This document shows positions 1 to 34,737 of a DNA stretch of 34,737 bases, piece by piece. Positions within the stretch are counted from its first letter, which is position 1; each line of letters starts with the position of its first letter. The translations under genes were made by a program, and so were the position numbers. The DNA comes from a virus. A model generated the notes under the pieces. The model was given only the letters and a program-made list of their open reading frames with translations. It was not told where the DNA came from and did no database searches. Location of the stretch: positions 1-34,737 of IMG/VR virus record IMGVR_UViG_3300045119_000428; one strand, given 5' to 3'.

Positions 1-127
1 AAAAGGCGAATCCACAAACCACGCACTTGTAGTCATCGCGCTCCCGTGCGAACTGCCGCAACCAGCGTCCTTTGCCACCTCGCCACAGGCCAGCTCGTGG
101 GCCGTGTATGCGCATCTGCCAGTAGCT
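1..127. repeat. Terminal identity, left copy (circular closure)
   Basis: These 127 bases are identical to 34611-34737 at the other end of the window. A reading frame on the minus strand continues without interruption when the copies are merged, so the molecule is circular or circularly permuted, with 34,610 unique bases. A length of exactly 127 matches a common large assembly k-mer, so it is more likely an assembly overlap than a physical terminal repeat. Confidence 0.95.
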
Positions 128-493
128 ACGCTGACATTCCATGGTGCAAAAGTTCGTTTGCCGAATGTGGCTTGCGAAGCGCTCCAGGTTCACTCCGCAC
201 TGATCGCACGTCGTGATCGCTTTGTTGATGCCGCGGGCGGTAGTGACCAAGCCCTGCCACTTCCGATAGCACTCGTCAGCACCACACGTGCGGTGTGGTT
301 GCGAGGCCCATTCGAAAAACTCCGTGCCACACACTCCGCAGGCATAGCGAGTTTTGCCACCGCGATAGTTGCCGTTGTTCGTGCTCTTGTGTTGGTGGCC
401 CTGGAGGAACCTGGGCTGCGGCTGCGAGTTCGGGTAGCGCACGATACGCACGGGCTGACCACAGCCGCACGCGCACAGTAGCGGGGCGTTCAT
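1..493 (-). CDS. HNH endonuclease with zinc ribbons, N-terminal part (runs across the circular seam)
   Basis: The frame opens at ATG 493-491, is open to base 1 and continues at 34610 down to the stop at 34393, giving a 236-residue protein. This part encodes residues 1-164. It starts with a CACGCG Cys cluster (residues 7-11) and then has further paired-cysteine zinc ribbons (CGVC with CGADEC, CDQC with CTMEC) before reaching the CVVC pair (157-160) that opens the HNH fold. HNH proteins beside terminase genes help packaging in several HK97-like phages; others are homing nucleases. It is antisense to the packaging operon. Its start codon is only 8 bp from the divergent TerL start, leaving no room for a separate promoter or ribosome site. 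The HNH family call is firm; the packaging role is inference. Confidence 0.88.
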   Translation of the reverse strand, partial: MNAPLLCACGCGQPVRIVRYPNSQPQPRFLQGHQHKSTNNGNYRGGKTRYACGVCGTEFFEWASQPHRTCGADECYRKWQGLVTTARGINKAITTCDQCGVNLERFASHIRQTNFCTMECQRSYWQMRIHGPRAGLWRGGKGRWLRQFARERDDYKCVVCGFAF

Positions 494-501
494 TCACGAG
501 T

Positions 502-1842
502 ATGGTACTAAATCAGCACGCAACTCTTGCGGAATTGCGGCTCCCGGCGCCGCACGCCGGGCAGATCATCGTGCGTAACGGAGCACGTCGTTTCAATTGG
601 TTGGCGGCCGGTCGCCGATGGCGGAAGACGACGCTCGTCATGGCGATAGCTGCGGAGGCCGCACTCGCTGGTCAACGCATTTTGTGGGGTGCGCCGGTGT
701 TTGATCAGGTCCGCGTCGGATGGTCGGAGCTGCGTCACGGCGCGAGTGATGTCGCAGTGTTCAATCAATCACTGATGACGGCAACGTTTCCGCAGTCGGG
801 TGGAAGCATCGTGTTTCGCAGTCTGGACAATCCCGACAACGTCCGCGGCCACACGGCCGATGGCGTTGTCATCGATGAGTGTGCCGCGGTCGATGAATCA
901 GCGTGGAACGAGGTGCTGCGGCCCATGTTGCTTGACACACATGGTTGGTTGTGGGCAATTGGCACTCCGCACGGTCTCAATTGGTTTTGGAAGGAACACA
1001 TCGCAGCCCTGGATCGATCGGACAGCGCCTGTTGGACAGCTCCTACATTGGGGGTACGGATGGGTTCGCTAGGTCTGGAGCGCGCGCCGCACCGTCTAGA
1101 AAACCCGGAGATTGACTTGGCGGAGATTCAGCAGTTGCACGCGACTATGCCTGAACGCATATTCGCTCAAGAGATCCTGTCAGAGTTTCTCTCAACTGAA
1201 GGCGGTGTGTTCCGCGGTGTGTCCGCGGTATCTCGACTCCAGCCGGCGCCGCCAGAGCGGGGGCATCAGTACGTCGTCGGAGTGGACTGGGGGAGGGTGA
1301 GTGACTTCACCGCGATCAGCATCATCGACGCGACGCTTGGCGAGCAGGTCGCTCTGGACCGGTTCTCCGAGATTGACTTTGAATTGCAGTCCGAACGTCT
1401 CCACCGCTGGTGCGACGCCTACAAGCCTGTGTTGGTTGTGGCTGAGGCGAACAGCATGGGTCGCCCCCTTGTGGAACGCTTGCAGACGGGCTATGCGCGG
1501 CTCCTGGACGTTCCGCGCAAAGCATTGCCCGTGTGGGCCTTTGAAACGACGAACGCGTCTAAGGCCGCGCTGGTGCAGTCTCTGGGCATTGCCATCGAGC
1601 AGGGCGCGCTCAGTCTGCTGGACGACCCTGTCCAGCAGAGCGAGCTGCTCGGCTATGAGGCAAGCGTCTTGCCAAGCGGCATGCTCAGGTACTCGGCTCC
1701 CCCTGGCGCTCACGACGACACAGTAATTAGCCTTGGGCTCGCTTGGCTGGGAGCCCAGCGTGAGCGCCAGCCGCAGGGTGTGAGCCGCTATGGGTTCAAT
1801 GGCGCAGTGCCGCGGCGCACTAGCTACGCGCTCGGCGCTTGA
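502..1842 (+). CDS. terL: Terminase large subunit (ATPase-nuclease)
   Basis: This is the DNA-packaging motor: an N-terminal ATPase that pumps DNA through the portal and a C-terminal RNase H-like nuclease that cuts concatemers. I use ATG 502 (446 residues); the same frame is open back to 295 but that part runs antisense through the HNH gene. Visible motifs are a P-loop at 36-44 (AGRRWRKTT), Walker B ending VVIDE with D125-E126, a GTP coupling motif at 154-156, and nuclease acids D262 (VDWGR), E315 (AEANS) and D405/D406 (HDD). The P-loop is odd: Arg41 stands where Gly normally precedes the Lys. No clear Shine-Dalgarno sequence precedes the start. The fold is certain from the order and spacing of motifs. 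Confidence 0.95.
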   Translation: MVLNQHATLAELRLPAPHAGQIIVRNGARRFNWLAAGRRWRKTTLVMAIAAEAALAGQRILWGAPVFDQVRVGWSELRHGASDVAVFNQSLMTATFPQSGGSIVFRSLDNPDNVRGHTADGVVIDECAAVDESAWNEVLRPMLLDTHGWLWAIGTPHGLNWFWKEHIAALDRSDSACWTAPTLGVRMGSLGLERAPHRLENPEIDLAEIQQLHATMPERIFAQEILSEFLSTEGGVFRGVSAVSRLQPAPPERGHQYVVGVDWGRVSDFTAISIIDATLGEQVALDRFSEIDFELQSERLHRWCDAYKPVLVVAEANSMGRPLVERLQTGYARLLDVPRKALPVWAFETTNASKAALVQSLGIAIEQGALSLLDDPVQQSELLGYEASVLPSGMLRYSAPPGAHDDTVISLGLAWLGAQRERQPQGVSRYGFNGAVPRRTSYALGA

Positions 1843-1919
1843 GGTGGGACGTAGTCATCGTGGTCGCCATCTTCGTGCTGCTCGTCGCGTTCGGCGTCGT
1901 GGTGCTACGCGGGCTCTGA
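1839..1919 (+). CDS. Candidate 26-residue single-helix membrane peptide
   Basis: A TTG at 1839 interlocks with the terL stop (TTGA) and opens a 26-codon frame ending at TGA 1917-1919. The product begins MRWDV, has an almost uninterrupted run of about 17 Val, Ile, Leu, Ala and Phe residues and ends in a short basic tail (LRGL), so it would be one membrane helix. A GTG at 1860 would give a shorter form. There is no strong ribosome site, so translation would rely on coupling to terL. Other micro membrane proteins in this genome make it credible, but it is too short to be sure. Confidence 0.4.
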   Translation: MRWDVVIVVAIFVLLVAFGVVVLRGL

Positions 1920-1950
1920 CGCCGGCACTCTCAGAGATGAGACAGTGTCC

Positions 1951-1973
1951 CGTGAAACATTCGCGTGAAACAT
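1951..1973 (+). promoter_or_regulatory. Tandem CGTGAAACAT repeat, parS-like half-sites, before the portal gene
   Basis: CGTGAAACAT occurs at 1951-1960 and again at 1964-1973, in the only untranslated gap of the packaging region. The 16 bases ending at 1959 match the canonical parS palindrome TGTTTCACGTGAAACA at 13 of 16 positions, and those ending at 1972 match at 12 of 16. The right arm is perfect in both. No ParB is encoded here, so any binding protein would be the host's. A different DNA-binding protein or a packaging signal is also possible. Confidence 0.45.
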
Positions 1974-1993
1974 AGCGTTACACTCGCGCCAGC

Positions 1994-4036
1994 GTGGCTA
2001 TCGACCGCGAAGCGAAAGAGCTCGGCGCCCCGGACTCGCGTTACGTCCTCGACCTGCAGACCGAACTGACCGACGACTTCCGGCAGCAGGACCTGGACAT
2101 CGATGAGCTGCGCGCCATGCGCGAGATGAAAGTGCCGGCTATGCAGGAGGCCGACTCGCGCTACGTGATGGTCCACGTGGATCCCCGGGACCCGGACATT
2201 GCGGAGGAAGCATTTCAACAACAAGCGATACTCACGCTCGACCGCCCGAAGCTGAGCATCATCGGTGGCGAGGGCGACACAGCGCAGACGGTCGCGTCCA
2301 AGCTCGAGCACTGGACCGAAGAGACGTTCTGGCAGTGCGGCACCAGGGACGTGGGCGCCGACACGATGACGCAGGTCACCGACAGCACCCTCAACGATGG
2401 CGGCGGCTGGAGCAAGCTGCTGTGGGCCGCGGACCTGTGGCGCGCCAGGTACGACATTCCCTCACCCAAATCGGGTGATACGACGGACACGTACACGCAG
2501 TACGACAAGATGACCGAGGACGCCAAGAAGAAGGCGGGCCCGCCGTTCGTGTGGGCGTACGTGGATCCGCGGACGGTCTATCCCCAGCGCTCGGGTGGAA
2601 AGCTCGAGGAGGTGCTCGAGGTGACCGAGATGAACCTGCGCTCGGCGTTCAGGAAGTATCGGCTGGGCAGGGACATCAATGGCGACATCGTGCCCGAGGA
2701 GCTCGGCGCGGTCACGGTGCCGCGTGACGACTCGAGCGGCACGGCACAGAGCCCGCTGACCAAGGTCCAGTTCATCGAGCACTGGGACAAGACGTGGGTG
2801 TCGTACTTGGTCGCGGGCAAGAACTACCACAACCAGGACACGGGCTACATCGTCAAGCAGTTCAAGCATCGCTACCCGTTCGGCGTGCCGTACGACTACG
2901 CACCTGGTCTGTCGATGTCGTGGATGCGCAACCGCAAGGTCGGGTGGGGCATCGGCCGGACCAAGCTCTGGTTAGTGAAGTACAGGCAATACCTCAGGGC
3001 GATGCATGCGCAGTACGTGGCTCGCGACCTGATGAGCCCGCTGGTGACCTATGGCGACTCGCCCGCGGCGCCGGTCGGCACGGGTGACGGCCTGCCCAGA
3101 GAACAGACGGACCTGAGCCTGCACCCTGGTGAGATCCTGAACCTACCACCTGGCCGACAGCTCCAGCGGATCGAGTACGCCGACGCGGCCACCCTGGAAA
3201 AACACATGGGCCTGATCGACCAGGCCATCCGCGACCTCGAGTCCCCGCGTGTGACAACCCTGAGCGGCATGGAAGGCGCCGGCTTCGCCATCTCCCAGAT
3301 CCTGAGCTTCACCCGCACTCGAGTGGGCCCCGTACGCCACGGGCTCGAGCAACTGCTCCACGGCCAGACGGAAAAACTGTGGTGCCTCGTCCGCGAGCGG
3401 GCGAATGAGAAAGTCTGGGTCTTCTTTGGCGGCGAGAACGTCGGCTCCGGCAAGGATGCCGCGCAGTTCATTGGCTTCGGGCCGAGCGACCTCGAGCGCC
3501 CCATGCACATCAAGTGGGAAGTGCAGGCGCAGCTGCCGACCGACGAGATGATCCAGGCTCGCTACGCTCACGAGCGGCTGGCCGCGGGTACGTACGGCAA
3601 AGATGAGGCCGTCTCGTTCCTGGGCGACAACCCGGACGAGATTCGGCGCAGCATCGCGCGGGACCGTATCCGCGCCAGTCCCGCCTACCAGAAATGGCTC
3701 GATGCCGAGGTGTTCATGAACGCCGGCCGCGGCGACCTGCTGCAGCAGGCGCAGGACGCCGAGCAACTCGCACTCCAGGGGCAGGTCCAGGGCGCCGGCG
3801 GGCCCGGCGGCCAGCCCCAACCCGGGGTGTTCGAAGGCGGCGGGCCCGGTGCCGGCGGCGTGCCTGACCTTGGGGCACTGGCGGCCGCGCCGAACGGTGC
3901 TGGTGCGGGGGCACCACCGTACGGCCAGGTCATTGCCGGCGGGCAGCAGCCTGGTGGGACGATCCCACCGGGCGGCGTGCCCATTGCCGCGTCGCCACCG
4001 GGCGCCACGCCGTTCCCTGGTAGGGGTGCTGTGTGA
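1994..4036 (+). CDS. Portal protein
   Basis: This 680-residue protein would form the dodecameric channel at one capsid vertex, docking TerL during packaging and the tail afterwards. The call rests on its place directly after terL, its length (large, as in podovirus-like phages) and a portal-like make-up: a long alpha/beta body with repeated Trp/Tyr-rich segments (for example around VWAYVDPRTVYPQ) and a helical stem region. The last ~90 residues are Gly/Pro/Gln-rich and low complexity, probably flexible. The GTG start at 1994 has no clear ribosome site. The stop (TGA 4034-4036) overlaps the next ATG, so the following small protein is translationally coupled. Confidence 0.82.
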   Translation: MAIDREAKELGAPDSRYVLDLQTELTDDFRQQDLDIDELRAMREMKVPAMQEADSRYVMVHVDPRDPDIAEEAFQQQAILTLDRPKLSIIGGEGDTAQTVASKLEHWTEETFWQCGTRDVGADTMTQVTDSTLNDGGGWSKLLWAADLWRARYDIPSPKSGDTTDTYTQYDKMTEDAKKKAGPPFVWAYVDPRTVYPQRSGGKLEEVLEVTEMNLRSAFRKYRLGRDINGDIVPEELGAVTVPRDDSSGTAQSPLTKVQFIEHWDKTWVSYLVAGKNYHNQDTGYIVKQFKHRYPFGVPYDYAPGLSMSWMRNRKVGWGIGRTKLWLVKYRQYLRAMHAQYVARDLMSPLVTYGDSPAAPVGTGDGLPREQTDLSLHPGEILNLPPGRQLQRIEYADAATLEKHMGLIDQAIRDLESPRVTTLSGMEGAGFAISQILSFTRTRVGPVRHGLEQLLHGQTEKLWCLVRERANEKVWVFFGGENVGSGKDAAQFIGFGPSDLERPMHIKWEVQAQLPTDEMIQARYAHERLAAGTYGKDEAVSFLGDNPDEIRRSIARDRIRASPAYQKWLDAEVFMNAGRGDLLQQAQDAEQLALQGQVQGAGGPGGQPQPGVFEGGGPGAGGVPDLGALAAAPNGAGAGAPPYGQVIAGGQQPGGTIPPGGVPIAASPPGATPFPGRGAV

Positions 4037-4611
4037 TGCAGCCGCAGGAGTCGTTGCTGCCGAGTCAGCAACCTCAGGACCCGCGGCCAAAGCAGAACCA
4101 GAAGAACGAGATCGTCCGACTCCAGTCGGAGATCACCAACGAGGTAGCGCGCGACGCGCCCGAGATCGCCAAGGGCATCTTTGGGGACAACGCAGACCAT
4201 CCGGACATGGCGCAGGTGTCGAACCAGCAACTCGACAACGTGTACCGCCAGAAGTTTCTGAGTGGGAACCCTGACGATCGTCAGTGGCTGCAGGCCGAAG
4301 CGAAGCGCGACCCGCAGCAGTTCCTCAAGGTGGCCGAGCGGCTGAACGTCAAGGTGCCGCCGCCGGCCCCGCCGCCCGAACCAATGCCACCGGCGCCGCC
4401 GATGATCCCGCCGATGGCGACCGGGCCCGCGCCGATGCCAATGCCTGCACCCGTCGCGCCTGCTCCAGTGCCGATGACTCCGCCAGTGCCCGTCGCGCCG
4501 CAACCGATGCCGCTGGCGCCAGGACCGATGCCCGGCGCTGCTCCAACAGCGCCCGCGCCGGTCATCCTCGGTCCGAACGGCCAGCCACTACCACCCAGCG
4601 GGCTGGTGTAA
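4036..4611 (+). CDS. Proline-rich virion-associated protein, function unknown
   Basis: This gene starts at ATG 4036 inside the portal stop (TGATG) and encodes 191 residues. The first ~110 residues are polar and helical (EITNEVARDAPEIAKGIFG, then QWLQAEAKRDPQQFLKVAER), and the last ~80 are almost pure Pro, Ala, Met and Gly. Such a compact head with an extended Pro-rich tail suits an adaptor or a packaged accessory protein. Coupling to the portal and proximity to the giant ejection protein suggest it goes into the virion. No family is recognised. The low-complexity DNA creates long antisense open frames that are not genes. Confidence 0.75.
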   Translation: MQPQESLLPSQQPQDPRPKQNQKNEIVRLQSEITNEVARDAPEIAKGIFGDNADHPDMAQVSNQQLDNVYRQKFLSGNPDDRQWLQAEAKRDPQQFLKVAERLNVKVPPPAPPPEPMPPAPPMIPPMATGPAPMPMPAPVAPAPVPMTPPVPVAPQPMPLAPGPMPGAAPTAPAPVILGPNGQPLPPSGLV

Positions 4612-4614
4612 CCC

Positions 4615-7600
4615 ATGCCTGGCACGCTGCTGCTGGACGACTGGCGCTCGAGCGTCGAGGACCAGCTGCACCAGGCGGCCGACCAGGCGATCGCCACCGC
4701 TCGAGCCGCGCAGCAGGCCACCATCGCACCGGTGCAGCAGGCTGCCCAGGCGCTGCCGCAGATTCAGGCACCCGATCCGGGCCAGGTCGGCGCCGCCCTG
4801 CACGGCTACGTCGACCAGTTAGGCCAGCAAGCACAGCAAGCCGCGCCCGCGGTAATCCAGCTTGGCCAGGACGCGCAGCAGGCTGGCGCGCAGGTGCTGG
4901 GTGGCGCGCAGCAGGCGGCGACCACCGCGCTCGGCGGAGCTCAGGACGCGCAGACGCAAGTGGGCGATGCACTACACCAGCACGTCAACAACCTGCTGTC
5001 GATCGGTGGCGGCGCTGCGCCGGTCACGGCGATCAACCAACCGCCGACGCTTGGCGGGCCGCAGCAGTCGAACAAGCCGACGATCACGACACTCGGCGGT
5101 GGTGGCGACCAGTCGACGGTCACCACGCTGGGCGGATCGCAGGCGAGTGCGGCGGACGTGAGTGGACCGCCGTCAGCGGACACGACGCAGTCAACGACCG
5201 CGGTGACGGCGCCGCAGTCCGCGGGTGCGTCTGGATCCATTCCCGCGAACTACAACGTGCCGGTCAACAAGGGCCCGACCATCACTCGAGCGCAGGCCGA
5301 AGCGGTCGTCAAGGGCACGCCGCTGGAGGGGATCGGCGGTCAGATCTGGGATCTCGGCGTCAAGTACAACGTCGATCCTGCCTTCGCGCTGAGTGTTGCC
5401 AAAAACGAGTCGGCGTACGGCGATCCCAACGTTGCGCCGATGCAGAATCAGTCGAACAACATCTGGGACATCTCGGGGGGTGCGTACGGCGGTACGCCTG
5501 GTGGTCGATGGGGGCACTACCCGACCAAACTGGACGGCGCCGAGGCGTTCTACAAGCTGATCACCAGCGAGTATTACCCCAAGGGCCAGGACACGGTCGG
5601 CTCAGTGATGTGGGGCCCGCAGGGCTCGCAGACGCACGCCTACGCGCCGCTCAGTGAGAACAGCTCACAGTACCCGCAGCGTCTGCTTGACACGATGGGC
5701 AACTATCGGCAGTTGCCTGGTGGCACCGCAGGACAGCCGTCAGTAGCCACGACCGCACCAGTCACGACCGCTCAGGCTCGAGCCGCGGACCTGGGTTACA
5801 AGGACATCAGTCAGCTGCCGCAGTACAACCCCGAGCTCACCAGCGACGAGGCGTACTCCGCGTGCGGGCCCGCCGCAGCGGTCAGGTTCGCCGAGAAGTT
5901 CGGACGCAACCCGACCCTCAGAGAAGCGACCGACCTGGCCAAACAGGTCGGCTGGACGGCGGGCGGCGGCATGGCCGGCATCTCGAGCGAGCAGAAGTTG
6001 ATGTCGAACCTGGGCATCGACACGAAGATCGTCGGTCGGGACTGGGCGGCGTACGCCCAGGAGGCACAGACGGGCAACCCGGTCACGATCAGCACCCCAG
6101 GCCACTACTACTTCGCCGATGGCTACAACCCCGAGTCGGGCGCGTTTCACGTGGGACGCTCGGGTCTCGACCTGAAGGGCGGCAGCGAGTGGATGACGCC
6201 AGCCCAGATGGAGAACCTGATGGGCCAGGCGCAGGGGGCGCTGTTTGCCAACAACCCGACCGTGCCGAACCGCGGTAACACGACGAGCTCGAACGCGGCC
6301 GCGCCGGATGCGATCAACGCGCCGACCACGCCAGCGGCGAGGGCCCCGATCGTCATGGGCGGGATGCAGGATGCCAACGGCCAGCCGACGGCGCGGGGGT
6401 ACTCGGGCCCGACCTTGATCCAGACCGCACAGGACGCTGCAGGCGAGGCGCTCGGTGGTGTTGGCAGCGCAGTGGGTGGTGCAGCGTCGGCGCTCGGTGG
6501 TGCGGCGCAGGGAGCCGTCCAGGGGGCACAGCAGGGCGCGGTCCAGGTGGCGCCCATCCTGGGTGGGGCGGCGAGTGCCGCGGGCTCGACGGTACGATCC
6601 GTCGCGGACGACCTGGGTCAGGCAGCGCAGGGCGCGGTCAACCAGGTGCAGGACCTCAACCGCCAGACGCCTGGTACTGCTGTGGTGAATGCCGCGGCGC
6701 CGGTGCTGGGCGGAGCGCAGGAGGGCCTGAGCGGGGCAAGGGATGCGGTTGGGCAGGCAGCGCAGGGAACCGCACAGAGCGTGTCTGAAGCAACCCAGGC
6801 CGCTGCACCCGTGCTCGGCGGCACAGCGGCGTCCGCCAGCCAAATGCGGCAGCAGGTGCAGGACACCATCGACAGCCTGCCGTTGAACACGACGGTCGCG
6901 CAGGCCCGACGGACGATTGGAGACACGCTCACTGAGCTCGGCCCGCGTGCGCTCGAGGTTGCCGGCGATTTGCCCCTACCGATGGGTGGCACGGTGTCGG
7001 ATCTGCAGGCACCTTTGCGCGGCGCCCAGGCTGGCCTGCAGGCCATCGAACAACAGCGTCAACAGCAGATCGCCGAGCCCACCGACATGGCGGGGCAGTT
7101 CCAGCAGAATGTCGCTGCTGCCCGTCGCGGTGATTGGGGCGCCTTCGCGCAGGGGACGTTCAGCCTGGCGCAGACGGGTGTTGGCCAGACGGCCATGGGT
7201 GGTGGGCAAGGCGACTTGTCGCAGTCCGTCTCGGCGGCATTGACCGCGGGTGGCATCGATCCGAACGCGGCACGCGTCCTCGGCCAGGTGGCTAACGTCA
7301 TCGGTCCGATTGCGCTCGAGCGAGCGATTCCCAGTGTCGTGAGTGCGTCGGCGCGGGGTGCGACTGCCGCGGTCAATGCTGGGTTGGAGGCCATTGATCG
7401 ATTTGCTCCACCCGAGGTGGCGCTGGCAACGACCAGGCAAGCGGGTGAAAGCGCTGACGACTACCTGGCGCGTGTGTCGAACACGGCGTCGAGCAGCTTC
7501 CGCGCGCCGGCCACGGTTGGGGGAGCGGCACCACTGGACATCACTCCCTCGAGGCGTCTCGCTGCACCAGCTACAGGCACGAGCGCTGATCGGCTGGACT

Positions 7601-9657
7601 ATCTGCTCGATCGAGGTCGTTACGCACCGGCTGAAGAGCCACCGATTCCAAGGTCACCCTCGAGCGGTGAGCGTCCCCTGGCGACCACCGTTGCCGGTGA
7701 AGGTCCGCTCAACGTTGCTAGCACCGCAGCGCCCCTCGACATCAACCCGTCTGGTCGTCGCCTGACCGACGTGCCATCTGGCACATCAGCCGATCAACTC
7801 GATGCTCTGCTTGAGCGTGGCCGGCATGCCCCACCAGAGGAACGGCCGACGCCGACCATGCTGGAACGGGCGAATACGGTGCGTCTGGCGGGTTTGCTCT
7901 CGAGCACAACCACGCATCTGGTCAATGCCACTGGCAACCTGGTCAACGGTGCGACGGCCATACCGCAGCAGGTGATCGCCAGTGGTTTCGACGCCGCGCG
8001 CGTTGGTCTTCGCGGTGGGACCCGACAACGCTATCTCGGTGAAGTGTTGCCCATGGTCAAGAGCTGGGTGCCTGGCGTGATCAGTAGCGTGCCGGACGCG
8101 CTGGAGATCCTGCGGACGGGGGTCAGTCCACAAACCGCGGGCAAGCTCGAGCACATCGGCGCTGGTTTCCGTTCTGATTTGCTCCCAGTCGTCGGACGCA
8201 TGCTCGGCACGAAAGGCGGCGCCATCGCCGACTCGGCTATCGAGATGCCGCTGCGCATGCTGCAGGCATCGGATGTGCTGTTTCGCGGCGGCGCAACCAG
8301 CGCCTTCACCAACAGTCTGGCGACACGCAAGGCGTTGCAGGAGGGGTTCAAAGGGCCCGCGCTGCAACAGCGGGTCGGCGCGATCATGGCCAACCTCGAA
8401 CGGCATCCCGAGCTGGTCAAAGAAGCCAACGACCAGGCCGCGCGCGTCGTGTTCCAGGAGCAGCGCCAGGTTCCGTTCATCGGTCGACAGGCGGGGAAGG
8501 CACTCGAGGGTAGTGGTGCGCTGCGGTTCGCCGAGTCGCAGGTCCTGCCGTTTACCAAGACGCCGGCCAATATCACGGCGCAGGGGATGGGTCTGTCACC
8601 ACTCGGCTGGGCAAGCGTGGTGCACGCCGCTCGAAGTGGTAACCCAGGCCTCGCGCTCGACCGCGCGGCGCGGGCCTCGTTGGGTACCGCGGCGTTCGGC
8701 GTGGCGACGTGGATGGGCGCACACGGCATGCTCACGGGCGCCTACCCCGACGACCCGGATGTCCGTAGCACGTTGCCAAACGGGTGGCGGGAGTGGAGCG
8801 TGCGTCTGCCGCAGTCAGACGGCGGCGCGGTCTACGTCCCGATGCAAAACTTCGGTGCGTATGGCTGGCCGATGGCGATGGCCGCGATCGCGACCGAGGC
8901 GTCCAGCCAGGGCAAGCCGATGGACCCTGACCAGGTGGGCAAGGCCGTCACGAGCATGGGTCGCTATGTGCTGGACAACACGTTTCTGCAGGGTCTGAGC
9001 GATGCCACGAACGCGTTGCACGACCCCGAGCGGTACGGGCAGAAGCTACTCGAGTCGGAAGCGAGTAGCTTCGTGCCTTACAGCGCGATGGGGCGGCAGT
9101 TGGAAAACATGTCGGGGATGGTCAATCGCAACCCGCGTGAAGGCATGCAGGGCATTCTCGATGCGATGGCCGCCACCAATCCGCTGACGGCAGGCACGGT
9201 GCCGGCGCGGACCAATGCGCTCGGGGACACCGTCTCGCCAACGGTGACCGGTGCCGCTGCCGGCGTGCTCCCGCTGCGTACCACGGTCGAACAGGACGAC
9301 CCGACGCTCAAGGTGCTCCGAGACAACGGGGTAGGGGTCACGAACATCGCCAGTGCGGTCAACGTGCCGTCGGGCTCGGTGAAACTCACCGAAGCGGAGC
9401 AAGAGGACTTCAAGAAGGCCCGCGGCGACCTGATCAAGCGTTACGTCGCGAGCGAGACGCGCAGCCCCGACTTCGCGGCGGCCCGCACCGTGACGGCGCG
9501 CAATAAGTACCTGAGCGATGCCGTCCAGCGCGCGAACCGCGATGCACGCGAGACGATGATCAATAAATGGGCAGCAGACCGCGATACGTGGCGGTCGCGC
9601 ATTGAAAAGAAGGCGGTACCTGAGCCGTACTATCTGGGCGGAACGGAAGGCGCCTAG
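4615..9657 (+). CDS. Giant virion ejection-type protein with lysozyme-like and C39 protease-like domains
   Basis: At 1680 residues this is the largest protein of the phage. Residues ~1-215 are Gln/Ala-rich repeats (QQAAQ, LGGAQ). At ~220-375 there is a transglycosylase/glucosaminidase-like domain with candidate catalytic E265 (SVAKNES). At ~405-530 a papain-fold C39-like domain has C417 in YSACGPAAA and H497 in GHYYFADGY. At ~600-760 Ala/Gly/Gln repeats return, with LGGA units at regular spacing. The C-terminal ~600 residues resemble the long helical bodies of podovirus internal virion proteins (FTKTPANI segment near 1320) and contain hydrophobic stretches. The likely role is to leave the capsid, cut peptidoglycan and form a conduit for DNA. 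The two enzyme domains are visible; the ejection role is inferred. Confidence 0.85.
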   Translation: MPGTLLLDDWRSSVEDQLHQAADQAIATARAAQQATIAPVQQAAQALPQIQAPDPGQVGAALHGYVDQLGQQAQQAAPAVIQLGQDAQQAGAQVLGGAQQAATTALGGAQDAQTQVGDALHQHVNNLLSIGGGAAPVTAINQPPTLGGPQQSNKPTITTLGGGGDQSTVTTLGGSQASAADVSGPPSADTTQSTTAVTAPQSAGASGSIPANYNVPVNKGPTITRAQAEAVVKGTPLEGIGGQIWDLGVKYNVDPAFALSVAKNESAYGDPNVAPMQNQSNNIWDISGGAYGGTPGGRWGHYPTKLDGAEAFYKLITSEYYPKGQDTVGSVMWGPQGSQTHAYAPLSENSSQYPQRLLDTMGNYRQLPGGTAGQPSVATTAPVTTAQARAADLGYKDISQLPQYNPELTSDEAYSACGPAAAVRFAEKFGRNPTLREATDLAKQVGWTAGGGMAGISSEQKLMSNLGIDTKIVGRDWAAYAQEAQTGNPVTISTPGHYYFADGYNPESGAFHVGRSGLDLKGGSEWMTPAQMENLMGQAQGALFANNPTVPNRGNTTSSNAAAPDAINAPTTPAARAPIVMGGMQDANGQPTARGYSGPTLIQTAQDAAGEALGGVGSAVGGAASALGGAAQGAVQGAQQGAVQVAPILGGAASAAGSTVRSVADDLGQAAQGAVNQVQDLNRQTPGTAVVNAAAPVLGGAQEGLSGARDAVGQAAQGTAQSVSEATQAAAPVLGGTAASASQMRQQVQDTIDSLPLNTTVAQARRTIGDTLTELGPRALEVAGDLPLPMGGTVSDLQAPLRGAQAGLQAIEQQRQQQIAEPTDMAGQFQQNVAAARRGDWGAFAQGTFSLAQTGVGQTAMGGGQGDLSQSVSAALTAGGIDPNAARVLGQVANVIGPIALERAIPSVVSASARGATAAVNAGLEAIDRFAPPEVALATTRQAGESADDYLARVSNTASSSFRAPATVGGAAPLDITPSRRLAAPATGTSADRLDYLLDRGRYAPAEEPPIPRSPSSGERPLATTVAGEGPLNVASTAAPLDINPSGRRLTDVPSGTSADQLDALLERGRHAPPEERPTPTMLERANTVRLAGLLSSTTTHLVNATGNLVNGATAIPQQVIASGFDAARVGLRGGTRQRYLGEVLPMVKSWVPGVISSVPDALEILRTGVSPQTAGKLEHIGAGFRSDLLPVVGRMLGTKGGAIADSAIEMPLRMLQASDVLFRGGATSAFTNSLATRKALQEGFKGPALQQRVGAIMANLERHPELVKEANDQAARVVFQEQRQVPFIGRQAGKALEGSGALRFAESQVLPFTKTPANITAQGMGLSPLGWASVVHAARSGNPGLALDRAARASLGTAAFGVATWMGAHGMLTGAYPDDPDVRSTLPNGWREWSVRLPQSDGGAVYVPMQNFGAYGWPMAMAAIATEASSQGKPMDPDQVGKAVTSMGRYVLDNTFLQGLSDATNALHDPERYGQKLLESEASSFVPYSAMGRQLENMSGMVNRNPREGMQGILDAMAATNPLTAGTVPARTNALGDTVSPTVTGAAAGVLPLRTTVEQDDPTLKVLRDNGVGVTNIASAVNVPSGSVKLTEAEQEDFKKARGDLIKRYVASETRSPDFAAARTVTARNKYLSDAVQRANRDARETMINKWAADRDTWRSRIEKKAVPEPYYLGGTEGA

Positions 9658-9950
9658 GGCAGATGCACGAAGTACGGCACCAGGAACGCCAGCCCCCAGA
9701 TCGGCCAGCCCATAAAGAGAATGGCTCCGCCCACGTACAGCGCCTTCTTGCGGGTGGGCATGACTGCCCATGCCGCATCTCGCCGGTTGCGGGTGTCCAC
9801 TTGCTGGCGGATCCGCGGCATCGCGCGCGCCAACTCCGCGAGTCTGACTTCCTCGGTTGGCGGCTTCATCATCAGCGTGCCGATGGCGCCGACGATGACC
9901 AGCACGCCCACGATGAAGGCGACGAATTCGCCTTGCGAGACCGCGATCAC
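9654..9950 (-). CDS. Antisense two-helix membrane protein (moron candidate)
   Basis: GTG 9950 opens a 98-residue frame preceded by a GGGCGA ribosome-site candidate. The protein has a membrane helix at ~9-28 (FVAFIVGVLVIVGAIG), a charged loop of ~45 residues rich in Arg, and a second helix near the C-terminus (ALYVGGAILFMGWPIWG). Its stop shares bases with the stop of the giant gene (CTAG at 9654-9657), so the gene fits flush behind it. Being antisense within a late operon, with a membrane product, is typical of morons such as superinfection-exclusion proteins; a holin is another possibility. No homologue is recognised. Confidence 0.65.
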   Translation of the reverse strand: MIAVSQGEFVAFIVGVLVIVGAIGTLMMKPPTEEVRLAELARAMPRIRQQVDTRNRRDAAWAVMPTRKKALYVGGAILFMGWPIWGLAFLVPYFVHLP

Positions 9951-10002
9951 GAGATCGCCCTAGACTGTGTGCGCATCGCAGTTATCCCCTGTGGTGCCGT
10001 GA

Positions 10003-10028
10003 CCCCGGCCGTAGCCCACGGCGCGGGG
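10003..10028 (+). terminator. Hairpin with T-rich tail before the next structural gene
   Basis: CCCCG and CCGT pair with ACGG and CGGGG around an AGCCC loop, with small bulges, and the right arm is followed by TTCTTT. This is a rightward Rho-independent-type terminator shape, lying between the antisense membrane gene and the gene starting at 10058. It implies that the 10058 gene may have its own promoter or that readthrough is controlled here. The hairpin is clear; its activity is inferred. Confidence 0.45.
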
Positions 10029-10057
10029 TTCTTTGCTGGGCGGGAGTATAGGGACTG

Positions 10058-12100
10058 ATGGCCAATTACCACAGCATTGACGAGGTCCTGAGCGGCGTCG
10101 GCCGGGGTGATTGGCGTGTCGTGGGACGCGAGCCTCAGTACACCGAGACAACCACGAAGGACCCAGACACTGGCAATCCCGTCAAGACGCGAACGCAGAC
10201 ATCGACGGTCTGGTCGATTCAGAGTGCCGACGGTACGCAGACCGACACGATGGAAGTCGGCGACGTCGAGGACCCAAGCGTCAAGGGCGGTACCGCCATC
10301 ACTGTCCTGAAGGCGCCAACCAAGAACCTGACTCCGGGCACGACGAAGGCCACACCGGCGGCGGGGCTCGAGCGCCTCGACAAAGACGGCAAGGCGATCC
10401 CCGCCGACGACAAGACGACGACCGCGGTCTATGTCCGCGACCCCGCGGCGCCGGCGAGCACACCCCCGTTCAAGCTCGAGGGCGACACAACCACACTCGG
10501 CGATCCGACGACCTGGACGCCGATTCACCGCGACCCCAACGACCCGAAGTCCCAGGTCGTCGGGCTGTACGACCCGAAGTCGCAGAAGGTTGCGGCCAGC
10601 CTGTCGCCTGAACCGAACGCCAAAGCATCGGGCACGTTCACGAACGTCCAGGTCAACGGCAAGACCGTCGGCATGGTCGACGACGGCGACAAGTCGTTCC
10701 ATCCGCTATCGGCGCAGGCCGATGGCAAGACGATCGTTACTACGTCTCAGGGCGTCTACTCGTACGACAAAGACGCCGACAAGCTCACGCTGCTGCAGAC
10801 GATCGACCCGAATACGCCGCTGCAGGTGGTCACCTATCCCGACGGCTCGATCTACACCCTCGACCCGAAAGAGAAAGACCCGACCAAGCAGCTGACCAAG
10901 CTGCAGGGCACCCAGCCGCCGGCGACGATCACCCAGGCGTCACCTGGCGGCAACGTCACGCTGGTCTACGACCCCGAGACGAAGTCGTACAAGCTGCCGC
11001 CGGGAACGACCGCCCCCGCGACGATCGACAACAGCACCACGCTGAAGACGATCATCTACCGCGACGACAAGGGCAACGTCATCTCGGAGCACGCGAACCC
11101 CAACTACGTCGCGCCGCAGACGACGCAGGGCACACAGTCGACGACGGCGCCGCAGATCCAGCAGTGGAACGCGAAGACCGGTCAGTGGGAGTGGGTCGAG
11201 AACAAGGGTCGTGTCGTGGCGTCGGAAGCGCTGCACAACATGGCGCAGCAGTTGACGGGGCAGGTCGTCAAGGGCGACATCTCGCAGGACGAGGCGGTCG
11301 CGCTGATCAACGCAGCCAACGCCAAGATGACCAACGACATCGCGGCGCAGAAGACGGCTGCCGACGCTGCGTCCACGGTGTTGTCGAACACGGCGACCAA
11401 CGCCTCGACCGGCGCGGGGATGCTCAACCAGCGCGTGCAGTCGGCGACCGGGGCGCTCAACAGCATCATCAGCTCGGCGGCCGGCAGCAAGATGACGAAC
11501 CTGCCCGCGGGGATCGGGCAGGGGTTGGTTCAGGGACTGACGGACTGGACGACGCAGCTCGGTGGTGGTGACGCGACGTACGACACGGCGGCGCGTCTGG
11601 TGCAGGCGGCTGACCCGAAGATCAGCGGTGACCCGACGCTGGCCCAGCAAGCGGCGCAGACCCTGGCCGGTATGTTTTCTCAATGGCAGCAGCAGAACAA
11701 CCAACCGCATCCGCTCGTCGCGGCAACGCAAGCAGCGCAAGGCTCGCAGGCGAACAACGGTCTGGTCGCGCCGGTGACGATCGCTGGGAACGCGCAGGGT
11801 CAGCAGACCAACGTCGGCGTCGATCAGGCGTTGCAACAGCAGCAGGCAGCAGCGGCTCAGCAGGCGCAGGCGCAGGCCGCCGCGATGAGAGCTCGAGGAC
11901 TGCTGGACAACCCGCAGGGTAGGGCAATCGCCGCGGGGCAAACGCCCGTCGCGGCGCAGGGCGCGCCGACGACGCCTGGTCTGTATAACCCTGCCTGGCT
12001 GCAGGGCATGATCAGCGCGGTCGGTGCGCCATCTGTTGGGCCGAACGCCGCCAATGGGTTTGTCGCACCGCCACTGCCGATGATCCCGGTGCCCGCGTAA
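10058..12100 (+). CDS. Large structural protein, function unknown
   Basis: ATG 10058 encodes 680 residues; a GGGAG lies upstream at slightly long spacing. The first ~360 residues are rich in Asp, Thr and Lys with recurring beta-type units of the form VYDPETKSYKLPPG, YDPKSQK, YSYDKDADKL and YTLDPKEKD, spaced like blades or strands of a beta-repeat domain. The remainder is Gln/Ala-rich and helical, like the repeats of the preceding giant protein. It sits between the ejection protein and the scaffold-capsid pair, so it is probably a virion or internal protein. No enzymatic motif was found. Confidence 0.8.
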   Translation: MANYHSIDEVLSGVGRGDWRVVGREPQYTETTTKDPDTGNPVKTRTQTSTVWSIQSADGTQTDTMEVGDVEDPSVKGGTAITVLKAPTKNLTPGTTKATPAAGLERLDKDGKAIPADDKTTTAVYVRDPAAPASTPPFKLEGDTTTLGDPTTWTPIHRDPNDPKSQVVGLYDPKSQKVAASLSPEPNAKASGTFTNVQVNGKTVGMVDDGDKSFHPLSAQADGKTIVTTSQGVYSYDKDADKLTLLQTIDPNTPLQVVTYPDGSIYTLDPKEKDPTKQLTKLQGTQPPATITQASPGGNVTLVYDPETKSYKLPPGTTAPATIDNSTTLKTIIYRDDKGNVISEHANPNYVAPQTTQGTQSTTAPQIQQWNAKTGQWEWVENKGRVVASEALHNMAQQLTGQVVKGDISQDEAVALINAANAKMTNDIAAQKTAADAASTVLSNTATNASTGAGMLNQRVQSATGALNSIISSAAGSKMTNLPAGIGQGLVQGLTDWTTQLGGGDATYDTAARLVQAADPKISGDPTLAQQAAQTLAGMFSQWQQQNNQPHPLVAATQAAQGSQANNGLVAPVTIAGNAQGQQTNVGVDQALQQQQAAAAQQAQAQAAAMRARGLLDNPQGRAIAAGQTPVAAQGAPTTPGLYNPAWLQGMISAVGAPSVGPNAANGFVAPPLPMIPVPA

Positions 12101-12110
12101 GGAGTCAGCC

Positions 12111-13571
12111 ATGCCTGATACGTCGCAACTCGGAAACTCGATCCAGGGCCTGCTGCAGGCAATGGCGTCCGGCAACGCGCAGGCCGCGCAAGAGGCGATC
12201 CGCCAGTTCAACCTGACGTACACCAACCAGGTCGCGGACACGTACGGCCAGAACTTCGGCGTCGGCCAGCCCGCGCCGGCTGGCGCCGGCACGCTGGCAC
12301 AGGGCACGGCGACCGGCAGCATCGGCTACATCCCTGGCTACTCGGGACTGGACGCGTCGCAGTCGATGGCGAACCTGTCGGGGCAGGCCGCGACCGCGCA
12401 GGGCGCCGCCGGTCTCACCGGTTTTTATCAGGCGCCGAGCCAGTCGCAGTACACGCCCGGCACGTTCGTGCGTCTCGACCCGAGCACGTACGACACCCAG
12501 ACGTACGGGCCCGTGCAGCTGAGCTACGTCCTGCCATCGGGCCAACTGCAGCGCGTCAACATCCCGCAAGCGCAAGCGATGGGTTGGAACGGCAACCTCG
12601 CGACCATGAACGTGCTGCCGGCTCAGACGGCGATGGCGCTCGAGCAGGCGCCGCCGAGCCAGTTGCCAGTCCAGACGATGGCTGGTCTGAGTGGCTATAG
12701 CAATCTCAACACCGCGGCGCAGAACCAGGCGATTGCCCAGTCCGGTGTGACGGGCATGTACTCCGCGCCCGCGCAGATCTACGCGCCAGGTACCAACGCC
12801 GGCGGCGGCAAGTTCTCGGACCTGGATCAGGGTACGCAGCGCGCGTATTTCGTCTCGAACGGCGGCGATTGGAACTCGGCGATGACTGCCTGGGTGCGCG
12901 ACTCGAACAAGGCCATCGCAGCGGCGTCGCCCGGTGGCGTTTTGCCCAACCAGCAAGGCGCGCCGCAAGAGACGTTGCAGGCGCAGAACCAGTACTTCAC
13001 CCAGGCCAACGACCTCGCCACGCAGTTCGGCACGTACTACCAGCCTGGTATGCCTGGGCAGGCTGGCGTCGCTGGCGTGAACAACCCGAACGTCGGGCAG
13101 TCAACGTTGGCGGCGCAGCAGCAGTCGTACGCGCAGCAGATGGGGCTGATCAACCAGGCCGCGTCTTTGCAGGCCAACCCCTTCCGCCAGCAGCAGGCCA
13201 TCGGGCAGATGAGTGGACTGCTCAACGGTGGCGGCGTCGCCTCGTTCCTGGCGCCCACCACGGTCGCTGGTGTGGGGACCGCCGGTGGCAACACGCAAGG
13301 CGGAATGGGCTACCTGTCGCAGATGATCCAGGACATCAGGGACCCGAGTGCGAATACGGCCAGCATGAACAGTGTGCTGGACGCCATCCCGACGCCGAAC
13401 AAACTGGACTCCACGAGTTTCATGCGGGCCACGCCGAGCACGCAATCGATGGTGTTGCAGGGCATGCAAGAGAAGTACGGATTGGATCCGGCGGATTCGA
13501 TGGCGCAGATCAAGGCCACGCTTCCGCAGTTCACGGCGCCGACCACCACGTTTGGAAGTGTGAAACGCTGA
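12111..13571 (+). CDS. Glutamine/alanine-rich structural protein, function unknown
   Basis: This gene encodes 486 residues from ATG 12111, preceded by one of the best ribosome sites in the genome (AAGGAG at 12099-12104). The composition is dominated by Gln, Ala, Gly, Asn and Tyr with no charged clusters, and segments such as QNQYFTQANDLATQFGTYY and AAQQQSYAQQMGL are predicted to be helical. The make-up matches the two preceding large proteins, suggesting the three work together, for example as ejected internal proteins. Its stop overlaps the next ATG (TGATG at 13569-13573). Confidence 0.8.
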   Translation: MPDTSQLGNSIQGLLQAMASGNAQAAQEAIRQFNLTYTNQVADTYGQNFGVGQPAPAGAGTLAQGTATGSIGYIPGYSGLDASQSMANLSGQAATAQGAAGLTGFYQAPSQSQYTPGTFVRLDPSTYDTQTYGPVQLSYVLPSGQLQRVNIPQAQAMGWNGNLATMNVLPAQTAMALEQAPPSQLPVQTMAGLSGYSNLNTAAQNQAIAQSGVTGMYSAPAQIYAPGTNAGGGKFSDLDQGTQRAYFVSNGGDWNSAMTAWVRDSNKAIAAASPGGVLPNQQGAPQETLQAQNQYFTQANDLATQFGTYYQPGMPGQAGVAGVNNPNVGQSTLAAQQQSYAQQMGLINQAASLQANPFRQQQAIGQMSGLLNGGGVASFLAPTTVAGVGTAGGNTQGGMGYLSQMIQDIRDPSANTASMNSVLDAIPTPNKLDSTSFMRATPSTQSMVLQGMQEKYGLDPADSMAQIKATLPQFTAPTTTFGSVKR

Positions 13572-13702
13572 TGCCGCTGAAGAAGTCCGCGAGTAAGGCT
13601 GCGTTCAAGTCGAACATTCGCGAGATGGTGAAGTCGGGACGTCCTGTCAAGCAGGCGGTCGCCGCGGCGTACGCGACACAGCGGAAGGCGGCACGCAAGT
13701 GA
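13571..13702 (+). CDS. Small basic phage protein, DUF6496-like
   Basis: This is a 43-residue Lys/Arg/Ala-rich protein starting MPLKKSASKAAF and followed by NIREMVKSGRPVKQAVAAAY, starting within the upstream stop. Short proteins with the pattern MPLKK...S.NI..m...G.P.KQAvAiA are extremely common near capsid and scaffold genes of podoviruses, and the match is clear by eye. Their function is not established; a DNA- or capsid-associated role is plausible from the charge. The last four bases overlap the scaffold start (GTGA). Confidence 0.85.
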   Translation: MPLKKSASKAAFKSNIREMVKSGRPVKQAVAAAYATQRKAARK

Positions 13703-14595
13703 CGATGAGTGATCGCGGAATACATCCTGACCTGCTCGAAGAAGAGACAGCCGCGCAGCAGGCGGAGCCTCAAGAGGCGCCTGCTCCGCGGCGAGGTCGC
13801 GGACGCCAGGCGCCACCCACTCCAGCGCCCACTCCGGTGGCTCCAGATAGTGCAGCGGATCCGTCGGCCAGCACCGGCGAGTCACAGGCGCCGACAGAGC
13901 CGCCGGAGTGGCTCGCTGCTGCCCGCGAGGCGTTCGACAAGGATCCCGCGGAAGCCTTTAAGGTGCTCGCCAAGAACCTGCCGAAGGAGCAGCTCGAGCA
14001 GGACGAGACGCTCAGCGGGCTGATCGGCAGTCGCTCAGACCTGCGCGCTCGCCAGATCCTGCAGCAACAGCAGCGCGACGCCGAGGAGCGCGCCAAGCTC
14101 GAGGCGGCTCAGAACAACGACCTCTACACGCTCGGCGAGCTGACGCAGCGCGAGTACCAGGAGCGCATCGCCCAGCAGCAGGCTATCCAGCAGGCTGGAC
14201 CGTTTATGGACGGTGTCGTATTGTTCCAGCAATCGTTACCTGAAGCGATTCAGCGAGAGGTAGCGGGCAAGGTTTTCGGAGAAGGAAAAGGGCAAGCCCA
14301 AGGAGTCGCCGAGTATCTCCAGTACATCGCCGAGGCGCGCACCAGGCTCGAGGTCGACAAAGAGATCTCCCGCCGCGAGTCTGCACTACGCAAGTCGGTG
14401 TTGTCGGAAGTCAATGGCGACGAGCCAGTCCCCGAGCGCGAAGGTGGAACCCCCGGTCGCGTCCGTGAAGTGACTGACGTGCAGATCCCCAATATGAGCG
14501 ATGCCGAGTACGACGCCTTCTTCGATGTAAACGGGCATCCAAAACCGGGGGTACGCGTGAACTACACACGGGCTATCCCCCTCAGACAACATTAG
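13699..14595 (+). CDS. Candidate scaffolding protein
   Basis: This 298-residue acidic protein directly precedes the major capsid gene, the usual place of the scaffold. The N-terminal ~75 residues are Pro/Ala/Glu-rich and disordered. From ~95 to 240 it is dominated by charged helices with coiled-coil character (for example ILQQQQRDAEERAKLEAAQ and LTQREYQERIAQQQA). The C-terminus ends in a compact segment (NMSDAEYDAFFDVNGHP). Scaffolds of this type guide capsid assembly and then leave. GTG 13699 overlaps the previous stop; ATG 13705 is an alternative. The call is from order and composition, not from a sequence match. Confidence 0.72.
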   Translation: MTMSDRGIHPDLLEEETAAQQAEPQEAPAPRRGRGRQAPPTPAPTPVAPDSAADPSASTGESQAPTEPPEWLAAAREAFDKDPAEAFKVLAKNLPKEQLEQDETLSGLIGSRSDLRARQILQQQQRDAEERAKLEAAQNNDLYTLGELTQREYQERIAQQQAIQQAGPFMDGVVLFQQSLPEAIQREVAGKVFGEGKGQAQGVAEYLQYIAEARTRLEVDKEISRRESALRKSVLSEVNGDEPVPEREGGTPGRVREVTDVQIPNMSDAEYDAFFDVNGHPKPGVRVNYTRAIPLRQH

Positions 14596-14605
14596 GGGGT
14601 GACCT

Positions 14606-15460
14606 GTGGCAACAGGCGCACTGGAATACGTCGATAAGACTATCGCGGACGGGGTTTTCAGTCCCGACATCTGGTCCCGGCAGGTGCTGCGCGCGACCGA
14701 GTCGAACCTGGTCATCGCCAAGTGCGTGAACAGGAGTTACGAGGCCGATGCGACCGTCGGCAAGTCGGTCAAGGTCGCCAGCATCGGCAACCTCGCCGCT
14801 CGCGCCAAAGTAGAGAACACCGCGATCACGTACGAGACCGTGGCCGAGACGGCGACCACGATCGTGCTCAACATCTGGAGTTACGCGGCTCTGGGCATCG
14901 AAGACATCGTCAAGGTGCAGTCGCAGGTCGATGTGCAGAACGAGTACCAGCGCAAGCTGGGCTACGCGGTCGCCAAGGACATCGACTCGAAGCTCGCCGC
15001 GGACTTCGCAGGCTTTTCGGGTGTGGTCGGTACCCTCGGAACTGCGGCGTCAGACGCCAACGTGTTAGCCGCGGTGAAACTGTTGGACGACGCCGACGTG
15101 CCACAGGACGACCGATTCTTCGTCATGAGCCCTGCTGAGAAGGTCGCCAAGCTCGCGCTCGACCGCTGGAGCAATGCGTTGTACATCGGGACCGGGAACA
15201 TGCCAGTCAAGAACGGCAACCTCGGCGACATGTACGGGCTGAACCTGATGGTCACGACCAACACGGTGCGGCCCGCTGCTGGCCAGTCCAACAACGCTAT
15301 TTTCCATCGCGATGCGCTGGCGCTGGTGGTGCAGCGGACGCCGAAGACGCACATCTTCTACGACATCGACGTCTTCACCTGGAAACTCGCGGTCGAGGTG
15401 ATCTACGGCCACCAGGAGATGCGCGACAACTTCGGCATCCTGGTCAACGGCGCGAGCTAA
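14606..15460 (+). CDS. Major capsid protein, HK97 fold
   Basis: This 284-residue protein builds the icosahedral shell. It shows the pattern of the P22-type/HK97-fold coat family: an N-terminal arm ending in YVDKTIADGVFSPDIWS, a central DRFFVMSPAEK motif at the P-domain turn, a NGNLGDMYGLNLMV strand pair, and the closing IFYDIDVFTWKLAVEVIYG segment before a conserved DNFGILV. A GTG start at 14606 is preceded by a strong GGGGGTGA ribosome site, consistent with high expression. The preceding gene is the candidate scaffold. The stop codon is interlocked with that of the antisense homing endonuclease (CTAA at 15457-15460). Confidence 0.9.
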   Translation: MATGALEYVDKTIADGVFSPDIWSRQVLRATESNLVIAKCVNRSYEADATVGKSVKVASIGNLAARAKVENTAITYETVAETATTIVLNIWSYAALGIEDIVKVQSQVDVQNEYQRKLGYAVAKDIDSKLAADFAGFSGVVGTLGTAASDANVLAAVKLLDDADVPQDDRFFVMSPAEKVAKLALDRWSNALYIGTGNMPVKNGNLGDMYGLNLMVTTNTVRPAAGQSNNAIFHRDALALVVQRTPKTHIFYDIDVFTWKLAVEVIYGHQEMRDNFGILVNGAS

Positions 15461-15828
15461 CGCTTCCACATGAGGTGGGGGTCGGCGGTCATCAAACCAA
15501 GGGCGATGGCGTGAGCAGTCTGTTCCTTGCGAGTGGCCCATTCGAGATTGGATGGCCGGTTATCAGCCTTGTCGCCACTAACGTGGTTGATCGTGTGCGC
15601 GGGTGTGGGGCGGGGAGGCAGGAATGCCTCTGCGACCAGCCTGTGAACCGAGCGGGAAAGGAAACGGTGCCGGTGCTTCAGGCTGACGTAGCGGTAATTG
15701 TGATGGGCGATGGCTCCCTTGAGCAGGCGACCAGTAACAAGGTTCCGCACACGTCCGTGGTCAGATATCTCGAAGATCCCCTCAAAGCTCTGGATCGGGC
15801 GCCACTCCTCATTGGGTGAACAGAACAT
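15457..15828 (-). CDS. NUMOD4/HNH_3 homing endonuclease, antisense
   Basis: This is a 123-residue homing nuclease. Residues 8-45 form a NUMOD4 DNA-binding motif (EEWRPIQSFEGIFEISDHG) and residues 78-99 the HNH_3 core (H78, H82, then GDKADNRPSNLEWAT with N94). Such enzymes cut a gene lacking them and spread by repair; they need no role in phage growth. I prefer ATG 15828; the frame is open to 15867 but the extra residues are not conserved. The gene fills the gap between the capsid gene and the next gene exactly: its stop overlaps the capsid stop, and its start overlaps the next start as CATG (15826-15829). It appears intact. Confidence 0.88.
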   Translation of the reverse strand: MFCSPNEEWRPIQSFEGIFEISDHGRVRNLVTGRLLKGAIAHHNYRYVSLKHRHRFLSRSVHRLVAEAFLPPRPTPAHTINHVSGDKADNRPSNLEWATRKEQTAHAIALGLMTADPHLMWKR

Positions 15829-16456
15829 GACAACAGAACTCCAAACAGGCAACGAATTTTTAGACAAGCTGCTGGACCAGACAACGCCCGCGGCAAGCCA
15901 GCCCCGAAGGGGTCAAAATTATAATTATCCCGAACGGCTGTACCTCAAGCCAGACGGGATGGTCGTCTATCTGCAGGGCGATCCGCAGAACCGCGCGTAC
16001 TACCAGGACAAGGGTTTTCGGATGCTGTCCGAGACGCCCGGTCGCGACGGCGTCAGCGAAGCGCGGCAGTACCTGAACGTCGAGTACCCCAGGATTCTGA
16101 AGGACCAGCGCGAGAAGGCGGCGATCATCAACGCCATTCGCCGCGCGGGCGAGCGGTACCGCGACTTGAACCTCGAGGACACGTTCGACGACTACACCGT
16201 GGCGGAGCTGCGGGAGTACCTGCAGACCATCAAGTCTGAGACGGGTAAAGACATCCGCGTCATCCTGCCGAAGCGGGCCCAGGCGCGCGAGGACGCCCAG
16301 GACGCGCGTCTGCTGTCTGGGGTTGAGACAGCCTCGAGCGAGTCGCTCGAGGCGTTGCAGTCGAAGCTCGAGCGCGGCCAGACCTTCCAGGGGCAGGGCT
16401 ACGACCCGATCGACCAGGCTCGCCGCAGGGCGACGCGAGGAGGCTCAGCAGCATGA
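15827..16456 (+). CDS. Head-associated protein of unknown function
   Basis: I use ATG 15827 (209 residues), because the frame upstream runs antisense through the homing endonuclease. Residues ~35-70 contain the pattern YLKPDG, then VVYLQGD, then YYQDKGFRML, which is shared with the next gene, so the two look like paralogues of one small domain. The middle (70-150) is a charged helical region and the C-terminus is Arg-rich (ARRRATRGG). Position just after the capsid suggests head completion or connector work. No named family is recognised. The stop overlaps the next start (ATGA). Confidence 0.75.
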   Translation: MTTELQTGNEFLDKLLDQTTPAASQPRRGQNYNYPERLYLKPDGMVVYLQGDPQNRAYYQDKGFRMLSETPGRDGVSEARQYLNVEYPRILKDQREKAAIINAIRRAGERYRDLNLEDTFDDYTVAELREYLQTIKSETGKDIRVILPKRAQAREDAQDARLLSGVETASSESLEALQSKLERGQTFQGQGYDPIDQARRRATRGGSAA

Positions 16457-16842
16457 GCGAAGCACCGAAGCCAGCACCCGTCGTGGATCCGTCGCCGACC
16501 CAGGCGCCGATCATGCTCGGCCCGACTGAATACGTGTTTCCGCCCGGCGAGGCGTCGCCGAAGGAAGTGCTCGAGCTCAAGCCGAACCGCGCGGTCGACG
16601 CGACGGAGGGCCCGCATCCGCAGGTGAGCCCGACGACGTACGTGCACATGTCGCGACCCGACGGCGGGGACTTTCTCAGTCCGCTCGCCAACGTTGAGCA
16701 CTACGAAGCGAAGGGTTTCGTCAAGGGCGCGAGCGAAGAGATCGAGGACATCGGCGCGTACTGGACGCAGCAAAGTGCGCCCAAACCTGCGACGAGTACG
16801 CGCAGCACGGCCAAGACCAGCGCTGAGACGAACTCTGCGTGA
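16453..16842 (+). CDS. Head-associated protein, partial paralogue of the preceding gene
   Basis: This 129-residue protein starts in an ATGA overlap. Its N-terminus is Pro-rich (~1-45). At ~60-90 it carries YVHMSRPDGG, then FLSPLANVEHYEAKGFV, matching the PDG...N..YY..KGF pattern of the upstream protein. The C-terminus is Ser/Thr/Ala-rich and probably disordered. A capsid-decoration or joining role would fit the location, but this is inference. The stop overlaps a GTG start (GTGA). Confidence 0.75.
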   Translation: MSEAPKPAPVVDPSPTQAPIMLGPTEYVFPPGEASPKEVLELKPNRAVDATEGPHPQVSPTTYVHMSRPDGGDFLSPLANVEHYEAKGFVKGASEEIEDIGAYWTQQSAPKPATSTRSTAKTSAETNSA

Positions 16843-17297
16843 ACGCGACCGACATCGAGTCGCAGGTCGGCGCGGCGCAGGGCCTGTGGACGCACACGCC
16901 GGTTGACTACGCGGGCAACGAGGGGCTGGCCAAGCCGTCTGGCTGGCCGAACAATGCGTCGCAGGGGTATTTCGGGCCGGGCGAGGGCACGCGTCCAGGC
17001 GGCGGGGTCACGCAATCCGGTCCTGCGGGCGCGCCGAAGATCCTGAGTATTCAGACGACCAACATCACCAGCACCGGCTTCGGCGCGGCGGTCGTGTTCG
17101 ATGCCACGGTCACTTCGAGCCGCCTCAACTACGGGCTGACGACGGCAGCGGCGAGCAACGCAGCGGGCACGACCGCGGCGTCGCAGACGATCAGCGCCAG
17201 CGGTCTGACGACGAAGACGACCTACTACTTCAGCGTTCAGGCGACGAATGCCAGCGGTATGACCGTGAGCAATCTGCTGTCCGTGACCACGTTCTAG
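16839..17297 (+). CDS. Virion protein with fibronectin type III-like domain
   Basis: GTG 16839 encodes 152 residues. The N-terminal ~65 residues are Gly/Pro-rich with aromatic residues, and from ~68 on the sequence has the strand pattern of an Ig-like/FN3 fold: KILSIQTTNITSTGF, then AAVVFDATVTSSRLNYG, ISASGLTTKTTYYFSVQA, and a closing strand to VTTF. Such domains on phage capsids and tails bind surface polysaccharide weakly. It could decorate the head or be part of the neck. The fold is well supported; the location on the virion is not. Confidence 0.75.
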   Translation: MNATDIESQVGAAQGLWTHTPVDYAGNEGLAKPSGWPNNASQGYFGPGEGTRPGGGVTQSGPAGAPKILSIQTTNITSTGFGAAVVFDATVTSSRLNYGLTTAAASNAAGTTAASQTISASGLTTKTTYYFSVQATNASGMTVSNLLSVTTF

Positions 17298-17309
17298 AGG
17301 GAGTGAGCT

Positions 17310-17462
17310 ATGCATGAGACACCTCCACAGCCCGACCCACCAGTGCCGCCTGCAGAACCTGAGGATGAGGGAGACGACGTCGAAGACGAGACCGCTGCAG
17401 AAGTCGGAGACCCCGCCGAGCCCGAGCCCGAACCCAAGGACGACGACGACGATGCCAAGTGA
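17310..17462 (+). CDS. Very acidic 50-residue protein
   Basis: A clear ribosome site (GAGGGAG) precedes ATG 17310. The 50-residue product is almost entirely Pro, Glu, Asp and Ala, ending in a run of five Asp before AK. About 40% of residues are acidic, so it must be unfolded and could mimic nucleic acid or neutralise a basic partner. It overlaps the next gene by 11 bp. A strongly basic small protein is encoded 210 bp downstream, and the two could pair. Function unknown. Confidence 0.7.
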   Translation: MHETPPQPDPPVPPAEPEDEGDDVEDETAAEVGDPAEPEPEPKDDDDDAK

Positions 17463-17679
17463 CGAATCGACGCCCGACGTCATCGACGGCCGCCGCTTCC
17501 TCGAGATGTCGCGGCAGGACGCCATGCGCGAGGCTGGCATCAAGAGCGAAGCCGATTATTCGCGTGCGTATAAGGACGTCGAGAGCATGGTCACGGCCAG
17601 AGATAACCGCGAGGGCCAGACCGGCGTGCATGCCAGTGTGGTCGTCAAGCGGTCAGGAAAGCCGGTGCGGGATGCCTAA
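17452..17679 (+). CDS. Small protein of unknown function (75 residues)
   Basis: ATG 17452 lies inside the acidic gene and gives a 75-residue protein: a compact helical first half ([18 protein letters not shown]), a middle rich in Tyr/Arg, and a C-terminal strand-like segment ([12 protein letters not shown]). Codon third positions are mostly G or C, consistent with coding. The stop overlaps the next start by 8 bp. No family is recognised. Confidence 0.65.
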
Positions 17680-17785
17680 AGCAGTGAAGGTCTTCGCCAA
17701 GAAGGGGCCCAAAGGCGCGGCAGTCGTCAAGAAGGGCGGCCCGCCGATGTCGTTCCAGGCGCCGATGAAGGCTCCGAAGAAGTAG
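17672..17785 (+). CDS. Very basic 37-residue protein
   Basis: ATG 17672 opens a 38-codon frame ending in TAG 17783-17785. The product ([15 protein letters not shown], then KKGG and a KAPKK end) has about ten Lys and no acidic residue. Such peptides bind nucleic acid or a negatively charged partner; the acidic gene just upstream is a candidate. Tight overlap with both neighbours supports it being a real gene, although it is short. Confidence 0.6.
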
Positions 17786-17786
17786 C

Positions 17787-19523
17787 GTGGTCGCCGCACC
17801 GCCGCTGCTTCCGATTGGCAGCGTGCCGCCACCGTACGCGCCGCCGCTCGTACCGCCAGGCGAGATCCCGCCACTGCAGCCAGTGTCACCCCCGCTCGAG
17901 CCGCAGCCGCCCGAGCCGTGGACCGGTCCGCCTGGCCCTCCAGGTCCCCAAGGACCCGTCGGACCATCTGGAGGGCCAGGACCGTCTGGTCCGCAAGGCA
18001 GTGTCGGCCCAGCTGGTCCAACCGGAGCCAGCGGCGTCCAGGGCCCACCAGGTGGATCTCCCTCCTGGCGGGGCGAGTGGTCGGCGTCGATCGACTACGC
18101 CAGCAACGACGCGGTCAGCCTGAACGGCTCGAGCTACTACGCCGCGGGCGATCCTGCGCTGGGCGTATCGCCACCGTCGGCGCCGTGGCAACAGATCGCG
18201 GCGAAAGGTGATCCGGGGGCGATTGGTCCGCAGGGCCCGCAGGGGGTACCGGGAGCAACGGGGCCAACTGGCGCTCAGGGTCCGACTGGTGCGACCGGTG
18301 CTGCTTCAACGGTGCCCGGTCCCCAAGGCCCCACAGGAGCTACTGGAGCCACGGGAACGACTGGCGCTCAGGGCCCACAAGGAAACCCTGGTGCGACAGG
18401 TTCGACGGGACCAGCCGGTCCCGGTGTGGCGGTTGGCGGAACGACTGGCCAGGTCCTGGCCAAGATCAATGCCACCGACTACAACACCAATTGGGTCACC
18501 CCGTCTACGACTCCGGGCGGCGCAGCGGGCGGTGTGCTCAGCGGCACGTACCCGAATCCAGGGATGGCCGCCGGCGCCGCGGCAACGAACGTGGGTGCGC
18601 TTGGCGGTGGGCTGAGCGGGACGCTACCCAACCCGACCCTGGCTGCCAACAGCGTCGGTGCTAGCCAGATTACCGACGGCTCGATCACGAACGCCAAGCT
18701 CGGCGTAGATGTTGCCAGGGCAAACTTGCTGGTCAACCCCGGATTTGAATTGTGGCAGCGTGGCAATGGTCCGTTTACGGCTAACGGCGCGTGGTCAGCG
18801 GACCGCTGGCAGGTCACCCCTTCTGGCTCGGACACGCTGTCGGTGAGCATGAATACGGCGAATGCCGATACCGGTTCGACGCGGTGCGCGGCGTGCACTT
18901 TCACGCTCGGCACCGGCGCGGGCAATAGCGAGCTGGCCCAACTCATTCCTGTCGGTGACAACGCTCAGCTTGGCGCGCGTGTCGTCAGTTGCTCCGCGCG
19001 CGTGCGGTGTGCGACCGCAAACGCGGTCAGGCTGGGCATCTATAACGGTACGGGCTGGACGTACAGCGGCTTTCATTCAGGCGGTGGCGCCTACGAAACG
19101 CTGACCGTCAGCAACGTGACGCTGGGCGCGTCGGCGTTGACGGTCATTGCCTTCTTCTTCGCGGCGACGACGACGGCGTATCTCGACAACGTCATGCTCG
19201 TGCCTGGCTCAGTGGCCGCTAACTACGTGCCGCTGCATCCCGCGGACGACTACGCTCGAGCGCAGCGCTACTACGAGGTGCACACCCTGTCGGGACGAAC
19301 CTACGCCGGCGCGGGCGGCATGACGCTGGAGGTTCAGGTGCCGGTCAAGGCGACGATGGCCGTGGTGCCCACGGTCACGATCACGCCGGGCACGCGCGTC
19401 AACGTGACCGCCGTCACCCAACGCGGCAGCAGCGTCAATAGCCTTGCCTACTTCTACACGCCCACGGCGACGGGGGACACCTATGCGATCACTGAAACCT
19501 ACGTGCTGGAGGCCAACCCGTGA
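17787..19523 (+). CDS. Collagen-like tail fibre / receptor-binding protein
   Basis: This 578-residue fibre starts with a Pro-rich N-terminus (1-45). Collagen-like Gly-X-Y repeats occur at ~47-90 and again at ~141-212. Between them (93-137) is a carbohydrate-binding-module-like unit with the pattern [20 protein letters not shown] and a closing Trp. Two LSGTYPNP-type linkers follow (~248 and ~275). The C-terminal ~250 residues form the tip, beginning [15 protein letters not shown] and carrying [11 protein letters not shown], a motif typical of phage fibre tips. It should trimerise and bind the host surface. GTG 17787 is the start; no strong ribosome site is seen. Confidence 0.85.
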
Positions 19524-19900
19524 GCCCCGTCCGGCTGACTACTTTCGATAACTCCGACGGTAGCTATAGCTATACGCATGACGAAGGAGGACATGGCGGC
19601 TCGCTGGACGCCGCTACCGTCAGCTATGGACAGAACCTTGACGGCTCACCGGATTACTACGTGGTGGCCGTGCCATGTCCCGAGTGCGGGTCGGTGTCGT
19701 TCTGGCCGTCAGGTGGTGGTGCGGATGCGTTGATGGGGCAGAGCCTGCACGTCAAGATGGCGATGCGGCCATCCGGGCTCGAGCGTTCGGCGCCACTCAC
19801 GCTCGAAGAGGCGACGGCTCAGGTCAAACAACGCGTGATCGCCACCGATGGCGAGCAGCGCTGGGTGCTCGATGACGCTGTTCTGCGGGGCCTGGGCTAG
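19520..19900 (+). CDS. Tail-region protein with a CxxC pair, function unknown
   Basis: GTG 19520 overlaps the fibre stop (GTGA) and encodes 126 residues. The N-terminal half is beta-rich and polar (DNSDGSYSYTHDEGGHGG). A CPEC pair followed by GSVSFW sits near residue 53 and may bind zinc with the nearby histidines. The C-terminal third is helical. Its place after the fibre gene suggests a fibre chaperone or a small tail component. Confidence 0.7.
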   Translation: MSPVRLTTFDNSDGSYSYTHDEGGHGGSLDAATVSYGQNLDGSPDYYVVAVPCPECGSVSFWPSGGGADALMGQSLHVKMAMRPSGLERSAPLTLEEATAQVKQRVIATDGEQRWVLDDAVLRGLG

Positions 19901-20919
19901 TGCCGTCCCTGGCGGAGTACCGTCGCGTCGTTGCGGTGGAAGCCGGTGCCTATGTCGGACCTGAGTCGTACGACGTGCGGGCGACCAGCGGGTCGGACAC
20001 GACCAAACTGGTGTGCTCGAACTACCCGATCAAGTCGGGCATCGCGCAGAACGACCTGTATCTCGAGCGTCCGCTGTACCGCCCCGACGCTGTGCAACCG
20101 CTCGACAGGAACCGCTACGTACTGAGCTATGACCCGTCAACCGGCACGCTCACGCCCGACCTGGTGTGGACCATGCCCCCGATTGCCCCGCCCGGTGGCA
20201 GCAGCTACGCCTACCTCGAGACCTTTACGTACGCCGGGCTCGAGTCGCTGCTCTACGAAGACATGGAAGACCTGGGCGCCGCCGGCGTGGGCGAACGCTT
20301 TGAGATCCTGGGTCCGTTCGACGCACCGACGTTGCACCAGCTCATCAATGACGGACTGAAACAATGCTGGATGGTGGTCGAGGTGGCTTGCCTGCCGACG
20401 CCGGGCGCAACACGGCACTCCATGGCTGTCATCGCGCCCTGGATTCAGGACGTGAACCATGTGCGCCAGGCTGGCATGCTGCCGGTGGGTGTGGATCGCA
20501 ATCAGGACGACCCGTTCGACAACCCGGTGTTTGGCACGATCGAGCGTGACGGCGGCGACTTCTACTTCAACTCGCAAACCCGGTCATTCAACGATGGCGA
20601 CGTGCTCTACTTCCGCTGCTACAAGCGCGCGTACGACCACTGCCGCGTAGCCGGTGGGGTCTACGGCGAGCAGAGCGGGCTGTCTCTGGAGACTGACGAG
20701 GCGCCCATCGAGCGCGACTGGCTTGCGAGCTCCGCGCTGACAGTCGGGTGGCGGCGATTTGGGCATCTGCTTGAGCCGCAGACGAATCAGCGCCTGATCC
20801 GTGACCAGGCGTCCGCGGCGGCGTGGTTCGCTGACCGCTCGCGGCAGCATTTCACGGCGGTTGCCCCGACGCTCACGTTCAGGCCGATGCGTCGCTTCGG
20901 GCCGCTGGTGCGCTCGTGA
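19900..20919 (+). CDS. Tail or head-tail connector protein
   Basis: This 339-residue protein starts at GTG 19900 within the previous stop (TAGTG). It is a mixed alpha/beta protein with a helix around LHQLINDGLKQCWMVVEVAC, the kind of N-terminal bundle seen in podovirus gatekeeper and adaptor proteins, and beta-rich sections after it. Together with the following 651-residue protein it resembles a pair of short-tail tube components. The call is from context and size; no conserved motif was recognised. The stop overlaps the next start (GTGA). Confidence 0.65.
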   Translation: MPSLAEYRRVVAVEAGAYVGPESYDVRATSGSDTTKLVCSNYPIKSGIAQNDLYLERPLYRPDAVQPLDRNRYVLSYDPSTGTLTPDLVWTMPPIAPPGGSSYAYLETFTYAGLESLLYEDMEDLGAAGVGERFEILGPFDAPTLHQLINDGLKQCWMVVEVACLPTPGATRHSMAVIAPWIQDVNHVRQAGMLPVGVDRNQDDPFDNPVFGTIERDGGDFYFNSQTRSFNDGDVLYFRCYKRAYDHCRVAGGVYGEQSGLSLETDEAPIERDWLASSALTVGWRRFGHLLEPQTNQRLIRDQASAAAWFADRSRQHFTAVAPTLTFRPMRRFGPLVRS

Positions 20920-22871
20920 GCATCTACTCCGCCAAGCGGTCGCCATTTCCCTACACGTTCAAGATCGGCGATGTCGGGCTGTTGCTAACTCCGCCGGCAC
21001 CGAACAAGCCGCTGGTCACGTCGACCAAAACGCAGGACATCTCGCAGGTCCAGCCGCCGAGCTTCGACTACGCGGGCATGTCGCCGATCAGCGACCGTGA
21101 CGAACCCTACGAGTCGCTCGTGCTCGGTATGGGCCAGCGTATGCAGGAGAAATGGCAGGACTTCAAATACGCGTCGGCGCAGGCGGTTGACCTGAGCGTG
21201 TGGCCGTGGTGCAAAGGTCCTGAAATCACGCTGCTGACGCCAGCGTCAGTCGATGCGACGACGGGCGTCAGGACGTTCTTCGAGCTCGGCACGAACGTGT
21301 ATTGTGCGCAGGGGCGCTACATCCTGCGGCGCGACGCGGACGCGACCTGGACGCAGGTTAAAGACTTCGGCGCTGGCGTGGCGGTCCTGAACGTCGAGGT
21401 GTTCACCTCAAACTTTGACGGCGTGCAGCGGGCGTGGGTCGCCCTCTCAAGCGGACCGGCGCAATATTCGGCGAACGGCACGACCTGGGTGGCGATGGCG
21501 ACGTTTACGGCTCTGGCGTTTGCCGCGATCGGACGTGAATGGTGGTGGGCGACTGACACAAACCTGCTGCGCAAGTGCGATACGAACGCCGATCCAACGC
21601 TCGAGGCGAACTACACCGCGACGCAGTTCCGCGCGGGCGACAAACAGGCGGCGATCACGGCATTGATGGTGACCGCAGCGGGCACGCTGATCATCGCCAA
21701 GCAGGACGGCATGTATACGCTCGACGCCACAGGCAACGACCACCAACTCTTTCCCTTCCTGCAGTTTGCGCCCGATGTGAACAATGGGAAGGCGTGGGGG
21801 CAGTTCGAAAATGATCTGTACACCGCGTATGGGACCAACCTGGCGAAGATCGACCCGAACCTGACCATTGGCGAGGTCGGTCCCGAGAAGCTGGTAAACA
21901 ATGACTCGCCAGTCAGAGGCAAGATCACCGCGTTTACGGGTGTGGGGACGATGTTCGCGTACGCGGCGATCTTCAACCCTGACACGCTGACGGGCTACCT
22001 GGCGAAGTTCGGCGGGTGGGTGTCGCAGCAGGCGTTGATCTCGAGTCCGGCGGTACCCAATGCGCAGATGTTCGACGCGGTGCACGTCGATGCCTGGCAC
22101 GGTTCGTTGTCCGATCCGTTCGTCGGGCGTGCGATTCAGTCGCTGTTTGTCTCGAAGGTCGGTGCGCCGACGGGGCATACCCGGACGTATCTGGGATTTA
22201 GCGACGGCACGATCGGCTACATGGTCAATCCGTGTGTGCCCAACCCCGCGGCGTGTGCGCAGTATCGCTTTCACACGGGCGATGCCTGGGTGGACCTGCC
22301 GCTGTGGCACGGCGGCTACCACGCGTCGGTCAAGAGCCTGCGGCATCTGTCGGTCACCGGGCAGCAGTTGAACGCGACGAACTACGTCACGATCGACTAC
22401 AAGCTCGACCCCAAGGATGCGCTCTGGACATCGTTTCCGAACGTGTTCGACTCGCTTACGTACGAGATGGCGCCCATGCCGATTACGGCGAGCGCGGTGC
22501 TGGCGCAGTTCAGGGTGCATTTGCACAACACGACCAACGTCACGTCGCCGCTGGTGTCCGCGGTCTCGATCGGGCACGCGCTGCGTCCGAAACGTTTTAT
22601 GCAGATCGAGTTCACGATCCTGTGTTCGGATGGGCTGGTGCGACGGGATGGTGTGCCCATGCGAATTGGAAGGCGTCAGATTCAGAAGGTGGTGACGGAC
22701 GCGGTGGATACGCCTGGGGCGTTGGTATGCACGCTTCCCGACGAGAGTGTGCACGAGCTCTCATTTACCGACTATTCGGTGAGCCAGAGTTTTGACGAAG
22801 TGGGGCGGCAGTGGCGTGGCAGTTTGACAGTCAAAGCAGTCCAGTGGGACACGGCCCTGACGGAGGTGTGA
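20916..22871 (+). CDS. Beta-rich tail protein, propeller-like
   Basis: This 651-residue protein from GTG 20916 is beta-rich, with recurring short blades rich in Gly, Trp, Tyr and Thr (for example WTQVKDFGAGVAVLNVEVF and IAKQDGMYTLDATGND). The repetition of such units over ~150-420 suggests a beta-propeller. The C-terminal ~200 residues carry beta-sandwich-like strands ending WRGSLTVKAVQWD. Podovirus tails often contain a large propeller nozzle protein next to the adaptor, and this is the best reading here. A few Cys pairs are present but no catalytic motif. Confidence 0.65.
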   Translation: MSIYSAKRSPFPYTFKIGDVGLLLTPPAPNKPLVTSTKTQDISQVQPPSFDYAGMSPISDRDEPYESLVLGMGQRMQEKWQDFKYASAQAVDLSVWPWCKGPEITLLTPASVDATTGVRTFFELGTNVYCAQGRYILRRDADATWTQVKDFGAGVAVLNVEVFTSNFDGVQRAWVALSSGPAQYSANGTTWVAMATFTALAFAAIGREWWWATDTNLLRKCDTNADPTLEANYTATQFRAGDKQAAITALMVTAAGTLIIAKQDGMYTLDATGNDHQLFPFLQFAPDVNNGKAWGQFENDLYTAYGTNLAKIDPNLTIGEVGPEKLVNNDSPVRGKITAFTGVGTMFAYAAIFNPDTLTGYLAKFGGWVSQQALISSPAVPNAQMFDAVHVDAWHGSLSDPFVGRAIQSLFVSKVGAPTGHTRTYLGFSDGTIGYMVNPCVPNPAACAQYRFHTGDAWVDLPLWHGGYHASVKSLRHLSVTGQQLNATNYVTIDYKLDPKDALWTSFPNVFDSLTYEMAPMPITASAVLAQFRVHLHNTTNVTSPLVSAVSIGHALRPKRFMQIEFTILCSDGLVRRDGVPMRIGRRQIQKVVTDAVDTPGALVCTLPDESVHELSFTDYSVSQSFDEVGRQWRGSLTVKAVQWDTALTEV

Positions 22872-22877
22872 TCAACG

Positions 22878-23504
22878 ATGGCACGTATCGAAACTGATCC
22901 GAACTACAGTAGTCCAACGTTCAGCAGGGCCACGGCACCTACCGACCTGTTCAAAAAGGAAGACGTGCAGGGTGTCGCCGCGGCACTGAGCACGCACATC
23001 CACGATGGTGTTCGCGGTCTGCCGCTGACCGCGGACTCAATTCCGAACGGCACGATCACCTCGGCGATGATCGCCGACGGCACGATTGTGACGGCGGACC
23101 TGGCCATCGGTGCCGCGCAGTCAACGTTGGGTCAATATCTCGCGGCTCCATCCTTCAGTTCGACGGCGACAGGCACCTGGTTGGCGACGGGTGTCGCGCT
23201 CACGCTCACGACGACCGGCGTAGGGCTGCGTATCGATCTGCTGACATCCATGTCGCACAGTCTTGTCGGCGGCATGTGGTTTACGACGATTGCCGTTGAT
23301 GGGAATCCGCTCATTCTCGGAAGCCTCACGCAGAGTTATGCGCCAGGTGCAAACTACATGGTGTCGATCTCGTACACCGTGTACCAGACGCCGTCGGCGG
23401 GCTCGCATACGTTTGCCCTGTACGTGAATAACGCGAACGGTGGCACACTTGCATGCTCCACGATTGTGCCGAGCATCCTCGCCGTGACGGAGCAGCGACG
23501 ATGA
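22878..23504 (+). CDS. Small fibre or tip protein
   Basis: ATG 22878 encodes 208 residues. After a short N-terminal helix comes a repeated fibre motif, PNGTITSAMIADGTIVTADL, of the type that precedes fibre shafts and resembles the [10 protein letters not shown] repeat of the main fibre. The C-terminal ~130 residues are a Ser/Thr/Gly-rich beta-sandwich-like domain. It is probably a second, shorter receptor-binding or decoration protein. The stop overlaps the next ATG. Confidence 0.68.
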   Translation: MARIETDPNYSSPTFSRATAPTDLFKKEDVQGVAAALSTHIHDGVRGLPLTADSIPNGTITSAMIADGTIVTADLAIGAAQSTLGQYLAAPSFSSTATGTWLATGVALTLTTTGVGLRIDLLTSMSHSLVGGMWFTTIAVDGNPLILGSLTQSYAPGANYMVSISYTVYQTPSAGSHTFALYVNNANGGTLACSTIVPSILAVTEQRR

Positions 23505-23779
23505 GCATGCCATTGAGCGCGACCGGCATCGACGTGAGCGGCCGCGTGATTGTCTTGCACGACTTGCAGGGCGATCTCGAGGCGGGCGGCGTGCCAGTTC
23601 CATATGGGCTGACGATCGCAGGGCCGGCTCAGCCCATCCCGTTAGTGCCCCCGCCGCTGGGTACCACCGGTCCCGCGCCGTGTGTCGCGGGGTCGAAGTT
23701 GTTTACCTACGACGCAGAGGGTGCTCCTGCCGATCTGCCCCCTGAGGCAGCGGCGATCGTCGAGGCGTACACGCCGTGA
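23501..23779 (+). CDS. Small protein of unknown function (92 residues)
   Basis: ATG 23501 lies in an ATGA overlap; the open frame upstream of it runs inside the previous gene. The 92-residue product has a beta-rich N-terminal half (GIDVSGRVIVLHDLQGD) and a Pro-rich middle (IPLVPPPLGTTGPAP). It links the tail block to the lysis block. Its role cannot be read from sequence. Confidence 0.65.
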   Translation: MSMPLSATGIDVSGRVIVLHDLQGDLEAGGVPVPYGLTIAGPAQPIPLVPPPLGTTGPAPCVAGSKLFTYDAEGAPADLPPEAAAIVEAYTP

Positions 23780-23997
23780 GCATGATTGATGACCAGCTGT
23801 GGGGCGTTGCCGGCGGCGGCGACTTCAATTTTGAAGGTGCCATCTACAAGCTCTGGCGGGGTTATCGCGACGAAGGCCAGTATTTGGGCGTGCCCGTCAC
23901 ACCCGAGGTCTCGGTGAGCGACACGGAGGTGCAGCAGGGCTTTAGCTCCGGCGCAGTCATAGCTTGGAATAGTGTGGATGGGGCGCGGTTGGTGTGA
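23776..23997 (+). CDS. LGFP-like cell-wall-binding protein
   Basis: GTG 23776 encodes 73 residues. From ~residue 20 the sequence fits one LGFP repeat: YKLWRGYRDEGQYLGVPVT, then a Gln before GFSSGAVIAW and a closing GARLV. LGFP repeats anchor proteins in the walls of actinobacteria and some other Gram-positive-type bacteria. The gene overlaps the following C39-like hydrolase (GTGA), so the pair may be a binding subunit and a catalytic subunit of one lysin. The repeat match is by eye and moderate. Confidence 0.6.
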   Translation: MSMIDDQLWGVAGGGDFNFEGAIYKLWRGYRDEGQYLGVPVTPEVSVSDTEVQQGFSSGAVIAWNSVDGARLV

Positions 23998-24557
23998 CGA
24001 CGGTCGCCGCGCTGTTCTCGCCGCCGACGAAGTGGGCGCCGGAGCCGTGGCCCGAGCCAACACCGCCGTCGCCTGGCTTCACGTTCGACCGCGGTGAGCC
24101 GGCCGTGCGTCAGAGTGCCGACTGGACTTGCTCATGCGCCAGCATGGCCTGGGTGATGAACGCCCTGGGTGTGGACGCGCCAGACGGTGGCAAGTGGGAC
24201 GAGTGGGATGGCGTCAACGAGCTGCGCCGCATCTGCGGCTACTCCGCGGTGTCACCCGACTATGGGCTGGCGTACGGCAATGGCCAGGATCTGGAGACGG
24301 TGTACGCCACGTACGGCTTCCGTGTGCAACGGCAGGCCGTGGGCTGGCCAGATCTGGCCTATCTCTGCGAGCTCGGCATCGGGCAGATCGGTGGGGCTCG
24401 TCTGTATCACTGGATGGGTGTGCGCGGCTACGATGGCGCAGTCTTCCAGCTCGCCAACCCGGCGTACTCATACAAGGGCATCGAAGACGATCTGGACCCG
24501 AATGAGTGGAACACCTGGGGGAGTTGGCAGGCCGTCATGGTCATCGGCGTGCAGTAG
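23994..24557 (+). CDS. C39-like cysteine hydrolase, candidate endolysin
   Basis: This is a 187-residue papain-fold protein. After a Pro/Trp-rich leader (1-35) it has Q40, then C46 in ADWTCSCASMAW, H139 in ARLYHWMGV and N155 in QLANPAY, which match the oxyanion Gln, Cys, His and Asn/Asp order of C39-type peptidases and related amidases. There is no signal peptide, so export would need the nearby holin-like proteins. The gene sits between a wall-binding repeat and two membrane genes, which supports a peptidoglycan-cutting role. It could also be a virion enzyme, since the giant protein has a related domain. Confidence 0.75.
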   Translation: MTTVAALFSPPTKWAPEPWPEPTPPSPGFTFDRGEPAVRQSADWTCSCASMAWVMNALGVDAPDGGKWDEWDGVNELRRICGYSAVSPDYGLAYGNGQDLETVYATYGFRVQRQAVGWPDLAYLCELGIGQIGGARLYHWMGVRGYDGAVFQLANPAYSYKGIEDDLDPNEWNTWGSWQAVMVIGVQ

Positions 24558-24565
24558 GGGGAGAC

Positions 24566-24718
24566 ATGCAACCTGTCGCTTTTCAGCCGGTGACCATTGG
24601 TTGGATACTGGCAATTTTGATACTTGTGCTCGCGATCATCTTCGCCATCATCGGTCTGCCCGATCCTAAGGTGCTGCTGCTCATGATCGCGGGGTTGGCG
24701 GTAGCGCGCCTGGTGTGA
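24566..24718 (+). CDS. Holin-like 50-residue membrane protein
   Basis: ATG 24566 follows a good GGGGGAG ribosome site. The product has a long hydrophobic first helix (ILAILILVLAIIFAIIG), a short LPDPK turn, and a second helix (VLLLMIAGLAVARLV). Two helices with a tight turn, and position after the lysin candidate, suit a holin or an anti-holin. Too short for family assignment. Confidence 0.7.
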   Translation: MQPVAFQPVTIGWILAILILVLAIIFAIIGLPDPKVLLLMIAGLAVARLV

Positions 24719-24719
24719 G

Positions 24720-24899
24720 ATGAGCGATCAGCACGTAGCGATCTACCGGCTGGTCATCCAGGCGGTCATCGCGGTCGTGCTGCTGGTCGCCATGACGTGG
24801 ATTGTGCTCTCGCCCGCTACCAGTGACACGGCCAGTAAGGCGGCGCTGGTCGTGGTGAGTTCAGCGATGGGGTTCCTGCTCGGCAAGCATGTGCCCTGA
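24720..24899 (+). CDS. Holin-like 59-residue membrane protein
   Basis: ATG 24720 begins one base after the previous stop; TGA 24897-24899 overlaps the next ATG (TGATG). The product has a polar N-terminus (MSDQHVAIYR), a strong helix (VIQAVIAVVLLVAMTWIVL), a short polar loop (SPATSDTASK) and a second helix ending GFLLGKHVP. This layout is the usual one for small phage holins, and it is the best holin candidate here. The gene is short enough to be missed by automatic callers. Confidence 0.72.
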   Translation: MSDQHVAIYRLVIQAVIAVVLLVAMTWIVLSPATSDTASKAALVVVSSAMGFLLGKHVP

Positions 24900-25966
24900 T
24901 GTTCCGCACTCTCCTGGGCGCGCTTGGCCCCTGGGCATTCTTATTCGGTTGTGGCGCGGCCGGAGTGTTCTTGATGCTGGTGGTGCTGAATGTGACCGCG
25001 GTGCGCTCCGTCGACGCGCTACCGGTGCTGCCGACGCGCGAGCCGACGGCGACTGACGCGCCGGTCACGCTCCAGATCACGCTCAGTCACACCGATGAGG
25101 GCGACACCGTCCTGAGCGTTGCACCCGTGGCCGAAGGACCGCCCTCGAGCGTTGAGGGACCGACGGCGACGCCCGTGGCCGTGGCGATCGAGGTGGCCGA
25201 CAACGACGAATCGCGGCAGGTGACGGTGAGCCAGCCCGACGATACCCCTCAAGATGAGCTCGCCGAGCCGACCGCCACGCCTTTCCTCGTGGCCACAGTG
25301 ACGAGGCCGACGGTCAGGCCGACCCTGCCGCCGCAGGTCACGGTGGTGATCGTAGCGACACCCGAGGTGTCACAGGAACCTGCTACGGACGAGGCGACGC
25401 CCGTCGGATCTGACCCAACAACGAGCGTGCCTGAGGCGCCACCGCCGGCTAGCGATTCCAGCGGGACTCCCGTGGCTGTCCCGGAGTCGACGCCTCAACC
25501 TGAGGATACGCCTAGCCCAGGAGCGCCGCCCGCAGGCGCGCCGGGAGCTCCCGCACCCATAACCACGCCTGCGCCAGGAGCGCCAGCGGCACCGACAGCA
25601 GCGTCAACGCACACCCCAGGATCGGGACCACCCGTCGTACCTACGTCCACGAGTGTGCCGGCGGTTGCTACAGCGACGCCCGTGCCACCAGCGTCAACAG
25701 CAGTGCCAGTACCCCCAACAGCGCTCCCAGTAGCGCCAACGTCAGCGCCAGCCACCCCAGTGCCGACATCGGTTCCTCCTCCTACAGCGGTACCACCTAC
25801 GCCCGTGCCACCTACGCCCGTACCGCGACCACCAACGAACACGCCGAGTCTGATCGAGCGGCTGTTCACGCCCAGGCCGACGTTCACGCCAAGACCTACC
25901 CTGACGCCGCGCCCGACGTTCACGCCGCGGCCGACGCTGGCACCCATCCGTCCGATACGACCTTGA
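24899..25966 (+). CDS. Membrane-anchored Pro/Thr-rich protein
   Basis: This 355-residue protein has one N-terminal helix (~10-35, FLFGCGAAGVFLMLVVLNV) with a Cys that might form a poor lipobox. The remaining ~300 residues are Pro, Thr, Ala and Val, with repeats such as VPPTPVPRPPTN and a C-terminal block of FTPRPT units ending in RPIRP. It would reach as a long stiff rod from the membrane towards the wall. A spanin-like role or a wall-spanning tether in lysis is possible. Pro/Thr stretches of this style are common in Chloroflexota. The repeats generate antisense frames that are not genes. Confidence 0.7.
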   Translation: MFRTLLGALGPWAFLFGCGAAGVFLMLVVLNVTAVRSVDALPVLPTREPTATDAPVTLQITLSHTDEGDTVLSVAPVAEGPPSSVEGPTATPVAVAIEVADNDESRQVTVSQPDDTPQDELAEPTATPFLVATVTRPTVRPTLPPQVTVVIVATPEVSQEPATDEATPVGSDPTTSVPEAPPPASDSSGTPVAVPESTPQPEDTPSPGAPPAGAPGAPAPITTPAPGAPAAPTAASTHTPGSGPPVVPTSTSVPAVATATPVPPASTAVPVPPTALPVAPTSAPATPVPTSVPPPTAVPPTPVPPTPVPRPPTNTPSLIERLFTPRPTFTPRPTLTPRPTFTPRPTLAPIRPIRP

Positions 25967-25967
25967 T

Positions 25968-26192
25968 GTGGAGACGGTTCCTACCACCACCTACGTCCTG
26001 GATGGAACAACCCTGGCCGCCATCGGCGGAATTTTGGGAGCGCTGACGGGGATTATCTCGTGGCTTCTGAGAAAGCTCCTGCGCGCCAAGGACGAGCAGA
26101 TCACCGAGGCGAAGGCGCAGACCGAGAAGACGGAGCACGACCGTGACTACTGGCGCGACCTGGCGATGCGACTCATGAGCGAGCGCGACTAG
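25968..26192 (+). CDS. Membrane protein with C-terminal coiled coil
   Basis: GTG 25968 encodes 74 residues: a short N-terminus, one helix (LAAIGGILGALTGIISWLL), a basic stop-transfer segment (RKLLRAK) and a charged coiled-coil tail (EQITEAKAQTEKTEHDRDYWRD). The layout is like small lysis accessory proteins such as XhlA or i-spanin types. It is the last recognised gene of the rightward lysis block. Confidence 0.72.
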   Translation: METVPTTTYVLDGTTLAAIGGILGALTGIISWLLRKLLRAKDEQITEAKAQTEKTEHDRDYWRDLAMRLMSERD

Positions 26193-26223
26193 GGACTTCT
26201 AAGGAGGATAGCCGGTGCATCAC

Positions 26224-26241
26224 GCAGGTTCTTCAACCTGC
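26224..26241. terminator. Perfect hairpin GCAGGTT-CTTC-AACCTGC
   Basis: A seven-base perfect stem with a CTTC loop lies 30 bp after the last lysis gene, in the convergent gap between the rightward late block and the leftward early block. There is no long T tract, so Rho-independent activity is uncertain. With the second hairpin at 26279-26313 it may act as a two-way transcription barrier. Confidence 0.4.
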
Positions 26242-26278
26242 TGGACAGAGACGATCAGGCCCCACCAGCCTAGCCAGT

Positions 26279-26313
26279 CTGCCGCACTGTGCCACAACCC
26301 AAAGGTGCGGCAG
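26279..26313. terminator. Inverted repeat CTGCCGCAC / GTGCGGCAG
   Basis: Nine-base perfect arms (26279-26287 and 26305-26313) enclose a 17-base loop. The repeat ends 10 bp before the stop of the last leftward gene, where a terminator for either or both operons would be expected. No T run follows on either strand. The rest of the gap 26193-26322 holds an AAGGAGG ribosome-site match at 26201 and no convincing gene. Confidence 0.4.
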
Positions 26314-26322
26314 GCTCACGGC

Positions 26323-26409
26323 TTAAGGCCAGCGTATATTCAGCAGCAGGCTGACGGTCAGGACGACCAGCAGCAGCCCGAGCCCGCCAAGGAGCAACGT
26401 CCAACGCAA
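26323..26409 (-). CDS. 28-residue single-helix membrane peptide
   Basis: TTG 26409 is preceded by AAGGAG at ten bases and opens a 28-residue frame that is one membrane helix (LLLGGLGLLLVVLTVSLLL). An alternative TTG at 26448 overlaps the stop of the upstream gene and would add a basic N-terminus (41 residues). A frameshift in the upstream gene makes the frame look like the tail of a 186-residue protein, but the helix belongs to a separate gene. Confidence 0.55.
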   Translation of the reverse strand: MRWTLLLGGLGLLLVVLTVSLLLNIRWP

Positions 26410-26441
26410 CTCGTCTTTTCTCCTTCTAAGGGCAGTTATCT

Positions 26442-26883
26442 CTACCAAACACGCTCGAGCAGTGTCAGGCGGTTGGTCTTGCTGCGGCCGGCGCGCGTCC
26501 ATCCGGCCTTGAGAAAGCAGTACCCAGGATTGCTCGAGCGGATCTTCTCGTCGTCGACGTAGGTGAAGTGCCGCTCGCCTGGCCAGCGCTGCCAGGCGAG
26601 TCTCGTCAGCCTCGCGGATCAGGTCACTGGATAAGCCGGCGCCCTCGTTGCGGAACACCGCGCAGTTCACGCCGACCTGGTGGTCGAACCGCTCGATGGT
26701 GTTTCTGATCCAGACGAATAGGCCGCGGCAGCATACGGTGAGCAGCACCATCTGCTCGCCCGGTCCGACGAACTGGACACGTTTTCGGCCATCGGCATAG
26801 CGGCGAGCTGAGTAGTGACGCTCGTAGAGCGCGAGCGCACGCGGGTCGAACTTGTTGCTTGAGAGCCAGTGTCCGTCGATCAT
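26442..26883 (-). pseudogene. Acyltransferase-like phage protein, split by a frameshift
   Basis: The first 96 residues (26883-26596) carry LALYERHYSARRY, VQFVGPGEQMVLLT, GVNCAVFRNEG and SSDLIREADE. At 26595 the frame must move by one base; from 26594 the other frame reads WQRWPGERHFTYVDDEKIRS, then SNPGYCFLKAGW and a LLERVW end, stopping at 26442. Together they give about 146 residues matching, in order, a phage protein family resembling GNAT acyltransferases. An extra C in CGCC near 26595-26598 would explain it. Since frame 0 has no early stop, programmed shifting is unlikely; a mutation or an assembly error is more probable. The family match is from memory of its motifs. Confidence 0.7.
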
Positions 26884-26894
26884 GTCGGCACTTA
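26881..26894 (-). repeat. Leader element TAAGTGCCGACATG
   Basis: TAAGTGCCGnn immediately precedes the ATG of the acyltransferase-like gene. The same nine bases with the same two-base spacing to an ATG occur at 27185-27198 and 27319-27332. There is no Shine-Dalgarno sequence in this copy, so the element itself may be the translation or regulatory signal. Confidence 0.6.
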
Positions 26895-26897
26895 CAG

Positions 26898-27176
26898 CTA
26901 GTAAGCGAGTTCGCCCAACGCGACGGCGAAGGCGTGCACTGTGTCTGGATTGAACTCGTTCTCGTCATTCAGGCTATCGAGCATGACCTGGCCTAGTGCC
27001 AGTGCCGCCTGCAGTCGCTCTATCTCGGCTTGTCTGCGCGCAAGTTCTTCGCCGGCGGCAATCAATGTCTCATCTCGCGAGTCAATCTGTGCTTGGGCCT
27101 CGGCGCGGAGTTCAAACAACGTTGCTACCGTCCCGGTAGCCGCTTGTGGATCAATCTCATGATCTTTAGTCTTCAT
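26898..27176 (-). CDS. Coiled-coil protein with the TKDHEIDPQAAT N-terminus (paralogue A)
   Basis: ATG 27176 follows GGAG at good spacing and gives 92 residues. The N-terminus TKDHEIDPQAATG, followed by TLFELRAE, is nearly identical to that of the gene at 27825-28223. The middle is a charged coiled coil (ELARRQAEIERLQAALALG), and the end is short and polar. A four-codon frame, MEQE-stop, at 27187-27173 overlaps the start and could couple translation. Function unknown; the shared N-terminus probably binds a common partner. Confidence 0.72.
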   Translation of the reverse strand: MKTKDHEIDPQAATGTVATLFELRAEAQAQIDSRDETLIAAGEELARRQAEIERLQAALALGQVMLDSLNDENEFNPDTVHAFAVALGELAY

Positions 27177-27184
27177 TCTTGCTC

Positions 27185-27198
27185 CATAACGGCACTTA
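27185..27198 (-). repeat. Leader element TAAGTGCCGTTATG with a four-codon upstream frame
   Basis: This is the second copy of the leader. Here the ATG opens MEQE followed by TGA, whose bases overlap the ATG of the coiled-coil gene (27176). The upstream flank GGTAGAGGATAAGTGCC (27207-27191) resembles GGTAGAGATAACTGCC at 26447-26432 before the 28-residue membrane peptide. Confidence 0.6.
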
Positions 27199-27210
27199 TC
27201 CTCTACCAAG

Positions 27211-27321
27211 TCACCGGCCTCGCCACCAGCGGACCAGTCGCCAAGCAAGGTAGGCGAGGTAGAGATTCCCGCCGAGAATCATCAGGAAGTTCCGCAGCGC
27301 GAGGGCTTCTTGGTCTGACAT
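27211..27321 (-). CDS. 36-residue membrane peptide
   Basis: ATG 27321, directly after a TAAGTGCCGAT leader, gives MSDQEALALRNF, one helix (LMILGGNLYLAYLAW) and a basic tail (RLVRWWRGR), ending at TGA 27213-27211. The positive-inside tail predicts the C-terminus in the cytoplasm. Too short for automatic detection, but the leader, GC-rich third positions and fit between neighbours support it. Confidence 0.62.
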   Translation of the reverse strand: MSDQEALALRNFLMILGGNLYLAYLAWRLVRWWRGR

Positions 27322-27332
27322 ATCGGCACTTA
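27319..27332 (-). repeat. Leader element TAAGTGCCGATATG
   Basis: This is the third copy of the leader. Its TAA is also the stop codon of the upstream gene (27332-27330), and its ATG starts the 36-residue membrane peptide, so the element bridges two genes. Confidence 0.6.
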
Positions 27333-27644
27333 GATCTGGCAAAGTTCGCGGAGGACGCTACCGGCTACGGCAATCATGAGCGCTCCGTTCGGGCTCGTCG
27401 GGTCAAATTGACGGGTTTCTTCCCGCGTCTCGTAACCGAAAGTGGGCGCTAACCGCTCGTACGTGTCGTGGAATAGCATCGCGACTTCGGCAGCGTGCGC
27501 CGGTGCGAGTGCAGCCCGTAGCCGTTCGACCTCGGCGCGAAGAGCCTTGACCTCTGGTCGCCACGTCTGCTCGATGGCCTGATTCAGGTTCTCGACCTCG
27601 GCGCGGCAGCCGATGTGCACGTCGCTGGTTACGTCGGCATTCAT
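27330..27644 (-). CDS. Coiled-coil protein, function unknown (104 residues)
   Basis: I use ATG 27644 because GGGAGG stands eight bases before it; ATG 27677, overlapping the upstream stop, is the alternative (115 residues). The middle has KALRAEVERLRAALAPAH, a coiled coil similar to those of the neighbouring paralogues, and the C-terminus is helical (NGALMIAVAGSVLRELCQI). It probably oligomerises or joins the two other coiled-coil proteins of this operon. Confidence 0.68.
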   Translation of the reverse strand: MNADVTSDVHIGCRAEVENLNQAIEQTWRPEVKALRAEVERLRAALAPAHAAEVAMLFHDTYERLAPTFGYETREETRQFDPTSPNGALMIAVAGSVLRELCQI

Positions 27645-27669
27645 CACGCCAGCCTCCCAGATTGGCTCG

Positions 27670-27828
27670 CTAGACATTGGTGATCCAGTCGGGCGCTTTG
27701 TGAATGCCGCTCACCTTGCCGCAGCCGGCGCACCTGAACCAGACGATGACGCGGTCGCCGGCCCAGTGCGTCTCGATGTCGCCCTCGTTCCAGCCGAGAC
27801 GGTGAGCCAGCCAGTGTTTGATGGTCAT
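27670..27828 (-). CDS. Small CxxC protein (52 residues)
   Basis: ATG 27828 is in an ATGA overlap with the upstream stop. The 52-residue protein has a helical first part (IKHWLAHRLGW), then a strand and one zinc-type pair (VWFRCAGCGKVSGIHK) with a His nearby; a lone CxxC could complete a zinc site by dimerising. The pattern RC.GCGk is common in zinc-ribbon proteins. Function unknown. Confidence 0.65.
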   Translation of the reverse strand: MTIKHWLAHRLGWNEGDIETHWAGDRVIVWFRCAGCGKVSGIHKAPDWITNV

Positions 27829-28223
27829 AGCAGGGGCGCGAGGTCGTGTTCGATGGCATCGTGCAAACCGTACCAAGCGTCATCCGCACGGTCGCTGTCT
27901 AGTTCACATGCTCGCTCCCACTCGGCATGTGCTTTCAAGACTGCACTCATCGCCGCTCGCAGCCGCTCGATCTCTCCATGTGCCGACTGGGCTAGCAGTG
28001 AACGCAGGTTGTCGTTTGACACACGAAGGCTTGCGTTGGCGTCGCTAAGCCGCTCGACCTCGGCCTGCGATTCTTCCCATGCCTTGAAGTACGCGTAGCC
28101 TTGGCATGCATCAATTTGCCGTCGCAGCCGCTCGACCTCGGCGCGGAGTTCAAACAGCGCCGCCACTGGGACAGTCGCCGCTTGCGGGTCAATCTCGTGA
28201 TCTTTGGTTGACTTATCCACCAT
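27825..28223 (-). CDS. Coiled-coil protein with the TKDHEIDPQAAT N-terminus (paralogue B)
   Basis: ATG 28223 follows GAGG and gives 132 residues. Residues 6-30 (TKDHEIDPQAATVP, then VAALFELRAE) repeat the N-terminus of the 92-residue gene downstream almost exactly. A long coiled coil with several RAEVERLR- and AEVERLSDANASL-type heptads follows, and the C-terminus is acidic. One gene was probably copied from the other, after which the tails diverged. Longer open frames upstream of 28223 belong to noncoding and neighbouring sequence. Confidence 0.72.
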   Translation of the reverse strand: MVDKSTKDHEIDPQAATVPVAALFELRAEVERLRRQIDACQGYAYFKAWEESQAEVERLSDANASLRVSNDNLRSLLAQSAHGEIERLRAAMSAVLKAHAEWERACELDSDRADDAWYGLHDAIEHDLAPLL

Positions 28224-28233
28224 TACCTCTACC

Positions 28234-28380
28234 TCAACGAATCGGGCCAGGCCAGGGCTGAGGGTCACGACCTGTGGAGGGGATAGGCGGGTCGTGGCGA
28301 GACCGCCAGGCGTCACGGATGGCGCCGATCACGAAGAAGATGTACGGCGACAGGATGATCGCGACGATCGCGTATTCCAT
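28234..28380 (-). CDS. 48-residue membrane peptide
   Basis: ATG 28380 interlocks with the upstream stop (TGATG). One helix (YAIVAIILSPYIFFVIGAI) is followed by a basic stop segment and a Pro-rich cytoplasmic-type tail (PPIPSTGRDPQPWPGP). Function unknown; one of five single-helix peptides in this operon. Confidence 0.6.
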   Translation of the reverse strand: MEYAIVAIILSPYIFFVIGAIRDAWRSRHDPPIPSTGRDPQPWPGPIR

Positions 28381-28526
28381 CAGCCGACCCAGTTCCGCGG
28401 CTCGTGCGCCTGATAAAAACGCTGGTTGCGCGCGTCGGCCCAGAGCACGAGCCATACGAACCCGCAGGCCAGCCCCGTCACCACCAGGCAGACGATCGCC
28501 GCGTCGCGCCAGACTGTCTCAGTCAT
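28380..28526 (-). CDS. 48-residue membrane peptide
   Basis: ATG 28526 follows AAGGA at good spacing. The product has a short acidic N-terminus (MTETVWRDA), one helix (AIVCLVVTGLACGFVWLVLW) and a polar tail (ADARNQRFYQAHEPRNW). It is translationally coupled to the next gene. Function unknown. Confidence 0.62.
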   Translation of the reverse strand: MTETVWRDAAIVCLVVTGLACGFVWLVLWADARNQRFYQAHEPRNWVG

Positions 28527-28537
28527 CCCCAATCCTT

Positions 28538-28741
28538 CTAGCAGACGACGGGCTGCGCCGGCGGTCGTCCAGCGAGCGGGATGTTCTGCCCGGCCGCGTC
28601 GACCAGCACCCAACCGCTCGAGCCTGTTTGTCTCAAGCACCCCTGTCCGAAGGGGTGGGCGAGGACCAGCCATCCGAGCGCGACGATGAGCACCAGCGCG
28701 GCCGCGACTGCGAAGCGTCGATGTGTCTGTGTATGCATCAT
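28538..28741 (-). CDS. Signal-anchored small protein with two cysteines (67 residues)
   Basis: Tandem ATGs at 28741 and 28738 follow GAGGGGG; the first is in an ATGA overlap with the upstream stop. The N-terminus is basic (THRRF), then comes one helix (AVAAALVLIVALGWLVLA) and an extracytoplasmic part of ~38 residues with two Cys that could form a disulfide. This looks like a small exported, anchored protein. Function unknown; surface exclusion is one possibility. Confidence 0.65.
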   Translation of the reverse strand: MMHTQTHRRFAVAAALVLIVALGWLVLAHPFGQGCLRQTGSSGWVLVDAAGQNIPLAGRPPAQPVVC

Positions 28742-29127
28742 TCCCCCTCTACCCACTTGAGCCATTTGTCGGAGAGTTGCAGCACGTGCTCAGAGCGAAC
28801 CTCTTCGCGCGTCTGCGACATCTGGCCCAGGAAATTGGCCGCGGCCTTGAGGACCGCGAGCTTCGTGATGCGGTCGTCTTTCGGACTCAGAACTGCGGGA
28901 GTTTCGTGTGCGCTCTTGACGACTTCCACGCTGTCGATGAAGCCCTTCGGCTGCAGCTTGACGCGGACGTACTCACCGACTTCTGGCAGCGTCACCGACT
29001 TGAATTGCGAGACGTTGAGCCACTCGCCACGGATTTTGATACCGCGGGCATTGATGGCTTCCACGACTCCCTCGACCAGCCCCTGCGACTCGGAATCACT
29101 CGAGTGATGGCCGTTGGTGCCGATCAT
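28738..29127 (-). CDS. OB-fold-like nucleic-acid-binding protein
   Basis: This 129-residue protein starts in an ATGA overlap. Residues 15-70 have the strand pattern of an OB fold (GLVEGVVEAINARGIKI, then WLNVSQFKSV, VRVKLQPKGFIDSVEVV). The C-terminal half is helical (LAVLKAAANFLGQM and VLQLSDKWLKWVEG), a pair often found together in phage proteins near recombination genes. A single-strand-DNA-binding or annealing-helper role is inferred. No separate SSB is seen elsewhere in the genome. Confidence 0.68.
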   Translation of the reverse strand: MIGTNGHHSSDSESQGLVEGVVEAINARGIKIRGEWLNVSQFKSVTLPEVGEYVRVKLQPKGFIDSVEVVKSAHETPAVLSPKDDRITKLAVLKAAANFLGQMSQTREEVRSEHVLQLSDKWLKWVEGE

Positions 29128-29408
29128 GCGCGGCGGTCCGCCAGACGCAGGGCCGGCGTGTCATCGAGACCGAGCTGGCGCCGCGACTCAGCGTAGAGGG
29201 TGAGTGCCAGGTGCATCGCCTCGCGCGCGTCGTTGCTGTAGCACTTGACCACCAGCCGCGGACCGGAGGCGCTGTCGGCGATCTCGACGGAGCTCTGCGG
29301 CGCGACGGGCTGCAGGACCACGCTCGAGGGTGCAGGTCCACCGGCCGCGGCCGGTGGTTCGGTGAACGTCTCTTCCAGTCCAGCCCACAGGTCGGCTTGC
29401 TGGGTCAC
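29124..29408 (-). CDS. Small protein of unknown function (94 residues)
   Basis: GTG 29408 overlaps the upstream stop (GTGA) and its own stop overlaps the next ATG. The N-terminal 40 residues are Pro/Ala-rich and disordered; the rest (RLVVKCYSNDAREAMHLAL and an Arg-rich end) looks like a small alpha/beta domain. No family is recognised. Confidence 0.68.
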   Translation of the reverse strand: MTQQADLWAGLEETFTEPPAAAGGPAPSSVVLQPVAPQSSVEIADSASGPRLVVKCYSNDAREAMHLALTLYAESRRQLGLDDTPALRLADRRA

Positions 29409-29764
29409 GCGCGAGCCACTTCGTCAGGGTCGGCGTCCAGGCCAGCGTGGCGACCGCGGCGGCAGTCTTCACACAGGCTCGCCCACGTTTCCTCGAGGAC
29501 CTGATAGCAGTCGCGGCAGACGCCTTTGTTGCCTGAGCTCAGCATGGCGACGACCTGCCCGATGGGCTCCTTGACGGCGAGCACGCCGGCTTCCTGCTGG
29601 AAGTAGATGAGCGTGCCGGTCAGCGAGTGGCGGTCGGTCTTCGTGTCGTACGTGCGTCGTGGCTCGAGGTAGGCCACCTGTGCGGGATTGACCCACGCCT
29701 CGAGAAAGCCGATGCCCTGGCCGTAGTCGAAACTGGTGAGACGCTTGAGGGTTACGCTGTTCAT
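29405..29764 (-). CDS. Zinc-binding protein of unknown function (119 residues)
   Basis: ATG 29764 is the first sizeable gene of the leftward operon. The N-terminal half is beta-rich (VTLKRLTSFDYG, then AWVNPAQVAYLEPR and SLTGTLIYFQQEAG), similar to small phage early proteins built around an NPAQVAYLEP motif. The C-terminal part has CRDC and CEDC pairs 18 residues apart, a likely zinc site. As the first gene after the promoter it may act early on host functions; this is inference. Confidence 0.72.
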   Translation of the reverse strand: MNSVTLKRLTSFDYGQGIGFLEAWVNPAQVAYLEPRRTYDTKTDRHSLTGTLIYFQQEAGVLAVKEPIGQVVAMLSSGNKGVCRDCYQVLEETWASLCEDCRRGRHAGLDADPDEVARA

Positions 29765-29777
29765 GGTCGATGCCTGT

Positions 29778-29840
29778 CTAACTCCAGGTGTTGGCCTCGA
29801 GCAGGTCAGCGGTTACGACGCTGGCCTGCTCTCTTTGCAT
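29778..29840 (-). CDS. Candidate 20-residue leader peptide of the leftward operon
   Basis: ATG 29840 to TAG 29780-29778 encodes 20 residues (MQREQASVV, then a LLEANTWS end). If the promoter at 29847-29875 is used, transcription would start at or within a base or two of this ATG, so the frame would be leaderless. It ends 13 bp before the next ATG. It may be a regulatory leader or chance. Confidence 0.35.
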   Translation of the reverse strand: MQREQASVVTADLLEANTWS

Positions 29841-29846
29841 GGCTCG

Positions 29847-29875
29847 AGTGTACTGGCAATGCGCGGCTAATGCAA
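29847..29875 (-). promoter_or_regulatory. Leftward early promoter candidate
   Basis: On the minus strand TTGCAT (29875-29870) is followed after 17 bp by TACACT (29852-29847), similar to the sigma70-type -35 and -10 boxes. TTGCAT is also one arm of an inverted repeat with TTGCAT/ATGCAA at 29835-29840 and 29870-29875, so the -35 box could be an operator half-site for the adjacent XRE-type regulator. Confidence 0.5.
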
Positions 29876-29882
29876 GTATAGT
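29853..29882 (+). promoter_or_regulatory. Rightward early promoter candidate
   Basis: CTGGCA (29853-29858) and TATAGT (29877-29882) are 18 bp apart. Transcription would start near 29889, just before the in-frame GTG at 29890 of the regulator gene. The element overlaps the leftward promoter, so the two cannot easily be used together, as in a switch. AATGC occurs twice between the boxes as a possible operator. Confidence 0.5.
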
Positions 29883-29889
29883 GGGACAC

Positions 29890-30111
29890 GTGTTACTCAA
29901 CACTATCCCTGATCCCATGCTGCTGGGCCGGCGCGTGCGCCAGTTACGGCTACTACAGGCGTTCTCCCAGATCGACCTCGCCCAACGCGCCGGCGTCAGT
30001 GAGGCGGCCATCATCCGTATCGAACGCGGCACGCATGCCGCCCGCCCGAGCACCCTGAGAAAGCTCGCTCAGGCGCTGGGCGTCGCGCCCACCCAACTCA
30101 CGGCGAAGTAA
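29890..30111 (+). CDS. XRE-family transcriptional regulator
   Basis: This small Cro/C1-type helix-turn-helix protein has the pattern RVRQLRLLQAFSQIDLAQRA, then GVSEAAIIRIERG, and the closing helix LRKLAQALGVAPTQL. Start choice is open: GTG 29890 (73 residues) is favoured because the promoter would make it leaderless, and ATG 29917 (64 residues) begins just before the domain. It stands at the divergent promoters and probably represses one or both. With no integrase in the genome it need not be a lysogeny repressor; it could time early expression. Confidence 0.85.
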   Translation: MLLNTIPDPMLLGRRVRQLRLLQAFSQIDLAQRAGVSEAAIIRIERGTHAARPSTLRKLAQALGVAPTQLTAK

Positions 30112-30113
30112 AA

Positions 30114-30266
30114 CGTGCATACGAAAAGCCCCGCACCGAGTGTCGCTTCGGCCGGGGCAGTGGCAGATCCAAACAGTTGCACGAGACGCTCACGAAGATG
30201 GAGCAGCTCGCCGCGGTGTTCCGCGAGACCGAGCTCGGCTCGCCTTACTGGAAGACGACCGCGTGA
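30114..30266 (+). CDS. Coding-like frame without a normal start codon
   Basis: The frame ending at TGA 30264-30266 reads KPRTECRFGRGSGRSK, then QLHETLTKMEQLAAV and a LGSPYWKTTA end. Nearly every codon ends in G or C, as in neighbouring genes and unlike the other two frames, so it looks like real protein. There is no ATG or GTG before residue ~24; TTG 30177 or ATG 30201 would cut it short. It may begin by a -1 shift from the end of the regulator, by a rare start, or be a remnant. Its stop overlaps the GTG of the next gene, which supports expression. Confidence 0.45.
   Translation, partial: RAYEKPRTECRFGRGSGRSKQLHETLTKMEQLAAVFRETELGSPYWKTTA
30128..30158. terminator. Strong hairpin GCCCCG...CGGGGC
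   Basis: GCCCCG (30128-30133) and CCGA (30136-30139) pair with TCGG (30148-30151) and CGGGGC (30153-30158). AAAA precedes the left arm, so on the minus strand the stem is followed by TTTT, the Rho-independent form. No leftward gene lies just upstream, so it may instead be an attenuator for the rightward operon, or a feature of the coding frame that crosses it. Confidence 0.4.
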
Positions 30267-30373
30267 TTGAGCCGGTGTGGCGACCGCCGCTGTTCGTGTG
30301 GCTGGCGGTCGGCGTTGGCCTGCTGTTCTGGCTCGGGCTGGTTGTTGTCGTCTGGAAGGTGATCAGCCGGTGA
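30263..30373 (+). CDS. 36-residue membrane peptide
   Basis: GTG 30263 is in a GTGA overlap. The product is a short N-terminus (MIEPVWRPP), one long helix (LFVWLAVGVGLLFWLGLVVV) and a basic end (WKVISR). The stop overlaps the next GTG. It is one of three membrane micro-proteins or membrane-targeted proteins in the rightward early operon. Function unknown. Confidence 0.62.
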   Translation: MIEPVWRPPLFVWLAVGVGLLFWLGLVVVVWKVISR

Positions 30374-30762
30374 CGCTCGCTTCGCGCGGTCTGGGCTACG
30401 CCACCACTGGCGCTCGCGCACGACGACGGGTGCAGGCCACACGGGTGCGCCCGCGCGTGATCCATCTCGTGCAGCCAGAGAGTGTGCTGCACAACCAGGT
30501 CGTCCAGCTCGCAGAGTTGTACGGCTGGCGCTGGTACCACACCCACGACTCCCGCAAGTCGCCGCCGGGTTTCCCCGACCTGGTGCTGGTGCGTGGCGAC
30601 CGATTGATTTTCGCGGAGTTGAAGACGCAGCGCGGCCGCCTGACGGTGGATCAGGTGTCGTGGCTTGCGGAACTGCAAGCAACGTGCGCCGAGGTGTACG
30701 TGTGGCGCCCGTCAGACCTACCCCAGATCGCTGCCATTTTGCGACGGAGGATGCGTGACTGA
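30370..30762 (+). CDS. VRR-NUC domain nuclease
   Basis: GTG 30370 encodes 130 residues. From ~38 on the sequence is a complete VRR-NUC (PD-(D/E)XK) nuclease: WRWYHTHDSRKSPPGFPDLV with D70, a strand to FAELKTQRG with E83 and K85, and a Gln at 95 in the following helix. Stand-alone VRR-NUC enzymes cut branched or flapped DNA and in phages probably act as Holliday-junction or flap nucleases. Rad52-type and RepA-type genes follow in the same operon, so it fits a recombination-replication set. The N-terminal ~30 residues are Arg-rich. Confidence 0.88.
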   Translation: MTLASRGLGYATTGARARRRVQATRVRPRVIHLVQPESVLHNQVVQLAELYGWRWYHTHDSRKSPPGFPDLVLVRGDRLIFAELKTQRGRLTVDQVSWLAELQATCAEVYVWRPSDLPQIAAILRRRMRD

Positions 30763-30940
30763 GACGAACGAGACAATCGGCGCGCTGCTCGAGGTGGTGC
30801 CCGAATTCTGCCAGCGCGACGGCTGCGGGGCCCGGGTCCAGACCTGGTGTCCGCTTTGTACGGGCTACTACTGCGACCTTCACGATCAGCTTACGCCGCT
30901 GAGGCGCCATCGCTGCCTGGGAGAAGACGTGGATGAGTGA
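30755..30940 (+). CDS. AN1/B-box-like zinc-finger protein
   Basis: GTG 30755 encodes 61 residues. After a short acidic start the pattern is FCQRDGCG, then WCPLC, YYCDLH, and HRC at the end, i.e. C-x4-C...C-x2-C-x4-C-x2-H...H-x-C, which is the AN1/B-box cross-brace order. Two zinc ions are expected. Such fingers bind proteins rather than DNA in known cases. It overlaps genes on both sides and is followed by a membrane peptide. Confidence 0.68.
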   Translation: MTETNETIGALLEVVPEFCQRDGCGARVQTWCPLCTGYYCDLHDQLTPLRRHRCLGEDVDE

Positions 30941-31019
30941 CGACCAGCTGCACGTGTTCCTGCCGTTCGGGTTCCTGCTGGCGTTGATCCTGATCATTGC
31001 GCTCAGGAGCGTGGGCTAG
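30933..31019 (+). CDS. 28-residue membrane peptide
   Basis: ATG 30933 follows GGGAGA and overlaps the end of the zinc-finger gene. The product is MSDDQLHV, one helix (FLPFGFLLALILIIAL) and RSVG; the stop at 31017-31019 abuts the next ATG. It resembles the 28-residue peptide at 26323 in size and layout. Function unknown. Confidence 0.6.
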   Translation: MSDDQLHVFLPFGFLLALILIIALRSVG

Positions 31020-31469
31020 ATGGCGTTGTTGGCCGCGGCGATGCTGTTGCTGTCGACCGGCGCGGTGACGCCTGACGAAGAGACCACGGTGCTCGCGGCG
31101 TCCGTTGGTGTGGACCCTGTCGCGCTGCAGGGCGCCGTGAACGCCACCGGCGCGCCGCCAGTCGTGTATCTGGCGTACGAGGGCCTGTTAGATCCTCCGG
31201 CTACCCATGCACCGTCAGCGCCCGCACAGAACGTGTCTGCACGGGTGGCGTGCATCGAAGCGAAGGAGTCACGTGGGCTGAATGTGCCCAATGCGCATGG
31301 CTCCGGCGCCGGCGGTGTGATGCAGTACATGGCCCCGACATTTCGAGCGCACGCTATGGAGATGGGTCATCCGGAGTATTCGCTTTGGAACCCGGACCAG
31401 GCGCGAGCGGTGGCGGCGCACGACCTGGCGCTCGGCAGGCGCGCGCAATGGACGGTTGGAGGTTGTTGA
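31020..31469 (+). CDS. Exported lytic transglycosylase-like protein
   Basis: This 149-residue protein has an N-terminal signal (ALLAAAMLLLSTGAV), a linker, then a lysozyme-fold domain from ~77: RVACIEAKESRGLN with the catalytic-type Glu, GSGAGGVMQYMAPTFRAHA, and NPDQARAVAAHDLALGRRAQW. It is short but has the ES..., G.MQ and W motifs of the SLT/RPF-like family. It lies in the early replication operon, away from the lysis block, so it might remodel wall early or be a second, signal-exported endolysin. The call is firm for the fold. Confidence 0.8.
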   Translation: MALLAAAMLLLSTGAVTPDEETTVLAASVGVDPVALQGAVNATGAPPVVYLAYEGLLDPPATHAPSAPAQNVSARVACIEAKESRGLNVPNAHGSGAGGVMQYMAPTFRAHAMEMGHPEYSLWNPDQARAVAAHDLALGRRAQWTVGGC

Positions 31470-31473
31470 GAAC

Positions 31474-32010
31474 ATGAGTGTGCAGGCACAGATCCGGCAA
31501 ATGGATGCAGAGGCGGATGCGGCGGCACGCGCGGAATACGAACAGGCCAACGCCGTTGAGGCGGTTGCTAAACCCGTGATGGAACGTGGGTCCGTCAACA
31601 TCGAGGTGGGTCCCGAAGTAGGTCCGGACGGTAGACCGACGCCCGCTGGCTGGCGCTTCATTGGCAGGAAGTTGCGCGAGCCGATGGCCGACCGCGAAGT
31701 GAAAGAGCGTGCTGGTCGCGGCGGACGGAAGTTCAAATATATCGACGCGCGATCGGTGCAGGATCGGCTGGACGCCATCGTCGGGCCGGGCAACTGGCAA
31801 ACGCACTACTTTGCGCATCCGGACGGTGCCGTGGAATGCACGCTGACGATCTACGACGTGAGTAAGGCAGACGTTGGCTACCGGAATAACCCGGAGGCGG
31901 CCGAGGGTGATGCGCAGTTCGAGCACGAGCCGCTCAAAGCGGCGTACAGCGATGCACTGAAACGTGCCGCCGTCCACTTCGGGATTGGCCGATTTCTGTA
32001 CGAGAGCTGA
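31474..32010 (+). CDS. Rad52-type single-strand annealing protein
   Basis: I use ATG 31474 (178 residues), with GGAGG some distance upstream. After a helical, acidic N-terminus comes the Rad52/22 core: RKFKYIDARSVQDRLDAIVG, then GNWQTHYFA, a strand CTLTIYDV, and FEHEPLKAAYSDALKRAAVH with FGIGRFLYE at the end. These proteins anneal complementary strands during phage recombination and concatemer formation. The usual W before the YR loop is not seen but the rest is complete. It forms a set with the VRR-NUC nuclease and the RepA-type ATPase. Confidence 0.9.
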   Translation: MSVQAQIRQMDAEADAAARAEYEQANAVEAVAKPVMERGSVNIEVGPEVGPDGRPTPAGWRFIGRKLREPMADREVKERAGRGGRKFKYIDARSVQDRLDAIVGPGNWQTHYFAHPDGAVECTLTIYDVSKADVGYRNNPEAAEGDAQFEHEPLKAAYSDALKRAAVHFGIGRFLYES

Positions 32011-32011
32011 G

Positions 32012-32233
32012 ATGTCAAGGTTCTGGTTAGTGGAACTGGACGACGACCTGGAGTCGCAGTTCACGACGCGGACGGGCGTGTGGTGCGGTATCAAAAGTGT
32101 GAATGGAGTGAAGGCCGTGACGGATATGGAGGTGATTTCTCAGACGACGCTGGAGGAGCTACTGCTGCCGCCGGAGCAGTCGATGATCACCAACCTGAAG
32201 CGATTCAAACAACACAGAAAGACTGTTCGATGA
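32012..32233 (+). CDS. Small protein of unknown function (73 residues)
   Basis: ATG 32012 begins two bases after the annealing-protein stop. The product has an N-terminal strand pair (RFWLVELDDDLE, then VWCGIKSVNGVKAV) and a helical, basic end (ITNLKRFKQHRK). Its location between recombination and helicase genes suggests a helper role. No family is recognised. The stop overlaps the next ATG. Confidence 0.68.
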   Translation: MSRFWLVELDDDLESQFTTRTGVWCGIKSVNGVKAVTDMEVISQTTLEELLLPPEQSMITNLKRFKQHRKTVR

Positions 32234-32445
32234 GCCGTCGTCTGGACGATGACCCTAACCGTGGCCTGCGTCTGCTCAACGAGATGCTGGGCCAGTACGT
32301 CGACGCGTTGAAAGCCAGCCGTCGCGTCGAGCTCGACCCTGAACCCACGCCTGCACAGGACGCCACGCCGCCCCAATCGCAACCCTCGGCCTCCCGCCGC
32401 CCGGTCCCTTCGCGAAGGCCGGTCCAGGTCAACATTGACGTGTGA
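32230..32445 (+). CDS. Small protein of unknown function (71 residues)
   Basis: ATG 32230 is in an ATGA overlap. The N-terminal half is helical (LRLLNEMLGQYVDALKASRR); the C-terminal half is Pro/Ser/Arg-rich and disordered, ending VQVNIDV. The stop overlaps the GTG of the helicase-like gene, so the product may be a partner of that ATPase. Confidence 0.66.
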   Translation: MSRRLDDDPNRGLRLLNEMLGQYVDALKASRRVELDPEPTPAQDATPPQSQPSASRRPVPSRRPVQVNIDV

Positions 32446-33692
32446 GCGAGACCCGGGTGGACCGTCAGGGCGACACCTGGCTCATCACCTGGCCCGAGCA
32501 CCAGGTCGGCATGGGCATCGACCATGTACGGGATGCCTCGGATGGCATCAAGGCCGAGGTCACCATCGAGAGCAAGCTCGCGGGCCGCGTCATCGGTCCC
32601 GTCGTCCTGAATCTGCTGAGCACCCGCTCGCAGTCTGAGCTTGCGAACCGCTGCTACAAACGCGTCACCGCGCTGTCCGCGGACATCTGGGACGGCTTGC
32701 TGGTGTACGCCTGCGCTGTCGTTGCCAAGCAGTACCGCGCGCCGACGCCGACGCTCGATCTGTCCATCGACGTGCTCGACCGCGGACCCATCGACTATCT
32801 CATCCCCGAGCTTGTGCCTGAGGCCGAGACGACCGTCGTCTTTGGTGATGGTGGGTCCGTCAAGAGCCTGCTGTGTCTTCAGGTCGCGCTATGCGTCGCG
32901 CTCGGTCGCGAGCTACCGTGGGGCGCCACGCCCACTCAGGCGGGCGTGTTGTACCTCGACTGGGAAACCAACGCCCGCACGGTGGCTTCACGCCTTGAGC
33001 GCCTGGCCCTGGGCGAGGCGTGCGCAACACCCAGCGTCTACTACAAGCAGTGCTTCCGTCCGTTGGTCGATGAGCTGCCCGACATCCGCGAGCAGATCGA
33101 CCGCCGCCACATCGGTCTCGTCATCGTCGACTCGGTAGGCTTCGCCGCGGCCGGCGCGCTCGTTGAGGACGAAACCGCCAGGTCGACTATGAACGGGCTA
33201 CGCCAGCTGAGCCCGGCCACGCGCCTGGTTGTCGCTCATGTCAGCAAAGCCTCAGCCGACGGCACGGGCCCAGCCAAGCCTTTCGGCTCGCAGTTCTTCT
33301 GGAACGGCATGCGCTCAGGTATCGAGGTCAGACGTTCAACCGAGCAGCCAACCGACCGCGTCGTCGACCTGGGCATCTACCACCGCAAATCGAACGACGG
33401 CTTGCAAGTGCGGCCCTTTGGTCTGTCTGCCATCTTCGACGGGCCCATAGGAGGCATTCAGTTCGTGACAAACAATCTGTCCGATGTCCCAGATTTGGCG
33501 GCAAGAACCTCAATCTCAAGCCGTATCCGCGACATGCTCCGGAATGGAGCCCGTACTACGCCCGAAATGGCCGAAGAATTGAGCGAAAACGAAGATACCG
33601 TCCGCAAGACTCTCGGCCGCATGCCGGACGTTTTGAGGTTGGAAAACGGCGGCGGCCGAGGAAAATCTACCGTTTGGGGGTTGTCTGTTTGA
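32442..33692 (+). CDS. RepA-type AAA ATPase, candidate replicative helicase
   Basis: GTG 32442 encodes 416 residues. The RecA-fold core has a P-loop at 134-142 (FGDGGSVKS), YLDWE at 171-175, Walker B at 225-231 (GLVIVDS, D230), a VVAHVSK sensor at 263-269 and GSQFFWNGMRSG at 282-293, the layout of the AAA_25/RepA family. The C-terminal ~90 residues include a winged-helix-like piece (MLRNGARTTPEMAEELS, then VRKTLGRM). It is the only helicase-like gene in the phage and should load or drive replication using host polymerases. A nested inverted repeat, a candidate origin or terminator, lies just after it. Confidence 0.88.
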   Translation: MSETRVDRQGDTWLITWPEHQVGMGIDHVRDASDGIKAEVTIESKLAGRVIGPVVLNLLSTRSQSELANRCYKRVTALSADIWDGLLVYACAVVAKQYRAPTPTLDLSIDVLDRGPIDYLIPELVPEAETTVVFGDGGSVKSLLCLQVALCVALGRELPWGATPTQAGVLYLDWETNARTVASRLERLALGEACATPSVYYKQCFRPLVDELPDIREQIDRRHIGLVIVDSVGFAAAGALVEDETARSTMNGLRQLSPATRLVVAHVSKASADGTGPAKPFGSQFFWNGMRSGIEVRRSTEQPTDRVVDLGIYHRKSNDGLQVRPFGLSAIFDGPIGGIQFVTNNLSDVPDLAARTSISSRIRDMLRNGARTTPEMAEELSENEDTVRKTLGRMPDVLRLENGGGRGKSTVWGLSV

Positions 33693-33693
33693 T

Positions 33694-33798
33694 GAACCGG
33701 GACGTGTCCCACTTTTTACCGGGGCGCAATGGGACCGATACTGATACCGAGACAGGTATCGGTCCCTATACGCGCGCGCGAGGTCCCGGTTCTTTTTT
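33694..33798 (+). terminator. Large nested inverted repeat with T6 tail (terminator or origin candidate)
   Basis: The outer arms GAACCGGGAC (33694-33703) and GTCCCGGTTC (33783-33792) are perfect and the right arm is followed by TTTTTT. Inside, GGGACCGATAC (33731-33741) pairs with GTATCGGTCCC (33756-33766), and GATACC/GGTATC gives an alternative pairing. GGGACGTGTCCC (33699-33710), followed by ACTTTTT, is a third small hairpin. The element ends the replication operon, so termination is the simplest role; GATAC repeats beside a helicase gene also suggest an origin. The stretch 33693-33838 holds no convincing gene. Confidence 0.7.
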
Positions 33799-33838
33799 GA
33801 GGGCTGCACCTGGTCCGGAAACTGGGCACAATGAGGCT

Positions 33839-33991
33839 GTGACTGAGCCGCAATCTTCCCAGCCTGTTGCCAAGCCGGTCCGCAAGTGCAAAACGCCGAA
33901 TTGCTACACCAAGCCGCCAGCGAAAAGCCTGTACTGTCTGGCCTGTGAGCTCGACGGCCACGCCCCAGAGACTCGCGTGCCGCGAGCATGA
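33839..33991 (+). CDS. Zinc-finger-like small protein (50 residues)
   Basis: GTG 33839 opens 50 residues; the open frame upstream crosses the inverted-repeat region and is not coding-like. The protein has RKCKTPNCYTKPPAKSLYC and then LACELDG, a C-x4-C...C-x2-C zinc site. Similar mini zinc proteins often sit before packaging genes. The stop overlaps the next ATG. Confidence 0.6.
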   Translation: MTEPQSSQPVAKPVRKCKTPNCYTKPPAKSLYCLACELDGHAPETRVPRA

Positions 33992-34095
33992 CGTACCTGC
34001 CTGAGTTGCTCGTGGTGCTGCACGCCGCGGCCGTCGAGCTCGACCGGCGCCGACGAGCCCGAACCCCTCGAAGCACACGCTTCCTGACCACATGA
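33988..34095 (+). CDS. 35-residue peptide, function unknown
   Basis: ATG 33988 and TGA 34093-34095 both form ATGA overlaps with neighbours. The product has a helical N-terminus (LPELLVVLHAAAVELD) and a basic tail (RRRRARTPRS). The double overlap and GC-rich third positions support a real gene that links the zinc protein to the candidate small terminase. Confidence 0.5.
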   Translation: MTYLPELLVVLHAAAVELDRRRRARTPRSTRFLTT

Positions 34096-34505
34096 CTAAG
34101 CCGGCACCCCATGACAGACCACGATGCTCGGCCATGAGCAAACAGACCGGCCAGCGCTGTGGGGCACGCGTCGCCGGCGGCTTCACGGTGTGTTATTGGC
34201 ACGGTGCTCGAGCACCTCAGGTCAGGGCTACGGCCGAGGAACGCATGCGGGCATTGGTGCATCCCGCAGTGTCGGCGTTGCAGCAGCTCATCGCTGGCAA
34301 CGACCTGGCCGCGGCGCGGTACGTGCTCGATTACGCGGGCTTCAAGGCGAAGGAGAAGCTCGAAACGTCGGGTGAAACGACCATCCGGTATGTCAATGAT
34401 TGGCGTCGTTCGCCGTCTTTGCCTTCGAGCCAATTCGAGGTGTCCGAAGAGGTGGTTGTCCCGATGGCAGAACATCGAAACGGCGAAACGGCTCCAGATC
34501 AATGA
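34092..34505 (+). CDS. Zinc-finger protein, candidate small terminase subunit
   Basis: This 137-residue protein begins with a compact zinc motif: RCSAMSKQTGQRCGARV, then GFTVCYWHG, the C...GQRC...C.WHG pattern. A helical part follows with AVSALQQLIAGNDLAAARYV and LDYAGFKAKEKLE, then IRYVNDW. Proteins with this C..HG head and A.yvLd..Gfk body often precede terL in phages of GC-rich hosts and are taken as small-terminase-like. In the circle it is the last rightward gene before TerL, but the antisense HNH gene is wedged between and overlaps its last 113 bp. The tail after IRYVNDW is low complexity, perhaps altered by that insertion. Confidence 0.62.
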   Translation: MTKPAPHDRPRCSAMSKQTGQRCGARVAGGFTVCYWHGARAPQVRATAEERMRALVHPAVSALQQLIAGNDLAAARYVLDYAGFKAKEKLETSGETTIRYVNDWRRSPSLPSSQFEVSEEVVVPMAEHRNGETAPDQ

Positions 34506-34737
34506 TGCCGGCGTGGGCCAGCGCGTGATGGTTCGGACACAGCGACACGACGTTGGTGGCTTCGTCAGGGCCACCGTCCGCGAGCGGCGTCACGTGATGC
34601 ACATGTACCAAAAAGGCGAATCCACAAACCACGCACTTGTAGTCATCGCGCTCCCGTGCGAACTGCCGCAACCAGCGTCCTTTGCCACCTCGCCACAGGC
34701 CAGCTCGTGGGCCGTGTATGCGCATCTGCCAGTAGCT
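34393..34737 (-). CDS. HNH endonuclease, C-terminal catalytic part (continues from the left edge of the window)
   Basis: This is the catalytic half of the seam-spanning 236-residue protein. In whole-protein numbering the CVVC zinc pair is at 157-160, the paired histidines at 169-170, the metal-site Asn at 184, CPNH at 189-192 and the final His at 193, which is the complete HNH/McrA pattern. An internal ATG at 34725 gives a shorter open frame, but the frame is open upstream and carries conserved zinc ribbons, so the real start is at base 493. The last 113 bp overlap the 3' end of the convergent candidate small-terminase gene (ends 34505). About 40 residues beyond the HNH core fall in this overlap and show no conserved motif. 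Confidence 0.88.
   Translation of the reverse strand, partial: SYWQMRIHGPRAGLWRGGKGRWLRQFARERDDYKCVVCGFAFLVHVHHVTPLADGGPDEATNVVSLCPNHHALAHAGIIDLEPFRRFDVLPSGQPPLRTPRIGSKAKTANDANH
34611..34737. repeat. Terminal identity, right copy (circular closure)
   Basis: This is the second copy of bases 1-127, identical by eye over its whole length. It lies inside the HNH endonuclease gene that spans the join. In a circularised record one copy should be removed. Confidence 0.95.

Follow-up and report, generated by a model that had tools for sequence, protein, structure and literature searches.

Three copies of one nine-base sequence, each standing shortly ahead of an ATG, raise the question of what this sequence does in the 34,737-bp viral contig analysed here (the window). 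We found TAAGTGCCGnnATG three times on the minus strand, and exact copies of the longer form TAAGTGCCGNNATG at 26894-26881, 27198-27185 and 27332-27319 on that strand and nowhere else in the window, against 0.0018 copies expected under a first-order Markov model and no match of the reversed control pattern. The original prediction placed each copy before a true gene start. All three copies are exact, but the ATG at 27187 encodes only MEQE* and the actual gene of 92 aa begins at ATG 27176 after a GGAG, so that just two copies stand ahead of a gene start; in the related contig G004 the arrangement is identical to that at the 27176 start (TTATATGGAGCAAGATG). The TAA of the copy at 27332 serves as the stop codon of the preceding gene (27677-27330), which locates the motif at gene joints. 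The flank resemblance predicted near 26447-26432 was recovered as GGTAGAGATAACTGCC at 26446-26431, one base away, and GGTAGAGGTAATGG is present ahead of 28223 as reported. The search for the motif in relatives revealed a conserved element, with the exact motif in five further distinct contigs (G004, G012, G023, G026 and G030).

A palindromic element at gene joints

In G001, the closest relative with 91% identity in the last gene, the motif is absent from the orthologous gene start and its sole copy lies at the stop of that gene as TTTGG TAAGTGCCGTTAGA, the window having TTTGGTAGAGATAACTGCCCTTAGA at the matching place. A pattern search with this longer form extended to unrelated contigs, and the arrays there were read. 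Judged from these sequences the nine bases are merely the middle of an imperfect palindrome of ~36 bp covering the upstream stop and the downstream start, YTTGgtAGAgmTAA followed by a 6-bp core and TTAgnTCTACCAAac. Read from the arrays, the full element is GTTTGGTAGAnnTAA, a six-base core and then TTAGnnCTACCAAAC, which is the inverted left arm; TAAGTGCCG is the end of the left arm plus the core of this cassette-boundary site.

Consensus scanning together with nhmmer identified ~80 distinct sites in ~25 distinct viral contigs, located at the joints of an array of small genes. At nhmmer E<0.05 the sites are confined to one array region per contig and all array sites are oriented in the gene direction. 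The arms are ~15 bp in length, the left one usually holding the upstream stop codon, and the core is 6 bp in most sites with a few variants of 3 or 9 bp. Related sites are also present at the array ends, where no gene follows and the right arms are weak. The arms are inverted repeats of each other (PWM correlation of 0.88 between left and inverted right arms, permutation fraction 0), an estimate from the full set which is partly circular because the first consensus scan was palindromic; in a control restricted to sites selected on their right half only, left arms agree with the inverted right consensus at 5.6 of 11 positions, compared to a null of 2.65 and a maximum of 4.6 in 5,000 trials.

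The carriers form a group of phages, mostly from soil. Element, strand and core order are kept among contigs whose shared structural proteins are only ~25% identical, and carriers G004, G014 and G029 share none of the common structural genes. Among isolate phages we found no nucleotide match to the array region, no significant match to the sites, no match to two large conserved proteins and only a distant match to the major capsid protein. No non-structural protein family is universal among the carriers and two scans of genome contigs found no host. In G026 a RecT match is divided between both ends of the 39.4-kb contig, which is thus probably a complete, circularly permuted genome.

Core types and their order

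The cores fall into five types with a fixed order in the gene direction: TGGTGC (type 1), TTGTTG (type 2), AGATGG (type 3), GTGCCG (type 4) and CTGCCC (type 5). Across 21 arrays 94 pairs of cores are concordant with this order and one is discordant, whereas shuffles gave a mean of 47 discordant pairs and a minimum of 26. The sole discordant pair is in G030, which has a degenerate site and an apparent second array end. Type 1 comes first in 15 of the 21 arrays tested though it was absent from all collection patterns. Two cores are hybrids joined at ATGG, that of G005 (AGATGGTGC) being type 3 on the left and type 1 on the right and that of G025 (TGG) type 1 on the left and type 3 on the right, showing that recombination is possible between different types. 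The last gene of the window, which there fills slot 4-5, is in slot 3-4 in G001 and in slot 2-5 in G002.

Sites and cassette genes of the window

The window reads type 1, 4, 4, 4, 5 and the three motif copies are its three type 4 sites, all sites and cassette genes being on the minus strand. The array is entered through the type 1 site at 28202..28237 (TGAGGTAGAGGTAA-TGGTGG-ATAAGTCAACCAAAG), which holds ATG 28223 and GTG 28220 and was identified by consensus scan, nhmmer and typing. The copy at 27332 lies within the site at 27309..27343 (TTTGCCAGATCTAA-GTGCCG-ATATGTCAGACCAAG), with the TAA as upstream stop and ATG 27321 as downstream start. The copy at 27198 lies within the site at 27175..27209 (TTGGTAGAGGATAA-GTGCCG-TTATGGAGCAAGAAT), whose right arm is identical in G004 and contains the GGAG that is the Shine-Dalgarno (SD) sequence of ATG 27176. 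The copy at 26894 belongs to a half site at 26881..26905 (CTTACTAGCTGTAA-GTGCCG-ACATG), which has retained left arm and core and lost the right arm; at the orthologous gene in G001 this position is taken by a full type 3 site. The last site of the array is of type 5 (26415..26450, TTTGGTAGAGATAA-CTGCCC-TTAGAAGGAGAAAAG; consensus scan, nhmmer and typing) and has equivalents in G003, G005, G016, G023, G026 and G030.

The cassette genes encode a coiled-coil-like protein of 132 aa (27825..28223, beginning MVDKSTKDHEIDPQ) which is a paralogue of the product of 26898-27176, a protein of 52 aa that is 90% identical in G004 (27670..27828), one of 115 aa with a relative in G004 (27330..27677), one of 36 aa with one likely membrane segment and no family match (27211..27321), one of 92 aa (26898..27176, MKTKDHEIDPQ...) and, in the last cassette (26323..26883), a member of the phrog_24928 family of unknown function. 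Compared with intact relatives such as L004:5001-5441, this last gene has a frame break near 26590, which may reflect a sequencing error, gene decay or a natural frameshift. Short, coiled-coil-like proteins with repeated AEVERLRA-type segments are numerous among the cassette products, as in 27825-28223 of the window. A gene at 28738-29127 on the minus strand encodes a 129-aa protein with no Pfam match that might bind nucleic acids, and in several relatives this protein is encoded directly ahead of the array.

Gene exchange at the sites

Comparison of contigs shows the sites to be boundaries at which genes have, to judge from their present sequences, been exchanged. G023 and G025 are ~94-96% identical across most of >20 kb and share nothing between their type 1 and last sites (483 versus 799 bp), identity resuming from the last site onward. 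At eight junctions in six contig pairs identity drops from ~90-100% to background at the core or within one arm; these include the type 1 and last sites of G023/G025, a type 3 site in G022/G025, both ends of one cassette in G001/G005, the type 1 and type 2 sites of G006/G007 and a type 3 site in G017/G019. For the breakpoint test we relied on homologies of at least 90% identity only, 8 of whose 28 ends lay no more than 20 nt from a site in both contigs, compared to a null mean of 0.1 and a maximum of 2 in 2,000 trials. With all homologies included the test is weak, placing 47 of 301 ends near a site against a null of 27.7 (maximum 48), since the majority of distant homologies stop for unrelated reasons.

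The near-identical L009 and L011 differ by ~1.1 kb, in which the phrog_24928 gene is present a second time together with two small genes. The junction falls inside the duplicated gene, and homologous recombination therefore seems active there; we left this case uncounted as an exchange at a site since it is best read as homologous recombination in the duplicated phrog_24928 gene.

Proposed mechanism and alternatives

We consider it reasonably probable that the element is a cassette boundary combining translational coupling with recombination, the latter by a site-specific recombinase whose activity we infer from static contigs, among which no excised circle was seen. By comparison of contigs, the left half of each site moves with the upstream gene and the right half with the downstream gene, a cassette spans the interval between the centres of two successive sites, and exchange between phages has switched at the core or next to it. 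The arms would be recognised by a DNA-binding protein of two-fold symmetry that exchanges strands at the core and would most likely be a recombinase of the host or another so far unrecognised site-specific recombinase acting as Xer does on dif. In its geometry the site matches those of tyrosine recombinases, having two inverted arms, a core of usually 6 bp and modules that extend between successive cores. The carriers have no recombinase in common: serine integrases occur in 20 of the 29 contigs and tyrosine integrases in 6, never both in one contig, and the window encodes neither; those of the carriers look like ordinary prophage integrases. A dedicated phage recombinase was rejected, as no serine or tyrosine recombinase, ERF or RecT is common to carriers.

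A requirement for matching cores would serve as an address that keeps the slots ordered, although strict core identity is contradicted by the hybrid cores in G005 and G025. Carried further, and put forward only tentatively, this would amount to addressed cassette exchange in temperate phages, in which five orthogonal ordered cores allow a site-specific recombinase to swap single genes slot by slot, with stops and starts built into the sites and translational coupling expressing the inserts. Such a system would resemble a multi-site cloning system.

The main rival is annealing at shared linkers, in which the sites are passive short homologies on which general or phage annealing recombination (RecA, Erf, RecT) acts and no dedicated recombinase is involved. 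Shared sequence is expected to host breakpoints and the junctions of the hybrid cores at ATGG look homology-driven; an Erf-like annealing protein is encoded in the window and RecT in 5 of 25 carriers, phage mosaicism has an established model based on short conserved boundary sequences (PMC3233612), and relaxed homology requirements are reported for Rad52-like recombinases (PMC3945230). Homology by itself does not however account for arms that are inverted repeats or for a core length that is usually constant at 6 bp, and an annealing protein is not universal either, with the Pfam ERF model matching 0 of 25 carriers and RecT only those 5. We regard passive linkers as a serious but rather unlikely explanation.

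We think it unlikely that the element is a regulatory site resembling the SAS/ESAS of cluster K, where a dimeric protein bound to the palindrome would control expression and swapping would be a by-product of selection for intact genes. Symmetric arms, a fixed strand relative to the genes and a fixed start position do recall ESAS (PMC3203893), but this leaves array-end sites without a following gene and the five ordered core types unaccounted for. Breakpoints moreover fall at the core and not anywhere between stop and start, and no site is found at the promoter region beside the repressor gene of the window.

The positions of translation signals bear on whether the element initiates translation. 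Start codons lie at -1 (type 1), +2 (type 3) and +8 (type 4) relative to the core and the stops of the previous genes mostly at -12, -9, -3 or +7. The predicted scarcity of ribosome sites was borne out: an SD tetramer is at usable distance in none of nine GTGCCG (type 4) sites with a start 8 nt downstream and in range of 2 of 19 AGATGG (type 3) starts, compared to 8 of 15 type 1 starts, and an SD-type leader is ruled out by the near absence of tetramers at the GTGCCG and AGATGG starts. Since most upstream stops are no more than ~20 nt away from the start, the lack of an SD is consistent with ordinary termination-reinitiation coupling, which would account for the missing ribosome sites; most inserted genes are probably translated through coupling to the preceding gene. 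A non-SD initiation signal in its own right, or an operator, had been proposed from the three copies and agrees with the absence of SD sequences, yet neither can alone account for the array-end sites, which start no gene, or the exchange breakpoints. With a nearby stop sufficient for reinitiation, and with only part of the site preceding the start at an offset that varies with core type, an independent initiation signal is very improbable.

An RNA or single-strand hairpin, whether attC-like or terminator-like, has hardly any likelihood: its arms are inverted repeats, but pairing between the two arms of a site is no better than after swapping arms among sites (8.0 versus 7.88 of 14, fraction 0.16) and there is no Rfam match, the lack of an own-arm advantage indicating that the symmetry probably serves a protein on duplex DNA and not a folded strand. 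Recent local duplication or chance, which the original prediction had set against its own reading and which the two paralogous cassette genes of the window might suggest, can be dismissed given conservation of the element in relatives whose shared structural proteins are ~25% identical and in carriers that share none.

Significance and cargo

Whether phage mosaicism arises from targeted exchange at boundary sequences or from random exchange followed by selection is a long-standing question (PMC3233612). The phages described here have an explicit boundary sequence that is repeated, symmetric and typed, and pairs of near-identical genomes differ by whole cassettes at the sites, making the targeted model directly testable. 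The arrays also point to a putative site-recognising protein.

Array cargo includes a weak DNA methyltransferase match and a SLOG-family protein. The cassette protein at 2721-3485 of L114 (G007) is SspD-like/PAPS-reductase-like (PADLOC E 6.6e-13) and is a putative phage-carried relative of a phosphorothioation-type defence protein. In L112 (G005) the array at ~2840-1730 on the minus strand encodes a queuosine-precursor-transporter-like protein, with a partial match to TIGR00697 below cut-off, and the same cassette encodes a second protein of 209 aa with no family match; together these are perhaps deazaguanine DNA-modification cargo.

Comparison with known systems

Among open-licence papers we found no described system of typed, ordered and palindromic cassette boundaries, and the element falls outside the full definition of both dif modules and cluster K ESAS. 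The dif/pdif modules of Acinetobacter plasmids, which are XerC-XerD sites, share with it a 6-bp centre between two recombinase-type arms, modules running from centre to centre, small accessory genes and replacement of single modules between near-identical replicons (PMC13141974). In contrast to their distinct XerC and XerD arms and alternating C and D modules, the arms here are near inverted repeats of one sequence, the sites are uniformly oriented and the cores are of five ordered types; an Xer partner was not found. Integron cassettes (attC) likewise form promoterless arrays of small genes with the stop codon inside the boundary site, whereas here the site is short and two-armed without own-arm pairing and the site types follow a fixed order. 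No integrase was identified as IntI, and a tyrosine integrase domain is present in just 6 of the 29 contigs.

The nearest described phage element is the ESAS of cluster K mycobacteriophages, comprising 17-bp inverted repeats with a spacer of 4-13 bp adjoining start codons (PMC3203893). The window element has arms of ~15 bp and a spacer of 6 bp and is found at starts and also at array ends. Both SAS/ESAS and the present sites are imperfect inverted repeats with a short spacer beside starts, in one orientation and next to different gene families (PMC3203893, PMC12699233). Identity with the cluster K SAS was ruled out because the SAS 13-mer (5'-GGGATAGGAGCCC) is no commoner than chance in the window, where its two matches, at 8736 and 10828, have two mismatches each and lie outside the array. 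Unlike SAS/ESAS the element described here covers both stop and start, ends arrays and marks cassette exchange, and the core types, order and exchange seen here are not reported in the accessible text on ESAS. In the modular theory of phage evolution, exchange has been proposed to target boundary sequences (PMC3233612), and like such boundary or linker sequences the element is short, conserved and located at gene joints where exchange occurs; it differs from them in being palindromic, present several times per genome, typed, ordered and used gene by gene.
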